Source: Galbibacter kalidii
GTDB lineage: Bacteria; Bacteroidota; Bacteroidia; Flavobacteriales; Flavobacteriaceae
DNA length: 64,000 nucleotides
Assembly (NCBI RefSeq): GCF_026241135.1
Contig: NZ_JAPFGA010000001.1
Coordinates: forward strand, 248,001-312,000
Direction of reading: 5' to 3'
Shown here one piece after another: positions 1 through 64,000 of this stretch. The notes below the pieces were generated by a model, which was not told the origin of the DNA, did not search any database, and saw only the letters and a program-made list of their open reading frames with translations. Both the position numbers and the translations under genes were made by a program. Position 1 is the first letter of the stretch; each line of letters opens with the position of its first letter.

Positions 1-572
1 GAACCTTTGTGCCGCATTTCCATGTGCCTTTGCAAAGCGGAAGCAATCATATCCTTGGATTGATGCGCCGTCGGTACAAGCGTGAATTGTATGTAGATCG
101 CGTAAAACAGATCAAAGAAACCATGCCGCATGCATGTATTGGTGTGGATGTGATCGTTGGTTTTCCTGGAGAAACAGATGAACATTTTCTGGAAACCTAT
201 AATTTCTTAAACGAACTTGATATTTCCTATCTGCATGTTTTTACCTATTCAGAAAGAGATAACACCCTAGCTGCCGAAATGGAGGATGTTGTTCCTAAAC
301 ATGTGAGAGCCAAACGAAGTAAAATGTTACGAGGGCTTTCAGCTAAAAAAAGACGTGCTTTTTATGAAAGTCAGATTGGAACGCAAAGAACAGTGTTGTT
401 TGAAGGCGAAAACAAAGAGGGCTACATCCACGGATTTACCGAAAATTATGTAAAAGTAAAAGCGCCTTGGAATCCGGACTTGGTCAATACCCTGCATAAG
501 ATCAAACTTACCGAGATTGACGATGATGGGCTGGTACGCTTCAAAGTTGTGGAAAAAGAAGCACTTGTGTAA
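1..572 (+). CDS. mtaB: MtaB-type tRNA methylthiotransferase, C-terminal part (cut by window edge)
   Basis: The frame is open from base 3, so the gene begins before the window and the GTG at 9 is an internal Val. The visible part has PLQSGS, GVDVIVGFPGET and YLHVFTYSERDNT, which belong to the radical-SAM barrel of the MiaB/MtaB family, followed by a beta-rich TRAM-like tail of about 60 residues. The HVFxYSxR form points to MtaB rather than MiaB or RimO. MtaB makes 2-methylthio-t6A at position 37 of ANN-decoding tRNAs. The two 4Fe-4S cluster motifs lie upstream and cannot be checked. The family is clear, and the MtaB assignment is likely. Confidence 0.85.
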   Translation, partial: TFVPHFHVPLQSGSNHILGLMRRRYKRELYVDRVKQIKETMPHACIGVDVIVGFPGETDEHFLETYNFLNELDISYLHVFTYSERDNTLAAEMEDVVPKHVRAKRSKMLRGLSAKKRRAFYESQIGTQRTVLFEGENKEGYIHGFTENYVKVKAPWNPDLVNTLHKIKLTEIDDDGLVRFKVVEKEALV

Positions 573-582
573 TATCTAATTC

Positions 583-619
583 GTTTGAACTTTTTCGTTT
601 CAATCAAAAAAGTTCAAAC
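583..619. other. Hairpin after mtaB
   Basis: GTTTGAACTTTTT (583-595) is mirrored by AAAAAGTTCAAAC (607-619), giving 13-bp perfect arms and an 11-nt loop. No T-run follows on the plus strand. It may help end mtaB transcription together with the next hairpin. Confidence 0.5.
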
Positions 620-649
620 AAGTTCATAAAAAAAGGATAAAGTATAACT

Positions 650-690
650 GCCAATCCCAAAAAGATTGGGACGGCAAGTGATTGTTTTTT
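650..690 (+). terminator. Intrinsic terminator of mtaB
   Basis: Stem GCC-A-ATCCCAA (650-660) pairs with TTGGGA-C-GGC (666-675). After ten more bases a run of seven T follows at 684-690. It sits between mtaB and the convergent acetyltransferase. Confidence 0.55.
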
Positions 691-729
691 TGAAGAACTC
701 AGTTTTCCGTTTGACAATACAGTTCCTTG

Positions 730-1023
730 TCAAATTCGTATTCCTACAGGAAGCATATCCTTGTACTCTTTATGTTTTCTAAGGAAACCGGCTATTTGTG
801 GGCTGGTGGGAACAACACTCAATTTCTTCTCTTGAATATGTTTCAATACTGTTTTGATGAATTCGTCTTTGAATTCCGGATCTGTAACCTCTTCAGGGAT
901 AACAAGTTTTGTTAAAAAAACTTTTCGTTCTTGAGAAGCATACTCGATTTTTGCTAATTTACCATCAACTCTCGTTTCAAATTGACGCAAAAACTCATTG
1001 TCATTAATTACTACTTCATTCAT
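730..1023 (-). CDS. Small GNAT-like N-acetyltransferase (YidJ/Acetyltransf_CG type)
   Basis: A 97-residue protein. The C-terminal half carries VVPTSPQIAGFLRKHKEYKD, which matches the core of the short Gcn5-related fold (P...P.....F...H.EY). The N-terminal half has the paired beta strands expected of the family (LAKIEYASQ, LTKLVIPEEV). The small family lacks the long N-terminal part of typical GNATs, and its substrates are mostly unknown. The gene stands alone, convergent with mtaB. The start at 1023 is the only reasonable ATG. Confidence 0.7.
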   Translation of the reverse strand: MNEVVINDNEFLRQFETRVDGKLAKIEYASQERKVFLTKLVIPEEVTDPEFKDEFIKTVLKHIQEKKLSVVPTSPQIAGFLRKHKEYKDMLPVGIRI

Positions 1024-1232
1024 TATATTGAGGGTTTAAAATATCATTTTAATCTCATTGCCAAAAATCACATCCATTTCTTAAAAAAAGATTCTTTCTT
1101 AAGAATATAAGAGGTAAAATTTGGTTTAATTAATTTTGGTAGTTAATTATATTGATGAAGAATTCTATACCTTAGCAGTGCAAAGATAAGAAAAAAAATA
1201 GCTAATCATTTATTTTTCAACTATTAATATAT

Positions 1233-1901
1233 ATGAAAGATGAATTAATACATGTTTACTTCATGCCGGGAATGGCAGCAAACCCCTCTATTTTTGAGCA
1301 CATCGAGCTGTCTGAAGAAATGTTTAAAACACACTATTTGAAGTGGATTATTCCTAAGAAAGAAGAATCATTACAGGCCTATGCTAAGCGAATGACCGAA
1401 AAGATAGTGCATAAAAACCCGGTGCTGGTTGGGGTTTCTTTCGGAGGAATAATGGTACAGGAAATGGCAAAAATCATTTCCGTAAGGAAATTAATTATTA
1501 TTTCCAGTGTTAAGAGCAATAAGGAATTGCCAAAACGTATGATTTTTGCAAAATACACCAAGGCACATAAACTACTACCTACGCAGATTGTGAACAATAT
1601 TGAACTCCTGACCAAGTATGCTTTTGGGGAAAAGGCGGTAAAACGGGTGCATTTATATGAAAAATATTTGTCGGTGAGAAATAAATATTACCTCGACTGG
1701 GCAATCGACAATATCATAAACTGGGAACAAGAGGTTCCTGTCGCTAATACCATTCATATTCATGGGGAGAAGGATAGGGTTTTTTCGCTTAGCCATATAA
1801 AAGATTGCATCGTGGTAAAAGGAGGGACCCATGTTATGATTATCAATAAATTTAAATGGTTTAACGAGAATTTACCATCGTTGATCACGGAAAAATCGTA
1901 A
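1233..1901 (+). CDS. Alpha/beta hydrolase
   Basis: A 222-residue, single-domain cytosolic protein. The nucleophile elbow is GVSFGG (Ser69), a distal acid is likely in HGEKDRVF near residue 180, and the catalytic His lies in VKGGTHVMI near the C-terminus. The oxyanion-side motif near the start is FMPGMAANPSIF. Such small hydrolases cleave esters or related bonds, but the substrate cannot be predicted. The gene is monocistronic, with its own AT-rich upstream region and 165 bp to the next gene. Confidence 0.8.
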   Translation: MKDELIHVYFMPGMAANPSIFEHIELSEEMFKTHYLKWIIPKKEESLQAYAKRMTEKIVHKNPVLVGVSFGGIMVQEMAKIISVRKLIIISSVKSNKELPKRMIFAKYTKAHKLLPTQIVNNIELLTKYAFGEKAVKRVHLYEKYLSVRNKYYLDWAIDNIINWEQEVPVANTIHIHGEKDRVFSLSHIKDCIVVKGGTHVMIINKFKWFNENLPSLITEKS

Positions 1902-2066
1902 ATCAAAATTTGTATCTTTGGTGCAAAATCATCCTGAAAAAGATGAAAAATAAATCTACGGTTCTGAAAACTAACTAACTATCGAAGAATCGTGGGGCAA
2001 AAGAAAATGCATTGTGTGCGTTTTCGATTTTAAAATTCAATATCAATACATTAATTAATTTATTAA

Positions 2067-3020
2067 ATGAGGGATATTAAAAATATACTAGTAGTAGTTG
2101 GAGTTGCAATTGTTTCTGCTGTATTTATAAATGCGGTACAGACAACACCATCACTTGATAACGAGACATATAAATCCAAAGACAAGGATAGCCTTAGCTT
2201 GGTGAACGATTATAATGTCTACGCGATAAAAACCCCTAAAAACATAGATTTTGCAGGTGAACGGGTACCTGTTGAAGATCCGGATGTAAAAGAGAGGCTC
2301 GATAGAGAACTCTTGGTAAATACCTATTGGCAGTCTAACGGGTTATTACTCATAAAAAGGGCTAATAAATATTTCCCGATAATCGAGCCTATTTTGAGAT
2401 ATCAAGGAGTGCCGGAAGACTTTAAATACCTGGCTGTGATAGAAAGTGGGTTGACACAGGCAGTTTCTCCGGCCGGAGCAACGGGTTTTTGGCAGTTAAT
2501 GAAAGGGACAGCTCGTGAATATGGATTGGAAGTGAACGACAATGTAGACGAGCGCTACCACATTCAAAAATCTACGGAAGTAGCTTGTGCCTATTTAAAG
2601 AAAGCAAAAGAACGCTTTGGTTCGTGGACTATGGCAGCAGCGGCATACAATGCAGGTCAATACGGAATGGCAAAACAATTGGATCGCCAGGAGGTGGATG
2701 ATTATTATGATGTTTTATTAGGGGAAGAAACCGGACGTTATGTGTTTAGGATTTTGGCACTAAAGGAAATCCTTTCTCATCCTAAAGATTACGGTTTTAA
2801 TTTTGATCAGGAAGATTTATATAAACATATTCCTGTCAACGAAGTTGAGGTAGATACTGCTGTGAGTAATTTTCCTAAGTTTGCAAAGCAATTTGGTGTC
2901 AACTATAAAATATTGAAAATCCACAATCCTTGGCTTAGGGATGCCCACCTAAACAATAGTTCCCGAAAGAAATATTATATAGAAATTCCAAAAGAAGGAT
3001 ATTATCCTCTTGTGAAATAA
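2067..3020 (+). CDS. Membrane-anchored lytic murein transglycosylase (SLT/MltD-like)
   Basis: 317 residues. An N-terminal signal anchor (about residues 7-24) precedes an SLT-type lysozyme-like domain. The catalytic Glu126 is in AVIESGLTQAVSPAGATGFW, and AAAAYNAGQYG and ETGRYVFRILALKEI follow as in the MltD/Slt group. It cleaves the MurNAc-GlcNAc bond of peptidoglycan with 1,6-anhydro ring formation, in the periplasm. The last 70 residues are a short tail without a clear LysM repeat, so it is shorter than E. coli MltD. An intrinsic terminator follows. Confidence 0.88.
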   Translation: MRDIKNILVVVGVAIVSAVFINAVQTTPSLDNETYKSKDKDSLSLVNDYNVYAIKTPKNIDFAGERVPVEDPDVKERLDRELLVNTYWQSNGLLLIKRANKYFPIIEPILRYQGVPEDFKYLAVIESGLTQAVSPAGATGFWQLMKGTAREYGLEVNDNVDERYHIQKSTEVACAYLKKAKERFGSWTMAAAAYNAGQYGMAKQLDRQEVDDYYDVLLGEETGRYVFRILALKEILSHPKDYGFNFDQEDLYKHIPVNEVEVDTAVSNFPKFAKQFGVNYKILKIHNPWLRDAHLNNSSRKKYYIEIPKEGYYPLVK

Positions 3021-3050
3021 TATAGAATTGAAAGAAAAAAAGGAAAAGCA

Positions 3051-3088
3051 AAGGCCGAGGGAGAAATTCTTCGGCCTTATATTTTTTT
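3051..3088 (+). terminator. Intrinsic terminator of the transglycosylase gene
   Basis: AAGGCCGA pairs with TCGGCCTT around an internal loop (3051-3079), followed by ATATTTTTTT. Its tail overlaps the stop codon of the convergent gene. Confidence 0.75.
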
Positions 3089-3592
3089 CATCTGTTGTTG
3101 CATCATTTTGATCTGATCTTTCAACATCTTTTGTTTATCCAGTTTTTTGGCCTCATTCAGCAACATGGTCGCTTCTCTTTTTCGGCGTTTTTGCATAGCG
3201 ATACCGGCAAGGCTCAATTTAGCCATGGCAAGGTCATAGTCCATAGAAAGTCCAAGCTTGATAGCCTTTTTGAAATATTTTTCAGCTTCGGTCAGGTTGG
3301 TTTGAGAAGACATAATGCCTTTCAGGTAGTTGTAATATCCTTGCTGTTTAACGGTCAATGCGCTCTGCGGATTTTTGATCTTGCTCAACCATTTCCCTGT
3401 TCCTTCAAAATCTTGTTTTCGCATTCTTAAAAATGCCAGCAAAATCATTTCATTCCTAAAATACAGGAAAATGAAAATAAGCGACAGCAGTACAAGGGAA
3501 ATCCCATTTCCTATGTTACCTTCAATAAATTGATAAACGGCATAGGCAATGATTAAACCGGCAATGACTAATTTTATATTTTTGTTGAACAT
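3077..3592 (-). CDS. Small membrane protein with TPR-like helices
   Basis: 171 residues from the ATG at 3592. A longer frame begins at 3661, but the extra 23 residues are not protein-like. Residues 6-45 form two closely spaced transmembrane helices (LVIAGLIIAYAVYQF, GISLVLLSLIFIFLYF). The rest is a cytosolic alpha-helical part with TPR-like pattern (NYLKGIM, AEKYFKKAIKLGL, AKLSLAGIAMQKRRKREA, LLNEAKKL) ending in a Met/Gln-rich tail. It resembles small DUF2892/TPR proteins of Flavobacteriia. The function is unknown. Confidence 0.7.
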   Translation of the reverse strand: MFNKNIKLVIAGLIIAYAVYQFIEGNIGNGISLVLLSLIFIFLYFRNEMILLAFLRMRKQDFEGTGKWLSKIKNPQSALTVKQQGYYNYLKGIMSSQTNLTEAEKYFKKAIKLGLSMDYDLAMAKLSLAGIAMQKRRKREATMLLNEAKKLDKQKMLKDQIKMMQQQMKKI

Positions 3593-3781
3593 ATATAGGT
3601 ATTTCTTTTGCTGGGCAAAAGTACATAAAATTTTTTCGTTGAAAATTATATATTCTTGCAATGAAAAAAATATATGGACTTTCCCAAAGTGAAATTAAAA
3701 TTAGTATTTTTTGATTACAAATTTTAATTTTTCACATGAGGAAAGGTAATAAAAACAAATAAAAATATTTTTAAAAAGGTA

Positions 3782-3812
3782 TTTGTCAATGTGAAAAGTC
3801 TTTGTATATTTG
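3782..3812 (+). promoter_or_regulatory. Bacteroidota-type promoter of rpmH
   Basis: TTTG (3782-3785) and TATATTTG (3805-3812) are separated by 19 bp, exactly the TTTG-N19-TAnnTTTG consensus of the Bacteroidota primary sigma factor. Transcription would begin near 3820, giving a leader of about 65 nt. Confidence 0.8.
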
Positions 3813-3886
3813 CGCCCAGCTTTTGTGAGGATATTGCAAGCCATTAAAAAAGATAGAATTACCAAAGAAGATAAAGATATTTTATA

Positions 3887-4045
3887 ATGAAAAGAACGTT
3901 TCAACCATCAAAGAGAAAAAGAAGAAATAAGCACGGTTTCAGAGAAAGAATGGCTACTGTGAACGGTAGAAAGGTGCTTGCTAGCAGAAGAGCAAAAGGT
4001 AGAAAAAGATTATCTGTTTCTTCAGAACCGAGACATAAAAAATAA
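3887..4045 (+). CDS. rpmH: 50S ribosomal protein L34
   Basis: A 52-residue, highly basic protein beginning [20 protein letters not shown] and continuing through [22 protein letters not shown], the L34 signature in full. A short flavobacterial C-terminal tail ([10 protein letters not shown]) extends it beyond the 46 residues of E. coli L34. L34 is a late-assembling protein of the large ribosomal subunit. A consensus promoter lies upstream and a strong terminator directly downstream, so it is a single-gene unit. The usual rnpA neighbour is not present here. Confidence 0.97.
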
Positions 4046-4070
4046 TGATATTCAAATCATTAAAATATAG

Positions 4071-4102
4071 AGGTGTTGCTTTTAAAGTAACACCTTTTTT
4101 TA
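4071..4102 (+). terminator. Strong intrinsic terminator of rpmH
   Basis: AGGTGTTGCTTT and AAAGTAACACCT form a near-perfect 12-bp stem (4071-4096) followed by a T-run. It separates rpmH from carB. Confidence 0.9.
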
Positions 4103-4145
4103 TATCTGAACAATACTTTATATTTATTCAACACTTTATTAAAAA

Positions 4146-6998
4146 ATGCCAAAAAGAAAAGACCTTAAATGTATACTTATAATAGGTTCGGGACCTATTA
4201 TAATCGGGCAAGCATGTGAGTTTGATTATTCAGGATCACAATCGCTTCGATCATTGAGAGAGGATGGAATTGAAACTGTGCTGATCAATAGTAATCCGGC
4301 AACGATCATGACAGACCCTTCCATGTCCGATCATGTATATTTAAAACCACTTACCACTAAATCACTGATAGAAATTCTTGAAAAACATAAGAATATTGAT
4401 GCTGTTTTGCCTACTATGGGAGGGCAAACAGCCTTGAACTTGTGTATTGAGGCTGATGAAAAAGGAATATGGGAAGATTTTGGAGTGGAGATCATAGGGG
4501 TTGATATTGATGCTATAAACATTACAGAAGACAGGGAGAAGTTTCGTGAGTTGATGGAAAAAATTGATGTGCCCATGGCGCCACAGGCTACGGCTACTTC
4601 TTTCCTGCAAGGAAAAGAAATAGCACAAGAGTTTGGTTTTCCTTTGGTGATCAGGGCTTCCTATACATTGGGAGGAGCAGGAGCATCAATAGTGTATGAT
4701 CCTAAAGATTTTGACGAGATGTTGAGCAGGGGCTTGGAGGTTTCTCCTATTCACGAGGTGATGATCGACAAAGCCTTGATGGGGTGGAAGGAATATGAAT
4801 TGGAGCTGCTTCGAGACGATAATGATAATGTAGTTATCATCTGTACCATTGAAAACATGGACCCGATGGGAATCCATACCGGAGACTCGATCACAGTTGC
4901 TCCGGCTATGACCTTATCTGATAGGACTTTCCAGAGAATGAGGGATATGGCTATCAAAATGATGCGCAGTATCGGGGATTTTGCCGGAGGTTGTAACGTA
5001 CAGTTTGCTGTGAGTCCGGACGAAAAGGAGGATATTATTGCCATTGAGATCAATCCTCGTGTTTCGAGGTCTTCGGCATTGGCTTCAAAAGCAACAGGTT
5101 ACCCTATTGCTAAAATCGCGAGTAAATTGGCCATTGGTTATACCTTAGACGAATTGGAAAACCAGATCACAAAATCAACTTCGGCCTTGTTTGAGCCTAC
5201 TTTGGACTATGTGATCGTGAAAATACCAAGATGGAACTTCGATAAATTTGAAGGTTCAGACCGCACCCTAGGTTTGCAGATGAAGAGTGTTGGAGAGGTG
5301 ATGGGAATCGGACGTTCTTTCCAGGAAGCGCTTCACAAAGCTGCACAATCGCTGGAGATAAAGCGAAACGGACTTGGAGCCGACGGAAAAGGGTATAAAG
5401 ATTATGATGTCATTATCGAGAAATTGACAAATCCGAGTTGGGATCGCGTTTTTGTGATTTACGACGCTATTCAAATGGGAATCCCGTTGAGTAGAATCCA
5501 TGAAATCACAAAGATTGATATGTGGTTCTTGAAACAATATGAAGAATTGCACTATCTCGAAAAGGAAATTTCTACACATACTATAGAAACTTTGCCAAAA
5601 AGGATGCTTCTTGAGGCTAAACAAAAAGGCTTTGCCGACAGGCAAATCGCCCATATGTTGGAATGTTGGGAGAGTGAAGTCTATAACAAAAGGGAAGAGC
5701 TGGGAATCAACCGAATTTATAAGTTAGTTGATACTTGTGCGGCAGAATTTAAAGCAGAAACACCGTATTATTATTCCACTTTTGAAGATGTTGTTGAAAC
5801 GGCCGACGGAAGACAATTCTCTGATAACGAAAGTGTGGTCACCGATAAGAAAAAGATTGTAGTCCTTGGTTCGGGACCGAACAGGATCGGACAAGGAATC
5901 GAGTTTGATTATTGTTGTGTGCATGGGGTGCTGGCTTCTGCTGAGTGTGGCTACGAAACCATTATGATCAACTGTAACCCGGAAACGGTTTCTACGGATT
6001 TTGATACGGCAGACAAGCTGTATTTCGAACCTGTTTTCTGGGAACACATCTACGATATTATCCGCCATGAAAAACCGGAAGGGGTTATTGTTCAGCTCGG
6101 TGGGCAAACGGCATTGAAACTGGCCGAAAAACTCGATAAATACGGAATCAAGATCATAGGGACAAGCTTTGAATCCTTGGATTTAGCTGAAGACAGAGGT
6201 AGTTTCTCAAAACTGTTACAGGAAAACAATATTCCTTATCCTGAATTTGGAGTGGCTGAAACTGCTGATGAGGCACTTGCCTTGGCAGACGAACTTGATT
6301 TCCCTATCCTCGTAAGGCCTTCTTATGTGTTGGGAGGACAAGGAATGAAGATTGTTATCAATAAAAAAGAACTGGAGGAGCATGTGGTTGATTTGTTAAG
6401 GAAGATACCAAACAACAAATTGCTGCTGGACCACTATCTCGACGGAGCTATTGAGGCGGAAGCTGATGCGATTTGCGATGGCGAAGATATTTATATCATC
6501 GGAATCATGGAGCATATTGAGCCCTGCGGAATCCACTCAGGGGATTCAAATGCAACTTTACCGGCCTTCAATTTAGGGGATTTGGTACTTCAGCAGATAA
6601 AAGATCATACAGAAAAGATTGCTTTGGCATTGAATACGGTAGGATTGATCAACATTCAATTTGCCATAAAAGATGATAAGGTATATATCATCGAGGCTAA
6701 CCCGAGAGCTTCACGAACCGTTCCTTTTATTGCAAAAGCATATAAGGAGCCCTATGTGAACTATGCTACCAAAGTGATGTTGGGCGAGAAAAAGATCAAG
6801 GACTTTGATTTTAAACCGAAATTAGAAGGATATGCTATTAAACAACCGGTGTTCTCTTTCAATAAATTCCCGAATGTGAATAAAAACTTGGGACCTGAAA
6901 TGAAGAGTACAGGGGAAAGCATCCTGTTTATCGACAGTTTGAAAGACGATCAGTTTTACGAACTGTACCACCGAAGAAAAATGTACTTGAGTAAATAA
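4146..6998 (+). CDS. carB: Carbamoyl-phosphate synthase large subunit, without the allosteric domain
   Basis: 950 residues. There are two ATP-grasp halves (IIIGSGPIIIGQACEFDYSG near the start and VVLGSGPNRIGQGIEFDYCC near 565), each with a MGGQTALN/LGGQTALK loop and an SYxLGG glycine loop, joined by the oligomerisation segment. The N-half makes carboxyphosphate and carbamate from bicarbonate and ammonia, and the C-half phosphorylates carbamate. The product feeds pyrimidines and arginine. The protein stops about where the C-terminal MGS-like regulatory domain starts in E. coli CarB (1073 aa), as in other Flavobacteriia, so UMP/ornithine control of that type should be absent. carA is not nearby. 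Confidence 0.95.
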   Translation: MPKRKDLKCILIIGSGPIIIGQACEFDYSGSQSLRSLREDGIETVLINSNPATIMTDPSMSDHVYLKPLTTKSLIEILEKHKNIDAVLPTMGGQTALNLCIEADEKGIWEDFGVEIIGVDIDAINITEDREKFRELMEKIDVPMAPQATATSFLQGKEIAQEFGFPLVIRASYTLGGAGASIVYDPKDFDEMLSRGLEVSPIHEVMIDKALMGWKEYELELLRDDNDNVVIICTIENMDPMGIHTGDSITVAPAMTLSDRTFQRMRDMAIKMMRSIGDFAGGCNVQFAVSPDEKEDIIAIEINPRVSRSSALASKATGYPIAKIASKLAIGYTLDELENQITKSTSALFEPTLDYVIVKIPRWNFDKFEGSDRTLGLQMKSVGEVMGIGRSFQEALHKAAQSLEIKRNGLGADGKGYKDYDVIIEKLTNPSWDRVFVIYDAIQMGIPLSRIHEITKIDMWFLKQYEELHYLEKEISTHTIETLPKRMLLEAKQKGFADRQIAHMLECWESEVYNKREELGINRIYKLVDTCAAEFKAETPYYYSTFEDVVETADGRQFSDNESVVTDKKKIVVLGSGPNRIGQGIEFDYCCVHGVLASAECGYETIMINCNPETVSTDFDTADKLYFEPVFWEHIYDIIRHEKPEGVIVQLGGQTALKLAEKLDKYGIKIIGTSFESLDLAEDRGSFSKLLQENNIPYPEFGVAETADEALALADELDFPILVRPSYVLGGQGMKIVINKKELEEHVVDLLRKIPNNKLLLDHYLDGAIEAEADAICDGEDIYIIGIMEHIEPCGIHSGDSNATLPAFNLGDLVLQQIKDHTEKIALALNTVGLINIQFAIKDDKVYIIEANPRASRTVPFIAKAYKEPYVNYATKVMLGEKKIKDFDFKPKLEGYAIKQPVFSFNKFPNVNKNLGPEMKSTGESILFIDSLKDDQFYELYHRRKMYLSK

Positions 6999-7022
6999 AA
7001 CTTACAAAGTGTATACCATATA

Positions 7023-7058
7023 AAAAGCTGTTGGATTTGATATTCGGCAGCTTTTTTT
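7023..7058 (+). terminator. Intrinsic terminator of carB
   Basis: AAAGCTG pairs with CAGCTTT across an AT-rich loop, followed by a T-run, 25 bp after the carB stop codon. Confidence 0.75.
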
Positions 7059-7194
7059 GTGGGTTTTGTTTTCGGAAAAACGCTTTTCAGAAAAACTCAG
7101 TATAGCACAGGATAGTGTGAAATTATAAAAACACTTACATTTGAAAGGAACACAGGTCTTTTTTAAATTGATATACTAGAATTATGCTATATAA

Positions 7195-8784
7195 ATGATG
7201 AAATTGAAACTACTAAAAGTTTTTTTGGGAATTGTTTTCCTGATGAGTGTTAGTCCGATTACGGCTCAGCCTCCAGGTTGTTTTGATATTAGGGAATACG
7301 GAGCTGTTGGCGATGGGAAAACATTGGCGACTGAAGCTATTAACAAAGCGATTGAAGCTGCATCTGAAGCTGGGGGAGGAACGGTTTTCTTTCCTGCGGG
7401 GACATTTTTGAGTTATTCCATTCGCTTGAAAAGCAATATTCGGCTCTATCTCGACCAGGGGAGTGTGTTGTTGGCAGCAGATGCTTCTGCAGGAGGACGT
7501 TATGACGAACCAGGGAAAGGCGCAGGGAATAAATATCAGGATTACGGACATAGTTATTGGAGAAATAGCCTGATTTGGGGAGAAAACCTTACTGATGTTT
7601 CCATCGTAGGACCAGGGATAATTCTTGGAGAGGGACTGAGCCGTGGTTTTTACCGATCAGAAAACTGGGAGGCTAAAGGCATCCCGGCCGGACCTTATAT
7701 GTGGGATGGTGGAGCCAATAAAGCGATTGCATTAAAATTGTGTAAAAACGTGATCCTAAAGGATTTTACGATTGTTAAAGGCGGTCATTTTGGGATTCTT
7801 GCAACCGGGGTGGACAATTTAACCATCGACAACCTGAAAATAGATACAAACCGTGACGGGATGGATATAGACTGCTGTAAAAATGTGCGGATATCCAATT
7901 GTACGGTCAATTCCCCCAACGATGATGCGATTGTGTTGAAAAGCTCTTATGCATTGGGCTATGCCAGACTTACCGAAAATGTGATCATAACCAATTGTCA
8001 GGTTTCGGGTTATGATGTGGGTTCGCTTGTTGATGGGACATTTCGAAAAAATGAAGGTCATTTGGTGCCGGACCAAGAAGCGCCTACGGGAAGAATAAAA
8101 CTCGGAACGGAATCCAACGGAGGGTTTAAGAATATCACCATTTCCAATTGTGTTTTCGATCGTTCACGGGGACTTGCCCTTGAAACTGTTGATGGCGGAC
8201 ATTTGGAAGATGTCACCATTATCAATATATGCATGCGGGATATTACCAACTCTCCTTTCTTTTTGCGGTTAGGAGCGCGTATGCGAGGGCCGGAAGATAC
8301 TCCGGTGGGGCATTTACGAAGGGTTCAGATTAGTAATGTCAATGTTTATAATGCAGATTCTCATTTTTCGAGCATCATTAGTGGTATTCCCGGTCATGAT
8401 ATTGAAGATGTGAGTTTGCGGGATATTAATATTTGGTATAAACCTTTGGATTCTGCTAAAACCCAGATTCAAAAAGTAGTTCCGGAATATATAGATTCCT
8501 ATCCTGAACCCGCAAAATTTGGGGTAATGCCTGCTTATGGGTTTTTTGTCAGGCATGTAAAGAATATTGAGATGAGCAACATCAACATTCATTTTCTGGG
8601 GGAAGAAACGAGAACTGCGATCATTCTTGATGATGTTAGAGGAGCTGAATTGCTAAATATCGAAGCCCAAAAAGCGGAAAAAGCACCGATATTACAACTT
8701 CGTAAATCAGAAGAGATTACAATCAGGGACAGTAATGGACTTGATGATGTCCATATTGAAAAGGCTACAACCGCGGATTATTGA
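7195..8784 (+). CDS. Secreted glycoside hydrolase family 28 (polygalacturonase-like)
   Basis: 529 residues. A Sec signal peptide (about 1-25, ending ITAQ) is followed by a right-handed beta-helix. FDIREYGAVGDGKTLATEAI is the typical N-cap of GH28/pectate lyase-like enzymes. Candidate catalytic Asp residues lie in NRDGMDID and NDDAIVLK, and GRIKLGTES corresponds to the substrate-binding RIK motif. GH28 enzymes hydrolyse alpha-1,4-galacturonosyl links in pectin or rhamnogalacturonan. No SusC/D pair or other CAZyme is adjacent, so it is not in a visible utilisation locus. The start could equally be the second ATG at 7198. The 3' end overlaps the convergent DUF3307 gene by 7 bp. Confidence 0.87.
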   Translation: MMKLKLLKVFLGIVFLMSVSPITAQPPGCFDIREYGAVGDGKTLATEAINKAIEAASEAGGGTVFFPAGTFLSYSIRLKSNIRLYLDQGSVLLAADASAGGRYDEPGKGAGNKYQDYGHSYWRNSLIWGENLTDVSIVGPGIILGEGLSRGFYRSENWEAKGIPAGPYMWDGGANKAIALKLCKNVILKDFTIVKGGHFGILATGVDNLTIDNLKIDTNRDGMDIDCCKNVRISNCTVNSPNDDAIVLKSSYALGYARLTENVIITNCQVSGYDVGSLVDGTFRKNEGHLVPDQEAPTGRIKLGTESNGGFKNITISNCVFDRSRGLALETVDGGHLEDVTIINICMRDITNSPFFLRLGARMRGPEDTPVGHLRRVQISNVNVYNADSHFSSIISGIPGHDIEDVSLRDINIWYKPLDSAKTQIQKVVPEYIDSYPEPAKFGVMPAYGFFVRHVKNIEMSNINIHFLGEETRTAIILDDVRGAELLNIEAQKAEKAPILQLRKSEEITIRDSNGLDDVHIEKATTADY

Positions 8785-9482
8785 AAGCTGTAGTGGAGGA
8801 ACAAAAGCGAACACACAATAGCAATCCCGAAGCTGAGAAGTGTTCCTATCAAAATATACTCGGTGAGTTTTCGGTCTTTGGCTTCGGTGAGGTCACTAAA
8901 TCTGAAAATAGATTTGGCGGCAATTAAAAATCCCACACCTTCCCAATGTTCGGTGATGATAAAAGCGAATACCAAAAGCCTTTCGAGCATCCCGATATAT
9001 TTTCCGGCATTTTCCAGGGAATCCCCTTTGTCCATTTCGGTTTTTGGGGTGTAAACGGAAATAAGCGTTTTAATGAAAATAGAAGTGGGCTCGGTGAGAA
9101 AAATAATGGCTGTAATGAGTAATAATGTGTTTTTATCCGCTTGAAATGATAAATCAAGATTACCGTTGAAAAAACATATCAGAAAAATGACCGCGATATG
9201 CAATAGCTGATCTGAAAAAAAGAGAATCCTACGGGTTTTATCGGTTTGGATGATGAGTTTTGCTGCATCGATTATCAAATGTGAAGCTCCGATGATCAAC
9301 GGAACATACCATAAATTCAAATCCCAAACAAAAAGAAAGGCTAAAATGGTGTGGAGTAATACGTGAAGGTATAGTTTAGGGGATTTTAGTTTTTTAGTTT
9401 CTTTTTCCGCTACCCATTTTTTGGATTGAAAAACAAAGTCACCCAGTAGGTGTGCCAGTAAAAGTCTTAAGAATAGCTCCAT
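8778..9482 (-). CDS. DUF3307 integral membrane protein
   Basis: 234 residues, mostly hydrophobic with six or seven predicted transmembrane segments. The N-terminus LLLAHLLGDFVFQSKKWV is the DUF3307 signature (LLLAHLLADFxLQ), and the next segment has a conserved His in LHVLLHTILAFLF. The biochemical role of the family is unknown. It lies 15 bp downstream of a SatD-family gene in the same orientation, so the two are almost certainly co-transcribed and controlled by the operator array upstream of that gene. Confidence 0.82.
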   Translation of the reverse strand: MELFLRLLLAHLLGDFVFQSKKWVAEKETKKLKSPKLYLHVLLHTILAFLFVWDLNLWYVPLIIGASHLIIDAAKLIIQTDKTRRILFFSDQLLHIAVIFLICFFNGNLDLSFQADKNTLLLITAIIFLTEPTSIFIKTLISVYTPKTEMDKGDSLENAGKYIGMLERLLVFAFIITEHWEGVGFLIAAKSIFRFSDLTEAKDRKLTEYILIGTLLSFGIAIVCSLLFLHYSFQ

Positions 9483-9497
9483 AGGTCGTTAATGTTT

Positions 9498-10109
9498 TTA
9501 AAGGATTTCTATTTTGTTTCGGTACATCTTGTCTAATCTGAATATATCTTCCAAAAAAGCCCTTTTCTGTCGTTCGCTGACAGAATTTTGCTTGATTCCT
9601 ATCAATTCTCCCAATTCTTTTTGTGAAAAATCAGGGTTTGCAATGTTTAAGTTTACAATTTCAGCAGCATTGGTCGTCCAATTGTCCATCGCAATCAACA
9701 TCAGTCTGAAATACAAGTTGAGCTCTTCATTGAGTTTAAGGTTTTTGGTTTTGATGGCCAGGTTTATTTTTTCTTTCTTTAGGAGTTCAAATTGTTCTCC
9801 TGAAAAAATAAAAGCCTCTCCGGTAGATTCAGAGATGTTAAAAGACCGGTATCTCTTTTTTCCTACACCAATAGATATGCGTACATCCAGTCCGTTTACT
9901 GATTTTATAACGGATTTAATCCTGACAGCTGCTAAAAAAGCTTCTCGCGGATCTGGGATTTCCACCTGAAAGCTATCACCCCTGAAAATTTCCCATGCCT
10001 TTTGTGTAGGGGTTATTTTTTTTAATAAACCTTTTAAAGGAACAAGCCATTTGTTAGGGTTGTCCACATTTCTGGATTTGATAATATCTCCTGTTATTAC
10101 ACTTGTCAT
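9498..10109 (-). CDS. SatD-family protein with C-terminal helix-turn-helix
   Basis: 203 residues. The N-terminus TSVITGDIIKSR and FRGDSFQVEI match the SatD family, whose fold resembles nucleotide-cyclase-like domains. RIKSVIKSV and RISIGVGKK follow. The C-terminus (about residues 140-190) contains a helix-turn-helix: SQKELGELIGIKQNSVSERQ. The family name comes from the acid-tolerance operon of Streptococcus mutans, and its molecular role is not established. It is the first gene of a two-gene unit with DUF3307. The upstream spacer is filled by three evenly spaced dyads, so autoregulation through the HTH is a reasonable inference. Confidence 0.8.
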   Translation of the reverse strand: MTSVITGDIIKSRNVDNPNKWLVPLKGLLKKITPTQKAWEIFRGDSFQVEIPDPREAFLAAVRIKSVIKSVNGLDVRISIGVGKKRYRSFNISESTGEAFIFSGEQFELLKKEKINLAIKTKNLKLNEELNLYFRLMLIAMDNWTTNAAEIVNLNIANPDFSQKELGELIGIKQNSVSERQKRAFLEDIFRLDKMYRNKIEIL

Positions 10110-10116
10110 TTTTCAA

Positions 10117-10194
10117 ATATCGTATAAATGTATGATATATGCAAATATCGTCTTAAAACACGATATAATAAAATATCGTTTAAATAAACGATTT
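10117..10194 (-). promoter_or_regulatory. Array of three 22-bp dyads at 28-bp pitch (operator of satD-DUF3307)
   Basis: Dyad 1 (10117-10138) is ATATCGTA-N6-TATGATAT, dyad 2 (10145-10166) is ATATCGT-N8-ACGATAT and dyad 3 (10173-10194) is ATATCGTT-N6-AACGATTT. Each begins exactly 28 bp after the last. They occupy the whole 83-bp gap between the SatD start and the stop codon of the upstream thioesterase gene; dyad 3 overlaps that stop by two bases. The regularity fits cooperative binding of a dimeric repressor or activator. Confidence 0.75.
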
Positions 10195-10756
10195 ATAAAT
10201 CAATCTTTACATTATAACCTTCCAATTCATGGATCACTTGATCGACTGTGTAGTCTAGCTGACTGGAATATTTTTGACGTTCTTTTTTCAATTCCATGCG
10301 TTTGATACTTTTAAAGAAACGTTTCAGATCGTTTTTTGATTCCAATACGAGTCCGGGAACTTTTACGCTTTTACCTTTGTCATCTTTGGCGACCATGGTG
10401 ATATAAGAGGAATTACAATGTTTTACGGCTCCGTTCTGGATGTTTTCTGCTTCAACACGAATACCAACAACCATAGAGGTGTTTCCGACAAAGTTGATGG
10501 AAGCTTTCATGGTGACTAGTTCACCAATTTCAATGGGCTTGAGGAAATCGACCGTGTCAACCGAAGCGGTCACGCAATAGGAACCGGAATGCTTGGATGC
10601 ACAAGCAAATGCAATCTGGTCTAAAAGGGATAAGATATAACCTCCGTGGATTTTCCCACTGAAATTGGAATGGGAGGGAAGCATCAGTTCTGAAATTTCA
10701 ACTCGCGAAGCCGATGCAGGTTTAAATATTGTTTTGGTGTCTTTTGTTTTTGACAT
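10193..10756 (-). CDS. Hot-dog fold acyl-CoA thioesterase (YciA-like)
   Basis: 187 residues. The hot-dog helix is preceded by MLPSHSNFSGKIHGGYIL, with the Asn and HGG of the cytosolic acyl-CoA hydrolase family, then LLDQIAFACASKHSG. Later strands read VTASVDTVDFLKPIEIGELV, as in YciA and ACOT7-type enzymes. These release free fatty acid and CoA from acyl-CoA in the cytosol. The extra C-terminal helix (about residues 130-187, rich in Lys and Glu) is longer than in YciA. It follows rmuC by 28 bp in the same direction. Confidence 0.87.
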   Translation of the reverse strand: MSKTKDTKTIFKPASASRVEISELMLPSHSNFSGKIHGGYILSLLDQIAFACASKHSGSYCVTASVDTVDFLKPIEIGELVTMKASINFVGNTSMVVGIRVEAENIQNGAVKHCNSSYITMVAKDDKGKSVKVPGLVLESKNDLKRFFKSIKRMELKKERQKYSSQLDYTVDQVIHELEGYNVKIDL

Positions 10757-10784
10757 GTTGGTTAGTGCAAATTTTTAATAGTAT

Positions 10785-12113
10785 TTATTCTTCTATATCT
10801 TCGTCAGAGGATCGATCGAGCCATTTTTGGTCAATTTGTTTACTGGCTTTGGCTCCAAGCTTTTTGAGCTTTTCAACCCTACCGAGCAAATTCCCTCTTC
10901 CGGTGAGTTTGGTCATGGATGAGGTATAGGTGTTTTGTACGGTTTGCAGTTGTTTTCCCACTTTTTCGAAGTCATCCAACAGGTTCTTAAACTGATCGTA
11001 CAACCTTCCGGCTTGAACGGCAATATCTAGCGCATTTTTATGTTGTTTATCGTTTTGCCACATGCTGTCAATAGTGCGCAAAGTGGCCAATAGGGTAGAA
11101 GGCGTAACGATAACGATGTTCTTTTCAAAAGCGGTGTTGTAGAGTTGAGGCTCTTGTTGCAATGCCATGGCAAAAGCCGGTTCAAGTGGAATGAACAACA
11201 AAACGAAATCCGGACTTTCAATTTGATAGAGTTCGTGATAATTTTTTGCGCTAAGCTGATCTACGTGTTTTTTTATCGAATTGACATGCTCTTTCAGCAG
11301 TGCCGGTTTTAGGTTTTCATCCTCTTCATTGACATAGCGCTCGTATGCGATCAATGATACTTTTGAATCGACAATCATTTTTTTGTTGTCCGGCAAGTGA
11401 ATAATTACATCGGGGAGCACGCGTTTCCCGTCGTCTGTGGTAAAACTGTTTTGAACGGTATATTCGCTGTCTTTCTCCAAACCTGATTTTTCAAGTACTC
11501 GTTCCAAGACCAATTCGCCCCAATTCCCTTGCATTTTGGTGTCACCTTTTAGGGCTTTGGTAAGGTTGGACGCTTCTTTGGTGATCTGTTGGTTTAGTTC
11601 TTTGAGGTTTTTAAGTTGTTCCTGAAGTGCTGAATGACGGTTGATACTCTCTTTGTTAGAGTTTTCTACCCGTTTTTCAAAATGCTGTATCTTTTCCTGG
11701 AGTGGATCTAGGATGTTTTTGATGTTTTCCTTATTCTGAAGGGTAAATTTTTCTGATTTTTCCTCTAAAATCCTGTTGGCGAGAATTTGGAAGTCTTTTG
11801 TGAACTTTTCCTGAAGCTTTTCTACTTCCTCTTTTTGCTCTTTGTTTTTTTGAAGCAGGTTGTCAAAATCGACTTCTTTTCGGGAAAGTTGTATCGCCAG
11901 AGCTTCTTTTTGTTCTCTGATTTCTTCTTTCTGAACGCCTTCTTTTTCCACTTCTTCCTTTAATGAAGTAATGGTGTTTTGCAGTTGTTTTTCACGTTCT
12001 TCAGCAGTACTTTTTACAGAGCCGTGTTTTAATCGCTGAATGTAAATTCCGAGGAAAACCCCGGCAATGGCACAAACAAAAGCAATGAGTATAAGAAGAA
12101 GATTGTCGGTCAT
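10785..12113 (-). CDS. rmuC: RmuC-family protein
   Basis: 442 residues. One N-terminal membrane helix (LLLILIAFVCAIAGVFLGIY) is followed by a long coiled coil (about 30-190, Glu/Lys/Gln-rich). The RmuC nuclease-like domain follows, with MQGNWGELVLERVLEKSGLE, PDVIIHLPDNKKMIVDSKVS and PDFVLLFIPLEPAFAMAL. In E. coli RmuC limits recombination-associated inversions at short inverted repeats. The PD-(D/E)xK-like Asp and Lys are visible in PDVII and VDSKVS. The gene starts its own unit and reads toward the thioesterase gene. Confidence 0.92.
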   Translation of the reverse strand: MTDNLLLILIAFVCAIAGVFLGIYIQRLKHGSVKSTAEEREKQLQNTITSLKEEVEKEGVQKEEIREQKEALAIQLSRKEVDFDNLLQKNKEQKEEVEKLQEKFTKDFQILANRILEEKSEKFTLQNKENIKNILDPLQEKIQHFEKRVENSNKESINRHSALQEQLKNLKELNQQITKEASNLTKALKGDTKMQGNWGELVLERVLEKSGLEKDSEYTVQNSFTTDDGKRVLPDVIIHLPDNKKMIVDSKVSLIAYERYVNEEDENLKPALLKEHVNSIKKHVDQLSAKNYHELYQIESPDFVLLFIPLEPAFAMALQQEPQLYNTAFEKNIVIVTPSTLLATLRTIDSMWQNDKQHKNALDIAVQAGRLYDQFKNLLDDFEKVGKQLQTVQNTYTSSMTKLTGRGNLLGRVEKLKKLGAKASKQIDQKWLDRSSDEDIEE

Positions 12114-12221
12114 TATCCTGATTGAGTTGAAAGGTTAAATCTTAAACGAATTGTAAAGATAAAAGAATCGTACTGATTTTTTGTTTAGATCAAAAACAAT
12201 TCTTGTTGTTCGATTTTGGAC

Positions 12222-13022
12222 TTAATCGTCTTTTTTGACCTTAAAACTACCTGAAAGGGTGTCGAATTCCACAAATCCTTTGGGGAAAAGGTGTTGAAAA
12301 CGGTCATTTTTAATAAGGTTTTCCGGACTGTCCAAGACAGAACCCTGCGGATGGAGGATCAATATTTTATCAGCCAATTGTATGGCGAGATCTATTTCGT
12401 GTGTTGAAAAAAGCACCGCTTTTTGGGTCTGATGCGCAATTTTCTTTAGCAGTTTTAACACAGAAACCTTGTGATAGATATCCAAATGTGTAGTGGGCTC
12501 GTCCAGGATAACCAGCGAAGTGTCTTGTGCCAGTGCTCTCGCGATCATCACCTTTTGTAACTGTCCGTCGCTGAGCTCAAAACATTTTTTATGTTTCATG
12601 GAGTCGAGGTCCATTAGGTCAATAACCTCCCTTACTTTTTCTTGATCGGTTTCAGATAGTTTTCCAACCCAATTGGTGTAGGGTTGTCTACCTAGTGCAA
12701 TAACTTCAGCTACATTCAGGTTTTTTGCAGGGATATGTTCAGTTAAAACCACACTGATTTCCGTAGCTAATGTCAGCGGACTGTAAGTTTGGATCGGTTT
12801 TTTATTAAGGGTGATGCCCCCCGAAAGTGATGGTTGTATATTGGCAAGCGTACGAAGCAAGGTGGATTTCCCAATACCGTTGGCACCGACAATGGCCACA
12901 AGTTCTCCTTTTTCTATTTGAAAACTAATCTTTTCGGCTACAGTAATAGCATTTTTCTTGGATTTGTAGCCAATGCTTAAATCCTCAACTTTTAATACGG
13001 TATGTTTTTTATCTGTACTGAT
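12222..13022 (-). CDS. btuD: Cobalamin/iron-siderophore type ABC transporter ATPase without a canonical start codon
   Basis: It has Walker A GANGIGKST, signature LSDGQLQKVMIARAL, Walker B SLVILDEP and H-loop STHEIDL, typical of FecE/BtuD ATPases. Conserved N-terminal strands and the A-loop Tyr (LKVEDLSIGYKSKK) are encoded upstream of the GTG at 12899. Between that GTG and the in-frame stop at 13026-13028 there is no ATG, GTG or TTG. The start given (ATC at 13022) is therefore provisional; an annotation program would probably use 12899 and lose about 41 residues. It lies 6-12 bp after the permease gene, so coupling is likely. Context (btuC, btuF, riboswitch-controlled btuB) suggests vitamin B12 import. 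Confidence 0.8.
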   Translation of the reverse strand: MSTDKKHTVLKVEDLSIGYKSKKNAITVAEKISFQIEKGELVAIVGANGIGKSTLLRTLANIQPSLSGGITLNKKPIQTYSPLTLATEISVVLTEHIPAKNLNVAEVIALGRQPYTNWVGKLSETDQEKVREVIDLMDLDSMKHKKCFELSDGQLQKVMIARALAQDTSLVILDEPTTHLDIYHKVSVLKLLKKIAHQTQKAVLFSTHEIDLAIQLADKILILHPQGSVLDSPENLIKNDRFQHLFPKGFVEFDTLSGSFKVKKDD

Positions 13023-13033
13023 AACTTAAATTT

Positions 13034-14065
13034 TTAGAATACCATTTTTCGTTTCCTTACTAAAAGCCAAATCACGACAGGGGCTCCAACAATGGAAGTG
13101 ATGGCATTGATGGGTAGTGAATGTTCACTGCCAGGTAATTGGGCAATGGTGTCGCATATGAGCATCAAAATACCTCCGTAAATAGCTGTGGCTGGAACCA
13201 AGACATGATGGTTGGGGGTATTGAAAATTTGCCTTGTTAAATGAGGTACTGCCAATCCTATAAATGCAATAGGACCGACATAGGCAGTCACACTTCCTGC
13301 CAAAATACTGGTAGCCACAATAATTAAATACCGGGATTTTTGGATGTGGGTACCCAAACTTCTCGCATAATTTTCACCCAAGAGCAAGGAATTAAGCGAT
13401 TTGATGGAGATAACGGCCAGAATCAATCCGACGAGGACTAGAGTAGTGAGTAATATGATCTGGTCCCAACTCAGATTCCCCAAGTTCCCAAAAGACCAGA
13501 AAATATATTGTTGTAATTTCTCTTTGTTCGTAAAATAAGAGAGCACACTCACAACTGCAGCCGTAATGCTACCAAACATGAGTCCGATAATGAGCAATGC
13601 CATAGTGTCCCTTACCTTGGAAGCAACGATAACGATAGCCAATAAAACAACAAAACTCCCTAAGGTCGCTGCAATAGCTATGGAAAGTTGTCCAACGATC
13701 AATGAAGCGGCAACTCCCGTGAGAAGTGAACCTCCCATGATAAACAATGCAACTCCCAGACTGGCTCCGGAACTGATTCCCAAAACAAAAGGTCCGGCAA
13801 GCGGATTTCTGAAAAGGGTTTGCATGAGTAATCCACTTATAGACAGGCTACAACCCGTTAAAATTGCAGTGATGGCCTTCGGAATTCGATAGTGGAGTAT
13901 GATATAGTTCCAGGATTCTTTTTCAACTTCTTGCCCTAAGACTGTATGAATAATTTCTTTCATGGGGATGGAAACCGACCCCAAACTGATGTTCAGCAGA
14001 AAGCAAAACAACAGCAAAACACTGATGATAATGAATGCTAAACGATATGTTTTTAATGATTTCAA
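13034..14065 (-). CDS. btuC: FecCD/BtuC-family ABC permease
   Basis: 343 residues with about ten transmembrane helices. Family motifs are YRIPKAITAILTGCSLSISG, MQTLFRNPLAGPFVLGISSG and AFIGLAVPHLTRQIF, with the cytoplasmic coupling Gly. It forms the dimeric channel of a type II importer for cobalamin, haem or ferric siderophores. Its ATG overlaps the stop of the substrate-binding protein gene by 4 bp (ATGA), and the ATPase follows closely. The B12 assignment rests on the riboswitch-btuB pair across the divergent boundary. Confidence 0.9.
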   Translation of the reverse strand: MKSLKTYRLAFIIISVLLLFCFLLNISLGSVSIPMKEIIHTVLGQEVEKESWNYIILHYRIPKAITAILTGCSLSISGLLMQTLFRNPLAGPFVLGISSGASLGVALFIMGGSLLTGVAASLIVGQLSIAIAATLGSFVVLLAIVIVASKVRDTMALLIIGLMFGSITAAVVSVLSYFTNKEKLQQYIFWSFGNLGNLSWDQIILLTTLVLVGLILAVISIKSLNSLLLGENYARSLGTHIQKSRYLIIVATSILAGSVTAYVGPIAFIGLAVPHLTRQIFNTPNHHVLVPATAIYGGILMLICDTIAQLPGSEHSLPINAITSIVGAPVVIWLLVRKRKMVF

Positions 14066-15228
14066 GGATTTAAAGGCTTAAAAAAGACAGGCTCATAGGT
14101 CGGCAGTATTTCCGGATGCAAAATATGAATAATATCTTTTAATACGATATCGGGGCGGTTGGGAGCCAGTTCATAATACAATAAGCCTCCGGTAGCCCCA
14201 GTGGAAAGACTGTAAGTATAAATTTTCTTGTTTTTATAAGCATCAAAGCGGGTGTAATGCGGATTCGTTTCTTTCAATTGCTTGTAAGAAGTATACTGTC
14301 CTGGACCGATCCAAAACTCGGCATTTTGGCCTTTTTCCAAAACACTTTCAAAGTTGAGGGAGATACTTCCACTACCAGAAGTATCTTTCCATAAATAGTC
14401 GGCACCTGCATCTTTCAGGAAATGGGCAGCCCAACTTTCCCCGGTGGGGACATACCAAATATCTTCAAACATAGAACCGCTTAGAACCGTAGGTCGATTT
14501 TCGGCTTCTTGTGCCAATGCTTTGGCGGCGTTGTAGGAAGTGACAATCTCATTAAAAATAGAATCAGCTTCTTTTTCTTTATCGAAAAAAACACCAAAAA
14601 ATTTGATCCATTCTGCTTTCCCCAAGGGATGGTCCTCTACCCAATCCCCGTTATACACAACAGGGATTCCGGCGTGTTCTATAGTGTTGTAGGTTTTGTT
14701 TTCGGCCTCAATACTGAATCCCATCACTAAGTCAGGTTTAAGATCGATGAGCACTTCCGTATTGACAGATTCATTCAAGCCGAGCTCTTGTATATTACCA
14801 TTTTCCACATCTTTTCTCACACTTTTTGAAGAAATATAATCCGTACCCGGAAAACCAACCAATTTATCTTCAATCCCTAAAGATTCCACAGCGGGGATGT
14901 GGGTGGTAGAAGTGGCTACAAACCTTTCGACCGGGGTGGGGATGATTGCATCGTAGTTTGAGGCGTCGATCCTTATGGTTTTCATGTCTTTCTTGTTGAT
15001 CAAAGCATATTCATAGGTCTTATCAGCATTATCCCATGGAGAATTCACTTTGATGACTGTTATTTTCCCTTGTTTGCTGATCGAAAAACCCTGTGCATAT
15101 GTTACAGGAACCAAAGTTGCTTTTACTTCTTTTTCAGTTTGATTTTCCTTTACATCAGTATTTTTTCCCCCGGTTTCTTTTTTACAAGCCAGAAGAAGTA
15201 TTACGGATAAGAATATGAGTTTTTTCAC
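14062..15228 (-). CDS. btuF: Periplasmic B12/iron-chelate binding lipoprotein
   Basis: 388 residues from the GTG at 15228, which gives a clean lipoprotein signal (KKLIFLSVILLLACKKE, lipobox LLAC). The longer frame to 15294 has no signal peptide. The mature part has the two-lobe helical-backbone fold: RFVATSTTHIPAVESLGIEDKLVGF, DLKPDLVMGFS, GIPVVYNGDWVEDHPLGKAEWI and ELAPNRPDIVLKDII. In Bacteroidota this type usually binds cobalamin, haem or siderophores at the outer face of the inner membrane. It is the first gene of the btuF-C-D unit. Confidence 0.88.
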   Translation of the reverse strand: MKKLIFLSVILLLACKKETGGKNTDVKENQTEKEVKATLVPVTYAQGFSISKQGKITVIKVNSPWDNADKTYEYALINKKDMKTIRIDASNYDAIIPTPVERFVATSTTHIPAVESLGIEDKLVGFPGTDYISSKSVRKDVENGNIQELGLNESVNTEVLIDLKPDLVMGFSIEAENKTYNTIEHAGIPVVYNGDWVEDHPLGKAEWIKFFGVFFDKEKEADSIFNEIVTSYNAAKALAQEAENRPTVLSGSMFEDIWYVPTGESWAAHFLKDAGADYLWKDTSGSGSISLNFESVLEKGQNAEFWIGPGQYTSYKQLKETNPHYTRFDAYKNKKIYTYSLSTGATGGLLYYELAPNRPDIVLKDIIHILHPEILPTYEPVFFKPLNP

Positions 15229-15293
15229 GTGTGATATATTTTTTCGGAATAAAATTAACCCTAATGAATAAAGAGGGTATAGAGAGCGCAACA

Positions 15294-15310
15294 ATGAAGG
15301 AGCCCTTCAT
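15294..15310. promoter_or_regulatory. Perfect 17-bp palindrome upstream of btuF
   Basis: ATGAAGG-AGC-CCTTCAT, between the hepT stop and the btuF start. It could be an operator for btuFCD or simply a hairpin at the end of hepT. No T-run follows in the hepT direction. Confidence 0.35.
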
Positions 15311-15327
15311 GGGGGGCATCCTTGGTG

Positions 15328-15687
15328 CTAGCCATTTTCATCTTCTTCATTTTGATTATTGGCAATATTTAACCAGTTGATAAGCGTGTCTAAATATGTT
15401 TCTATAATGCTCCAAACGATTTCGTGGTCGATTCCAAAATATTCATGGACAATTCTATTTCGAAACCCTCGAATCCTATTCCATTCAATTTTTGGATTTT
15501 TCTCCCTGAAATCGGCGTCAATTCTGTTGGCAGCTTCCCCTATGATTTCAAAATTTCGGATAACTGCGTCAATCGTTTTTTCATCGGATAAAAAATCATC
15601 AAAACTAAGTCCCTGTGTATATCGTTTTATCTTTAATGCAGATTGTAGCATATTATCTAACAGTAGTATGGTGTCCCGCTTAGACAT
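15328..15687 (-). CDS. hepT: HepT-like RNase toxin (DUF86)
   Basis: 119 residues, all alpha-helical HEPN domain. The active-site motif Rx4-6HxY is present as RNRIVHEYFG (about residues 82-91), with the conserved IGEAANRI segment before it. HepT is an RNase toxin neutralised by its MntA partner, which AMPylates the Tyr of the motif. The start overlaps the mntA stop by 8 bp, the usual order being antitoxin then toxin. The pair interrupts the cobalamin import locus. Confidence 0.9.
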   Translation of the reverse strand: MSKRDTILLLDNMLQSALKIKRYTQGLSFDDFLSDEKTIDAVIRNFEIIGEAANRIDADFREKNPKIEWNRIRGFRNRIVHEYFGIDHEIVWSIIETYLDTLINWLNIANNQNEEDENG

Positions 15688-15970
15688 ATATTAAATCTGA
15701 GTTGATTGAATTTAAATATTTCTCTTTGATTCCTTTTTTGGAAACCAAATCGACTTTGAATCCGACAATTTTTTCCAACTCTTCAGCTAAATCAATAAAC
15801 CTTATACCGATTCTATCTGAAAACTCCACGAGAATATCCAAATCACTGGAATTCTCTTGTTCACTGCGTGAATAGGAACCAAATATCGCCAATGATTTGA
15901 TTGGGTAGTCTTTAAACAATCTACTTTTGTGACTACTCAATTTGTTTTTTATGTCTTGTAATGTTCTCAT
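15680..15970 (-). CDS. mntA: MntA-like nucleotidyltransferase antitoxin
   Basis: 96 residues from the ATG at 15970; an earlier ATG at 15997 adds nine unlikely residues. The minimal nucleotidyltransferase motif GSx10DxD is intact (GSYSRSEQENSSDLD, about residues 30-44), followed by LVEFSDRIGIRFIDLAEELE and a third Asp in KVDLVSK. Proteins of this group transfer AMP from ATP to HepT and so switch off its RNase activity. It is the first gene of the minus-strand pair, 130 bp from the riboswitch. Confidence 0.88.
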   Translation of the reverse strand: MRTLQDIKNKLSSHKSRLFKDYPIKSLAIFGSYSRSEQENSSDLDILVEFSDRIGIRFIDLAEELEKIVGFKVDLVSKKGIKEKYLNSINSDLIYV

Positions 15971-16102
15971 ACTCCAAAAATACCAAATTTTACTCACTAA
16001 GTGAGATTTTAAATGCTCCGATGCTTGTGTCGAAGTATTTTTTACGTTGTGAAGTTAAGTTGTCCTTTCTTGGTTGGTCTTAACCAAATGTTTACTTTTA
16101 CG

Positions 16103-16302
16103 CCGAATTTAAGGTTTTCAAATCTGTTATTGGCAGATTTGGATGAAAAGGGAATACGGTGTAATTCCGTAGCTGTTCCCGCAACTGTGTGCTTAGTCCG
16201 CCGTCGGCGGATGCTTGATGCACTTCTTTTAACCACTGTTCGTCATGAGCGGACGGGAAGGTAACATCAAGACGCAAGCCAGGAGACCTGCCTGAATTCA
16301 AA
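16103..16302 (+). ncRNA. Cobalamin riboswitch aptamer upstream of btuB
   Basis: Conserved blocks occur in order. AAAAGGGAA lies at 16146-16154. GGTGTAATTCCGTAGCTGTTCCCGC begins near 16158 (GGTG-N-A-TCC, GCTG, CCCGCAACTGT). A variable arm follows, and the B12 box GCCAGGAGACCTGCC spans about 16277-16291. P1 can form between GAATTTAAGG (from 16105) and CCTGAATTC (to 16299). Binding of adenosyl- or hydroxocobalamin would repress btuB through the terminator downstream. Confidence 0.95.
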
Positions 16303-16334
16303 AATAATGTCAAACTTTCGGGATAAAGGTTTGC

Positions 16335-16358
16335 GTATGGGTACACTCATACTTTTTT
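16335..16358 (+). terminator. Riboswitch expression-platform terminator
   Basis: GTATGGGT-AC-ACTCATAC forms an 8-bp stem (one G-U) at 16335-16352, followed by six T. It ends 21 bp before the btuB ATG and comes after the aptamer, so B12 control is probably at transcription termination. An alternative hairpin (CAAAC...GTTTG, 16311-16333) just before it could be part of the switch. Confidence 0.8.
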
Positions 16359-16378
16359 CCCTTTTTAAAACTTCATAA

Positions 16379-18253
16379 ATGAACAAAAGATTTATTTCTA
16401 TTTGTGCAATCGGGTGTATATGCACATTAGGGATTGCTCAAGAAAACAACAGCACAGAACAAGATGAAAGTATTCCATTGGATGCTGTTGTAGTGTCCGA
16501 TTCCCGATTTCAGCTAAAGCGGGAAAATTCGGGTAAAACGGTTATCAATATTTCTGAAGAAGAATTAAAACGAAACCAAGGACGATCGTTGGCAGAAATT
16601 ATCAATTCCAAAAGTGGAATCGAAATTAACGGAAGCCGAAGTAATGCCGGGCAAAACCTTTCTTATTTTGTCCGTGGGGGAAATAACAGGCAAGTGCTTG
16701 TCCTTATTGATGGGATTCAGGTGAGCGACCCCTCACAAATCGCCGGGGATTATGATTTGCGTTTGGTCGATCTTTCCCAAATTGAATCCATTGAGATTGT
16801 AAAAGGTGCAGCAAGTACACTTTACGGAAATGCCGCAGCTACTGCTGTGATCAATATCAAAACAAAAGCGGCCGGAAAAGACAAGATATCGGGTGTTTTT
16901 GAAAGCAGTTTTGGAACCAATCAATCGGCTGAAGAAGATGATTATAAACTTGCTGAATTTTCAAACCGTGCGTCGGTCAACGGAACCTTGGGAAAATTCA
17001 CCTATCTTGCCGGATTTGGAAATCAATTTACCGACGGACTTTCAGCAGTTGAAGGCGATGAAAGCGATCCGTTCAACAGAATTAATACCAACATTAATCT
17101 GGGATATGAATTCTCTGAACATTTTTCATTAAAGGTGTTGGGATATCATGACAAATATAAAGCGGATTTTGACAATTCCTTTCCTTTGCAGGATGATGAT
17201 TATCGTTCGGTAAGTGAACAACTAAGAGTGGCTGTTGTTCCTAAATACACTTATAAAAATGGAAGCGTTTCTTTGAATGCGGCATACAATACCGTGGACA
17301 GGGAGATTTTTTCAGACTTTCCAATAGCCTATAAAGCCAATAGTTTGGTGGCAGATCTGTTCAATAAATACAACTTTAGTGATCAGTTTTACACCATTAT
17401 CGGAATCAATTACATAAAAAATGAAGCTACTTTAGGCGCGGAAACCGATTTTAATATTACAGACCCTTATGCTAATATGGTTTGGGTGTCTGAATTCGGA
17501 TTGAATATAAATGCCGGTGCACGGATGAATAATCACAGTGAGTACGGAAGTCATTTTACGTATAATTTCAACCCGTCGTACACTTTAAAGTTTGAAAAAG
17601 ATTATTTGAAATTTTTGGGGTCGTATAGCACATCCTACATTGCGCCAAGTCTATCCCAATTATTTGGGCCTTTTGGAGCCAATCCGGATTTAAAACCTGA
17701 AGAAAACAGGACAATTGAAGGTGGTGTCGAATACAATAAACAAAATTTCAGGATCAGTGCGGTTTATTTCAATAGAGATGAAGAAAACTTTATTGATTAT
17801 ACAGTTATAGACCCGGAGACTTTTGAAAGTATGTATACCAATGTGGAAGAAGCATTTACTGTAAATGGAGTAGAAGTAGAGGTGTTGGCAAATCCGTTTG
17901 AGGCACTTTCAGTCAATGCCAATTATACCTTTACGGAAAACAAGGATAAGGTGACCTTGCGTATTCCGAAGCATAAAATAAACGCCGGGGTGCGTTATCA
18001 AATACAGGATAAAACAAACTTTGGGGTGGATTATCAATACACCGGAAAGCGTCTGGATACCGATTTCAGTACTTTTGAAAATGTGGAATTGGAAAGTTTT
18101 TCACTGTTGAATTTTACGGTGAACCACAGACTTTGTGACAACCTCAATGTCTTTTTGAATGTGGATAACATCTTTAACGAAGAATACACAGAAGTTTTAG
18201 GCTATACCACTCGTGGCAGAAATGCACGGATTGGTTTTAGGCTGAATTTGTAA
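16379..18253 (+). CDS. btuB: TonB-dependent outer-membrane receptor for cobalamin
   Basis: 624 residues. A signal peptide (about 1-20, ending GIAQ) is followed by a TonB-box-like DAVVVSDSRF, a plug domain (SLAEIINSKSGIEINGSRSN, NRQVLVLIDGIQ, IESIEIVKGAASTLYGNAAA) and a beta-barrel ending in RNARIGFRLNL. The plug and barrel match BtuB. The riboswitch in its leader makes cobalamin or a corrinoid the likely ligand. It supplies the periplasmic binding protein and the inner-membrane importer encoded on the other strand. Confidence 0.93.
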   Translation: MNKRFISICAIGCICTLGIAQENNSTEQDESIPLDAVVVSDSRFQLKRENSGKTVINISEEELKRNQGRSLAEIINSKSGIEINGSRSNAGQNLSYFVRGGNNRQVLVLIDGIQVSDPSQIAGDYDLRLVDLSQIESIEIVKGAASTLYGNAAATAVINIKTKAAGKDKISGVFESSFGTNQSAEEDDYKLAEFSNRASVNGTLGKFTYLAGFGNQFTDGLSAVEGDESDPFNRINTNINLGYEFSEHFSLKVLGYHDKYKADFDNSFPLQDDDYRSVSEQLRVAVVPKYTYKNGSVSLNAAYNTVDREIFSDFPIAYKANSLVADLFNKYNFSDQFYTIIGINYIKNEATLGAETDFNITDPYANMVWVSEFGLNINAGARMNNHSEYGSHFTYNFNPSYTLKFEKDYLKFLGSYSTSYIAPSLSQLFGPFGANPDLKPEENRTIEGGVEYNKQNFRISAVYFNRDEENFIDYTVIDPETFESMYTNVEEAFTVNGVEVEVLANPFEALSVNANYTFTENKDKVTLRIPKHKINAGVRYQIQDKTNFGVDYQYTGKRLDTDFSTFENVELESFSLLNFTVNHRLCDNLNVFLNVDNIFNEEYTEVLGYTTRGRNARIGFRLNL

Positions 18254-18259
18254 TTTGTA

Positions 18260-18322
18260 TAAAGTTCAGAAGGTTGTTTTTAGGATCGTTTTTAACGTAT
18301 CAATCAATCTTCTGGACTTTTT
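18260..18322 (+). terminator. Intrinsic terminator of btuB
   Basis: AAAGTTCAGAAGGTTG pairs with CAATCTTCTGGACTTT across a 30-nt loop, followed by a T-run (AAAGT-CAGAAG/CTTCTG-ACTTTTTT). Confidence 0.7.
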
Positions 18323-18340
18323 TCATGCAAGTTATTATGG

Positions 18341-18374
18341 ACAAAAAACGGTTCAAGTTTGCACCTGAACCGCT
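18341..18374 (-). terminator. Intrinsic terminator for the minus-strand SRPBCC genes
   Basis: Read on the minus strand, GCGGTTCAGG...CTTGAACCG is a stem followed by TTTTTTGTCC. It lies about 40 bp after the stop at 18411. Confidence 0.75.
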
Positions 18375-18410
18375 ATTGAATTTATATATTGATGGTTGTT
18401 ATTATTCTAT

Positions 18411-18902
18411 TTAATTCAATTTCCACTTATCAGCAAGTTCTTTGTTAAAACCTTCGCCTTCTTTAGGGTTGGGCTCTCCTTTACCTGTGGTAATCAATTT
18501 GTAAAGACTGTTGTTTATATAATTGTTCCATCCATCCCTACACACTTCAAAACACTCATAGAGAGCCGTTAGCCCCTCTTGGGTAAAAGTCAACCTGGTC
18601 TTATCGCCCTCTTTTGAAATATCAAAAATAATTCGGTTTCCAACCCATTCTTCCTTGTCTTCGATGAAGTCGAAACTGTTGTCTATGACCTTCCAAACTA
18701 CTTTTTTGTTGGGAATCATTTCCACGACTTTCATTTTGCAGAGATGCATATCCTTGTAATGGTAGAACCATTCTTTGTTCAATTCGTCTGTAGGGCCTTC
18801 AATTTCTTCAGACCACCATCCGCGAACGTTATTGATGGCGTTGTACACTTCTTTTGGACTTTGATCTACCAAAATGGTAGTGCTGTAATCTTGTTTACTC
18901 AT
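18411..18902 (-). CDS. SRPBCC (START/AHSA1-like) protein
   Basis: 163 residues from the ATG at 18902; a longer frame to 19001 is less likely. The fold signature is STTILVDQSPKEVYNAINNV at the start, then WWSEEIEG, VVEMIPNKKVVWKVID, NRIIFDISKEGDKTRLTFTQ and a C-terminal helix (CRDGWNNYINNSLYKLI). Such domains have a deep hydrophobic pocket for small ligands, and the AHSA1 branch has many paralogues of unknown role. It is clearly homologous to the next gene upstream (same WW, VW, T.FTxEGL and CxxxW landmarks), so the two arose by duplication. Confidence 0.83.
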   Translation of the reverse strand: MSKQDYSTTILVDQSPKEVYNAINNVRGWWSEEIEGPTDELNKEWFYHYKDMHLCKMKVVEMIPNKKVVWKVIDNSFDFIEDKEEWVGNRIIFDISKEGDKTRLTFTQEGLTALYECFEVCRDGWNNYINNSLYKLITTGKGEPNPKEGEGFNKELADKWKLN

Positions 18903-19011
18903 AATTGTGTGATTTATTGATTTATACTTACTAATTGTTATTGAATTCATGTTGCTTGTGATTGGCAATGGAAATATTACCAACAGGATTAAAAGTCTCA
19001 TATTAAAAGTT

Positions 19012-19473
19012 TTAATTCAGTTTCTTTTCAAGGTTTTCCATATACTGTGTCCAAGCTCCTGAGCAATTCCCGTAGCATTCAAACTTGGGTATAAGTCCCT
19101 CGTGGGTAAAGCTTATCTTGGTCATATCACTTTCTTGGGTAATGTCAAACCGCAATTTTGTATTTACCCATTCATCGGTTTTGGTGAGAAACGAGAGCTT
19201 GGACTCAATAACCTCCCATACTATTTTTTGATTTGGAACAAGCTCAGTTAGCCTGTGCTTTGAATAGTGAGCTCCGCCACCCGCGCTAAATGAAAATTCA
19301 TCATTGATCTTCTGGCTCTCGCCAATAATGGTCTCTTCAAAAAGTCCTGACCACCACTTATCGATGACCAAGAGTAAATTGAAGATTTCCTCAGGAGATT
19401 TCGGTGTGGTAAAACCGTAAGAAAAATCTTTTGTTCTTACTTTTTTATCCCCGGTTACATACTGTGTTTTCAT
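19012..19473 (-). CDS. SRPBCC (START/AHSA1-like) protein, paralogue
   Basis: 153 residues. It has YGFTTPKSPEEIFNLLLVID, KWWSGLFEE, ELVPNQKIVWEVIE, KLRFDITQESDMTKISFTHE and GNCSGAWTQYMENLEKKL, the same plan as its downstream neighbour. It is separated from the divergent DJ-1/AraC regulator by 135 bp that holds a pair of direct repeats and a promoter, which suggests that the regulator controls this pair. The ligand is unknown. Confidence 0.83.
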   Translation of the reverse strand: MKTQYVTGDKKVRTKDFSYGFTTPKSPEEIFNLLLVIDKWWSGLFEETIIGESQKINDEFSFSAGGGAHYSKHRLTELVPNQKIVWEVIESKLSFLTKTDEWVNTKLRFDITQESDMTKISFTHEGLIPKFECYGNCSGAWTQYMENLEKKLN

Positions 19474-19545
19474 ACTATAATCTTTTTGTGTTGAACTTCT
19501 TGTTTACAAATATATATGTCTGTATTATACTTTTATGAGGGTAAA

Positions 19546-19593
19546 TTAGACAAATTAAAAGGTTGATTTAGACAAATCATTTCTTTATTTTTG
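19546..19593 (+). promoter_or_regulatory. Direct-repeat operator and promoter of the GlxA-type regulator
   Basis: TTAGACAAAT occurs twice (19546-19555 and 19568-19577), 22 bp apart, or two helical turns. A -33 TTG (19563-19565) and a -7 TATTTTTG (19586-19593) are separated by 20 bp. The second repeat lies between the promoter elements. An inverted, degenerate half-site (ATGTCT) lies near 19516. The arrangement fits AraC-type binding to tandem half-sites. Confidence 0.6.
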
Positions 19594-19608
19594 CTGAAAC
19601 TTCCAATA

Positions 19609-20580
19609 ATGAAACATCTTACCATACTTGTACCACAGGGACAGAACAATCTGAGTAGTGTCGTGGGGCCGTTTAAAATATTCAATAGGGCCAATGCTTA
19701 TTTTGAGCAGGCCGGTAGGGAGAAGGTTTTTGATATAGAACTTGTGGGCACTAATGACAAAGTGGATTATTATCATGGCCTATTCACAGTAAATACGCAA
19801 AAAAGCATAGGGGATATAGACAAAACAGATCTGATCGTCATTCCTTCACTAAATCATAATTATGAGAGTGCCATTGCCGGTAATGAAGCTTTGATAAGGT
19901 GGATTTACAAACATTACAAAACCGGTACTGAAATTGCCAGTATCTGTACAGGTGCCTTTTTACTGGCTGCCAGTGGTGTGCTTGATGGGAAAAGCTGTTC
20001 TACTCACTGGGCCGCGGCGGAAAATTTCCGGAAAATGTTTCCTGAGGTCAAGCTTCAAACCGACCAATTGATAACTGATGAAAATGGTATCTATACAAAC
20101 GGTGGGGCATACTCTTTTCTTAACCTGATGATTTATTTAGTAGAAAAGTACTATGACAGAGAAACTGCCATTTTTTGTTCAAAGGTGTTTCAAATAGACG
20201 TAGCCAGGAACCTGCAATCTGAATTCTCAATTTTCAACGGCCATAAAAAACACGATGATGAAGTAGTGCAGGAAGCTCAGGAATTCCTGGAGGAAAACTA
20301 CCAAGAAAAGATATCAATTGAAACTTTGGCAAAAAAACTGAATGTAGGGAGGAGAAATTTTGATCGAAGGTTTAAAAAAGCTACAGAGTTTACACCATTA
20401 GAATATCTACAACGTGTAAAGGTTGAAGTAGCAAAAAAGACCTTTGAAAACACCAGGTTAAACGTTAACGAAGTTATGTATGATGTAGGTTATAGTGACA
20501 GTAAGGCCTTTCGGGAAGTATTTAGCAGGATTACCGGGCTTCCTCCAGTGGATTATCGGGCTAAATACAGTAAGGCGTAA
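19609..20580 (+). CDS. GlxA-family regulator (DJ-1/PfpI-like domain plus AraC HTH)
   Basis: 323 residues from the ATG at 19609. Residues 1-190 form a DJ-1/PfpI (class I amidotransferase-like) domain with the nucleophile-elbow Cys in ASICTGAFLLAASG and TNGGAYSFLNLMIYLVE. Residues about 220-323 form the AraC/XylS DNA-binding domain (ISIETLAKKLNVGRRNFDRR, YDVGYSDSKAFREVFSRITG). Family members regulate diverse catabolic or stress genes. The short spacer and repeats toward the divergent SRPBCC genes suggest local control. Confidence 0.9.
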   Translation: MKHLTILVPQGQNNLSSVVGPFKIFNRANAYFEQAGREKVFDIELVGTNDKVDYYHGLFTVNTQKSIGDIDKTDLIVIPSLNHNYESAIAGNEALIRWIYKHYKTGTEIASICTGAFLLAASGVLDGKSCSTHWAAAENFRKMFPEVKLQTDQLITDENGIYTNGGAYSFLNLMIYLVEKYYDRETAIFCSKVFQIDVARNLQSEFSIFNGHKKHDDEVVQEAQEFLEENYQEKISIETLAKKLNVGRRNFDRRFKKATEFTPLEYLQRVKVEVAKKTFENTRLNVNEVMYDVGYSDSKAFREVFSRITGLPPVDYRAKYSKA

Positions 20581-20669
20581 AGTTTTGATGTGAGAATTGT
20601 TATTGAGTGACCGTTAAAGGGGTACGGTAGCAAGATTCAGGAATCATTGCCTAGAAACCCATTATCTAT

Positions 20670-20947
20670 TTATCCCAAACTTTTACTTAAATAGAAAGCA
20701 CACAAAAAGCCGCATACTGAGATAAGTCCGGTAGCTTTTCTTGTTTTTTGGAAAGCCTCCGGAATCATCGTGTCCACAATCATTGTGAGTACGGCTCCGG
20801 CAGCCAAAGCGGTGGTGCCCGCAGCAAAGCCATTATGCCCGAAATCCATTGTTGACCAAGTTTGAGGTAATAACCGCCCAAGGCACCTATTAAAAGTGCT
20901 GAACCGGCGATAAGCCCCCAAAGTGTGGCTTCAAGTGTTTCGTGCAT
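20670..20947 (-). pseudogene. ZIP-family metal transporter with large internal deletion and frameshift
   Basis: From the ATG at 20947 the frame reads MHETLEATLWGLIAGSALLI and GALGGYYLKLGQQWISGIMA, the N-terminus of a ZIP (ZupT-like) transporter, then runs out of frame to a TGA. A second frame takes up at once with FAAGTTALAAGAVLTMIVDT, MIPEAF and a last helix GLISVCGFLCAFYLSKSL, the C-terminus of the same family. About 150 central residues, including the metal-binding helices, are missing and the junction shifts frame. The gene is therefore dead. Confidence 0.8.
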
Positions 20948-20957
20948 GTCTTTATTT

Positions 20958-21773
20958 TTAGTGCTTATCCGTAGTTGTTTTCATTGATAAAATTGTCCAA
21001 GCTCTATTAGAATAATCTATTTGATTGTATATGGTATATTGTTTGTTTCCATCAATGTACTTAGCGTATGTCATGGTAACATCAATATGGACCTTGGGTT
21101 CAGATATTTCTCCAAAGGGAATATCAGTAAAATATCCAGGGTTAAATTTCCCATATTCACTCAGGTTTAATCTTTGGATTTGCTTTTTAATTTCTCTTTC
21201 ATATTTGACTTGCCCATAGTAAGTGATAGAATCTTTGGTTAATCGAATAAAACTTCTTCTAGCTTTATTTAAAAAACATGAAGAGTCATTTTCTTTTGTA
21301 TACCATTCTGCACTTATCTTATTTAATTTACTCAGGATATACCCGTTGTTTTGATTACTATAAAAATCCCTTAAATCCTTATGCGTGACAACTCTTTCTT
21401 CGGTGCCATAATATTTTGATTTATTCAGCAAAGTGATTTCTGATGGCTTGTTAGGGTGTATTAATATTTCAATGGTGTCCCCTATTTTGTTGTTATATTC
21501 TCTATTGTTTACAGTGAGTTTTTTAGTATAAGATTTCCCTGTTGAATCTGAGTATTTGAGTGTTAGTGAATATTTTAGTCTCGATCCAGTTCTGCTTAAT
21601 CGTCTATAACTGTCTCTATTAAGTACCAATGCACTTGTTTTAATACCTTCATCATATAAGTTGTCTTCGATAATTTCCTGATTAACAACACTAATTATTG
21701 TTACCATAATAAATAGTCCAATTCCGACGAAAAGGGAATAATATTTTAATTTTTGTTTGTTAACCTTTCTCAT
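20958..21773 (-). CDS. Uncharacterised membrane-anchored protein with DUF3592-like domain
   Basis: 271 residues. One N-terminal transmembrane helix (about 12-30: SLFVGIGLFIMVTIISVV) precedes a small beta domain (KYSLTLKYSDSTGKSYTKKL, GDTIEILIHPNKPSEITLL) with the layout of DUF3592 domains. The C-terminal half has no recognised family. The start lies 11 bp from no other gene in the same unit except the ZIP remnant downstream. No function can be proposed. Confidence 0.65.
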   Translation of the reverse strand: MRKVNKQKLKYYSLFVGIGLFIMVTIISVVNQEIIEDNLYDEGIKTSALVLNRDSYRRLSRTGSRLKYSLTLKYSDSTGKSYTKKLTVNNREYNNKIGDTIEILIHPNKPSEITLLNKSKYYGTEERVVTHKDLRDFYSNQNNGYILSKLNKISAEWYTKENDSSCFLNKARRSFIRLTKDSITYYGQVKYEREIKKQIQRLNLSEYGKFNPGYFTDIPFGEISEPKVHIDVTMTYAKYIDGNKQYTIYNQIDYSNRAWTILSMKTTTDKH

Positions 21774-22195
21774 GTTTGATTATACTATACTTTCACTATC
21801 CCTTTCAAATATAACTTTTTTCTTTAGGTCTGATTAGGGAGTTTTTGGGGTCGGAACGTAAAAATTTCATTAAATAACGTAAAAATAGAGGGTGAAACAC
21901 TGAAATGCTTTACTGAATGAGGTGAAATGAAGGCTTAAACAGAAAATGTTTTGTGTTTATCTATGGCTTGGGATTTCAAACCCTCCGTCTTATCCGCTTT
22001 AGGCGGATAATCCACCTCCCTTCAGATGAAGGGAGGAGCCAATTCTTGAAAACTCAATCCTTCAACAAGCTCAGGATGACATCATACTCCATTTTAATAA
22101 TTCAATCTTCAATTTTAAACTTTGAACCTTAAACCTTAAATAAACTGTCCCTTAATCCCTCAATTAACCATTCAACTTTTTTTGGAACTTGGCAC
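21774..22195. other. 422-bp non-coding spacer with interspersed repeats
   Basis: It holds a family A repeat (about 21967-22045), a CCTTCAACAAGCTCAGGATGACA repeat end near 22062-22084, and low-complexity AT-rich text (strings of CTTCAATTTTAAAC, AACCTTAAACCTTAAA). No gene or RNA was seen. Confidence 0.6.
21967..22045 (-). repeat. Interspersed repeat family A, copy 1
   Basis: On the minus strand it reads TTGGCTCCTCCCTTCATCTG, AAGGGAGGTGG, then an inner stem TTATCCGCCTAAAGCGGATAA, then GACGGAGGGTTTGAAATCCC. CCTCCCTTCA-GA-TGAAGGGAGG (22015-22036) is a perfect palindrome. The same outer blocks occur at 44363-44455 and, diverged and inverted, at 44495-44575. Confidence 0.65.
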
Positions 22196-23617
22196 TTACT
22201 CTTTCAGTTCCACATACATGGTATTTCCAAGTGGGGTTGCTAGTTCGGAACCGTAGAAGGCTTGGGCGGGTTTTTGCAGGGCTTGTGATTTTGCAGCGGT
22301 GCCGGTTATGGTTTCTATGGCTTTGGCTAGTAGAGGTTCAGTTTCGTCGCCCAGAATATCCATATTGGTCAGATCTTCGGGTAATGCAATGTCAGGAACC
22401 AATCCAGAAGTGTAGTCTGAAAAGCCTTCTGAATTTTCTGTTCTGGAGATCAAAGGTTGAATGGCCCATGTGTGATTTGGATTCAAGCCATCGTCGTCAA
22501 ACCGAAAAGAAGGGGAATCGTATAAAGTTACCGAGGCTTCGTTTTTTCCGGTGGTGGTACCCCCAATTTGGATGATATCAATATAAGGGTTCAGTCCGTT
22601 GATGATAAGTTCACTGGCAGAAGCCGTGCTTTGTGTGGTGATCACATATAGGGTATTCAAATTAAGGTGATTGATTGCACTTCCGCTAAGCTGTTCCCTG
22701 AAGTTATAATCCGTATCCTCACTATCGAGTGTATTTGAAATTTTACTGTTGTACCTCAGTTTTACAAACAACTCACCCGAAAATTGTCCGGTGACCATAC
22801 TGGCAAGATTGGCTGAAGAGTTTACAGATCCTCCGGGATTGTACCGCATATCCAAAATAAGATCAGTAATACCATCAGTTTTAAATTGGGCAAAAGCGTT
22901 GTTCAATTCATCATCAAAATTGGCCGTAAACCTGTTGTACATCAAATAACCGATTTGTTGTCCGTTTATAGTAAAAGTTTTGTTGATAAAAACAGGATTT
23001 TCCGTTAGGCTGGTTTTGGTGAGCGCCACCGATTCGCCGTTGGCTACAATACTGTTATCCGTTGTAATTTCACCCATGTTCAAGGTATAATCGTTGTTGG
23101 CTCCAAATAATAGCTCTTGGTAGTTACCTATCGTTAGATTTTGTCCGTCCACACCAACGAAAATATCGCCTCGTTGAATGTTTTTTGTCGAAGCATCAGA
23201 GTTTGGGATGATATAGCGCACATAGCCAAAAATATCATTACTGCCTTCGGAACGACGCCTTAAACCGAATTCCACTCCGGCAGAATTTGAATTTCCCTGC
23301 TGTGAGTTTTGGAGTTCTTCATAATTATCTGTGATAAAGCTGAAACGGTCTTCAGTAAACAAAAGGTGGTTGAAAAAAACCGCCGGATCGGGATATTGAC
23401 TCAGGTAGTTTTCATATTCTTCATCCGAGGAGAAGCGGTCATCGGCCAGATCGGGCACATCTTCTTGCCAAAAATAGTATAGGTTCATTCCTTTCCAGAT
23501 AAAATCCTGAACTTCCAGTTCTGCATTAGGGGTAAAGATGTTGTCATCCCTATCATCACAGGAATAGCAACAGACCAAGGTGATTATCGAAAGAAAAAGT
23601 AATTTCTTCATAGTCAT
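22196..23617 (-). CDS. S41-family (C-terminal processing-like) peptidase lipoprotein
   Basis: 473 residues. The lipoprotein signal is KKLLFLSIITLVCCYSC with DD after the lipidated Cys. A PDZ-like domain (about 120-180; DASTKNIQRGDIFVGVDGQN) precedes the tail-specific protease core: YNPGGSVNSSANLASMV, the nucleophile Ser in TQSTASASELIINGL, and the Lys in GTTTGKNEAS. S41 enzymes cleave near protein C-termini. It lies 66 bp downstream of a paralogue in the same direction, and both are probably surface- or periplasm-anchored. Confidence 0.9.
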   Translation of the reverse strand: MTMKKLLFLSIITLVCCYSCDDRDDNIFTPNAELEVQDFIWKGMNLYYFWQEDVPDLADDRFSSDEEYENYLSQYPDPAVFFNHLLFTEDRFSFITDNYEELQNSQQGNSNSAGVEFGLRRRSEGSNDIFGYVRYIIPNSDASTKNIQRGDIFVGVDGQNLTIGNYQELLFGANNDYTLNMGEITTDNSIVANGESVALTKTSLTENPVFINKTFTINGQQIGYLMYNRFTANFDDELNNAFAQFKTDGITDLILDMRYNPGGSVNSSANLASMVTGQFSGELFVKLRYNSKISNTLDSEDTDYNFREQLSGSAINHLNLNTLYVITTQSTASASELIINGLNPYIDIIQIGGTTTGKNEASVTLYDSPSFRFDDDGLNPNHTWAIQPLISRTENSEGFSDYTSGLVPDIALPEDLTNMDILGDETEPLLAKAIETITGTAAKSQALQKPAQAFYGSELATPLGNTMYVELKE

Positions 23618-23648
23618 AAGTTTGGGTTTTCAAGGGTAAAATATACAA

Positions 23649-23677
23649 AAAAACCGCTCGGAGCAGAGCGGTTTAAA
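23649..23677 (-). terminator. Intrinsic terminator between the two S41 genes
   Basis: AACCGCTC-GGAGCA-GAGCGGTT is a perfect 8-bp stem. On the minus strand it is followed by a run of T, and it lies directly after the stop of the upstream S41 gene. The downstream S41 gene may therefore need its own promoter. Confidence 0.8.
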
Positions 23678-23683
23678 ATGTTT

Positions 23684-25219
23684 TTATTGTTTATTGAGGA
23701 ATTGTTCCTCGCCGGGGAGGACATACATTTCTTTGTTGAACTTTTTGCCCTTGACTTTAGCTTTTGAAATGAGCTGGTAATTGGATTTTAGCTGTTGTGA
23801 TTTTGCACTTACTCCTCCAAGATGATCCAATGTTGCCCTTAGTAAAGCCTCGTTAGGATCCCCAAAAGGTAGGATATTGGCTGTAAAAGCTGCTTCTTGA
23901 ATGGAAACATCAGGAGTGAAACCATCGCCATAGTTGCTTTCCTCTTGGCTGTTAAAGATATGAAATACAATAGGCTGTAGTCCAACAGTATGATCCGAAC
24001 TTCTATTGTTCAGGTTGGTGTAGGCTTCATTGTCGTTGTCTGCCGGAGCATCGACTACAGTAATCGAACCTTCATTCTTTCCAGTGGTAACATCACCTAC
24101 GAGAACAACATCCATATAAGGTCTGAGTCCGTTGATGATCATCTCGCTGGCGGAAGCGGTACGGTCGGAAGTGATGACATACAATCTGTTTAAGCTGTTA
24201 AGCCTGTTCATGGCAACAGAATTTCCCGTATAGCTTCCATCAGATTTATCATAAAGGAAGACCTGATCAAAAAATGGATAAGCGAGTGCATTGTCTGAGT
24301 TGCGCTTGTTGTTGTACAATAACAAGGCAAAAATACTGTTTTCACTTTCAGCCGGACGACTACCGTCGATCATACTAGCTAAAAAAGCTGAAGTCAGTAC
24401 AGATCCACCACCGTTATACCGCAGGTCCAATATCAGTTCATCAATACCCGCATCTACTAATGTGCCAAAAGCATCATTGAGTTCACCGTTATAGGTACTG
24501 GTAAAGCTGTTGTAAACCATATACCCGATGTTTTTTCCGTTTTCTTCGATGATGGATGTGTGGTGTACCGGGTCTTCAGAAAGCTGGACAGCGGTCAGGT
24601 CAATATCAGAAGCATCCGGGACAAAGTCACCATTTTCATAATGACCAAAGCCCAATGTGATAGAAGTTTCTGTGAATAGATTGTTCAGGATGAGATAATT
24701 ATTGTCGTTCAATACAGTTCCATCCACTTTATAAACAATATCTCCTCGTTGTATACCGGCATCACTGGCCGGGGAATTGGGAACTACATAAGAAACAAAG
24801 GTAACAACTTCATTACTGCCCTCTGCTTTGCGAACAAGTTGAAGACTGATGTTAAGTCCGTATGATTCTGAAATACCACGAAATTCGTTTAATTGTGCTT
24901 CGACATCGGGAATATACCATGAAAAATCATCGTCAGCATGTTTAAGACTGCTAAAAAGCCCTTCCGGGGTGTCGAAACCGTTTAAATATGTATAATAGTC
25001 ATCTTGATTGTCATCTTTGGAGTCTGCCAAATCATTGACACTGCCTTGCCAATAGTACCAATAGTTCATGGAAGACCATATAAAATCATTGATTGGGTTT
25101 TCTAGTACTACCTCTTCCTCAGGATTAGGGTTTGGATTATCGTCATCCTTACTACAACTATAAGAGAAAACAAGAAGGAGTAAGAACACCCATTTTAATT
25201 TTTTTATTAAATACATCAT
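23684..25219 (-). CDS. S41-family peptidase lipoprotein, paralogue
   Basis: 511 residues from the ATG at 25219 (25216 is equally possible). The lipoprotein signal is KWVFLLLLVFSYSC followed by SKDDD. A PDZ-like domain (SDAGIQRGDIVYKVDG) is followed by the S41 core with YNGGGSVLTSAFLASMI, the nucleophile Ser in SDRTASASEMIINGL and the Lys in VTTGKNEGS. It ends in a Lys-rich tail. Both catalytic residues are present. It shares its domain plan with the next gene, so the pair is a tandem duplication. Confidence 0.9.
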   Translation of the reverse strand: MMYLIKKLKWVFLLLLVFSYSCSKDDDNPNPNPEEEVVLENPINDFIWSSMNYWYYWQGSVNDLADSKDDNQDDYYTYLNGFDTPEGLFSSLKHADDDFSWYIPDVEAQLNEFRGISESYGLNISLQLVRKAEGSNEVVTFVSYVVPNSPASDAGIQRGDIVYKVDGTVLNDNNYLILNNLFTETSITLGFGHYENGDFVPDASDIDLTAVQLSEDPVHHTSIIEENGKNIGYMVYNSFTSTYNGELNDAFGTLVDAGIDELILDLRYNGGGSVLTSAFLASMIDGSRPAESENSIFALLLYNNKRNSDNALAYPFFDQVFLYDKSDGSYTGNSVAMNRLNSLNRLYVITSDRTASASEMIINGLRPYMDVVLVGDVTTGKNEGSITVVDAPADNDNEAYTNLNNRSSDHTVGLQPIVFHIFNSQEESNYGDGFTPDVSIQEAAFTANILPFGDPNEALLRATLDHLGGVSAKSQQLKSNYQLISKAKVKGKKFNKEMYVLPGEEQFLNKQ

Positions 25220-25521
25220 ACAAATTAGATTACGATTAAAAATCAAGCATGCATAAGCATAGCTTTATTCGTTTTTATTACCTTAAAATCACTACATCAT
25301 GTAGGATTATATACATCCCAATATTTGTGCCAAAATGTTTTTCAGGTTCACTTCAATCGTGTTAACCTGATGTCTTAAAGGTAATTGACTTAGCAAGTCG
25401 TTTTAAAGTCGGTGTAATAATACTTACATTTATTTAAATATAAAATTTTTTTGTAACAAAAACCAAGACGGCTCGTCTTGAAGATAGAAAGCCTTTATAA
25501 AGCTTTCCCATCAACCAAGAA

Positions 25522-26031
25522 ATGCAACAGACTGAATTTTTACATATTGTAATACCTTTTAAGGATAAATTGTTTCGGCTGGCAAAGCGTTTGTTGGTCT
25601 CTACGGAAGAGGCCGAAGATGCTACCCAGGAAGTGCTGCTAAAATTATGGTCCAACAAAAAGAAAATGGACAATTACAAGAATGTGGAAGCATTTGCGAT
25701 GACCATGACCAAAAATTATTGCCTGGACAGGTTGAAGTCGAAACAAGCCGGAAATTTAAAATTGGTACATACCAATTATAAAGATGAAAGCGTATCATTG
25801 CAGAAACAAGTAGAAGTAGACGACAGTCTGCAATGGATGAATAAAATAATGAATACCTTGCCGGAACAACAACGGATGGTGTTGCAGTTAAGGGATATAG
25901 AACAATATGAGTATTATGAAATTGAAAAAATGTTGAACATGAAACCCTCGGCTGTTCGGGTGAGTTTATCGAGAGCCCGAAAAGCCGTTAGGGAACAGTT
26001 AATGAAAAAACACAGTTATGGCATCAGTTAA
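25522..26031 (+). CDS. ECF-type RNA polymerase sigma factor
   Basis: 169 residues with region 2 (FRLAKRLLVSTEEAEDATQE, VLLKLWSN) and region 4 (NTLPEQQRMVLQLRDIEQYE, MLNMKPSAVRVSLSRARKAV). No region 1 or 3, as in ECF sigma factors. It overlaps the next gene, a probable membrane anti-sigma-like protein, by 14 bp. The operon continues with two DUF4252 genes, a widespread layout in Flavobacteriia. The target promoters are unknown. Confidence 0.92.
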   Translation: MQQTEFLHIVIPFKDKLFRLAKRLLVSTEEAEDATQEVLLKLWSNKKKMDNYKNVEAFAMTMTKNYCLDRLKSKQAGNLKLVHTNYKDESVSLQKQVEVDDSLQWMNKIMNTLPEQQRMVLQLRDIEQYEYYEIEKMLNMKPSAVRVSLSRARKAVREQLMKKHSYGIS

Positions 26032-26458
26032 TAACATAGAAAAATTATTGGAAAAGTACTTTGAGGCTACCACCACAGTAGCCGAAGAGAACGAACTGAG
26101 GGTTTATTTTTCCCAAAGTGAGGTCGCGCCTCATTTGGAGCAATATAGACCGATGTTCGCCTACTTTTCCGTAGCCAAGAAGGAAAAAAGCACGCGAGAC
26201 GTTCCATTAAAACCTAGAAGAAATACGAATTATTTAAAGTGGATTTCTGTCGCCGCCGTTGCCGCAATCATTTTTGGTGTTTATATAAACAGACCTGCAG
26301 AGGTTTCCCCGTTGGAAGAAACCTATACTCAAGAGGAGTTGCAGTCTGCCCGTATGGCGCTAGCTCTTTTTACCGATAATTTTAACAAAGGAACCCAGGG
26401 TGCAGCCCATTTAGCGGAATTCGAAAAGAATACCAACAGATTTTTGATTAATGAATAA
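26018..26458 (+). CDS. Probable membrane-bound anti-sigma-like partner of the ECF sigma factor
   Basis: 146 residues. The N-terminus (NIEKLLEKYFEATTTVAEEN, LRVYFSQ) resembles the short cytosolic part of Bacteroidota anti-sigma-like proteins, followed by one transmembrane helix (about 71-88: WISVAAVAAIIFGVYI) and a short periplasmic tail. Position and 14-bp overlap with the sigma gene support the role. It is much shorter than FecR-type anti-sigma factors. A direct interaction is inferred, not shown. Confidence 0.68.
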   Translation: MASVNNIEKLLEKYFEATTTVAEENELRVYFSQSEVAPHLEQYRPMFAYFSVAKKEKSTRDVPLKPRRNTNYLKWISVAAVAAIIFGVYINRPAEVSPLEETYTQEELQSARMALALFTDNFNKGTQGAAHLAEFEKNTNRFLINE

Positions 26459-26566
26459 AATTTAAAAAAAAATGAAATGCCATAAGTTAAATTGTAAAAC
26501 TGAATTGATATAAATTTTGTTTGGGCATTCCATTTCACCTATTGAAAACAAGTAAAAAATTAACAA

Positions 26567-27118
26567 ATGAAAAAGATATTTTTAATAATCGCTTTGGCAG
26601 CATTGCCATTTATGTCTTACAGTCAGTCTATTTTTGATAAATATGAGAGTGACGAAAATGTGACCTTTGTGTCCTTACAACCCAAAATGTTCCAAATGTT
26701 GAGTAAGATCAACGTGAGTACTAACGATCCTGATGCTCAGGAAGTGTTTGATTTGGTAGAAAATATTACAAGTTTTAAAGTGATAACCACTGAAAAAGCA
26801 AACATAACTAAGGATATAGACAGTTGGGTGAGCAATCATTTGCAAAGCTCTAATTTTGAAGAGTTGATGCGCGTTCGCGACGGAGAATCCAATGTGAAAT
26901 TTTATGTAAAAGAAGGAAAGGATGAAAATCACGTAAGGGAGTTGTTGATGTTTGTAACCGATTTGAATTACGACAATGTTGAATTCAACGGTAAAAAACC
27001 GGAAACTGTACTCCTTTTATTGACCGGGAATATTGATTTGAGAAAGATTTCAAAACTGACCCAAAACATGGACCTTCCCGGAGGAGACCAATTGGGAAAA
27101 GCAGAGGGAAAACAATAA
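26567..27118 (+). CDS. DUF4252 protein, exported
   Basis: 183 residues. A Sec signal peptide (about 1-19, ending MSYSQ) is followed by the DUF4252 core: NVTFVSLQPKMFQMLSKI, FKVITTEKAN, DGESNVKFYVKEGKDENHVR, ELLMFVTD and VLLLLTGNIDLRKISKLT. The family function is unknown, but it is nearly always found in pairs next to an ECF sigma gene, as here. A 108-bp gap separates it from the putative anti-sigma gene. The last residues (GGDQLGKAEGKQ) are probably unstructured. Confidence 0.85.
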   Translation: MKKIFLIIALAALPFMSYSQSIFDKYESDENVTFVSLQPKMFQMLSKINVSTNDPDAQEVFDLVENITSFKVITTEKANITKDIDSWVSNHLQSSNFEELMRVRDGESNVKFYVKEGKDENHVRELLMFVTDLNYDNVEFNGKKPETVLLLLTGNIDLRKISKLTQNMDLPGGDQLGKAEGKQ

Positions 27119-27131
27119 AAACAACTAAAAA

Positions 27132-27674
27132 ATGAAAAACTTAAAATTATTAATATGTGTTGCGGTAGCGGCTGTTGTAGCCATGTCGTGCAACAACAAG
27201 CCGAGCCTACAGGAATATTATGTAGATAATTCCCAAAATCCGAATTTCATATCCTTGGACATACCATCGAGTATTGTGGATGTTTCCAAATCGGCTTTGG
27301 ATGAAAAACAGAAAGAAGCTTACGAATCTGTAAAGAAACTAAACGTTTTGGCGTTTAAGATCACCGAGGAAAACAAAGCGGAGTATGAGGTGGAGAAAAA
27401 TACGGTACGTGAGATATTGAAAGATGAAAAGTATGAAGATCTGATGATTATCAACAGTGGAAAACACAAAGGTGTGGTAAAATATTTGGGAGGTGATGAT
27501 TCCATCGACGAGGTAATTGTCTTTGGTAGTGATGACGAAAGAGGTTTTGCCTTGATCCGTGTTCTGGGAAACAAAATGAAGCCTGAAAATATGATGGCCC
27601 TTGTAGAAGCTGCCCAAAAAGGAGCTGTAAAAAGTGGCACATTAGAAAAACAATTGGGTGGATTGTTTGATTAA
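27132..27674 (+). CDS. DUF4252 lipoprotein
   Basis: 180 residues. The lipoprotein signal is LKLLICVAVAAVVAMSC. The core again follows DUF4252: NFISLDIPSSIVDVSKSAL, LNVLAFKITEENKAEYEVE, HKGVVKYLGGDDSIDEVIVF and GFALIRVLGNKMKPENMMAL. It lies 13 bp after its paralogue. One member of the pair is soluble and exported and the other lipid-anchored, which suggests a partnership in the envelope. Confidence 0.86.
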   Translation: MKNLKLLICVAVAAVVAMSCNNKPSLQEYYVDNSQNPNFISLDIPSSIVDVSKSALDEKQKEAYESVKKLNVLAFKITEENKAEYEVEKNTVREILKDEKYEDLMIINSGKHKGVVKYLGGDDSIDEVIVFGSDDERGFALIRVLGNKMKPENMMALVEAAQKGAVKSGTLEKQLGGLFD

Positions 27675-27696
27675 ATAATATCAGTAAAATAAAAAT

Positions 27697-27734
27697 ATCC
27701 TTTAATCCTGTTTTCTGAATGGGTTAGAGGATTT
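27697..27734 (+). terminator. Intrinsic terminator of the sigma/DUF4252 operon
   Basis: ATCCTTTAATCC pairs with GGGTTAGAGGAT (two G-U pairs) and TTTCTTT follows. Confidence 0.65.
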
Positions 27735-27747
27735 CTTTATCAAAAGC

Positions 27748-27888
27748 CGTCAATTCGAGTGATTTTTTCGTAGCTCTGCGAAGAAAAAATTGTATCGAGA
27801 ATAGGCTTTTGAATAAAAATCACTTGTTCTCTATACATTTTTTATCCCATTTTCATTTCATAAAAAATCGAACTGACGTGATTTTCTT
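27748..27888. repeat. Interspersed palindromic element (about 140 bp)
   Basis: The outer arms are GTCAATTCGAGTGATTTTTT on the left and AAAAAATCGAACTGACG on the right. Inside are two further hairpins: ATTTTTTCGTAGCTCTGCGAA with GAAAAAAT, and TATCGAGAATAGG with CACTTGTTCTCTATA. It sits in the convergent gap between the DUF4252 operon and purB. I recall similar sequences in other Flavobacteriia. Confidence 0.6.
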
Positions 27889-27905
27889 AAATCTAGCTTA
27901 GCAGT

Positions 27906-29249
27906 TTAAATCCCCGTATAATTAGAAGGGGAAATCGCCTTTAGTTCGTTTTTAATGTCTTCGGAAACGTCGAGGGTTTCAATAAAAGCGGCAATAGATT
28001 GCTGATTGATCTTCTCGTTGGTACGTGTAAGCCCTTTTAAAGCTTCATACGGATTTGGATAGCCTTCTCTTCTTAAAATAGTTTGGATGGCCTCTGCAAC
28101 TACAGCCCAGTTGTTTTCTAGATCTTGTTCAAACTTGGCAGCATTCAACAAGAGCTTGTTCAATCCTTTTAAAGTGGATTGAAAAGCGATCAGGGTGTGT
28201 CCAAACGGAACGCCAACATTTCTCAACACTGTACTATCTGTTAAATCCCGTTGCAATCTTGAAATTGGGAGCTTACCCGATAAATGCTCAAAAATGGCAT
28301 TGGCGATGCCTAAATTTCCTTCAGAATTTTCAAAATCAATCGGATTTACTTTATGCGGCATAGCCGAAGAGCCTACTTCTCCTTTTTTGATTTTTTGTTT
28401 GAAATAGTCCATAGAAATATAAGTCCATATATCCCTGTTGAAGTCAATCAGGATGGTGTTGATTCTTTTTAGCGCATCAAACAAAGACGCCATATGGTCG
28501 TAATGTTCGATTTGAGTGGTAGGGAAGGAGTGGCGTAATTGTAAGGCTTCTTCCACAAAAGAAGATCCAAAAGCTTTCCAATCGATAGCCGGATAGGCCA
28601 CTTTATGCGCATTGTAATTTCCTGTAGCTCCGCCAAACTTAGCAGCGATCGGGATGTTTTTCAATCCGTTGAACTGTTCGTTTAAACGCACGATAAAAAC
28701 CTCGATTTCTTTCCCTAAACGTGTTGGGGAAGCCGGTTGACCATGGGTTCTTGCCAACATGGAAACGTCGCTCCACTCTTTGGCGAGGTCATTCAATTTA
28801 TCGACAACGGCTTCGTAAGAGGGTAGATAAACACCTTCCAAAGCTTCTTTTATAGAGAGCGGGATGGCAGTATTATTTATATCTTGTGAGGTGAGTCCGA
28901 AATGGATAAACTCTTTATATTCCTGAATACCTAAGGCGTCAAATTTATCCTTGATGAAATATTCAACCGCTTTTACATCGTGGTTGGTAGTTTTTTCAAT
29001 TTCTTTGATTGCTGCTGCATCAATAGCAGTGAAATTTTCGTATATGGTTTTCAGGTCACTGAAAAGCGAAGTGTCAAATCCTTTTAACTGTGGTAAAGGG
29101 ATATTGCAAAGTGCTATAAAATATTCAATCTCTACACGAACCCTATATTTTATCAGTGCTTCTTCAGAGAAATAATCAGCTAGTTTTTCAGTCTTGCTTC
29201 GGTATCTCCCGTCTATGGGAGAAACAGCGTTTAATGGCGTTAGTTGCAT
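27906..29249 (-). CDS. purB: Adenylosuccinate lyase
   Basis: 447 residues of the fumarase/aspartase superfamily. AVSPIDGRYRSKTEKLADYF at the start and FGLTSQDINNTAIPL identify PurB. The signature loop is SSAMPHKVNPIDFENSEGN, and the catalytic His lies in ARTHGQPASPTRLG. It acts twice in purine synthesis, splitting SAICAR to AICAR and adenylosuccinate to AMP, releasing fumarate. It has the E. coli-type length (456 aa). It is a single gene with an AT-rich leader. Confidence 0.96.
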   Translation of the reverse strand: MQLTPLNAVSPIDGRYRSKTEKLADYFSEEALIKYRVRVEIEYFIALCNIPLPQLKGFDTSLFSDLKTIYENFTAIDAAAIKEIEKTTNHDVKAVEYFIKDKFDALGIQEYKEFIHFGLTSQDINNTAIPLSIKEALEGVYLPSYEAVVDKLNDLAKEWSDVSMLARTHGQPASPTRLGKEIEVFIVRLNEQFNGLKNIPIAAKFGGATGNYNAHKVAYPAIDWKAFGSSFVEEALQLRHSFPTTQIEHYDHMASLFDALKRINTILIDFNRDIWTYISMDYFKQKIKKGEVGSSAMPHKVNPIDFENSEGNLGIANAIFEHLSGKLPISRLQRDLTDSTVLRNVGVPFGHTLIAFQSTLKGLNKLLLNAAKFEQDLENNWAVVAEAIQTILRREGYPNPYEALKGLTRTNEKINQQSIAAFIETLDVSEDIKNELKAISPSNYTGI

Positions 29250-29611
29250 GTCGGTATATTAATAAAGATGCAAATTTAACCCTATCATTTAAAAGGGTCA
29301 ACCAAAATGCAGTTTTATTTTACAACTGCTTGTGTTTTAGTGTGATGTTTTGAACCTGAGTTTGATTATTATCACAAAGTCAAAATCAATAAAAGTACTC
29401 AGTTACAAGGCAGATTTTTGAGGGATAGCCATAGCTATCGCGATAAAATTTAACGCAGTAAATGGGTGTTTTTATTGCTATAATACAGAATATTCAGTTT
29501 TAAACAGCAATCTACTTCACTTTTTTAATCCGCAATATCCCGATATTGTGTCATAAAAAAGTTCGTATCTCACTATATAAAACCGTTTTGACAAAGTGAG
29601 AATAATCGAAC
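29250..29611. other. Non-coding spacer upstream of purB, mostly a MITE
   Basis: The first 100 bp is the purB leader, with a dyad AACCCT-N8-AAAGGGT near 29279. The rest, from 29354, is the MITE described separately. No other gene is seen. Confidence 0.6.
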
Positions 29612-29617
29612 TCAGGT
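29354..29617. mobile_element. 264-bp MITE-like element with 32-bp terminal inverted repeats and 5-bp target duplication
   Basis: The left end ACCTGAGTTTGATTATTATC... (29354-29385) and the reverse complement of the right end (29586-29617) match at 27 of 32 positions. TTTGA flanks both sides (29349-29353 and 29618-29622). It has no coding capacity. Inside is a palindrome CAATAT-CCCG-ATATTG near 29530. The right end supplies the last Thr codon and the stop codon of the Sir2 gene. Confidence 0.75.
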
Positions 29618-30298
29618 TTTGAGCTTTTCAATAGCTATGGGAACACCGACGGAAGCTTTTTCAGCAATAATCTCGAGTCCGCTGATGTGGCTTTTGTCAA
29701 TGCTCGGTTTGGGATCGATAAAATAAACAGGAACATTCGGTTTTTTGTAGTCCACCAGACCCGCTGCGGGATATACCTGCATAGAGGTGCCGATAACCAT
29801 AAGGATATCGGTGGTTTTTACTTCTTCAATAGCAATTTCAATCATAGGAACAGCTTCACCAAACCAAACAATGTGTGGTCTTAACTGGTGGTTGTGTTCG
29901 CAAAAGTCTCCGATCTTGATATCGTTTTTCCAATCATAAACCAAATCTTCATCAAAAGTGCTTCGGGCTTTTAGCAATTCCCCGTGCAGATGAATTACCC
30001 GACTGCTTCCGGCTCTTTCGTGCAGGTCATCTACGTTTTGGGTAATGATGCTTAGGTCATATTCTTTTTCCAGATCGGCTAAAGCGAGGTGTGCTTTGTT
30101 GGGTTTTACATCTAGTAATTGCCTTCGGCGTTTGTTATAAAAATCCAATACCAATTCCATATTGTTGTGCCAACCTTGAGGAGAGGCCACCTCCATGATG
30201 TCGTGCCCTTCCCAGAGTCCGTTAGCATCTCTGAAGGTGTTGATGCCACTTTCGGCACTCACCCCGGCACCGGTCAATACAACAATCTTTGTGTTCAT
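29612..30298 (-). CDS. cobB: Class III sirtuin, NAD-dependent protein deacylase
   Basis: 228 residues. NAD-binding GAGVSAESGINTFRDANGLW, TQNVDDLHERAG and the catalytic His105 in IHLHG are present. Tyr54 and Arg57 (FYNKRRRQ) match the acyl-pocket pair that favours succinyl and malonyl groups in SIRT5/CobB. The zinc ribbon is eroded: only one Cys (133) is left where four are usual, in a region otherwise aligned (ELLKARSTFDED...LRPHIVWFGE). The last two codons come from an inserted MITE. Confidence 0.92.
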   Translation of the reverse strand: MNTKIVVLTGAGVSAESGINTFRDANGLWEGHDIMEVASPQGWHNNMELVLDFYNKRRRQLLDVKPNKAHLALADLEKEYDLSIITQNVDDLHERAGSSRVIHLHGELLKARSTFDEDLVYDWKNDIKIGDFCEHNHQLRPHIVWFGEAVPMIEIAIEEVKTTDILMVIGTSMQVYPAAGLVDYKKPNVPVYFIDPKPSIDKSHISGLEIIAEKASVGVPIAIEKLKT

Positions 30299-30392
30299 TT
30301 CTGTAATTTTAACCTGTATGAAATATATGAATTATCTGTACACTATTGAACTGTTACCAAAGTAAAGGCATATTTATTACTCGAATCTTACC

Positions 30393-31451
30393 TTAAGACT
30401 TTTGTTCTTTGTTAAAATAGACGAGGTAATAATACATTTGTTTTTCTTCGTCCCATCCTTTTTCCACAAATTTTTCAGCGGACTCCGGATTGATAAAATC
30501 CATTTTGATCTGAATATTGGTATCCAGGTTAATGACGTTCTTTATCTTTTTTCGGGCATCCGAAACAGCCTTGTTGGCAATAGGGAAAGAGGATACGTCT
30601 TCAATACTGTATTTAGGTCCCTTTTCGGTTTTATAGTGTTTGAATTCAGGGATCAATTCCGGATTGTCTATCACCTCATTCAAAAAACCGGTTTCCTCAA
30701 AATCGTCGTTCTTGGCAAAGTGGTTCACCGCACGATTCATAAACATCACCTCTTCTTTTTTGTCTTCGGCAGGTAAAACCACGTCTTTGGCAAAATCCTG
30801 GCAGAACTTAAGGTATTTTTTTGTAAAGAATGTTTCATCGGTGAGCGCATCAACGCTTAAGAAATTTTCCAACCAATATTTGGTGTCGTAGCGGTTGCTA
30901 TCTACTGAAAGAATTTTGAAACCTTCTTCTTTATTGGTGTTGAGGATAAGACAACCTTTATCCAGTTTGTTGATATTGATTCCCTGACGGATCAAAATAT
31001 CCAAATTGGTGCCTTTTTCTTCAAATTCGAGAAAATCGTGTTTCAATTCTGATTTGAAGATCCCAATAGCATCGATTTTTTCATTGTCCAAAACCACATC
31101 AGATAGATAAGTGACATATACCTCTCCACTTTTGATATGTGGATGGTTCGACTGATCATATAGATGAGTCGCAATGCTTTTTGAGTTTTTATGAACAGTA
31201 GCCGGATCCGTAAAAATATCCGATACGATATTGTAAAGCTCGTTGAATTCGATATCAACATCGTGGGAGAAACTGTAATAGTTTTCTTCTTTTTCGCGGA
31301 AGGGTTTAAAGAAATACTCTTTTAGTAAAGCCGTAATCTCATCATTGAGACGGTAAGGCTCTTCTGAAAAAAATGTAGTTTCGTTTTTACTTTTGTTTCC
31401 AATTCTGTGTATGGAAAGGCTTTCTATTTGTGTTGGGTATAAATTGATCAT
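30393..31451 (-). CDS. YejK/NdpA-like nucleoid-associated protein
   Basis: 352 residues with the features of the 37-kDa nucleoid-associated family: SLSIHRIGNKSKNE at the start, YFFKPFREKEENYYSFSH, GEVYVTYLSDVVLDNEKIDA, IGIFKSELK, GCLILNTNKEEGFKILSVDS and NRYDTKYWLENFLSVDAL. Related proteins bind the nucleoid; NdpA is reported as a target of some phage inhibitors. No operon partner is evident, since the next gene upstream lies 96 bp away across a short repeat-like tract. Confidence 0.82.
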   Translation of the reverse strand: MINLYPTQIESLSIHRIGNKSKNETTFFSEEPYRLNDEITALLKEYFFKPFREKEENYYSFSHDVDIEFNELYNIVSDIFTDPATVHKNSKSIATHLYDQSNHPHIKSGEVYVTYLSDVVLDNEKIDAIGIFKSELKHDFLEFEEKGTNLDILIRQGININKLDKGCLILNTNKEEGFKILSVDSNRYDTKYWLENFLSVDALTDETFFTKKYLKFCQDFAKDVVLPAEDKKEEVMFMNRAVNHFAKNDDFEETGFLNEVIDNPELIPEFKHYKTEKGPKYSIEDVSSFPIANKAVSDARKKIKNVINLDTNIQIKMDFINPESAEKFVEKGWDEEKQMYYYLVYFNKEQKS

Positions 31452-31473
31452 CGTTAAGTTAAAAATTAGAGGT

Positions 31474-31545
31474 TGGAAGTTAGAAGTGAAGAAAAAGTTA
31501 GAATCAAAATATTTCTAACTTCGTACTTCTAATTTCGTATTTTGA
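31474..31545. repeat. Degenerate inverted repeat
   Basis: GGTTGGAAGTTAGAAGTGAA and TTCTAACTTCGTACTTCTAATTTCG pair imperfectly across the gap between two minus-strand genes. Similar GTTAGAAG/CTTCTAAC tracts are common spacer repeats in flavobacteria. Confidence 0.45.
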
Positions 31546-31546
31546 A

Positions 31547-32053
31547 TTAGTTCCAATGTTCGTCAAAGTCAAAATCGTCATAATTATCAAGGTCAAGTCC
31601 TTCGTTGCCGTCTGCATCTGAAAGGTCTTCGGCTTCAAATTGTTTTACGGGAGGCGCATCTGGTAATTGTCCGTGAACAAAAAGTAAATTAGGATACGTA
31701 TTACCATCTTCTTTTTCGGCGATTTCGGCCAATTCAACAAAGAAGGTCCACATACTCAAAAAATCATAGACATAGATAAGGTTTCTATTATCTTCATCCA
31801 GAAGATCTTCAATATAGGTTTCGGCCATCAAGCGCACTTCATTGCCGGTTTCACTCATGTCAAAAAGGGCGATTTCTTCGCCTTGGTTCCATTCTTCATC
31901 ACTTACGTAAAAGGAAGCCATTTCGGTACCGTCAAAGCCAAAAGCTTGCGCAATGGCATTGTGGAAATCTTCCATAGAGTTGTTGCCTTCTATTTCAATA
32001 TCCCTAAAAACATCCTCTTCGGCGTCCAGTATAACTCTAAATTTATAGATCAT
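31547..32053 (-). CDS. PRiA4_ORF3-family protein
   Basis: 168 residues. The N-terminal 120 residues (MIYKFRVILDAEEDVFRDIE, MEDFHNAIAQAFGFDGTEMA, SFYVSDEEWNQGEEIALFD) match the plasmid pRiA4b ORF-3-like fold, and the rest is very acidic (ends DLDNYDDFDFDEHWN). The family is sometimes labelled a transposon passenger, but chromosomal stand-alone copies like this are common in Bacteroidota. The role is unknown. Nothing suggests mobility here. Confidence 0.8.
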   Translation of the reverse strand: MIYKFRVILDAEEDVFRDIEIEGNNSMEDFHNAIAQAFGFDGTEMASFYVSDEEWNQGEEIALFDMSETGNEVRLMAETYIEDLLDEDNRNLIYVYDFLSMWTFFVELAEIAEKEDGNTYPNLLFVHGQLPDAPPVKQFEAEDLSDADGNEGLDLDNYDDFDFDEHWN

Positions 32054-32183
32054 TGTTTTTGATTTTTTCAGCGTGTTGCAAGTTACAAAGATTTCGGCTG
32101 AATCCCACTAAGTAGGGGTTTATTCCTTGATGCTCTGTATTGAAATGGGTTAAGGTTTATTCGTGTCATGATAGTTATCTATA

Positions 32184-32200
32184 TTACCCTAAGGCAGTTG
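32184..32200. repeat. 17-bp repeat forming the ctaA 3' end
   Basis: TTACCCTAAGGCAGTTG is identical to 41641-41657, and both are followed by T-rich sequence. Here it encodes the end of CtaA (STALG and stop). Confidence 0.6.
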
Positions 32201-33218
32201 ATTTTTTATGTGTTTTTGCTTCTAAGAATAAATAAAATTGAATTCCAAACAGTAAAGAAGCTATCACCAAATGAAGCGGCTGACTACCAAAAGGGAAATC
32301 AAAATAATACATGGCAATTCCGGTGAGGATTTCTAAAACAATAAGGATTAATACCCAATTCATTTTAGAAAACCCTAAGCCGAGTTTTTTGTTCCTGAAG
32401 TATAAAAAACCGTTGAAGAGCAATACCAAAACCGATAACGATCGGTGAATATAAAAATCCATTTCGGGTGTTGCCAACCATAAATTTTTGGCAAATTCCC
32501 CTATAGTATCTATTTGTTCGTCTACAAATTGGCGGACTTGTGTTCCCAGAACAATTTGAATAAGCGATAGGATGAGCGCAGCGATAATAACCGATGAGAA
32601 AAGTCGATCCCTTTTTAAAGCAGGGCGTTCTTTTTTTGTTTGATAGATGATGACCAAGATCACAGCGATAATCACCAAAGCCATGACCATGTGTAAGGTG
32701 ATTCTAACGGGAGCCAAAACAGAATAAACTACGGTAGCACCGAGCCAAGCCTGAAATCCCATACCGAATACCGTAAGCCATGACAGAATAGGAACCCATT
32801 TGTTTTTACGCCAATACCTAAAGGAAGCAAAGCCCATCAATAGTGTGGCAAAGCCGGCGAGTGCCCCAAAAAGTCTGTTGATATATTCAACCCAAGTGTG
32901 GGTAGGGTTGAATTTTGCATAATCATGTTTGGTATAGCTGCTCCAGTTGTTTTTATTGTAGGAATCTGCGGTGGTGAAATCTTCTTTGGCCACTTTTAGG
33001 GTTTCATCAACAATAATGACTTGTCCTTTTTTAAAAGGCTTGTTTTGTTGCCATTCCAGTTGCGATATTTCCGTAGGAGGGATATAATGTCCAAAACATT
33101 TGGGCCAGTCGGGACACCCCATACCGCTTCCTGTCATTCGTACCACGGCCCCGGCAATAATCACCAAATAGGTGAGGATTAAGGTGGTTTTTGCTATTTT
33201 TCTGAAGTTCTTTTTCAA
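32184..33218 (-). CDS. ctaA: Haem A synthase (CtaA/COX15 family)
   Basis: 344 residues with eight transmembrane helices. GAVVRMTGSGMGCPDWPKCF at the start is the family signature, and paired haem-ligating His residues are seen in HTWVEYINRLFGALAG, ITLHMVMALVI, FYIHRSLSVLV and LHLVIASLL. It oxidises the C8 methyl of haem O to a formyl group, giving haem A for cytochrome aa3 oxidases. The final five codons and stop coincide with a 17-bp repeat also found at 41641. Confidence 0.92.
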   Translation of the reverse strand: MKKNFRKIAKTTLILTYLVIIAGAVVRMTGSGMGCPDWPKCFGHYIPPTEISQLEWQQNKPFKKGQVIIVDETLKVAKEDFTTADSYNKNNWSSYTKHDYAKFNPTHTWVEYINRLFGALAGFATLLMGFASFRYWRKNKWVPILSWLTVFGMGFQAWLGATVVYSVLAPVRITLHMVMALVIIAVILVIIYQTKKERPALKRDRLFSSVIIAALILSLIQIVLGTQVRQFVDEQIDTIGEFAKNLWLATPEMDFYIHRSLSVLVLLFNGFLYFRNKKLGLGFSKMNWVLILIVLEILTGIAMYYFDFPFGSQPLHLVIASLLFGIQFYLFLEAKTHKKSTALG

Positions 33219-33254
33219 GAGTTATGATGTTTTATAATCATTTTTGTGTGTTGA

Positions 33255-33318
33255 ACATCCCCCTTGCCCCTTCAAAGGGAGAATTAATTGTCCCCTTGAG
33301 GGGACCATAGGGGTGTTT
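33255..33318. repeat. Palindromic intergenic repeat
   Basis: ATCCCCCTTGCCCCTTCAAA, then GTCCCC-TTGA-GGGGAC (33288-33304 region), then CATAGGGGTGTTT. The outer parts partly complement (CATCCCCC / GGGGTGTT). It lies between ctaA and the CCA-adding enzyme. Confidence 0.5.
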
Positions 33319-33332
33319 CCTTAAAAGGATCG

Positions 33333-34766
33333 CTAATCATTATTAGCAGGAACAAGCCCCAACTTCTTCCCCCGTTCCAACATAAATTCACGGGCAGCTT
33401 CATATTCATTTGGGATTTCGCCCTCTAAAATTGCTTCTTTAATCGCTTCTTTGATAATCCCTATTTCCTTGGACGGTTTTAGGTTGAATGTCTCCATGAT
33501 TTCAGCACCATCCACCGGAGGTTGAAAATTACGGATATGATCGCGTTCTTCGACTTCGGCTATTTTTTTGCGTACAATCTTAAAGTTGTTGTTGTATTTT
33601 TTAAAACGTCTCGGGTTCTTTGTCGTGATATCGGCTTCACAAAGCTTCATCAGGTCTTCTATATGGTCACCGGCATCAAAAATAAGTCTTCTCACGGCCG
33701 AATCGGTCACGATGTCTTGTGATAACACGATAGGGCGAGAGCTCATCAAAACCAGTTTTTGTACATATTTCATCTTGTCGTTCAACGGCATATGCAGGCG
33801 CTTAAAAAGCTTGTACACCATTTTCGAACCTACAAACTCATGTCCGTGGAAGGTCCACCCAATCTTATCGTCAAACCGCTTGGTCGGGGCTTTTCCGATA
33901 TCGTGCAAAAGTGCCGCCCAACGCAACCAAAGGTCATCTGTGTTTCTACTGATGTTGTCCACTACTTCTAATGTATGCCAAAAATTATCTTTGTGACGTT
34001 GTCCCTCTTTTTCTTCAATCCCTTGCAAATTGGTCAGTTCGGGCATGATGATATGGAGCAAGCCTGTGTCAAACAGCAATTTAAAACCAACGGAAGGCGT
34101 TTCACTCAACAAAATTTTGTTCAATTCATCCACAATGCGTTCGTTGGAGATGATCTTGATACGTTTTTTATTTTTTTTGATGGCTTCCAACGAAGCTTTC
34201 TCAATATTGAAATGCAATTGAGAAGCAAAGCGTATGGCGCGCATCATTCGCAGTGGATCATCAGAATAGGTAACATCCGGATCAAGCGGAGTGCGAATGG
34301 TTTTCTTTTTTAAATCTGAAACACCATCAAAAGGATCGAGAAGCGTTCCATAATTCTTTTCATTCAGGGAAATGGCCAAAGCATTGATGGTAAAATCCCT
34401 TCGGTTTTGGTCATCTTCTAAACTACCGTCCTCCACTACGGGTTTTCGGCTGTCAAAATGATAACTTTCCTTACGGGCTCCAACAAACTCGATTTCAAGA
34501 TCATCGTTTTTGATCATGGCTGTTCCAAAATTCTTAAAAACCGACACTTTTGGTTTTTCGGGAAGGAGGGAAGCCACTTTTTGGGCTAGATCGATTCCGT
34601 TGCCCACAGCCACCACATCGATATCTTTAGGCGTATTTCTCTTCAGAAGAAAATCACGCACATAACCACCAATAACATAGCTTTCGACACCGAGTTCGGC
34701 AGAAGCTTTTGCTATAGTTTCAAAAATGGGTTCCTGTATGGCTTTTATATAATTGTTTTCTGGCAT
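33333..34766 (-). CDS. cca: CCA tRNA nucleotidyltransferase with HD domain
   Basis: 477 residues. The class II nucleotidyltransferase head has [20 protein letters not shown] with the GG and DxD motifs, then [13 protein letters not shown] and [17 protein letters not shown]-terminal HD phosphohydrolase domain carries [13 protein letters not shown]. It adds or repairs the CCA 3' end of tRNAs; the HD domain suggests extra phosphatase or 2',3'-cyclic phosphodiesterase activity. A poly(A) polymerase role is possible for this family but less likely. The gene stands alone between repeat tracts. Confidence 0.93.
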
Positions 34767-34817
34767 TATTTTTATTTATGCATATCCATGACTATAGAAT
34801 TAAAATGTCGCGTCGAG

Positions 34818-34877
34818 CCTACCTTTGTCGGCAGACAGGCGCAGTCGAGACGTTTTTGTTTGACCCTTCGACTGCGC
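34818..34877. repeat. Intergenic repeats: CCTnCCTTTGTCGG unit and CGCAGTCGA palindrome
   Basis: CCTACCTTTGTCGGCAGACAGGC (34818-34840) differs at two bases from 41618-41640. GCGCAGTCGA (34839-34848) and TCGACTGCGC (34868-34877) are a perfect inverted pair, related to the element at 55525-55599. Confidence 0.6.
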
Positions 34878-34936
34878 TCAGGGGGACACAAGCTAATAGG
34901 TCTTATAATGGATAATCTTTTTCTTTTTTTAGTGGC

Positions 34937-35497
34937 TCATTTCCTAATAATCTTGACCAATCCACCTTCACCAATCTTGATAATAGACGACGGACGACTG
35001 CTGATTTTTTCGCGTTGCAAATTTACCACATAGTCCACACCTTTAAAAATTTCCTCGTTTATTTCTGAAAAGCTTTTTGGCGTTGGTTGACCACTAATAT
35101 TAGCCGATGTAGATACGAGCGGCCTTTTGAATTGTCGGATCAATTTTTGACAAAATTCGTCGGAAGCCACCCGAATAGCCAGACTGTCATCATCGGCAAT
35201 AAGGTTGGGAGCTATATTTATGGGGCGGTCGTAGATAATGGTGGTGGGTTTGTTGGCCAATTCGATAATGTCGTAGGCCGCCTCGGGGATTTCATAGACA
35301 TACTTTTGTAACATCCTGAGGTCTGAAACCAAACAGATAAGCGCTTTACTGTCACTTCTCTTTTTCAGTTCGTATACTTTTTTTACGGCTTCAGCATTGG
35401 TGGCGTCACAACCAATTCCCCAAACGGTGTCTGTAGGGTAGAGTATGAGTCCACCTTGGTTGAGTGTAGTTATAGCTTTTTTTATTTCTGAATGCAT
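34937..35497 (-). CDS. tsaC: L-threonylcarbamoyladenylate synthase (TsaC/YrdC family)
   Basis: 186 residues, a YrdC-domain-only form. Motifs are GGLILYPTDTVWGIGCDATN, VYELKKRSDSKALICLV and RPLVSTSANISGQPTPKSF. It makes threonylcarbamoyl-AMP from Thr, bicarbonate and ATP as the first step of t6A37 in tRNA. This is the substrate modification on which MtaB (start of window) later acts. It lies 2 bp from the end of a glycosyltransferase gene transcribed in the same direction. Confidence 0.93.
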   Translation of the reverse strand: MHSEIKKAITTLNQGGLILYPTDTVWGIGCDATNAEAVKKVYELKKRSDSKALICLVSDLRMLQKYVYEIPEAAYDIIELANKPTTIIYDRPINIAPNLIADDDSLAIRVASDEFCQKLIRQFKRPLVSTSANISGQPTPKSFSEINEEIFKGVDYVVNLQREKISSRPSSIIKIGEGGLVKIIRK

Positions 35498-35498
35498 A

Positions 35499-36251
35499 CT
35501 ATTTTAGACCTTTATGTAATAACCACAATTTTATATAACGAGTCATTACGCCATAAGAATTTATATACGCACTGGCAAAACCGGGAAAACCATCTAAAAA
35601 CCCCCCTCGTAAAATAAATTGATTGAAAAACCGAAAAGAAGGCTTTATTACGAAATGATAGAATGAAGGCTTTTTATTTTTTTTATAATATTCTTCAGCC
35701 TGTAACCATGCATATTTATTCTTCTTTGATATAAAGTGGTCAAAACTTCTGTAGGTGTAATGGTCAAAATGATTTTTTAATCTTCCTGTTGTTCCATTAA
35801 TGACCATATCTTCGTGCACAAGCTTTTTTCCATATTTGCAGAATTCTTTGTTAAAGAAACGAAGCTTCCACTCATTCTTGAATGTACTATATTTCATCCT
35901 TTTTCCCATGAAGATATGGGAACACAGTACTTCGTATGCGACATTTTTATTCTCTTTTTGTAAAACTTGCTGGATTTCTTTTTTTAATGCTGAAGGGATC
36001 TTTTCATCTGCATCAAGAATAAAAATCCAATTGTATGAAGCTTTATCTATTGCATAGTTTTTCTGTGATGAAAAATCATCAAATTCACGTTGAAGAATTT
36101 TTACAGGGTGTTTTTTGGCAAGTTCAATGGTTTTATCTGTGCTGTACGAATCAATTATAATAATTTCATCTGCAAAGCTTGCTGTTAGAATAGCGTCTTT
36201 AATAAAAAGCTCTTCATTTAGGGTTGGGATTATAACAGAAAGTTTATTCAT
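35499..36251 (-). CDS. GT2 glycosyltransferase (WaaE/KdtX-like)
   Basis: 250 residues with an N-terminal GT-A domain: LSVIIPTLNEELFIKDAILT, ADEIIIIDSYSTDKTIELA and the metal-binding DADE in WIFILDADEKIP. The C-terminal part is basic and rich in aromatics (YAWLQAEEYYKKNKKPSFYH, GGFLDGFPGFASAYINSYGV). The family adds glucose or a similar sugar to lipopolysaccharide core. A clear paralogue lies at 39374-40138, matching at DADE, the LVHE/IVHE segment and the ILRxGxLDG motif. Confidence 0.88.
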   Translation of the reverse strand: MNKLSVIIPTLNEELFIKDAILTASFADEIIIIDSYSTDKTIELAKKHPVKILQREFDDFSSQKNYAIDKASYNWIFILDADEKIPSALKKEIQQVLQKENKNVAYEVLCSHIFMGKRMKYSTFKNEWKLRFFNKEFCKYGKKLVHEDMVINGTTGRLKNHFDHYTYRSFDHFISKKNKYAWLQAEEYYKKNKKPSFYHFVIKPSFRFFNQFILRGGFLDGFPGFASAYINSYGVMTRYIKLWLLHKGLK

Positions 36252-36345
36252 TAACGAAGTTTAATAATGTGTATTCTTTTGTAGATTAACAAATATATAA
36301 ATTAACATTCATATTTTTGTGGACACCTAGTGAAACATCAGTTCA

Positions 36346-37179
36346 ATGAGCGAAATAAAGATTTCAGTCATAATAAGTACGTATAATTCTGAAGTTTGGT
36401 TGCAGAAGGTATTATGGGGGTATCAAAATCAGCAATTTAAGGATTTTGAGATGGTCATTGCAGACGATGGGTCCGGCCCGGCAACCAAAGAACTTCTGGA
36501 GCAGATGAAGACTGAGGTTTTTTATCCCATAAAACACGTTTGGCAGGAAGACGATGGCTTTCAAAAATCAAAAATTCTCAACAAGGCGATTCTGGTTTGC
36601 GATGCACTATATATCGTGATGAGTGATGGCGATTGCATCCCGAGACCTGATTTTTTAGAAATTCACTATACGACTAAAAGAGAAGGACATTTTTTATCCG
36701 GAGGATATTTTAAGCTTCCTATGGAAACTTCGAAAAAGATTAACAAGGAAGATATTTTTGCCGGACGGTGTTTTGATCCTGAATGGTTGAAGGAAAATGG
36801 AGTGCCATCTACTTTTAAATTGAATAAACTTACGAAGAGCAAGAGAAAAGCCAGTATGCTGAATTTTATCACCCCCACAAAAACTACATGGAACGGCAAT
36901 AATTCCTCAGGATGGAAAAAAGATATTGTGGCGGTAAACGGATTTGACGAGCGAATGCAATATGGAGGTCAAGATCGTGAAATGGGAGCTCGGATGGTGA
37001 ACAATGGGGTCAAACCGATACAAATACGTTATAGTTCTACTTGTGTGCATTTAGACCATGCAAGGGGATATAAAAATAAAGAGACACTGGCCAGGAACAA
37101 GGCGATAAGAAAAGCAACTAAAGAAAAAAGGGCTGTTTGGACACCTTATGGGATTGTAAAAAAAAAGCTAATTAGATGA
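36346..37179 (+). CDS. GT2 glycosyltransferase with galactosyltransferase-like C-terminus
   Basis: 277 residues. The GT-A core is KISVIISTYNSEVWLQKVLW, FEMVIADDGSGPATKELL and YIVMSDGDCIPRPDFL (DxD variant DGD). The C-terminal NGNNSSGWKKDIVAVNGFDE and YGGQDREMGARMVNNG match the Glyco_transf_7C region, as in chondroitin- and capsule-type enzymes. Its TGA overlaps an ATG (ATGA at 37176-37179) that is the start of a truncated epimerase remnant, so it was once directly coupled to the epimerase. Confidence 0.88.
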   Translation: MSEIKISVIISTYNSEVWLQKVLWGYQNQQFKDFEMVIADDGSGPATKELLEQMKTEVFYPIKHVWQEDDGFQKSKILNKAILVCDALYIVMSDGDCIPRPDFLEIHYTTKREGHFLSGGYFKLPMETSKKINKEDIFAGRCFDPEWLKENGVPSTFKLNKLTKSKRKASMLNFITPTKTTWNGNNSSGWKKDIVAVNGFDERMQYGGQDREMGARMVNNGVKPIQIRYSSTCVHLDHARGYKNKETLARNKAIRKATKEKRAVWTPYGIVKKKLIR

Positions 37180-37211
37180 AGATATTAATAACAGGAGTAG
37201 CAGGGTTTTAA
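37176..37211 (+). pseudogene. 11-codon remnant of the epimerase start
   Basis: The ATG at 37176 overlaps the glycosyltransferase stop. It encodes MKILITGVAGF and then TAA. This is the Rossmann start of the sugar epimerase, which is repeated in diverged form within 37544-37575 (RILITGCAGFIGSH). The open frame is cut by the sequence that carries the GIY-YIG gene. Confidence 0.75.
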
Positions 37212-37219
37212 CCCATGAA

Positions 37220-37513
37220 ATGATGACAAATAATTTTGCGGAATATTATTATGTATATGTTTTGTTGTCGTTAAAAGATGGTAAGAAATATACTGGTTAT
37301 ACCAAAGATTTGTCATCACGATTTGAGGAACATCAAAAAGGGAAGGTGACATCAACGAAAAATCGACGCCCGTTTAAATTGATTTATTTTGAAGGTTGTT
37401 TGAATCAAAAGGATGCATTAAAACGGGAAAAATATTTAAAAACCCACTATGGTAAAATGTATTTGGGCAATCGCCTCAAATCGTATTTCATAGGTCGGGA
37501 ACAGGATAGTTAG
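37220..37513 (+). CDS. Free-standing GIY-YIG nuclease-domain protein
   Basis: 97 residues, a single GIY-YIG domain of the UvrC-N/YhbQ-like type. YYVYVLLSLKDGKKYTGYT holds the YVY...YTG pair, then KDLSSRFEEHQKGKVTSTKN, RRPFKLIYFEGC and ALKREKYLKTHYG (with the family Arg and Glu residues). Stand-alone proteins of this group are frequent in Flavobacteriia and seem to move between loci; whether they cut DNA in vivo is not settled. Here the gene sits exactly in the start region of an epimerase gene. ATG 37220 or 37223 could be the start. Confidence 0.87.
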   Translation: MMTNNFAEYYYVYVLLSLKDGKKYTGYTKDLSSRFEEHQKGKVTSTKNRRPFKLIYFEGCLNQKDALKREKYLKTHYGKMYLGNRLKSYFIGREQDS

Positions 37514-37515
37514 AA

Positions 37516-38484
37516 ATGAAAAATAAAGATTCTAAGAAAAATAAAAGAATATTAATAACGGGATGTGCTGGGTTTATTGGCTCTCATACCGCTGAATATT
37601 TTGCTGCACAAGGGCATGAAGTGTATGGAATAGATAATTTTTCTACCTATTACGATCCGCAGTTGAAGAAAATGAATGTTGAAGATGTGGTTGCGGCAGG
37701 TGTCACTTTTGTGGAGTGTGACCTTATGGATGATTTGAGCAAAAAGCTTCCGGCAGATTTCGATTATGTTTTTCACTTTGCGGCACAACCGGGTATTTCG
37801 GCTACGGTTATGCTGGATGAATATGTTCAAAACAATATTTTTGCCACGCAAAACCTGTTGGATTGGGTAAGAGTTTATAGTCCGAAGCTCAGCATGTTTG
37901 TCAATATCGCCACTTCTTCCATCTACGGAAAGGAGGCCACCCTGCCCGAAACCGCTGAACCCAAACCGGTTTCTTTCTACGGAACGACCAAATTGGCAGC
38001 AGAGCAATTGGTCCTGGGGGAGCAGCGCACCGGAAAACTGAATGCCTGTTCGTTACGTTTGTATTCGGTTTATGGTCCTAGGGAACGTCCGGAAAAATTA
38101 TACACAAAACTGATCAAATCCATTTACGAGCAAACCGAATTCCCGTTGTTTGAGGGTAGTGAAAAACACTCCAGAAGCTTTACATATGTAGGTGATATTG
38201 TAAGTGGAATGGCCGCTGTAATCGGAAAGGAAGACAAAATAAACGGAGAGATCATCAACATTGGTTCTAATCATGAATACACCACACAACAAGGAATAGA
38301 ACTGATAGAGATGATCATCGGACTTAAAGCAAAACTGAAGATCACACCGCCACGTCCCGGCGATCAACTTCGCACATCAGCACTGATAAGCAAAGCCGAA
38401 AAGTTATTGGGATACAAACTCGAAACCACCTTTGAAGAAGGCCTAAAAAAACAAGTGGAGTGGTATAGGGAGAAGTTTTTGTAG
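37516..38484 (+). CDS. NAD-dependent sugar epimerase/dehydratase (SDR, UDP-glucuronate epimerase-like)
   Basis: 322 residues. Extended SDR: GCAGFIGSHTAEYFAAQGHE (NAD-binding GxxGxxG), HFAAQPGIS, the catalytic triad Ser in TSSIYG and YxxxK in YGTTKLAAEQ, and RLYSVYGPRERPEK. The sequence is closest to UDP-glucuronate 4-epimerase/WbpP-type enzymes of surface-sugar synthesis. The first ten residues (MKNKDSKKNK) form an unusual Lys-rich leader and look like a replacement start acquired when the GIY-YIG gene inserted. Confidence 0.9.
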   Translation: MKNKDSKKNKRILITGCAGFIGSHTAEYFAAQGHEVYGIDNFSTYYDPQLKKMNVEDVVAAGVTFVECDLMDDLSKKLPADFDYVFHFAAQPGISATVMLDEYVQNNIFATQNLLDWVRVYSPKLSMFVNIATSSIYGKEATLPETAEPKPVSFYGTTKLAAEQLVLGEQRTGKLNACSLRLYSVYGPRERPEKLYTKLIKSIYEQTEFPLFEGSEKHSRSFTYVGDIVSGMAAVIGKEDKINGEIINIGSNHEYTTQQGIELIEMIIGLKAKLKITPPRPGDQLRTSALISKAEKLLGYKLETTFEEGLKKQVEWYREKFL

Positions 38485-38675
38485 TGGATAAAAAAACAAA
38501 TTCTAAGCACCAAATTCCAAAATAGGATAATTTTATTGATACTAGAATTGAAACCTTACTAAAAGCTTTTCGGATGTTTAATGCTAAAATAAATTTTGAC
38601 GTAGAACTGTTAAATCAGAACTTGAACATATCATAGCATCAATGAACTGAACGAAAATTTAACTATTTTTGGGGT

Positions 38676-38978
38676 ATGCAAATAAATGAGGAAAATATCA
38701 ATCGTATCAAAAAGCTTTGTAAGCAATACAAAGTTCGAACATTTTCTGCTTTTGGTTCAGTGACACGCGATGACTTTAACGATGATTCCGATATTGACTT
38801 TGTTGTTGATTTTGAAGAAAACGATCCGTTTAAATACACCGATTTATACTTTCAGCTTAAAGAAAAGCTGGAAAAATTGCTGAAACGCCAAATAGACCTT
38901 ATTGAAGTGAGAGGGATTAAAAACCAGTTTTTTAAAAAAGAACTTGATGCTACAAAAATCCTGATCTATGGACAATAG
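38676..38978 (+). CDS. mntA: MntA-like nucleotidyltransferase antitoxin (second copy)
   Basis: 100 residues with the intact GSx10DxD motif (GSVTRDDFNDDSDID, about residues 27-41) and RQIDLIEVRG supplying the third acidic residue. The stop overlaps the start of the following hepT by 11 bp. It is only distantly similar to the copy at 15680, so this is a separate module and not a recent duplication. It lies downstream of the epimerase after a 190-bp spacer. Confidence 0.88.
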   Translation: MQINEENINRIKKLCKQYKVRTFSAFGSVTRDDFNDDSDIDFVVDFEENDPFKYTDLYFQLKEKLEKLLKRQIDLIEVRGIKNQFFKKELDATKILIYGQ

Positions 38979-39306
38979 AATTAATGCTTGGCTTGAAGAT
39001 ATTATTAGGTCTATTGATGAAATAGATGATTTCCTTCCAGAAAAAAGAAACTTTCTTGAATACCAAAAAGATTTAAAAACAAAAAAAGCAGTTGAAAGAA
39101 ATATTGAGATTATCGGTGAGGCTGTTAGCCGAATTTCAAAACACAAAGATTGTGATATTGAAATAAAAAACGCTCAAAAGATAATCGGAACACGGAATAG
39201 GATAGCTCACGAATATGATAGTATTTCTGACGAAGTTATATGGACTATTATAGTAAAAGAACTTCCGGGACTTAAAAAGGAAATAAAGAATTTAAAAGAG
39301 GAATAA
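38968..39306 (+). CDS. hepT: HepT-like RNase toxin (second copy)
   Basis: 112 residues, HEPN/DUF86 domain. The active site RNRIAHEYDS fits Rx4-6HxY and the upstream IEIIGEAVSRIS is conserved. Order and overlap with mntA are as expected for this toxin-antitoxin family. It lies between polysaccharide genes, convergent with a glycosyltransferase 68 bp away. Confidence 0.9.
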   Translation: MDNRINAWLEDIIRSIDEIDDFLPEKRNFLEYQKDLKTKKAVERNIEIIGEAVSRISKHKDCDIEIKNAQKIIGTRNRIAHEYDSISDEVIWTIIVKELPGLKKEIKNLKEE

Positions 39307-39373
39307 ATTTAGGGAGTAGGGTAGGTAGCTGTTATAAAAAGATAATAACCTAATTACCGATTAACTCAATTAA

Positions 39374-40138
39374 CTAATTTCTACTCTCCAATCGCCTCAA
39401 TTCACAATAACGCTCATACACCCCCAGAGTGTTTAGATAACAAATAGTGATCCCTTTACGGCCATCCAAGATTCCCAATCTGAGAATGTAGTGATTGAAG
39501 AATTTCCACATCGGACGCGCATATTGATGTATTATAGTCCATTTTTTTCCTTTTTGATGGGTTTCTTTGGCTCTTAGTCGGCCGTATTTCAGCATTTTGC
39601 TTTTGTAGTCTTCGTAGTTTTTATAGGAATAGTGAATAAGCTTTTCTTTCAGTTTTCCTTCGGTGCCGTTTATCTTTAGGGTTTCGTGAACGATTCTTTC
39701 ATCGGTAAATTCACACTTACTTTTTTTGAACAGGCGATAGACTTTATCGGTTTGCCATCCGCTGAAATAAAGCCGTTTGTCCTTGAACATAAAACTGCGA
39801 TAATTCCAATAAGCATCCTTCGCCTCCGGATGGTTTATCGTCGCAATGATTTCTTGCTGAAGGGCAGGTGTAATGCGTTCGTCGGCATCAAAAAAATACA
39901 CCCAGTCGTGATTCGCCAGACTTAGCGCGTACGATTTTTGTTTGGTGAAGTTTTCAAAAGGATGTTGAACAGCGGTTATTTGCGGATCATTCTCAAGGTA
40001 CTCCCAAGTGCCATCAGTGCTAAATGAATCCACAACAATAATTTCATCAGCAAAACGGACACTATCAATACAATCTTTAATATAATTGATCTCGTTGTAT
40101 GTGATAATAACTGTTGATAATTTTCCGGGCTGATTCAA
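39374..40138 (-). CDS. GT2 glycosyltransferase (WaaE/KdtX-like), paralogue
   Basis: 254 residues. LSTVIITYNEINYIKDCIDS, ADEIIVVDSFSTDGTWEYL, VYFFDADERITPALQQE and ERIVHETLKINGTEGKLKEK match the lipopolysaccharide-core glucosyltransferase family. The C-terminus has ILRLGILDGRKGITICYLNT, as in the paralogue at 35499. The two probably act on different acceptors of the same surface glycan. It is monocistronic, with its start 77 bp from the dapD end. Confidence 0.88.
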   Translation of the reverse strand: MNQPGKLSTVIITYNEINYIKDCIDSVRFADEIIVVDSFSTDGTWEYLENDPQITAVQHPFENFTKQKSYALSLANHDWVYFFDADERITPALQQEIIATINHPEAKDAYWNYRSFMFKDKRLYFSGWQTDKVYRLFKKSKCEFTDERIVHETLKINGTEGKLKEKLIHYSYKNYEDYKSKMLKYGRLRAKETHQKGKKWTIIHQYARPMWKFFNHYILRLGILDGRKGITICYLNTLGVYERYCELRRLESRN

Positions 40139-40177
40139 GACGTAAATATTTTTGTCAAATATACGCTTCTCCGCGAC

Positions 40178-40209
40178 GGAAAAAAAGCCTCCCCGCCTAA
40201 GGCGGGAGG
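40178..40209 (-). terminator. Strong intrinsic terminator of dapD
   Basis: CCTCCCCGCC-TA-AGGCGGGAGG (40188-40209) is a GC-rich stem; on the minus strand seven T follow. It lies 6 bp after the dapD stop. Confidence 0.9.
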
Positions 40210-40214
40210 TTGAC

Positions 40215-41030
40215 CTATACAGCTACATCATATTCACGTAAAGCATCGTTTAACGATGTCTTTTTGTTAGTACTCGCTTTTCTTTTACCAATGATCAATG
40301 CACACGGAACGTTGTATTCCCCTGCAGCAAATTTTTTGGTGTAGCTTCCCGGAATAACTACCGACCTTGCCGGTACGCGTCCTTTCATTTCAACAGGTTC
40401 ATCCCCAGTAACGTCAATAATTTTAGTAGAGGCAGTCAGTACCACATTGGCTCCAAGCACGGCTTCAGTTTCTACGCGAACACCTTCAACCACAATACAA
40501 CGGGACCCGATAAAGGCATTGTCTTCAATAATCACCGGAGCAGCTTGTAAGGGTTCTAATACACCACCGATACCAACACCACCGCTCAGGTGAACATTTT
40601 TACCAATTTGAGCACAACTTCCTACGGTAGCCCAGGTATCGACCATCGTGCCTTCTTCAACATGAGCCCCGATATTTACATAACTCGGCATTAAGATTGT
40701 TCCTGCAGAAATATAGGCACCATGTCTGGCCACAGCATGAGGAACTACTCTGATGCCTTTTTCAGCATAATTTCTCTTTAAAGGGATTTTATCGTGGAAT
40801 TCCAAGGGTCCGACTTCGATGGTCTCCATTTTCTGAATAGGGAAATATAACACTACGGCTTTCTTCACCCATTCATTTACCTGCCAACCACCATCGGTAG
40901 GCTCTGCCACGCGAAGTGTACCTTCATCGAGCAATTCCACCACTTTTCTAATGGTGTTTATCGTGTTTTCGTCTTTGAGTAACTCCCTGTTTTCCCAGGC
41001 GTTTTCTATGATTGTTTGAATTTCCTTCAT
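40215..41030 (-). CDS. dapD: 2,3,4,5-tetrahydropyridine-2,6-dicarboxylate N-succinyltransferase
   Basis: 271 residues. The N-terminal helical part (IENAWENRELLKD) and the left-handed beta-helix of hexapeptide repeats (VPHAVARHGAYISAGTILMP, SYVNIGAHVEEGTMVDTWA, VHLSGGVGIGGVLEPLQAAP, FIGSRCIVVEGV) are as in E. coli DapD (274 aa). It succinylates tetrahydrodipicolinate in the lysine/diaminopimelate pathway, so this bacterium uses the succinylase branch. Single gene with its own terminator. Confidence 0.95.
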   Translation of the reverse strand: MKEIQTIIENAWENRELLKDENTINTIRKVVELLDEGTLRVAEPTDGGWQVNEWVKKAVVLYFPIQKMETIEVGPLEFHDKIPLKRNYAEKGIRVVPHAVARHGAYISAGTILMPSYVNIGAHVEEGTMVDTWATVGSCAQIGKNVHLSGGVGIGGVLEPLQAAPVIIEDNAFIGSRCIVVEGVRVETEAVLGANVVLTASTKIIDVTGDEPVEMKGRVPARSVVIPGSYTKKFAAGEYNVPCALIIGKRKASTNKKTSLNDALREYDVAV

Positions 41031-41132
41031 GTAAACTAAAATTTTGTTGCAAATATAAATTGAAGTGAGGAATTACCCTTATATTTTTAGAACTATAACA
41101 TATTAACCCCTATTTTTGCTAAAACTATACAA

Positions 41133-41549
41133 ATGGCTCGCATTTTAGCATTGGATTATGGAGAAAAAAGGACAGGGATTGCCGTAACAGACGAGTTGCA
41201 GATTATCGCTTCGGGTCTAACTACGGTAGCAACACCCGAACTGTTGTCTTTTCTGAAAGAATATACATCTAAAGAGTCGGTCGAACTCATTGTTGTGGGA
41301 CAGCCCAAACGCATGAACAACGAGTTTTCTGATGTGGAGTCGGTAATTCTTTCATTTTTAGAAAAATTGAAAGAAGAAATCCCGAATATTCCTGTTAAAA
41401 GAATTGATGAACGATTTACTTCAAAAATAGCTTTTCAGAGTATGATAGACAGTGGTGTAAAAAAGAAACAACGCCGTAGGAAAGAGCTCTTGGACGAGGT
41501 GAGCGCTACTGTGATCCTACAATCTTACCTTTATAATAAAGCTCGCTAA
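41133..41549 (+). CDS. ruvX: RuvX/YqgF putative pre-16S rRNA nuclease
   Basis: 138 residues, RNase H-like fold. The first strand carries the catalytic Asp in ILALDYGEKRTGIAVTDEL; IVVGQPKRMNN and the terminal RIDERFTSK and LLDEVSATVILQSYL supply the other acidic residues. The family trims the 5' end of 16S rRNA or resolves Holliday junctions. A TATTTTTG -7 element lies at 41111-41118. Confidence 0.93.
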   Translation: MARILALDYGEKRTGIAVTDELQIIASGLTTVATPELLSFLKEYTSKESVELIVVGQPKRMNNEFSDVESVILSFLEKLKEEIPNIPVKRIDERFTSKIAFQSMIDSGVKKKQRRRKELLDEVSATVILQSYLYNKAR

Positions 41550-41617
41550 GAGGGTTTAATTCCCCTGATATTTTGCGTCGAAAAGAACCAAGATTTTTGT
41601 TTGAATACCTTGTGGAC

Positions 41618-41657
41618 CTGCCTTTGTCGGTAGACAGGCTTACCCTAAGGCAGTTGT
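41618..41657. repeat. Compound intergenic repeat
   Basis: CCTGCCTTTGTCGGTAGACA and GGC (41618-41640) recur at 34818-34840, and the adjoining TTACCCTAAGGCAGTTG (41641-41657) recurs at 32184-32200. The two neighbouring units occur apart elsewhere in the window. Confidence 0.6.
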
Positions 41658-41745
41658 TTTTTTAACTAAAACTCAATTAAAATAGCATAAAAAGAGGGAA
41701 TCGTATTGAATTTTTTTTAACTTTGTTGTTAATAATAAGTTTTAT

Positions 41746-41765
41746 AAATGTCTGGCATGACATTT
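41746..41765. promoter_or_regulatory. 20-bp palindrome in front of the small T9SS-tail gene
   Basis: AAATGTC-TGGCAT-GACATTT is a perfect inverted repeat ending 28 bp before the ATG. It contains TGGCAT-N5-TTGT, which resembles a weak sigma-54 -24/-12 pair. The role is unproven. Confidence 0.45.
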
Positions 41766-41793
41766 GTAAACCGTAAAAACTAAAGTGAATGAA

Positions 41794-42210
41794 ATGAGAA
41801 TTACCTTAATCTTATGCTTTGTCATACAGCTCGTTTTTCCGGCGACGGTGAACAGCGAAAAGATGATTGTGCCCCACACAAAATCATTCGCCCAAATTCA
41901 ATCAAACACTTCTGATATTGATAAGTGGTCGTTGGAAAGTATGCTTTCGTTATATGCGAAGGCACAGGACGACGATTCCCTAAAAGTTTATCCAAATCCC
42001 GTAAATAAAAAAGATATGTTGAACATATCTATGGGGGATAAAGGAAAAAAAGTGTTGAGTTTTTATGATATTACCGGTAAAATGGTAAAAGTCGTAGAAA
42101 CTGAACGTCAAACTTTTGCTTTTAGTGTAGCCGATATGGGAGTAGGCGTTTATATTTTAAATGTGAAATCAGCGAACTTTCAGACTACAAAGAAAGTCAT
42201 CGTTAAATAA
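41794..42210 (+). CDS. Small secreted protein with T9SS type A sorting domain
   Basis: 138 residues from the ATG at 41794 (a GTG at 41785 is also in frame). A signal peptide (MRITLILCFVIQLVFPATVN) is followed by a 40-residue linker and then a C-terminal domain: VYPNPVNKKDMLNISMGDKG, LSFYDITGKMVKVVE and GVGVYILNVKSANFQTTKKV ending in IVK. That is the type IX secretion signal normally attached to large adhesins or enzymes. Here almost no cargo is left, so it is either a decayed secreted protein or a mini-protein in its own right. Confidence 0.82.
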   Translation: MRITLILCFVIQLVFPATVNSEKMIVPHTKSFAQIQSNTSDIDKWSLESMLSLYAKAQDDDSLKVYPNPVNKKDMLNISMGDKGKKVLSFYDITGKMVKVVETERQTFAFSVADMGVGVYILNVKSANFQTTKKVIVK

Positions 42211-42302
42211 TACAGCTACAGTCATAATTATTCGCTTTTCTGAAATTGCTTCATAGCAGTTAAGGAATAACTTTGTATTTTTGCGACCTTAAAATAGTTG
42301 AA

Positions 42303-42893
42303 ATGATATTACCAATAATAGCATATGGCGATCCTGTTTTAAGGAAAGTCGCAAAAGAAATTCCGGAAGATTACCCTAAACTCGACGCGCTTATCGCCAA
42401 CATGTTTGAAACTATGTATAATGCCTATGGTGTTGGTTTGGCAGCACCTCAGGTAGGACTTCCTATGCGCCTTTTTGTTATAGATGCTTCAGCTTTTGCA
42501 GACGATGAAGAATTGAGTGATGATGAACGCGAATTCTTGCAGGGTTTTAAAAAGGTCTTTATTAATCCTAAAATTATAGAAGAGACCGGAGAAGAATGGG
42601 TTTTTAATGAAGGATGCCTGAGTATACCCGAAATCCGTGAAGATGTTACCAGAAACGCCGAGATCAAAATTGAATATTACGATGCCAATTTCAATAAACA
42701 AGTAGAAGAATTTGATGGTTTGGCAGCTCGGGTTATTCAGCATGAATACGATCATATCGAGGGCGTGTTATTTACAGATAAGCTTTCAAGTCTGAAAAAG
42801 AGGCTACTAAAAGGGAAACTGACCAACATATCGAAAGGAAAGATCAAGGTGGATTATAAAATGCGTTTCCCGGATGCTAAAAAAGGACGTTAA
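42303..42893 (+). CDS. def: Peptide deformylase
   Basis: 196 residues from the ATG at 42303 (the frame is open from 42273). All three motifs are present: GVGLAAPQVG, EGCLSIPEI and the metal site QHEYDHIEG. It removes the N-formyl group from nascent proteins. The insertion ASAFADDEELSDDEREFLQG between motifs 1 and 2 is typical of Bacteroidota enzymes. A TATTTTTG -7 element (42276-42283) lies just upstream. The DUF5606 gene follows after 58 bp. Confidence 0.95.
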   Translation: MILPIIAYGDPVLRKVAKEIPEDYPKLDALIANMFETMYNAYGVGLAAPQVGLPMRLFVIDASAFADDEELSDDEREFLQGFKKVFINPKIIEETGEEWVFNEGCLSIPEIREDVTRNAEIKIEYYDANFNKQVEEFDGLAARVIQHEYDHIEGVLFTDKLSSLKKRLLKGKLTNISKGKIKVDYKMRFPDAKKGR

Positions 42894-42951
42894 ACGTTTT
42901 GATAAAACAGTCAAAGCACAGATATTTGCGATCTCAAAAAAAGAATAGATT

Positions 42952-43389
42952 ATGGGTTTAGATAAAATATTGGCCATTTCAGGAAAACCGGGACTTTATG
43001 AATTGAAGGCACAAACACGAACAGGCTTTGTTGCCGAATCACTGTTGGATGGTAAAAAACTGAGCGTTAGCTTGAGAAATAATGTGAGTTTGCTTTCAGA
43101 AATCGCTATATATACGCTTACTGAAGAAGTGCCGTTAAAAGAGGTTTTCAATAAGATTAAAGAAAAGGAAAACGGAGGAAAAACCAAGGTGAACCATAAA
43201 GATGAAAAGATAAAATTGGAAGAATATTTCTTTGAAATTTTACCTGATTATGATGAGGACAAGGTGTATGCCAGCGATATCAAGAAAGTGATTCAATGGT
43301 ATAATCTATTGCACGACAAAGGAATTACCGATTTTGATGATGAAGTAGAAGAGGAAGAAACAAAAGAAGACGCTAAAGCTTCTGAATAG
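42952..43389 (+). CDS. DUF5606 protein
   Basis: 145 residues, cytosolic and acidic. It begins MGLDKILAISGKPGLYELKA, then SLLDGKKLSVSLRNNVSLLS and IAIYTLTEEVPLKEVFNKI, the DUF5606 pattern, followed by a second small helical segment (YASDIKKVIQWYNLLHDKGI) and a Glu-rich tail. The family is nearly restricted to Bacteroidota and usually follows def, as here. The function is unknown. Confidence 0.87.
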   Translation: MGLDKILAISGKPGLYELKAQTRTGFVAESLLDGKKLSVSLRNNVSLLSEIAIYTLTEEVPLKEVFNKIKEKENGGKTKVNHKDEKIKLEEYFFEILPDYDEDKVYASDIKKVIQWYNLLHDKGITDFDDEVEEEETKEDAKASE

Positions 43390-43415
43390 CTTCCAATTCC
43401 AATATAATATTTAAG

Positions 43416-43448
43416 AATCCCTGGCTTTGTCTCGGGGATTGTTTTTTT
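43416..43448 (+). terminator. Intrinsic terminator of def-DUF5606
   Basis: AATCCC (43416-43421) pairs with GGGATT (43435-43440) and G plus seven T follow. Confidence 0.75.
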
Positions 43449-43541
43449 GATCCGGTTGGGTCATTTTAGAACGAAAAGAGAAGATGTTTTCTCTTTTTTC
43501 TGAATCAAAAAAACGTAATTTGTATCCATAAATTATTGTTT

Positions 43542-44315
43542 ATGAATTCGAGAGAACAACAACTGCAAGCCATTGACCGACTTTTGACGATTATGGACGA
43601 ACTCAGGGAGAAGTGTCCGTGGGACCGGAAACAGACTTTGGAATCGCTACGTCATTTGACTATCGAAGAAACCTATGAATTAGGTGATGCGATCCTGGAT
43701 CAGGATCTGGAGGAAGTTCGGAAAGAGTTGGGCGATTTGTTGTTGCATATTGTTTTTTATGCCAAAATAGGGAGTGAAACCAAGGATTTTGATATAGCCG
43801 ATGTCGCCAACGGTATTTGTGAAAAGCTTATCGACAGACATCCGCATATTTATGGGGATGTTGAAGTAGAGGATGAAGAAGACGTCAAAAGAAATTGGGA
43901 AAACCTCAAGTTGAAAGAAGGGAAAAAAAGCGTTTTGGAAGGTGTTCCTCGAAGTTTACCGGCCTTGGTCAAAGCGAACAGGATTCAGGATAAAGTTTCC
44001 GGAGTAGGATTTGACTGGGAACAACCCGAACAGGTTTTTGAAAAGCTACAGGAAGAATTGGCAGAACTTAGTCAAGAAGTCAAAGTCAACAACCGCGACA
44101 AGATCGAAGCCGAATTTGGCGACGTACTCTTTTCCATGATCAATTATGCCCGGTTTTTGAAAATAAACCCTGAAAATGCATTGGAGCGCACCAATAAAAA
44201 ATTCATAAAACGATTCCAATACCTGGAAAGTAAATCCAAAGAATTAGGAAAACCCCTAAAAGAAATGACATTGGCAGAAATGGATGTTTTTTGGGAAGAA
44301 GCTAAAAAGTTATAA
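43542..44315 (+). CDS. mazG: MazG nucleoside triphosphate pyrophosphohydrolase
   Basis: 257 residues from the ATG at 43542. Duplicated MazG folds: the first has KCPWDRKQTLESLRHLTIEE, TYELGDAIL and ELGDLLLHIVFYAKI with the EExxE...ExxD metal site, and the second EELAELSQEVK and EAEFGDVLFSMINYARFLKI. It hydrolyses NTPs to NMP and pyrophosphate, which cleans the nucleotide pool and can lower ppGpp. It should not be confused with MazE/F. The gene is monocistronic. Confidence 0.94.
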   Translation: MNSREQQLQAIDRLLTIMDELREKCPWDRKQTLESLRHLTIEETYELGDAILDQDLEEVRKELGDLLLHIVFYAKIGSETKDFDIADVANGICEKLIDRHPHIYGDVEVEDEEDVKRNWENLKLKEGKKSVLEGVPRSLPALVKANRIQDKVSGVGFDWEQPEQVFEKLQEELAELSQEVKVNNRDKIEAEFGDVLFSMINYARFLKINPENALERTNKKFIKRFQYLESKSKELGKPLKEMTLAEMDVFWEEAKKL

Positions 44316-44362
44316 CAGGGTAAATTCCAAATCCCAAGCACCAAATTTCAAAGATGAAAAGA

Positions 44363-44455
44363 AAATTTGGCTTCTCCCTTCAGACGAAGGGAGGTGGCCG
44401 AGTTCAATTCTGCAAGAATTGGACGAGGTCGGAGGGTTTGATATCCCAAACCATT
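44363..44455 (+). repeat. Interspersed repeat family A, copy 2
   Basis: TTTGGCTTCTCCCTTCAGAC and GAAGGGAGGTGGCCGAG, an inner stem GTTCAATTCTTGC-type arm (TTCAATTCTGCAAGAATTGG), then GTCGGAGGGTTTGATATCCC. The outer blocks match copy 1 while the inner stem is different in sequence but again a hairpin. Confidence 0.65.
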
Positions 44456-44494
44456 GGCAAGAACGGAAAGTTTGGTGTTTTAGGAATAGATATG

Positions 44495-44575
44495 GGCTTT
44501 CAAAACACCCCTTTCTCCGCCATCGCTGGAGGCGGATTCATTCCCCTCTTTGTCTAAAGAGGGGAGCCATTTTAT
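44495..44575 (-). repeat. Interspersed repeat family A, copy 3 (diverged, inverted)
   Basis: On the minus strand: AAAATGGCTCCCCTCTTTAG, ACAAAGAGGGGAATG, an inner stem TCCGCCTCCAGCGATGGCGGA, then GAAAGGGGTGTTTTGAAAGC. It has the same plan as copies 1 and 2 with compensating changes in the first stem. Confidence 0.6.
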
Positions 44576-44632
44576 AGCTAATGAAAATCTATTTTATATG
44601 TTGAAATTTTCCCGACTCCCGACTTCTCTCTT

Positions 44633-45703
44633 CTATACCTTATACCGCCAACCGTGTTTGTCTTCAGCAAGATTGTACTGAATGTCTATAATGGTTTGTT
44701 TTATTTTTGAAGAATAAGAATCGTCGTCTACTTTTGGTAATTCCCATTTGTCTCCTTTGTAGCCAAAGCCTAAAATCGGATTTATAACTGCTGCGGTACC
44801 ACTACCAAAAATTTCTTTCAGTTCGCCGTTTTTGTACGCATCAAGGATTTCCTGAACCTTAATTGGTCTTACTTCTACATTAATGCCCATGTCTTCGGCT
44901 ACAGTGATAACACTTTTTCTGGTAACACCGTCCAATATCCTGTCGCTGATTGGGCAGGTAACCAAAGTATCCCCAATTCTGAAAAATATGTTCATCGTAC
45001 CGGCTTCTTCCAAATATTCATGCGTACTGGCATCGGTCCAGATAATTTGTTGGAATCCTTCTTTTTGCGCCAAATTGGTCGGGTAAAACTGACCGGCGTA
45101 GTTTCCTGCGGCCTTTGCATAACCAAAGCCACCACTTGCAGCCCTGCTGTAATGGTCGGCTATTTTAACGCGAACTTCACCACCGTAATAAGATTGTGCC
45201 GGAGAACAGATGATCATAAATCTGTATTTATTAGAAGGAGATGCCGAAACACCGTATTCTGTAGCAATAGCAAACGGACGGATGTACAGGCTGTTACCAA
45301 TTCCTTTTTGAATCCATTCTTTGTCCAGATTCAACAAAGTTGTTAAACCCTCAAAGAAATAATCTTTAGGAAACTCCGGCATAGCTAGTCTTTCAGACGA
45401 TTTGTTTATGCGATTGAAGTTTTCCTCCGGACGGAATAACCATATATCATCATTCTCATCTTTATAAGCCTTCATACCTTCAAAAACCGCTTGTCCGTAG
45501 TGAAAAACACGTGCAGACGGATCTAAAGAGATCGGTTGGTAAGGTATGATTTTGGGTGTTTTCCACTCCCCATCCACATAGTCACAAACAAACATATGGT
45601 CGGTAAAAACACTCCCAAAAGCTAAATTGCTAAAATCTACATCATTTATTTTTGATGTCTGTCTCTTTTCAATTTCGATATAAGTGGCGGTCTCCTTGCC
45701 CAT
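44633..45703 (-). CDS. ilvE: Branched-chain amino acid aminotransferase
   Basis: 356 residues, fold-type IV PLP enzyme. The PLP Lys is in SGGFGYAKAAGNYAGQFYPT; HYGQAVFEGMKAYKDENDDI, WTDASTHEYLEEAGTMNIFF and EIFGSGTAAVINPI are also typical. The length and features are those of the class II BCATs (about 350 aa) and not the 309-aa E. coli type. It interconverts Leu, Ile and Val with their 2-oxo acids. The gene is monocistronic. Confidence 0.95.
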   Translation of the reverse strand: MGKETATYIEIEKRQTSKINDVDFSNLAFGSVFTDHMFVCDYVDGEWKTPKIIPYQPISLDPSARVFHYGQAVFEGMKAYKDENDDIWLFRPEENFNRINKSSERLAMPEFPKDYFFEGLTTLLNLDKEWIQKGIGNSLYIRPFAIATEYGVSASPSNKYRFMIICSPAQSYYGGEVRVKIADHYSRAASGGFGYAKAAGNYAGQFYPTNLAQKEGFQQIIWTDASTHEYLEEAGTMNIFFRIGDTLVTCPISDRILDGVTRKSVITVAEDMGINVEVRPIKVQEILDAYKNGELKEIFGSGTAAVINPILGFGYKGDKWELPKVDDDSYSSKIKQTIIDIQYNLAEDKHGWRYKV

Positions 45704-45796
45704 AACTCCATTTTATTTCTGCTAAATTATAAAATATTCCGTCAAAAAATTGAATATTGAAAGTAAAAATAAGTTATTTTATAGCATAATTTTGTT

Positions 45797-45960
45797 AGAG
45801 CATATTTAAGCTGGTTTGATTGAAGTGAAAAAATGATGATTTTTGTTCCATATGAAGGCTTTTTTGAGCCGCATAGCCGCAGCTACGGGGTGAGAAAAAG
45901 GTGAAATATGGGGCAAAAAGGGCATTTTTTAGCCAATTGGAATCAGTTTAAACATGCTCT
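45797..45960. mobile_element. 164-bp MITE-like inverted-repeat element
   Basis: The left end AGAGCATATTTAAGCTGGTT matches the reverse complement of the right end AGAGCATGTTTAAACTGATT with three transitions in 20 bases. An inner imperfect hairpin spans CATATGAAGG...ATATGGGG with the apex GCCGCATAGCCGCAGCTACG. There is no coding capacity. It fills the space between ilvE and a DUF4920 gene. Confidence 0.6.
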
Positions 45961-45978
45961 TGAATAAAAATAAGGATT

Positions 45979-46443
45979 ATGGAAAGAACATATATTTTGA
46001 TGGTAATAGCTTGTGTATTACTGTCGTGCAATGAGCAAAAAAATTATGAGGTTTTTGGAGCTACTATAGAAGCAGATAACAGTGTTGAAGCTTCAAAAAT
46101 GAATGACAAGTATGCTTCCTTGGAGGTGGGGGATACCTTGGAGACAAAATTCACGGCAACAGTCAACAGTGTATGCCCTAAAAAAGGATGCTGGATGAAA
46201 CTTGACCTGGAAAATGGTAAAGAGGCGATGGTTCGGTTTAAGGACTACGGGTTTTTTGTGCCGAAAGATATTCAGGGGAAACAAGTGATTGTAAGTGGAA
46301 AAGCATTTATAGACCAAATGTCGGTCGAAGATCAAAAACACTTTGCCGAAGATGCAGGGAAATCAGAAGAGGAAATAGCAGCGATCAGTAAACCGTCGGT
46401 TACCTATTCTTTTATGGCTGATGGCGTTTTAATTGAAGAATAG
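45979..46443 (+). CDS. DUF4920 lipoprotein
   Basis: 154 residues. The lipoprotein signal is YILMVIACVLLSC. The domain has YEVFGATIEADNSVEASKMN, FTATVNSVCPKKGCWMKLDL, FKDYGFFVPKDIQGKQVIVS and KPSVTYSFMADGVLI, as in DUF4920. The conserved CPKKGCW motif suggests metal or redox chemistry, but this is untested. Its TAG stop overlaps the GTG start of mnmD by one base. Confidence 0.87.
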   Translation: MERTYILMVIACVLLSCNEQKNYEVFGATIEADNSVEASKMNDKYASLEVGDTLETKFTATVNSVCPKKGCWMKLDLENGKEAMVRFKDYGFFVPKDIQGKQVIVSGKAFIDQMSVEDQKHFAEDAGKSEEEIAAISKPSVTYSFMADGVLIEE

Positions 46444-47132
46444 TGGAAAGAAAGATCATCAAAACATCAGATGGGTCATCGACTATCTATCTAAAAGAGT
46501 GGGACGAACACTACCATTCCAAACACGGAGCGGTTCAGGAGGCCTATCATGTGTTTATCAACAGCGGATTTTACCCTTTTCTGAAAGACAATCCAGCAAA
46601 AGAACTTTCCATACTGGAAATAGGCTTTGGTACGGGATTGAATGCTTTTATCACTTTAATTGAAGCAGAAAAAGCATCGGTTAAGGTGGATTACGAAGGA
46701 GTAGAAGCTTATCCGGTTTCAGAAGAAGAGGTAAAACTTTTGAACTATATAGAGCAACTTCAAGCAGAAGACAAGTCCGATTTGTTTACCGAAATGCACC
46801 AAATGAGTTGGGGAGAATTTCATTCGGTAACGGATTACTTTCAGCTAAAAAAAAGAAAAGAATTCTTTGCCGATATTGATGATTCCGACCAATTTAACCT
46901 CATCTATTTTGATGCTTTTGGAGCTCGTGTGCAACCGGAGTTGTGGGAGGAGTCTATTTTTCGGAAAATGTACACAGCCTTAAAGGAAAACGGGATTTTA
47001 GTCACCTATGCCGCCAAAGGAAGTGTGCGTAGGGCAATGCAAAAAGTGGGTTTTGAAGTGGAAAAACTTCCCGGTCCACCTGGAAAACGGGAAATGTTAA
47101 GAGCTGTTAAAAAACAGCTCAAGAATCCTTGA
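46443..47132 (+). CDS. mnmD: MnmD-type tRNA 5-(aminomethyl)-2-thiouridine methyltransferase
   Basis: 229 residues from a GTG at 46443, supported by the family-typical start ERKIIKTSDGSSTIYLKEWD and EHYHSKHGAVQEAYHVFIN. The SAM-binding motif is LEIGFGTGLNAF, and LIYFDAFGARVQPELWEESI and VTYAAKGSVRRAMQKVGFEV follow. It matches the N-terminal half of E. coli MnmC, which makes mnm5s2U34 from nm5s2U34 in tRNA. Only the methyltransferase domain is present, with no oxidase half. Confidence 0.92.
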   Translation: MERKIIKTSDGSSTIYLKEWDEHYHSKHGAVQEAYHVFINSGFYPFLKDNPAKELSILEIGFGTGLNAFITLIEAEKASVKVDYEGVEAYPVSEEEVKLLNYIEQLQAEDKSDLFTEMHQMSWGEFHSVTDYFQLKKRKEFFADIDDSDQFNLIYFDAFGARVQPELWEESIFRKMYTALKENGILVTYAAKGSVRRAMQKVGFEVEKLPGPPGKREMLRAVKKQLKNP

Positions 47133-47228
47133 TTTACGTTAATATTTTTTGCTCAAACTGTTAAAGCTAAATTAAATCAGACTGTTGTGGTCCTCGAAAT
47201 AAGTACTTTTGCATAAAAGCACAGGAAG

Positions 47229-48167
47229 GTGAGGATTTTAATAACAGGAGCAACAGGATTGATTGGGAAGGCCTTGGTAGATATGTGCCATGAGCGAGGT
47301 CATGAGGTTCACTTTCTTACTACGGATAGGGCTAAGCTGACCAATCGGGAGAATTATAAAGGTTTTTATTGGAATCCGGACAGGAACAAGATCGATACCG
47401 ATTGTTTTAAAGGGGTAGATGCAGTGATCAATCTTGCAGGAGCAAGTATGTCGAAGCGGTGGACTTTACTGCGACGTAAAAAAATCCTCAACAGCCGTAT
47501 AAAATCACTTCGTTTATTGAATAGTTCGATCGGAGAGGTAGATCATCAAGTTAAATCTTTTGTTTCTGCTTCTGCTATTGGGATATATCCGCATTCCTAC
47601 ACTAACTATTATGAAGAGAACAATCTTAGCGTTGATGATTCATTTTCGGGAAAAGTAACAGCAGCATGGGAAAAAGAAGCCAAAACGCTTGAAAAACACC
47701 ATTTTCCCGTAGCGATGGTGCGCACGGGTTTGGTATTGTCATCATCAGGAGGGGCTTTACCTCAAATGGCGATGCCTGTAAAATATTACATGGGCGCTGC
47801 CTATGGCAATGGTGAACAATGGCAAAGTTGGATACATATCAACGACATAGCGGGCATCTATCTTTTTATCGTTGAAAATGAATTGACCGGAATCTTTAAT
47901 GGGGTGGCTTCCAATCCCGTGACAAACAAAAAACTGATTTGTGAAATCGCCCATATTTATAAAAAACCGAAGCTCTTGCCTAATATTCCTGTATGGGTTT
48001 TACGGTTTTTCCTTGGAAAAATGGCATATTTGGCAACTGTAAGTCAGCGTGTAAGCGCCAAGAAACTGGAAATGGAAGGCTATCATTTCGAGTTTACAAA
48101 CATTACCTTGGCTTTAGAAGATGTGTTGTTAAACGAAAAAAGCCAACTCCGGAAGGAATTGGCTTAG
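47229..48167 (+). CDS. TIGR01777-family SDR protein (YfcH/SulA-like epimerase)
   Basis: 312 residues from a GTG at 47229. RILITGATGLIGKALVDMCH is the NAD(P)-binding start; GVDAVINLAGASMSKRW, YWNPDRNKIDTDCF, SASAIGIYPHS, VRTGLVLSSSGGALPQMAMP and WIHINDIAGIYLFIVE follow the family in order, with a C-terminal DUF1731 (LPNIPVWVLRFFLGKMA). The biological substrate is unknown. A -7-like TACTTTTG lies at 47204-47211. Its last codons form one arm of the antisense yceI terminator. Confidence 0.92.
   Translation: MRILITGATGLIGKALVDMCHERGHEVHFLTTDRAKLTNRENYKGFYWNPDRNKIDTDCFKGVDAVINLAGASMSKRWTLLRRKKILNSRIKSLRLLNSSIGEVDHQVKSFVSASAIGIYPHSYTNYYEENNLSVDDSFSGKVTAAWEKEAKTLEKHHFPVAMVRTGLVLSSSGGALPQMAMPVKYYMGAAYGNGEQWQSWIHINDIAGIYLFIVENELTGIFNGVASNPVTNKKLICEIAHIYKKPKLLPNIPVWVLRFFLGKMAYLATVSQRVSAKKLEMEGYHFEFTNITLALEDVLLNEKSQLRKELA
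48138..48164 (-). terminator. yceI terminator inside the 3' end of the TIGR01777 gene
   Basis: AGCCAA-C-TCC-GGAA-GGA-A-TTGGCT (48141-48164). On the minus strand the stem is followed by TTTTTTCG, so it ends yceI transcription. It lies completely within codons of the convergent plus-strand gene. Confidence 0.8.
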
Positions 48168-48190
48168 TATATTTAGTGTTTTCAGCTTGC

Positions 48191-48862
48191 TTATGCCTTT
48201 GTAGCTTTTACGGTAATAGCAAGTTCTATCTCATCGTTGATGAATTTATCACCAAGATCATCAAAAATAGATTTAGAACCATAGTTTACACCCCAGTCAG
48301 TTCTGTTGATTGGGAAAGCTTCGCTTTTTAGAATAACAGCATCTCCATTTTCAGTTACAGAAACCGGGAAAGCGATGTTTTTCTTTTGACCTTTAAGTGC
48401 CAAATTTCCTTTAAGCATGGTTTTACCTTCAACTTTTTCCACTCCTGTCACCTCAAAATAGGCAGTTGGGTGCTCTTTTACGTTAAAGAAGTGATCTTGT
48501 TTTCCTTCAACAGTCCCTTTTAAGTGGGCTTCAAGGTTTTCTTTACCATCTCCGGGTTCAAGATCGGTTACGGTAATGGTTTTCATATCGATCAAAAAGT
48601 TTCCGCTTTCAACAACACCATTTTTCAGTGAGATTACACCAGACTCGATAGTTACGGTTCCTATGTGGGTTCCTGTAGGTTTAGATCCTTTCCATTCGAT
48701 AATGCTTTCGCCGGGAACAGCTTTATATTTAACAGCTGCTTCTGTGGTTGCTGTCGCTGTTTCAGCTTCTGCGGTTGAAGCTTCGTTTTTTGCTCCTTTT
48801 TTACAAGCTGTAAAAACAGTCATAAGGGCAATAATGGAAATTGCCAAGATATTTTTTTTCAT
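48191..48862 (-). CDS. YceI-family lipoprotein
   Basis: 223 residues. The signal and lipobox are NILAISIIALMTVFTACKKG, followed by a low-complexity Ala/Glu/Thr linker and the YceI lipocalin-like barrel: IIEWKGSKPTGTHIGTVTIE, NFLIDMKTITVTDLEPGDGK, HLKGTVEGKQDHFFNVKEHP and DRTDWGVNYGSK-like INRTDWGVNYGSKSIFDDLG. The family binds polyisoprenoids or lipids in the envelope. Convergent with the TIGR01777 gene. Confidence 0.9.
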   Translation of the reverse strand: MKKNILAISIIALMTVFTACKKGAKNEASTAEAETATATTEAAVKYKAVPGESIIEWKGSKPTGTHIGTVTIESGVISLKNGVVESGNFLIDMKTITVTDLEPGDGKENLEAHLKGTVEGKQDHFFNVKEHPTAYFEVTGVEKVEGKTMLKGNLALKGQKKNIAFPVSVTENGDAVILKSEAFPINRTDWGVNYGSKSIFDDLGDKFINDEIELAITVKATKA

Positions 48863-48999
48863 TTCAAATTACTTTTTAAAATTTGCAGACCAAAAATAAT
48901 AATATCGGTGATATACGGCCATTAAAAAATGATTAATTTTTTTAGGTCTGTTATAACGATTAAAAACTGCTCTGAGTGTCTAGTGTTATCAGGTCTTAA

Positions 49000-49044
49000 T
49001 GACATTTTGACATTTTTATAGGATTGGCAGTACTTTTGCCAATC
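49000..49044 (+). promoter_or_regulatory. grpE promoter region with sigma-54-like and primary-sigma elements
   Basis: TTGGCAG-N5-TTGC (49024-49039) has the GG-N10-GC spacing of sigma-54 promoters. It lies in a dyad GATTGGCA-N7-TGCCAATC. TACTTTTG (49031-49038) with TTTG (49006-49009), 21 bp apart, also fits the Bacteroidota primary consensus. TGACAT is repeated at 49000-49005 and 49008-49013. No CIRCE element is seen. Confidence 0.55.
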
Positions 49045-49073
49045 ATTATTGAGCCTTTATAAATTAAAAATTT

Positions 49074-49637
49074 ATGTCTAAGAAAGAAGATAAAAATAAA
49101 AAAGTAACAGTTGAAGAGAACAAAGCTGAAGCCCAAACCGTAGATCAAGCAGTTGAAGAAATGGTAGAACAAGAAGAGGTTGAACAAACCGAAGAGGAAA
49201 AACTAAAAGAAGAATTGGCTACGGAAAAGGATAAGTTCTTGAGATTGTTTGCTGAATTTGAAAATTATAAAAGAAGGACAGCAAAAGAGCGTATTGAGCT
49301 GTTCAAAACAGCCGGACAAGATATTGTGATGTCAATGTTGCCTGTTTTAGACGATTTTGACCGTGCTTTGGCAGAAATAGCTAAGAGCAAAGACAAGGAG
49401 GCGCTAAAAGGAGTAGAGCTGATAAGCAATAAATTCAGAAATACATTGAAGGCCAAAGGCTTGAGTGAAGTAGAAGTGAGCTCAGGAGATGCTTTTGATG
49501 CGGAGGTTCATGAAGCGATCACGCAGATTCCTGCTCCAAATGACGATCTGAAAGGAAAAATTGTTGATATTGTGGAAAAAGGATACAAGCTTGGAGATAA
49601 GATCATCCGTCATCCAAAAGTGGTTGTCGGACAATAA
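49074..49637 (+). CDS. grpE: Nucleotide exchange factor GrpE
   Basis: 187 residues. A Glu/Lys-rich disordered start leads into a long coiled coil (KDKFLRLFAEFENYKRRTAK, RIELFKTAGQDIVMSMLPVL, DDFDRAL) and the C-terminal beta domain (FDAEVHEAITQIPAPNDDLK, GKIVDIVEKGYKLGDKIIRH, KVVVG). It releases ADP from DnaK. dnaK is not in the window, but dnaJ follows 190 bp downstream. Confidence 0.95.
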   Translation: MSKKEDKNKKVTVEENKAEAQTVDQAVEEMVEQEEVEQTEEEKLKEELATEKDKFLRLFAEFENYKRRTAKERIELFKTAGQDIVMSMLPVLDDFDRALAEIAKSKDKEALKGVELISNKFRNTLKAKGLSEVEVSSGDAFDAEVHEAITQIPAPNDDLKGKIVDIVEKGYKLGDKIIRHPKVVVGQ

Positions 49638-49721
49638 TTATTGACGCTTTGTCATGGTCATTTAATATTGGCCTTGTTTATAAAAAAATAAAGGGGACAA
49701 ACCTCAATTCATTTCGATGCC

Positions 49722-49777
49722 CGCCTACCGGACAGGCAGGTAGAGCATCGGGGAACTAAACCCACTTAGTGGGATTA
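49722..49777. repeat. Palindromic repeats between grpE and dnaJ
   Basis: GATGCCCGCCTACCGGACAG, GCAGGTAGAGCATCGGG forms an interrupted hairpin (GATGC/GCATC, CCTACC-like arms). A further CCCAC-TTA-GTGGG lies at about 49760-49772. They resemble other flavobacterial spacer palindromes. Confidence 0.5.
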
Positions 49778-49827
49778 AAAATTCTGATAAAAATAAGAAA
49801 GGGTAATCCTTTCCACACTATAAGTAC

Positions 49828-50952
49828 ATGAAGGAAGATTATTACGAAATACTGGGAATCGACAAGAATGCAACTGCTGCTGAGATCAAAAAAGCATACA
49901 GAAAGAAAGCCCTTAAATATCACCCTGACAAAAATCCGGGAGATAAAGAAGCTGAAGCTATGTTTAAAAAAGCTGCGGAAGCTTATGAGGTATTGAGCAA
50001 TCCTGAGAAAAAGCAGCGTTATGACCAGTACGGTCATGCAGCTTTTGACGGTGCCGGTGGATTTGGCGGTGGGAGCATGAATATGGACGATATCTTCAGT
50101 CAGTTTGGAGATATCTTCGGAAGTGCTTTTGGCGGCGGCGGATTCAGTGGTTTTGGCGGATTCGGTGGTGGCGGTAGAGCCCGGGTGAAGGGTAGCAACC
50201 TACGTATTCGCGTTAGACTTACTTTGGAAGAGATCGCTAATGGTGTTGAAAAGAAAGTCAAAGTAAGGCGAAAAGTACAATCCGAAGGTGTAACCTATAA
50301 AACTTGTTCAACCTGTAACGGAATCGGACAAGTAACACGGGTTACCAATACCATCTTGGGAAGAATGCAAACAGCCACAACCTGTAATACTTGTGGTGGA
50401 GCTGGAGAAGTGATGGACAACCGACCTTCTGGTGCAGATGCTCAAGGCCTGAAAGTAGAAGAAGAAACAGTTTCCATAAAGATTCCGGCCGGAGTTGTAG
50501 AAGGTATGCAACTGAAAGTTGGAGGAAAAGGAAACGAAGCTCCCGGAAAACACGGTGTACCGGGAGATTTATTGGTAGCGATTGAAGAACAGGAGCATCC
50601 AACTTTGAAACGGGAAGGTGATAACCTTCATTACGACTTGTATGTTAGCATTGCTGAGGCGGTTCTTGGAACTTCCAAAGAAATTGATACGGTGACAGGG
50701 AAAGTGCGTATCAAACTTGAAGAAGGCATCCAATCGGGTAAAATATTACGATTAAAAGGAAAGGGAATTCCAAGTATCAATGGCTACGGTCAGGGAGACT
50801 TGTTGGTCCATATCAATGTGTGGACGCCAAAAGCCTTAAATAAAGAACAGCGCGAGTTTTTCGAAAAAATGATTGGGGACGAAAATTTTACACCCAATCC
50901 GGAAAAAAGCGACAAATCGTTTTTTGAAAAAGTGAAAGATATGTTTTCATGA
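49828..50952 (+). CDS. dnaJ: Chaperone DnaJ with a half zinc-binding domain
   Basis: 374 residues. The J domain (1-70) has HPD at 32-34. A Gly/Phe-rich linker (75-116) follows. The zinc region has only two CxxCxGxG motifs, CSTCNGIG (C160, C163) and CNTCGGAG (C186, C189), instead of four, so only one zinc site can form. The C-terminal substrate-binding domains ([40 protein letters not shown]) are complete. It delivers clients to DnaK and stimulates its ATPase. Confidence 0.95.
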
Positions 50953-50980
50953 TTTAACTTTTTTATGTTATTAAAAAATA

Positions 50981-51015
50981 TATCTTTGTAGGAACACTGG
51001 TTCTAACCTAGTGTT
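50981..51015 (+). terminator. dnaJ terminator with overlapping promoter-like element
   Basis: AACACTGGTT-CTA-ACCTAGTGTT (50993-51015) is a near-perfect stem followed by AATTTTTTC. A -7-like TATCTTTG (50981-50988) ends just before it, so a very short transcript starting here is conceivable. Confidence 0.65.
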
Positions 51016-51047
51016 AATTTTTTCTTTTTCATAGCAATTTTTTCCCA

Positions 51048-51106
51048 TCCTTGATACTTTTTTTAAGGGTGGGTTTTTCTTTTCCAGATTAAGGAAAAAG
51101 ATCTGG
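51048..51106 (+). other. Two further hairpins upstream of the ABC exporter
   Basis: CCCATCCTT...AAGGGTGGG (about 51048-51074) with a following TTTTTCTTTT looks like a second terminator. CCAGAT-N11-ATCTGG (51084-51106) is a third stem. A TATCTTTG (51135-51142) closer to the start codon may be the real promoter -7 of the ABC genes, though no -33 element at the right spacing was found. Confidence 0.5.
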
Positions 51107-51159
51107 TAAAAACACTCTTTTTGGAGTATTTCAATATCTTTGAACAAATCAAATTAAAT

Positions 51160-52086
51160 ATGGCGAATTTATTGGCCGCTGAAAATGTCACCAAAGCCTT
51201 TGGTGATTATACCGCATTAAACAAAATATCCCTGGAAATCCCCGAAGGAACCATCTTTGGTTTGCTGGGTCCCAATGGGGCCGGGAAAACCACCTTTATT
51301 AGAATCATCAACCAAATCACTTATCCCGATACCGGAAACGTTATTTTTAATGGAGAGCGGTTGCATCCCGAACACGTTAAGATGATTGGTTATTTGCCCG
51401 AAGAGCGTGGTTTGTATAAAAGCATGAAAGTAGGTGAGCAGGCACTTTATTTGGCACAGCTGAAAGGAATGAACAAGACCGATGCCAAAAAGAAGTTGAA
51501 ATATTGGTTTGAAAGGTTGGAGATAGGTGACTGGTGGAATAAAAAAGTGCAGGAACTTTCAAAAGGGATGGCACAAAAAATTCAATTTGTGGTGACTGTT
51601 CTCCATGAACCCAAGCTGTTGATTTTTGACGAACCTTTTAGCGGATTCGATCCCATAAATGCAAATCTCATTAAAGATGAAATATTGAGGCTGAAAGAGA
51701 ATGGTTCTACCGTTATTTTTTCTACCCATAGAATGGAATCTGTCGAGGAATTGTGTGAACACATTGCTCTGATCCACAAATCGAACAAAATATTGGATGG
51801 TAAACTGACCGACATCAAAAGGGATTTCAAGAACAATATCTATGAAGTTGGATTAGAAACGGATGATAAAAACGCATTAAAATCTGAATTAGAGGGTAAG
51901 TTTTCGGTTGAAGAAGCTCATTTTAAATCCTTGGAAGACGAACTTAAAGTGCGCATAAAACTCGACAGTAATGAAACGGCCAATGGTTTACTCCATTACC
52001 TAACCTCTAAAGCCAGGGTAAATCACTTTGTGGAAGTAGTGCCCACGGCAAACGAAATTTTTATTGAAACGGTAAAACGCAATTAA
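51160..52086 (+). CDS. ABC-2 type exporter ATPase (NatA-like)
   Basis: 308 residues from the ATG at 51160. LGPNGAGKTTFIRIINQITY (Walker A), ELSKGMAQKIQFVVTVLHEP (signature), LLIFDEPFSGFDP (Walker B) and STHRMESVEELC (H-loop) are present, with a C-terminal DUF4162-like domain (NNIYEVGLETDDKNALKSEL). The next gene begins immediately at 52087 and encodes the membrane partner. Related NatAB systems export sodium or small molecules, so the substrate is open. Confidence 0.92.
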   Translation: MANLLAAENVTKAFGDYTALNKISLEIPEGTIFGLLGPNGAGKTTFIRIINQITYPDTGNVIFNGERLHPEHVKMIGYLPEERGLYKSMKVGEQALYLAQLKGMNKTDAKKKLKYWFERLEIGDWWNKKVQELSKGMAQKIQFVVTVLHEPKLLIFDEPFSGFDPINANLIKDEILRLKENGSTVIFSTHRMESVEELCEHIALIHKSNKILDGKLTDIKRDFKNNIYEVGLETDDKNALKSELEGKFSVEEAHFKSLEDELKVRIKLDSNETANGLLHYLTSKARVNHFVEVVPTANEIFIETVKRN

Positions 52087-53424
52087 ATGGACAAATTATT
52101 ACTCATTATAAAGCGCGAATACCTGGCCAAGGTTAGAAACAAGTCGTTCATTGTGTTAACCATTTTGAGTCCGCTTATCATTGTAGCCATGATAGCCTTG
52201 GTGGTTTATTTGGCAAAAGTAAATAGTGAAGAGAAAAGAGTGATTGCCGTTTTGGACGAAAGCACTTTTTTCAGTCGTCAATTTGAGACAGGGGCCGAAG
52301 CTTCTTATGTAGATTATAGGAATTTATCATTGGAAGAAGCCAAAGATTCGGTGAGATCAAGTGGATATTACGGTCTGCTCTTTATTCCGAGGGGAAGTGA
52401 GATTGATGCTGTAGCTGAAGGCATTCAGTTTTATACAAAAGAATCGCCAAGCATGGACATCTTGGCAAGTCTTGAAGGAAAAATAAAGACCAGGATACGT
52501 GAAGAGAAATTGAACGATTTAAATATTTCCCCGGAAGTAATTAATAGTTTGGGAGCAAATTACGATATGAATATCGTTAATTTCAGCGGTGAAAAGAACG
52601 TAAAAGGAATAACAGAGATCAAAGCTGTCATTGGTGGTGGTTTTGGTTATCTCATCATGATGTTCATCATTATTTACGGCGCTTTTGTCATGCGAAGTGT
52701 GATCGAAGAAAAGACAAGTCGTATTATTGAGGTGATTATTTCTTCGGTAAAACCTTTCCAATTGATGTTGGGGAAAATCATCGGGACTTCTTTGGCAGGA
52801 ATCACCCAATTTGTCATCTGGATACTTTCCGCAGGCATCCTAACATTCGTGGTCTTGTCTTTTATGGGCGTTGAGCTTGACGTTTTACACTCCAAGGCTA
52901 ATATTTCTCCAGAGGCCATGGAAACCCTTAATGAAGCCTCGGCTTCTCAAGACACCATCCAATTGTATGTAAACGAATTGATGAAAATTCCATGGGGAAC
53001 ACTAATAGTTTCTTTTTTGCTTTATTTTTCATTGGGATATTTAATCTACAGTTCGATCTACGCAGCCATTGGAGCTGCTGTTGATAATGAAACCGACACC
53101 CAACAATTCATGTTTCCGGTTATTATGCCATTAATGCTGGCCATTTATGTTGGCTTTTTCTCTGTTTTTGAAAATCCGCATGGGCCTATAGCCGTTGGTT
53201 TTTCTTTATTTCCTTTAACATCGCCCATTGTGATGCTAATGCGTTTACCAAGTGGGGTAGGTGCTGCGGGTGTTCCGTGGTGGCAACTTATCGCATCTAT
53301 TGTATTATTGATACTAACCTTTATCTTTATAGTCTGGTTAGCCGCCAAAATATACAGGGTGGGGATATTGATGTACGGTAAAAAACCGAGTTATAAGGAA
53401 ATATACAGGTGGTTGAAATATTAA
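52087..53424 (+). CDS. ABC-2 type exporter permease (NatB-like)
   Basis: 445 residues. It has an N-terminal TM helix (FIVLTILSPLIIVAMIALVV), a large extracytoplasmic domain (about 45-190) and then five more TM helices, including FGYLIMMFIIIYGAFVMRSV, IEEKTSRIIEVIISSVKPFQ, LMLGKIIGTSLAGITQFVIW and FVIWL in the last. The EEKTSRIIEVIISSVKP motif is characteristic of NatB. It forms the exporter with the ATPase encoded directly upstream. Confidence 0.92.
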   Translation: MDKLLLIIKREYLAKVRNKSFIVLTILSPLIIVAMIALVVYLAKVNSEEKRVIAVLDESTFFSRQFETGAEASYVDYRNLSLEEAKDSVRSSGYYGLLFIPRGSEIDAVAEGIQFYTKESPSMDILASLEGKIKTRIREEKLNDLNISPEVINSLGANYDMNIVNFSGEKNVKGITEIKAVIGGGFGYLIMMFIIIYGAFVMRSVIEEKTSRIIEVIISSVKPFQLMLGKIIGTSLAGITQFVIWILSAGILTFVVLSFMGVELDVLHSKANISPEAMETLNEASASQDTIQLYVNELMKIPWGTLIVSFLLYFSLGYLIYSSIYAAIGAAVDNETDTQQFMFPVIMPLMLAIYVGFFSVFENPHGPIAVGFSLFPLTSPIVMLMRLPSGVGAAGVPWWQLIASIVLLILTFIFIVWLAAKIYRVGILMYGKKPSYKEIYRWLKY

Positions 53425-53464
53425 GTAGTTTATGTATCTTCTAAGTTAAAATGTTTATTTTAAA

Positions 53465-54313
53465 ATGAAAGAAATTGCAGGCGGTATTGTAAATGGTATA
53501 AAAGAGCTTTTTAATTTCCCCTTGTACTCAGGAAAAGATGTTTCCATTACGGCAAGCACCATACTTCTTATTATTATAAGCTGTATTATAGCCTTTTATA
53601 TATTAAAACTGATAAGAAGACTGATCACTTCAAAACTTCCACTTGAGGATAAAGGGAAATTTGTAAGTATCTTCAAATTTGTCAACTATATTGTTTACAT
53701 CATAGTCGTTATTATTGTCTTGAGTTCATCCGGAGTTAACCTGACCGTACTTTTAACAGCTTCTGCGGCACTTTTTGTCGGTTTGGGTTTTGCTCTTCAG
53801 TATTTGTTTCAGGATATTATTTCCGGGGTACTTATCATTGTCGACCAATCTTTACACGTAGGTGATGTAGTGGAGATAGACGGGAAAGTAGCCCGGGTGA
53901 TTGATATAAAACTGAGGACGACAAGAGCCATTACTAGGGACGACAAGATTGTGATTATACCCAATCACTTTTTTCTAACGGACATCATCTATAATTATAC
54001 CCAAAACCACAAAACAACAAGGGAAACAATCACCGTTGGAGTGGCATATGGAAGTGATACAGCATTGGTAAAAAAAATATTGTTGAAGAGTCTCGAATCA
54101 CAAGATGGTGTCTTGAAAAAACCAAAACCTAATGTTATATTTAATGATTTTGGTGATTCGGCACTTGTTTTTAATTTGAATTTTTATATCAGTGATAGTT
54201 TTACCGATCCGAGTATAAAAAGTGATGTACGATTTAAGATCGATCAATTGTTTAGGGAACATAATGTCACTATTCCTTTCCCACAAAGGGATGTACATAT
54301 TTTTAATAAGTAA
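53465..54313 (+). CDS. MscS-family mechanosensitive ion channel
   Basis: 282 residues with three N-terminal TM helices (about 25-105). The pore helix is rich in Ala/Gly (LLTASAALFVGLGFALQYLF), and the beta domain has QDIISGVLIIVDQSLHVGDV and VVEIDGKVARVIDIKLRTTR. It relieves osmotic pressure by opening under membrane tension. It is 14 bp upstream of the sigma-54 activator gene and the two are probably co-transcribed. Confidence 0.92.
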   Translation: MKEIAGGIVNGIKELFNFPLYSGKDVSITASTILLIIISCIIAFYILKLIRRLITSKLPLEDKGKFVSIFKFVNYIVYIIVVIIVLSSSGVNLTVLLTASAALFVGLGFALQYLFQDIISGVLIIVDQSLHVGDVVEIDGKVARVIDIKLRTTRAITRDDKIVIIPNHFFLTDIIYNYTQNHKTTRETITVGVAYGSDTALVKKILLKSLESQDGVLKKPKPNVIFNDFGDSALVFNLNFYISDSFTDPSIKSDVRFKIDQLFREHNVTIPFPQRDVHIFNK

Positions 54314-54326
54314 TTAAAAAAGAATA

Positions 54327-55490
54327 ATGGCAAAAATATTGGTTATTGAAGACGAAGCTGCCATCCGAAGGGTGTTGGTTAAAATCCTGACCGAAGAGAA
54401 CAGCAAATATGAAGTGGAAGAAGCCGAAGACGGTTTGGAAGGGGTGGAAAAGATAAAGAAACAGGATTTTGACTTGGTTTTATGTGATATAAAAATGCCA
54501 AAAATGGATGGCGTTGAAGTACTAGAAGCTACTGGAAAGATAAAACCGGAATTGCCTTTTGTGATGATTTCCGGCCATGGTGACCTCGAAACGGCTGTGA
54601 ATACCATGCGGATGGGTGCCTATGATTATATTTCAAAACCCCCCGATCTGAACCGGCTTTTGAATACCGTAAGAAATGCACTCGATAAAAAAGAACTTGT
54701 CGTAGAGAACAAACGCTTGAAAAAGAAGGTGAGCAAGAACTACGAAATGGTTGGGGAGAGCAAGAGCATTACGCTCATAAAGGAAATGATCGAAAAAGTG
54801 GCTGATACTAATGCCCGGGTCATGATCACCGGACCCAACGGAACGGGAAAAGAATTGGTGGCACATTGGTTGCATCAGAAAAGCGAGCGCTCCAAAGGAC
54901 CGATGGTAGAAGTGAACTGTGCTGCTATTCCGTCGGAATTGATAGAAAGTGAACTCTTCGGACATGTAAAAGGAGCATTTACCTCGGCGGTAAAAGACCG
55001 AGCCGGGAAATTTGAAGCTGCCAATGGCGGAACCATCTTCCTTGATGAAATAGGAGACATGAGCCTTTCGGCACAGGCCAAAGTTTTAAGAGCACTTCAG
55101 GAAAATAAAATCTCCCGGGTAGGAAGCGATAAAGACATAAAAGTGGATGTACGCGTGGTGGCGGCAACTAATAAAGACCTGAAAAAAGAAATCGAAGACG
55201 GAAAATTCAGGGAAGATTTATATCACCGTTTAGCTGTAATCCTGATCGATGTTCCACCCTTGAACGATAGAAGAGATGACATTCCGTTGCTCATAGAACA
55301 TTTTGCGAAGAAAATTGCCAGCGAACAAGGAAATGCACAAAAGAAATTCACGACAAAAGCCGTAAAACTACTTCAAGAATACGATTGGACGGGAAATGTC
55401 AGAGAATTGCGCAATGTAGTGGAACGTCTTATCATCCTCAGCGGAAAAGAAGTAAGCGAAAAAGATGTAAAGCTTTTTGCAAGTAAGTAA
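54327..55490 (+). CDS. NtrC-like response regulator lacking a DNA-binding domain
   Basis: 387 residues. The receiver domain (1-120) has the phospho-acceptor Asp54 (LVLCDIKMPKMDG) and Lys104 (SKPPD). The AAA+ sigma-54 interaction domain (141-370) has Walker A GPNGTGKE (169-176), Walker B FLDEIGD and FREDLYHRLAV. The loop that contacts sigma-54, normally GAFTGA, reads GAFTSA (216-221). The protein ends with DVKLFASK soon after the AAA+ lid, so there is no Fis-type HTH. Activation might occur from solution. It is preceded by MscS. Confidence 0.93.
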   Translation: MAKILVIEDEAAIRRVLVKILTEENSKYEVEEAEDGLEGVEKIKKQDFDLVLCDIKMPKMDGVEVLEATGKIKPELPFVMISGHGDLETAVNTMRMGAYDYISKPPDLNRLLNTVRNALDKKELVVENKRLKKKVSKNYEMVGESKSITLIKEMIEKVADTNARVMITGPNGTGKELVAHWLHQKSERSKGPMVEVNCAAIPSELIESELFGHVKGAFTSAVKDRAGKFEAANGGTIFLDEIGDMSLSAQAKVLRALQENKISRVGSDKDIKVDVRVVAATNKDLKKEIEDGKFREDLYHRLAVILIDVPPLNDRRDDIPLLIEHFAKKIASEQGNAQKKFTTKAVKLLQEYDWTGNVRELRNVVERLIILSGKEVSEKDVKLFASK

Positions 55491-55524
55491 CATAAGGTGT
55501 CTGAAAAGTAATTAAAGCTTGATA

Positions 55525-55599
55525 TTGTCAGGTTGAGCGCAGTCGAAACCTATTAATTTTCAATAGTTATTTAGTTCTCGACTGCGCTCGAACTGACAA
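55525..55599. repeat. Interspersed palindrome around GAGCGCAGTCGA
   Basis: TTGTCAGGTTGAGCGCAGTC... (55525-55549) and its inverted partner (55575-55599) match at 21 of 25 positions with a 25-bp spacer. The CGCAGTCGA core recurs at 34839 and 34868. Confidence 0.65.
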
Positions 55600-55670
55600 A
55601 TTGAATATATGGAAATACTTTAAAAGGTTATTTTTAATAATTATATTCGTGAATCAGCGGCAAACAACCT

Positions 55671-56498
55671 TTATTTCTGCATACATTTATTCAAAGCGTT
55701 CAACACTTTCTGTTGTGTGCTTACAGTAAGTTTTAGGTAGTAGTCACGAGTGTTTTTCAGCGATTCGTCGTTTAAAACTTCATCCCCTCTGGAATAGCCT
55801 CCATTCAAAATTTCCGAAGCTTCATTACAATCAAGGGTACTGGCCAATTCTTTCAGGCTTTTTTCCATGTCAAAGAGTGATTGCTCCGCTGCATGCTTTA
55901 CCCTCAATTGTTGATCCAGTTCATGTTGACGATTGATACGGGCTTGTTCTGCCAATTGTTGTTGTTTGGCTATTTTTTCTTCCAACAAGCGTTGTTGTTC
56001 CAACAGACGCTGTTTTTCAGCTTCCAGTTTTTGCTGTTCGCTCATCAAGTTTTGTTCTACTTCAGTTGAAGGGGCTTCATCAGTTACCGAAGAAGGACTT
56101 GAAGCAACAGAGCTGTAGTCTATACTCGCCGTACTACCAGAAGTACTACACATATCCAACTTGGTCATGACCTTTTGCAGGTCTTCGTGAGCCTTTTTCA
56201 TGTAAAAACGCCCCGCTTCCCAATCTGCCGGATCTGTGGCCTGATTCAGGTTATCGAGACCGTCGATAATAGGGTTAACCGCTTCATTGCATCCGCAACT
56301 TTCTACCAATCCTTTTGTTTTTTCCAAAGCAGCAACAGCCCTGTCGGCATAATACTTTTGATGGTCAAAATTATCAGCGTCCAACGATTTTTTGGTATGT
56401 GCCAGTGCGTAGCTTAACTGCGAATACGCTGAGTCACAATTAGCTGTTAGGTTATAAGAAAACGACAGGAATAGAAAAAGTAGTGTAAGTTTTTTCAT
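55671..56498 (-). CDS. Exported coiled-coil protein, unknown function
   Basis: 275 residues from the ATG at 56498. A signal peptide (KKLTLLFLFLSFSYNLTANC) is followed by a helical domain with five Cys (DSAYSQLSYALAHTKKSLDA, GLVESCGCNEAVNPIIDGLD), a Ser-rich linker, and a Gln-rich coiled coil (EQQKLEAEKQRLLEQQRLLE, about 165-220). Then a second helical segment containing LASTLDCNEASEILNGGYSR follows. It looks like a Bacteroidota-specific periplasmic protein. No function can be assigned. Confidence 0.68.
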   Translation of the reverse strand: MKKLTLLFLFLSFSYNLTANCDSAYSQLSYALAHTKKSLDADNFDHQKYYADRAVAALEKTKGLVESCGCNEAVNPIIDGLDNLNQATDPADWEAGRFYMKKAHEDLQKVMTKLDMCSTSGSTASIDYSSVASSPSSVTDEAPSTEVEQNLMSEQQKLEAEKQRLLEQQRLLEEKIAKQQQLAEQARINRQHELDQQLRVKHAAEQSLFDMEKSLKELASTLDCNEASEILNGGYSRGDEVLNDESLKNTRDYYLKLTVSTQQKVLNALNKCMQK

Positions 56499-56618
56499 AA
56501 CATACAGGTTTAAATTCATTAATTTGGGCAAAGCAATATTACAATTTATATTGGATTTTCAAAAACTTTGTGGTAAACTTATTCATGTTTGTGGCGTAAT
56601 CGCCCAATGATTTTAACT

Positions 56619-57497
56619 ATGGAAGCAATAAAAACCTCAGATTATAGAGTAGACAAGGAAGTTCGACTGAATGAAGTGCCAACGCTTAACAATTTGGAGG
56701 CAACGAACGACGAACTTAAAGAACGGCTTAAAGACATCCGCAAAAAGCTGGGGAAATTCCAGGATGTGATTTATGCACATGCCAAATACAGTGTACTTAT
56801 ATGCTTACAGGGGATCGATACTGCGGGAAAAGACAGTTTGATAAGGGAAGTGTTTAAGGATTTTAATTCCAGAGGAGTGGTGGTACACAGTTTTAAAACG
56901 CCTACAGATAAGGAAAAGAAACACGATTATTTATGGAGGCATTACATCGCTTTACCTGAGAAGGGGAAATTTGGGGTTTTCAACCGAACACATTATGAGA
57001 ATGTATTGGTGACCAAGGTTCACCCAGAATATATCTTGGGGGAGCATATTCCAGGAATCGAAAGTGTAGATGACATTACCGAAGCCTTTTGGCATAAACG
57101 CTTTGAGCAGATCAAGGATTTTGAGAAACATTTAGCAGAAAACGGAACAATTATATTTAAATTTTTTCTTCATTTGTCGAAGGAAGAACAGAAAAACAGA
57201 TTGTTGAGAAGGTTGGAACGAGAAGACAAAAACTGGAAGTTTTCCCCCGGAGACCTAAAAGAACGGGAACTTTGGGATCAATACAGGAATTGTTATCAAG
57301 AAGCCATCAATGTCACATCACAACCATATGCGCCTTGGTATATCATTCCGGCAGATAATAAAAAAGCAGCACGGGTTATTGTGGCCGATATTTTGTACGA
57401 TGAATTGAAAGAATATAAAGACATCAAACTTCCGGAATTACCCGATGCCATAAAAGCAAATATTGAAGAATACAAAGCGATATTGAATAAAGGATAA
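56619..57497 (+). CDS. PPK2-family polyphosphate:nucleotide phosphotransferase
   Basis: 292 residues from the ATG at 56619 (56607 is possible). It has Walker A-like LQGIDTAGKDSLIREVFKDF, lid VVVHSFKTPTDKEKKHDYLW, Walker B FNRTHYENVLVTKVHPEYI, and KFFLHLSKEEQKNRLLRRLE with the lid arginines. The family moves phosphate between polyphosphate and ADP/GDP or AMP. The closest subgroup by sequence is the AMP/ADP type, but the preferred nucleotide cannot be read from the sequence. It lies 11 bp upstream of an M28 peptidase. Confidence 0.9.
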   Translation: MEAIKTSDYRVDKEVRLNEVPTLNNLEATNDELKERLKDIRKKLGKFQDVIYAHAKYSVLICLQGIDTAGKDSLIREVFKDFNSRGVVVHSFKTPTDKEKKHDYLWRHYIALPEKGKFGVFNRTHYENVLVTKVHPEYILGEHIPGIESVDDITEAFWHKRFEQIKDFEKHLAENGTIIFKFFLHLSKEEQKNRLLRRLEREDKNWKFSPGDLKERELWDQYRNCYQEAINVTSQPYAPWYIIPADNKKAARVIVADILYDELKEYKDIKLPELPDAIKANIEEYKAILNKG

Positions 57498-57508
57498 ACT
57501 TAATTACA

Positions 57509-58912
57509 ATGATCAAAAAAACATGTTTATTGATAGCTGTAACCTTGATTTCTTTTGTAGGAATAGCCCAGACAAATGATGAAGCCCAACTTCAAAAAAT
57601 TTACAAAACCTCACTGACCAATGGAAAAAGCTACGAATGGTTGGATTATTTGTCCAATCAGATAGGGGGACGACTTTCGGGATCTTTTAATGCTGAATTG
57701 GCGGTTGAATATACAAAAGAGCAATTGGAAACACTGGGCTTGGATCGTGTTTGGCTCCAACCGGTGATGGTTCCTAAATGGACGAGGGGAATCAAGGAAT
57801 TTGCCTACATTGAATATGGACCGGGAGAGACTAACGGGGTAAACATTTGTGCCTTGGGTGGTTCGGTAGCCACACCTGCTGGAGGATTGAAAGCTCACGT
57901 AATTGAAGTACAAGGACTAGATGAATTGGAAGCTTTGGGAGAGGAAAAAATAAAAGGAAAGATTGTTTTTTATAACCGTCCCATGCAAGCGGATTTGATC
58001 CAGACCTTTGAAGCCTATGGTGGTTGTGTTGATCAACGGTATTCCGGTGCGGCCGAAGCGGCTAAATATGGTGCTGTAGGGGTAATCGTAAGGTCGATGA
58101 ACCTTCGGTTGGACGATCTGCCCCATACCGGGAGCATGAGTTATGGTGATTTGCCCGTTTCAAAACGGATTCCGGCAGCAGCTATAAGTACTAATGGGGC
58201 AGAATCTTTAAGTACTATGTTGGCGCTCAATAAAGACATCAAGTTTTTCTTCCGACAAACTTGTAAAGTATTTCCTGATGTACAATCGTATAACGTGATA
58301 GGTGAAATAAAAGGAAGTACATATCCCGATGAGATCATTACCGTGGGTGGACATTTGGATTCGTGGGACTTAGGTGATGGTTCACACGACGACGGTGCCG
58401 GTTGTGTGCAAAGCATGGAGGTGTTACGTCTGTTGAAAGAGACAGGATATACCCCTAAACGAACCATCCGAGTGGTTTTGTTTATGAACGAAGAGAATGG
58501 TTTACGTGGGGCGACAAAATATGCTGAAGTAGCCAAAGAAAAAGGAGAAAACCATGTGTTTGCCTTGGAAAGTGATGCCGGCGGATTTACTCCCAGAGGT
58601 TTCTCTTTTGATTGTTCCGATGTGGATTTTGAACAAATTCTTTCATGGAAACCACTTTTTAAACCCTATCTGATTCACTATTTTGAACAAGGAGGCAGTG
58701 GCGCCGATGTAGGTCCACTAAAAGGAAATGGAACCGTATTGGCCGGACTTCGTCCCGATTCACAACGCTATTTTGATCATCACCATGCAGCAAACGATAC
58801 CTTTGAACACGTTAACAAAAGAGAACTGGAACTCGGAGCAGCCACAATGACATCTTTAATCTATCTGATGGATAAATATGGAACGGTAGCTTTTAATAAG
58901 ATTAAGGGGTAA
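57509..58912 (+). CDS. Secreted M28-family zinc aminopeptidase/carboxypeptidase-like
   Basis: 467 residues. A signal peptide (1-20, ending GIAQ), then a PA-like insertion (about 120-250, GGSVATPAGGLKAHVIEVQG) in front of the M28 catalytic domain: TVGGHLDSWDLGDGSHDDGA has the first zinc ligands, FMNEENGLRG the catalytic Glu, ALESDAGGF the next ligand and YFDHHHAANDTFEHVN the last His. The gene order with PPK2 seems coincidental. Probably acts in the periplasm on peptides. Confidence 0.92.
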   Translation: MIKKTCLLIAVTLISFVGIAQTNDEAQLQKIYKTSLTNGKSYEWLDYLSNQIGGRLSGSFNAELAVEYTKEQLETLGLDRVWLQPVMVPKWTRGIKEFAYIEYGPGETNGVNICALGGSVATPAGGLKAHVIEVQGLDELEALGEEKIKGKIVFYNRPMQADLIQTFEAYGGCVDQRYSGAAEAAKYGAVGVIVRSMNLRLDDLPHTGSMSYGDLPVSKRIPAAAISTNGAESLSTMLALNKDIKFFFRQTCKVFPDVQSYNVIGEIKGSTYPDEIITVGGHLDSWDLGDGSHDDGAGCVQSMEVLRLLKETGYTPKRTIRVVLFMNEENGLRGATKYAEVAKEKGENHVFALESDAGGFTPRGFSFDCSDVDFEQILSWKPLFKPYLIHYFEQGGSGADVGPLKGNGTVLAGLRPDSQRYFDHHHAANDTFEHVNKRELELGAATMTSLIYLMDKYGTVAFNKIKG

Positions 58913-59122
58913 ATCCAGATTACTTATTGAAGGTAATGCTGCGCGAATGTCTCTCGGCTTTGCGCATTTATCTGCGTGAAAGTACTGGAAGGCACATAAA
59001 CAAAAAAGTTCCTCAAAGTCGGGAGACTTTGCGGAGCGGGGTGAGGGCAAATGAATTCAGTTTTGTGATAGTAGAATTGAAGACGAAGGGTTTGATATTC
59101 CCAACTTCACACATTTACCTAC

Positions 59123-59395
59123 CATAGGAATACAAAACCACTTGGTAGGAACCCAATTTGATCGGGTAGGAATTGAAAACCAACAAGTAGGAGCGCATTT
59201 CAATCGAGTAGGAACGGAGAACTAACAGGTAGGAACAGAAAAAGAGCTGGTAGGAATGGAACTTTAACGAGTAGCAACGCATTTTGATCCGGTAGCAGCC
59301 CAACTCGAACGGGTAGCAATGCATTTTGATCCAGTAGCAATACAACTTTAACCGGTAGCAACAGAATTTTAACTGGTAGCAATTGAAAACCAACA
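59123..59395. repeat. Thirteen tandem 21-bp units
   Basis: Units begin [AG]GTAG[GC]A and have an exact 21-bp period from 59144 to 59395 (12 units), preceded by one degenerate unit at 59123. Units 2-7 read GTAGGA and units 8-13 read GTAGCA. Units 3 and 13 differ at one base only (GGTAGGAATTGAAAACCAAC versus GGTAGCAATTGAAAACCAAC). On the plus strand each unit encodes a heptad V-[GA]-T/I/A-x-x-x-x with occasional stop codons. Confidence 0.85.
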
Positions 59396-59396
59396 C

Positions 59397-59429
59397 AGCC
59401 CTTCAAGGGTTCCGAACCCTTGAAGGGCT
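59397..59429. repeat. Perfect 15-bp inverted repeat
   Basis: AGCCCTTCAAGGGTT-CCG-AACCCTTGAAGGGCT begins one base after the tandem array. It is a stable hairpin but has no T-run on either side and is probably a spacer palindrome. Confidence 0.75.
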
Positions 59430-59573
59430 CAACTGCTAAAAATATGTCTGGACTATGTAATGAGTGTAGAATGATAAGCAGTAGTTGTTCCACCAGTTAA
59501 AAACTGGCAGTATCGGTATCTGAAGTGTTAATAATTCGCATTCTTCTATAAAAAATGCTACTTTTATAGTGCT

Positions 59574-60707
59574 ATGAAGAGAACAAGAAGAAAAGGTTTT
59601 GTCTTTACCAAATACGAGGCACCCGACCAGACTCCCTTTGAAAAACTCTTTGAGATATTTAAGGAACTCATCACCCATACTTCAGGAGATTTTGACGAGG
59701 CGATCGATTGGTTGCGCGAACTGGACAAAGAATACAGCCTTACCGATGATTATACCATAGATGATTTTATAGAAGACCTGAAACGAAAAGGCTTTATCCA
59801 GGAAGAAATAGACCCCGATGGGGGTGGCGAGGGTGATGGCAAAGGGAAATATTCCATTACGGCAAAAACAGAACAGCTTATCAGAAAGCATGCCTTGGAT
59901 CAAATCTTTGGGAAATTGCGCAAAAGTACGTCCGGAAATCACCGCAGCAAACACATCGGACGGGGCGACGAACATACGGGCGATTTCAGGGAATATCGTT
60001 TTGGCGATCCGCTAGAGCGTATTTCCATGACCGAGAGTATGCGCAACGCACAAATCAATCATGGTTTGGATTCTTTTGGGCTGAATGAAGACGACTTGGT
60101 CGTTGAAGAAACGCATCACAAAGCACAAATGAGTACGGTCTTGATGATCGATATCAGTCACAGTATGATCCTTTATGGGGAAGACCGTATTACTCCGGCA
60201 AAAAAAGTGGCTATGGCTTTAGCTGAACTCATTACCACCCGTTATCCGAAGGACACCTTGGATATCTTGGTCTTTGGTAACGATGCCTGGCCGATTTCCA
60301 TAAAAGATTTACCTTATCTGAAAGTAGGGCCTTATCACACCAATACGGTAGCCGGTTTGCAATTGGCGATGGATATGCTTCGGCGTAAGCGGAACACCAA
60401 CAAGCAGATATTTATGATTACCGACGGGAAACCAAGCTGTATCAGGCAAGCCAATGGTGATTATTATATGAATAGTGTGGGATTGGACACCTATATCGTC
60501 GATAAATGCTACAACATGGCTCGACAGGCAAGGAAATTACACATTCCCATTACCACATTCATGATTGCTCAAGATCCGTATTTGATACAGTTTGTAAGAC
60601 ATTTTACCGAGGCAAACAGAGGGAAGGCCTTCTTTACAGGCTTACAAGGTCTGGGAGAAATGATCTTTGAGGATTATGAAGCTAATAGGAAAAAGAGAAT
60701 ACGTTAA
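59574..60707 (+). CDS. VWA-domain protein (CoxE/magnesium chelatase-subunit-like)
   Basis: 377 residues. An acidic N-terminal part with a Gly-rich patch (GGGEGDGKGKYS) is followed by a von Willebrand A domain with the MIDAS motif DISHS (193-197) and a later Thr/Asp set in MITDGKPS. RSKHIGRGDEHTGDFREYRF before it is a conserved linker. The partner ATPase lies 375 bp downstream, in the same direction. MoxR-VWA pairs act as chaperones or cofactor-inserting machines. Confidence 0.88.
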   Translation: MKRTRRKGFVFTKYEAPDQTPFEKLFEIFKELITHTSGDFDEAIDWLRELDKEYSLTDDYTIDDFIEDLKRKGFIQEEIDPDGGGEGDGKGKYSITAKTEQLIRKHALDQIFGKLRKSTSGNHRSKHIGRGDEHTGDFREYRFGDPLERISMTESMRNAQINHGLDSFGLNEDDLVVEETHHKAQMSTVLMIDISHSMILYGEDRITPAKKVAMALAELITTRYPKDTLDILVFGNDAWPISIKDLPYLKVGPYHTNTVAGLQLAMDMLRRKRNTNKQIFMITDGKPSCIRQANGDYYMNSVGLDTYIVDKCYNMARQARKLHIPITTFMIAQDPYLIQFVRHFTEANRGKAFFTGLQGLGEMIFEDYEANRKKRIR

Positions 60708-61082
60708 TTAATAATATTATTTTAAATAAAAAGCCCCCGACCTATGATAAATGTCTTGAAAATCAAGGCAGCAGCATGGATTGGGATGAAAAATTGTTTG
60801 AGCTTGCGAGTTTTTTTTCATCCGTGGCTGTGGGTGCCGTAGTATTTTCTTAGGGATTTATCATCAGTCTAGATTTTTTTGGTTCGTTTTTTTATCAATG
60901 AATTGCACAGCAATCATGAACACCTATAAAAACAATAAAAAAAGAGGTGAATAAAAAAATAAACATATCATAATAGAATCTGTCAGCAAAAATAAAATTA
61001 CTATTAATCAGAGGGCAGCAATATGTCAAATAATAAATTATTTAGATTTAACTTACGTTAAAAAATTGAACAATATTACACT
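60708..61082. other. 375-bp spacer between VWA and AAA+ genes
   Basis: The first 160 bp holds the inverted-repeat element at 60741-60867. The rest is AT-rich with runs such as AAAACAATAAAAAAAGAGG and shows no gene. It presumably contains the promoter of the ATPase gene. Confidence 0.6.
60741..60867. mobile_element. Interspersed inverted-repeat element
   Basis: ATGATAAAT (60744-60752) faces ATTTATCAT (60856-60864). A second stem GGGATGAAAAA with TTTTTTCATCC encloses an apex GCTTGCGAG. The element is followed by TCTAGATTTTTTTGGTTCGT, a tail that I recall from other flavobacterial spacers. Confidence 0.55.
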
Positions 61083-62546
61083 ATGCAAATAGAAAAAATA
61101 ACCACTTTAGGCGGATTGAAGGCCGCAGGATATCAGTCAAAAAGTATCAAGGAAGAATTAAGGGATAATCTTATTATGAAAATAAAAAGAAAGGAACCTA
61201 CTTTTGAAGGTATTCACGGTTATGAGAATAGCGTAATTCCGGAGTTGGAAAGAGCGATTTTATCACGTCATAATATCAATCTTTTGGGATTACGCGGACA
61301 AGCAAAAACACGATTGGCAAGATTGATGGTGAATCTTCTTGACGAATGGATGCCTGTGGTAAAAGGTTCAGAGATCAATGACGATCCCTTAAACCCCTTG
61401 TCGCGATATGCTGTAGAATTAATTGGAGAGCAGGGTGATGATACGCCGATTGCTTGGGTGCATAGAGACGAGCGATTTTATGAAAAACTCGCCACTCCCG
61501 ATGTTACTGTGGCCGATCTTGTGGGGGATGTAGATCCGATAAAAGCAGCCAATTTAAAACTGTCATATGCAGACGATCGTGTGATTCATTACGGAATGAT
61601 CCCGCGGGCGAACCGCAGCATTTTTGTCATCAACGAATTACCCGACCTGCAAGCCCGTATTCAGGTGGCACTGTTCAATATTCTACAGGAGGGTGACATT
61701 CAAATAAGAGGATTTAAGTTGCGCCTTCCTTTGGATATGCAATTTGTTTTTACGGCAAACCCGGAAGATTATACCAACCGGGGTAGTATTGTAACGCCAT
61801 TAAAAGACAGGATCGGTTCGCAAATCCTGACCCATTATCCGGAAACCATAGCGATAGCGAAGAAGATTACGCAACAAGAAGCAAAGCTGGACGAAGAACA
61901 ACAAGCAAAAGTCCATGTACCTGATATGGTGTTTGAATTGCTGGAGCAGATAAGTTTTGAAGCCCGAAAGAGCGAGTATATAGACAACAAAAGCGGGATT
62001 AGTGCGCGTATGAGTATCACCGCTTATGAAAACCTGATGAGTACCGCGGAACGTAGGATGCTTAAAAATGGAGAATCATCGACTTCCATTCGCTTAAGTG
62101 ACTTTATGGGGGTGATTCCATCGATCACCGGAAAGGTGGAATTGGTATATGAAGGAGAACAAGAAGGTGCCGCTTTTGTAGCCGAAAAACTGATTGGAGA
62201 TGCGATAAAAACCTTGTTTCCTGAATATTTCCCTAAGATTGAGAAGCTGGAAAGACCTAATGTTAAAAGTCCGTACGACGAACTCATACAATGGTTTTTT
62301 GAAGGAAGTGGTTTTCAACTCATGGACGATGTTTCCAATGAGGATTATGAAAAAGAATTAAATGCAATCTTGCCGCTGGAAAACTTGATAAACACCCATC
62401 AAGCTGATACAAAAAAAGAAGATCGCCATTTTCTGAAAGAATTCCTGCTTTGGGGATTGGTAGAACACAAAAAGCTGAGTAAACGCCGATTTACCGAAGG
62501 CTATCAATTTAAAGACCTGTATGGGAGTTATATCAGTGGGTTGTAA
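61083..62546 (+). CDS. MoxR/magnesium-chelatase-like AAA+ ATPase
   Basis: 487 residues. Walker A GLRGQAKT (69-76), Walker B-like SIFVINELPDLQARIQVALF, sensor FVFTANPEDYTNRG and arginine region TPLKDRIGSQILTHYPET are all present. C-terminal helical lid from about 290 and a 60-residue unknown tail. GRGQAKTR with a preceding NINLLGLR is typical of the chelatase/sigma-54-like clade. It pairs with the VWA protein encoded upstream. Its stop codon touches the stop codon of the convergent esterase gene. Confidence 0.88.
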   Translation: MQIEKITTLGGLKAAGYQSKSIKEELRDNLIMKIKRKEPTFEGIHGYENSVIPELERAILSRHNINLLGLRGQAKTRLARLMVNLLDEWMPVVKGSEINDDPLNPLSRYAVELIGEQGDDTPIAWVHRDERFYEKLATPDVTVADLVGDVDPIKAANLKLSYADDRVIHYGMIPRANRSIFVINELPDLQARIQVALFNILQEGDIQIRGFKLRLPLDMQFVFTANPEDYTNRGSIVTPLKDRIGSQILTHYPETIAIAKKITQQEAKLDEEQQAKVHVPDMVFELLEQISFEARKSEYIDNKSGISARMSITAYENLMSTAERRMLKNGESSTSIRLSDFMGVIPSITGKVELVYEGEQEGAAFVAEKLIGDAIKTLFPEYFPKIEKLERPNVKSPYDELIQWFFEGSGFQLMDDVSNEDYEKELNAILPLENLINTHQADTKKEDRHFLKEFLLWGLVEHKKLSKRRFTEGYQFKDLYGSYISGL

Positions 62547-63470
62547 TTATTCTTCGTTAAGATAATCGATCCAATTCAATAAACGGTCAGGCCAGGTTTG
62601 CAGGTGTCCCCGGCCAATTGCCAATCCAAATCCGTGACCACCGTAGGGATAAATGTGCATTTCTACGGGGACTCCTTTATCTTTTAAAGCCCGATAGAAC
62701 ATAAGGCTGTTCTCCACCGGTACTGCATTGTCGTCTGTGGAATGCACCAAAAAAGTAGGAGGAGTATTTGCTGTAACCTGTAGTTCGTTGGAGTAGTGCT
62801 CAACCATTTCTTCTGAAGGATTTTTTCCGATCAACCTTTCCCTCGATCCTTGATGTGTGTAATTTTCTTTAAATGTGATCACGGGATAGATAAGGATCAT
62901 AAAATCGGGTCGGGCACTTATGGAAGTAAGCGAATCGTTCACTTCGGGTATTTTTTCATCATAGTGTGTTCCCAATGTCGATGCTAAATGTCCGCCAGCC
63001 GAAAAGCCCATAACACCTATTTGATCACTTTTGATATTCCATGATTCAGCATTTTTTCTTACGATCCTGATAGCTCTTTGTGCATCTTCTAACGGCACAA
63101 TTTCTTTGTTAGTTACCGATTTTGATGTAGGGATCCTGTATTTCAATACGAAAGCGGCAATTCCTTTAGCGTTGAGTAGTTTAGCAACTTCTGTACCTTC
63201 CCAATCATAGGCCAAATGGCGATAACCACCACCGGGACAAATAACAACTGCTTTGCCTGTTGCATTTTTCTTTGGAGGTAAAAAAATATCCAGAGTAGGG
63301 GTATGTACCTTGGAATATCTTAAAATATCACTTTTAACGCTTTCCTCTTTTTCATCAGAAGGTGTCCAATGCGGGATCTTTCCATCGTACAGAGGAATTA
63401 CGTTTGTTTGTGATAAAGCGATAAGGGGTAAAAAAATGATAAGGCAGCTTAAAAGGCGTAGTTTTGGCAT
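62547..63470 (-). CDS. Secreted alpha/beta-hydrolase esterase (BD-FAE/acetyl xylan esterase-like)
   Basis: 307 residues. A signal peptide (1-20, LLSCLIIFLPLIALSQ) is followed by the hydrolase: oxyanion loop VVICPGGGYRHLAYDWEG, nucleophile GVMGFSAGGHLAST, acid in VHSTDDNAVPVENSLM and His in YPYGGHGFGL. The sequence resembles carbohydrate esterases that deacetylate or deferuloylate plant polysaccharides. It is 6 bp from the M20 peptidase gene upstream and could be co-transcribed. Confidence 0.9.
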   Translation of the reverse strand: MPKLRLLSCLIIFLPLIALSQTNVIPLYDGKIPHWTPSDEKEESVKSDILRYSKVHTPTLDIFLPPKKNATGKAVVICPGGGYRHLAYDWEGTEVAKLLNAKGIAAFVLKYRIPTSKSVTNKEIVPLEDAQRAIRIVRKNAESWNIKSDQIGVMGFSAGGHLASTLGTHYDEKIPEVNDSLTSISARPDFMILIYPVITFKENYTHQGSRERLIGKNPSEEMVEHYSNELQVTANTPPTFLVHSTDDNAVPVENSLMFYRALKDKGVPVEMHIYPYGGHGFGLAIGRGHLQTWPDRLLNWIDYLNEE

Positions 63471-63476
63471 GTTTTG

Positions 63477-64000
63477 TTATTTTTTATTGTTCAAGGCGGA
63501 AAGGGATTCATCCTCTTCACCTTCATTCAATAATGGAACAGGAGCTCCTTTGATACATTCTTCTATAAAATCGGCATAGGTGTCTTTTCCTTTGTCTAAT
63601 ACATGACGTGGAATACGTTCATTTTCACTGTGGATGTTGTCCAGGTAATCCATCGGGATGTTTAAAGGAACTGATGCGTATGAACTTATCCCTTTAGCAC
63701 GGAACAGTCCAACATCACTGGAGTTGGGAAGGAAAATGGTGATAACCTCCGTTTCCGGATAATTTTTTTCAATGGCTTTTTTCAGGTGTTTATAAAAAGG
63801 ACTTTTATCGTTTGAAGATTTCATTTTAGGTGAGGAGTGGAGGATAGAAATCTCGATATTGTTATTCTTCAGTCGTTTTTTAAAATCCTCCAAAAACGCT
63901 TCTTCCGAAGTATTGGGAAGCAGTCTACAATCAAGTAGGGCAATGACTTCGCTTGGGATGACATTTACCACATTGTTGTCACTTTCAAGACTGGTAAGGG
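63477..64000 (-). CDS. M20-family peptidase, C-terminal part (cut by window edge)
   Basis: The frame continues through the window end, so at least 174 residues are seen and the N-terminus is missing. VVNVIPSEVIALLDCRLLPN matches the dimerisation domain start of M20 enzymes and YPETEVITIFLPNSSDVGLF, RAKGISSYASVPL and ERIPRHVLDKGKDTYADFIE the end of the catalytic domain (the HSENERI His). These are metallo-exopeptidases or deacylases. It is followed by the esterase gene after 6 bp. Confidence 0.87.
   Translation of the reverse strand, partial: LTSLESDNNVVNVIPSEVIALLDCRLLPNTSEEAFLEDFKKRLKNNNIEISILHSSPKMKSSNDKSPFYKHLKKAIEKNYPETEVITIFLPNSSDVGLFRAKGISSYASVPLNIPMDYLDNIHSENERIPRHVLDKGKDTYADFIEECIKGAPVPLLNEGEEDESLSALNNKK

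Follow-up and report, generated by a model that had tools for sequence, protein, structure and literature searches.

Stand-alone GIY-YIG genes are present in many bacterial genomes, where they are mostly unexplained. The closest described analogue of the locus presented here lies in fungal mitochondria, where mobile open reading frames (ORFs) deliver a foreign C-terminus and thereby make gene hybrids, as in atp6 of Allomyces and in atp6, atp9, cox2 and nad3 of Glomus (PMC3630166). Like the cassette described below, the fungal ORFs comprise an endonuclease ORF and a foreign segment that replaces one end of a gene, the native end being left behind, and compared with close relatives this segment is more diverged than the native end. 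By contrast, the fungal elements act on C-termini in mitochondria and the cassette on N-termini in bacterial chromosomes, and the cassette, unlike them, combines a single short GIY-YIG protein with hairpin relatives and with inverted-repeat ends that covary (PMC3630166). The free-standing endonucleases of T4-like phages (SegA-type GIY-YIG enzymes, MobE) also are stand-alone nuclease genes at a conserved gene, with co-conversion of the flanks and, for mobE, a start/stop overlap with the neighbouring gene, but their setting is a phage, and the available part of the text mentions neither inverted-repeat ends nor a patch of the target gene carried along with the nuclease gene (PMC2988022). REP/RAYT systems resemble the cassette in their single-gene partner and many short palindromes, but are described, in the parts available, with a tyrosine transposase of the Y1/HUH kind where the cassette has a GIY-YIG protein (PMC2817692, PMC3116915); another article on REP sequences makes no mention of GIY-YIG (PMC12306157). 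One GIY-YIG protein is included among genes inferred to have been transferred from Patescibacteria to other bacteria, a transfer which fits a mobile element, that article being silent on the form of such an element (PMC12455944). The UPF0213 GIY-YIG proteins (PDB 1zg2 and 1ywl), which have fold and sequence family in common with the protein studied here, were deposited as hypothetical proteins, and no paper on UPF0213 with GIY-YIG was found in the open-access literature. Among the matches listed for titles and abstract beginnings in that literature, a scope outside which most subscription papers lie, no such bacterial element was found.

In the window, by which we mean the whole 64-kb stretch of DNA that was analysed, a GIY-YIG gene separates a glycosyltransferase gene from a sugar-nucleotide epimerase gene. 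The features, all on the forward strand, are as follows.

36346..37179, + strand: gene of glycosyltransferase family 2, lying before the insertion (ORF; Pfam PF00535, 63 bits)
37176..37208, + strand: abandoned native 5' end of the epimerase gene (ATG...MKILITGVAGF, then TAA), resembling the uninterrupted starts of congeners
37209..37575, + strand: putative mobile cassette (inverted-repeat core with GIY-YIG gene, linker, new ATG, N-terminal patch)
37209..37221, + strand: left inverted-repeat arm, TAACCCATGAAAT
37220..37513, + strand: stand-alone GIY-YIG nuclease gene, 97 aa (ORF; PF01541)
37485..37497, + strand: right inverted-repeat arm, ATTTCATAGGTCG, within the SYFIG codons, complementary to the left arm at 10/13 positions
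37516..37575, + strand: replacement N-terminal patch, MKNKDSKKNKRILITGCAGF, whose nearest match is the rmlB patch of this genome
37516..38484, + strand: complete sugar-nucleotide epimerase/dehydratase, whose ORF now begins inside the cassette (PF01370, 167 bits)

A sequence-only reading of this stretch had described an ATGA overlap, a MKILITGVAGF start with its stop, a GIY-YIG gene and a complete epimerase. ORFs and coordinates bear out this arrangement: the glycosyltransferase stop (ending at 37179) overlaps the epimerase ATG (37176) over 37176-37179, and the stop closing the abandoned start is the TAA at 37209-37211. That reading had also counted five differences over 26 bp between the two copies of the epimerase start, correctly, since copies anchored on the GF codons are identical at 21/26 bases over the last 26, and at 23/30 bases overall. 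The final base of the repeated segment is position 37575, and elsewhere in the 64-kb window neither strand contains a 30-base segment that equals the 23/30 match to the right copy. The cassette measures 367 bp (37209-37575), with bounds taken from homology to a second copy (L005), beginning in the left ITGxAGF codons and ending in the right IGSH codons, and it splits the Rossmann loop of the epimerase precisely where the GF codons meet the IG codons. It is built of a core of about 290 bp, bounded by inverted repeats and filled by the nuclease gene, followed by a linker and by a substitute start and N-terminus, which reads MKNKDSKKNKR... and ends in the same GF codons as the abandoned start. 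A group I intron or an intein was rejected, the core being filled by the ORF with stops on both sides and without splicing domains. Rfam gave only a sub-threshold 5.8S match, a negative result on which an RNA element was rejected.

We consider it likely that the GIY-YIG gene belongs to a small selfish cassette, which works like a free-standing homing endonuclease gene with a built-in repair of the victim gene. Its protein would cut the conserved codons of an empty gene, and the break would be repaired from a cassette-bearing donor by means of 20-30 bp of homology on each side (ITGxAGF, GFIGSx). The host gene would acquire in this way both the cassette and a donor-derived N-terminus, would still be expressed, with translation re-initiating beyond the nuclease stop, and could be invaded again at the restored site. 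Cutting, repair and re-initiation are the steps that we infer; position, boundaries, recurrence, presence and absence between species, the donor-like patch and selection are read from the sequences themselves.

A search of the same genome with PF01541 gave 11 matches. The second copy, L005, is identical to the window element at 374/408 bases (92%) and precedes rmlB, encoding dTDP-glucose 4,6-dehydratase (TIGR01181, 471 bits), a protein with 35% identity to the window epimerase. It is also preceded by an abandoned start, MDRIDSSNNKKILITGGAGF, followed by NP and a stop. Close similarity between the two copies runs from the left ITGxAGF codons to the right IGSH codons, and nearly identical DNA has therefore entered two genes at the same codons. 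Comparison of the junction in relatives devoid of the GIY-YIG gene, which the sequence-only reading had called for, indicated an uninterrupted epimerase in all six congeners (G001-G006), starting MKIL[VI]TGAxGFIGSH like the abandoned left copy, occupied and empty alleles being compared here across species rather than strains. The proposed ancestral order, glycosyltransferase then epimerase, was recovered in part: the glycosyltransferase lies directly before the epimerase in G001 (48-bp gap), G003 and G005 (overlapping), whereas a different gene occupies that place in G002, G004 and G006, so that the order is not uniform. These comparisons bear on a vertical origin of the duplicate, in which a tandem epimerase was deleted mid-way and the GIY-YIG gene stands there by chance. 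In favour of such a history, the left fragment looks like the start of an epimerase. However, the same breakpoint is present in 25 loci, in different genes and in two copies within one genome, and the orthologues are clean in 6/6 congeners. A mid-gene deletion, earlier named as a competing explanation, cannot account for breakpoints that are identical from one gene to another, nor for the inverted-repeat ends there, and we give this origin practically no credence.

The direction of transfer may be read from the patch. The window patch is identical to the patch of rmlB in its own genome at 41/48 positions, vs 28-36/48 for congeneric rmlB starts (n = 6) and 26-29/48 for epimerase orthologues (n = 6). 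The rmlB gene is clean in G001, G002 and G003, and scars of the 3' end of the element, consisting of its last ~15 codons with the right arm, precede it in the other three of six congeners (G004, G005 and G006), the weakest being that of G005. The orthology of rmlB is judged from sequence only, because the gene upstream differs between the window genome and its congeners, which are not syntenic there, and because G006 has a second, clean rmlB-like gene. Probably, rmlB was the older host in the genus, with invasion, decay and loss there, and a later jump to the epimerase in this species only. As the patch identity (41/48) is below that of the nuclease genes, the direction from rmlB to the epimerase is given as a likelihood.

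Close relatives of the element were found 13 times in 397 genomes of the family (68-100% identity, in 12 genomes): 11 are directly before epimerase or dehydratase starts, one of them truncated, and 2 interrupt a four-helix-bundle gene. A collection of species genomes was then scanned with a ten-row alignment; the best 80 of 196 relatives, some of which overlap the family-level ones, were taken together with the two own-genome copies, giving 82 loci. Target labels (Rossmann, four-helix-bundle, AbrB-like, GIY-YIG, other) were assigned by eye. The Rossmann GAGF^IG codons of sugar epimerases and dehydratases are the target in 25/82 loci, and four-helix-bundle genes in 12/82, with nine sharing one set of N^IAEG-type codons and three (L122, L126, L142) nearby, in another subfamily; the family name of these genes, PF05635, is based on one intact homologue. 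Six loci concern AbrB-like genes, and two are insertions inside other GIY-YIG genes (L088, L127). The remaining 37/82 showed no conserved target nameable by eye, including two where the element lies before an epimerase gene devoid of a recognisable abandoned start (L076, L146). The best family models of the target enzymes varied among nine tested (dTDP-glucose dehydratase, TviC-like, GalE-like), those of L005 and L091 alone being above cut-off. A homing-like insertion at conserved codons, bringing a new initiation region, had been proposed from the window, and the same layout is indeed seen in the 25 Rossmann loci and in the second own-genome copy. In this class, which was defined with the abandoned start already in view, a motif check found an intact downstream start in 25/25 loci and an abandoned upstream start in 22/25, the other three being altered and recognisable by eye.

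The host records cover Bacteroidota, several Patescibacteria lineages, Thermodesulfobacteriota, Nitrospinota, Elusimicrobiota and others, many being metagenome bins whose labels may be wrong. Homing genes had been suggested for flavobacteria; the element is indeed present there, and its range extends beyond them. On the protein tree, target classes are clustered, with 15 changes vs a shuffled mean of 38.3, and switching is repeated; this tree is built on few columns, with many forks unresolved and L094 and L125 left out. A scan of viral_contigs found no relative of the window protein, and a phage origin was rejected on this absence.

The ends of the element are inverted repeats that covary. 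A best 14-base inverted repeat with at least 13 matches was found in 39/82 loci and in 0/82 shuffled versions. Arms were found by pattern in 79/82 loci, giving 76 elements once three duplicates had been removed (the ends of L081, L085 and L108 did not match the pattern). In these 76 distinct elements, arm columns 2, 6 and 8 covary, column 8 being G-C in 46, T-A in 20, C-G in 9 and G-T in 1, and 841/988 arm pairs are formed vs 747 +/- 9 with permuted right arms (maximum 779 in 2000 permutations), a pairing which is somewhat favoured by the choice of arms for best match among few candidates, in a set where related elements are not independent. The right arm lies inside the nuclease coding sequence, and because it is coding, the SY[F/L] codons of the protein follow the arm sequence. 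The arms of the window element, complementary at only 10/13 positions, are unpaired in its minimum-energy fold, a point against the homing-like cassette. In 25 loci of other GIY-YIG subfamilies, no comparable ends were found (10-13 matches vs 10-12 in shuffled versions, the sole 13 being a separate repeat, L067 being too short, and the windows differing from those of the 82-locus test). Among 30 Patescibacteria relatives examined, at least five had ends of another self-complementary sequence, 7/30 loci having no motif match.

Such ends are the first argument for a true transposable element, in which the GIY-YIG protein acts as a transposase on palindromic ends, prefers certain sequences and moves hairpin derivatives, the N-terminal duplications being a by-product of selection for host-gene function. 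Short hairpins with element-like ends are the second. Eight were found in 453 kb of loci, and none in shuffles; the pattern CCCTGTTAAAT-N(14-44)-ATTTAACAGGG gave 32 copies in 9/19 element-bearing genomes, vs 0 for the reversed-pattern control, and three copies, with one base added per end, fold as complete three-way junctions. In a sample of 239 genomes, hairpins were present in 13, of which 11 have a GIY-YIG relative (E<=1e-15) vs 117/239 overall (Fisher 0.009). The four genomes that score highest for GIY-YIG have the same type of element ends, and all four carry hairpins (Fisher 5e-6, with a cut set after the scores were seen, and with one of the four, G455, being the sample centre, picked for having both). 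That the ends resemble those of transposons, and are shared by the hairpins, suggests that the ends are recognised in addition to the target, perhaps by the protein itself, which counts against the homing-like cassette.

Among 60 relatives of the window genome, the hairpin pattern was found in three, namely G000 (5 copies), which has elements, G027 (8), which has a remnant, and G006 (1), which has a scar, scars having been sought in congeners only. By eye, several hairpins of G000 and G027 look like cores of longer palindromes, and that of G006 lies within an ORF, where it may be due to chance. No hairpin of the searched form was found, among these relatives, in G030 and G036, which have the element, or in G004 and G005, which have the scar, and this counts against a transposable element. 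With such hairpin-less genomes and doubtful hairpins, the association between hairpins and element is soft in the family of the window genome.

The structure of an empty site was obtained from G392, where an interrupted and an intact four-helix-bundle gene stand 2 kb apart in one genome. The two match up to ...CCCTCAAACA and resume at CAGAAGG, 294 bases replacing 3, with flanks identical at 163/178 bases on the left and 232/233 on the right. No target-site duplication was found at this sole clean empty-site pair, which agrees with a transposable element, as do the 37/82 insertions with no nameable target. A short duplication is among the marks of an insertion sequence, and some known transposon families lack it. 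Against this reading, most transposons do not return to the same codons as often as is seen here (25 Rossmann and 9 N^IAEG-type loci of 82), and no GIY-YIG transposase is known to us. All in all, we hold a transposable element of this kind to be rather unlikely, though worth keeping in mind, and favour the selfish, homing-like cassette.

The fate of the restored site is a further point. In the occupied allele of the window type, the left copy is split and the right patch restores the codons. In a Lutibacter locus (L252), two tandem cassettes, each with its own patch, follow the native start; a Saprospiraceae genome (L253) has a 5'-truncated cassette with patch, then a complete cassette; and in L083 and L085 a 32-bp hairpin lies exactly at the GGGTTT junction. 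Tandem cassettes and junction hairpins indicate that the restored codons are apparently open to repeated hits, which counts against protection by recoding. It had been proposed from the window that the Gly-rich loop was recoded to evade cutting, and this part was not supported: right copies retain the target codons, a tandem cassette is present at the restored site in Lutibacter, left and right copies match over ~30 bp in L074, and no consistent recoding change was seen in right copies compared by eye across loci. A classical homing allele is protected from further cutting; the restored site apparently is not, which counts against the homing-like reading. A duplication of the target in L098, L103 and L119 was considered and rejected, the left copy being the patch of an earlier cassette, as seen in L103 and L098 and, by analogy, in L119.

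The 97-aa window protein matches PF01541 at 62.3 bits (cut-off 22.6), and Y24, G26, R34 and E70, to which catalytic roles are ascribed, are invariant in the 66 aligned sequences (66 of the 82 proteins were used). Its AlphaFold2 model has the GIY-YIG fold (pLDDT 88), with the UPF0213 structure 1zg2 nearest among solved structures, then Slx1, a branched-DNA nuclease; the match to I-TevI is weak (E 0.8). In the window protein GIY-YIG was the only domain found, with no known transposase type and no Y1 HUH transposase, the type to which RAYT belongs. The dN/dS between copies was 0.02-0.09 in 82-codon comparisons with estimable dS, several dS values being saturated, and the protein is under purifying selection. 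Stops were found in 7/82 matched stretches, 4 of them inside the nuclease, as expected from some decay. Strong purifying selection, and the many loci in which the host gene starts at the nuclease stop or close to it, would also suit a domesticated host nuclease, whose place before sugar genes would reflect regulation by translational coupling instead of mobility. Patchy presence, scars from decay and the stops inside the nuclease in 4/82 copies speak against such a role, as do the differing kinds of target and the tandem arrays, and we judge domestication to be highly improbable.

A wider proposal goes further than the selfish cassette, and is made tentatively, as we would not expect it to hold in full. 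The elements may represent a class of prokaryotic mobile element of ~290 bp with palindromic ends, whose sole gene encodes a GIY-YIG protein that would recognise both its own covarying ends and the target codons, cross phyla and mobilise hairpins in trans; in protein genes, a swappable patch for the start of the gene would keep the host gene working and re-open the site, so that insertions could follow one another. As both the target and its natural empty alleles are defined to the base, cleavage could be tested without difficulty. If the reading is true, a group of stand-alone GIY-YIG genes would be gene-drive-like cassettes aimed at codons that proteins can hardly change, in the NAD-binding, Gly-rich loop and, for four-helix-bundle genes, those of the N-IAEG type. 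They would constitute a bacterial version of the gene-end replacement of fungal mitochondria and a testable GIY-YIG counterpart to the REP/RAYT system, and the odd N-termini of sugar-nucleotide enzymes would be explained.

At locus L076, one of the 82 that carry the element (the GIY-YIG nuclease gene bounded by inverted repeats), the insertion lies at a gene's 3' end, and reading by eye indicated a diverged duplicate of that gene's last codons downstream. This arrangement is the mirror image of the N-terminal replacement case. The region and the two copies, read by eye, are the following:

about 2900-3330 (L076, local positions): element with the copies of the last codons, IIDYLAQAKIYP / IIEYLAEKKIFP

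At two other element loci, L088 and L127, the interrupted genes, also read by eye, were themselves GIY-YIG genes of a different subfamily.

Upstream of the rmlB insertion, where the own genome holds its second copy (L005), a stretch at about 1378-1410 reads KTHYGWM, similar to the GIY-YIG segment KTHYGKM; the likeness is weak (tblastn E 0.48), and this stretch may be left over from an element that was there before. The window itself contains:

38676-39306 (+): adjoining small ORFs, which we take to resemble an MNT nucleotidyltransferase and HEPN pair

Self-complementary ends of another sequence, CCCGTTAGAG...CTCTAACGGG, were observed in five lower-scoring Patescibacteria relatives (L193, L194, L199, L200 and L204). 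Two more GIY-YIG genes of the own genome (L001 and L004), among genes presumably cysC/cysD/cysN-like (sulfate-assimilation-like), adjoin palindromes of the TCATGCTGAG...TGTCGAAGC type, and possibly constitute another GIY-YIG/palindrome pair.

In the group of 40-52% identity, scanned at L054-L066 and L068-L071 (n = 17; L067 left out), all 17 stand-alone GIY-YIG loci had a gene for tRNA-Arg, tRNA-Met, tRNA-Asn or tRNA-Ala, located at most about 20 bp from the matched stretch at 12 loci and within about 310 bp at the remaining five, all Asn. Adjacent copies were present in some genomes. A tRNA neighbour was likewise found at three of the six other GIY-YIG loci scanned in the own genome (L003, L008 and L009). 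The placement of these GIY-YIG genes next to tRNA genes looks like tRNA-targeted homing.
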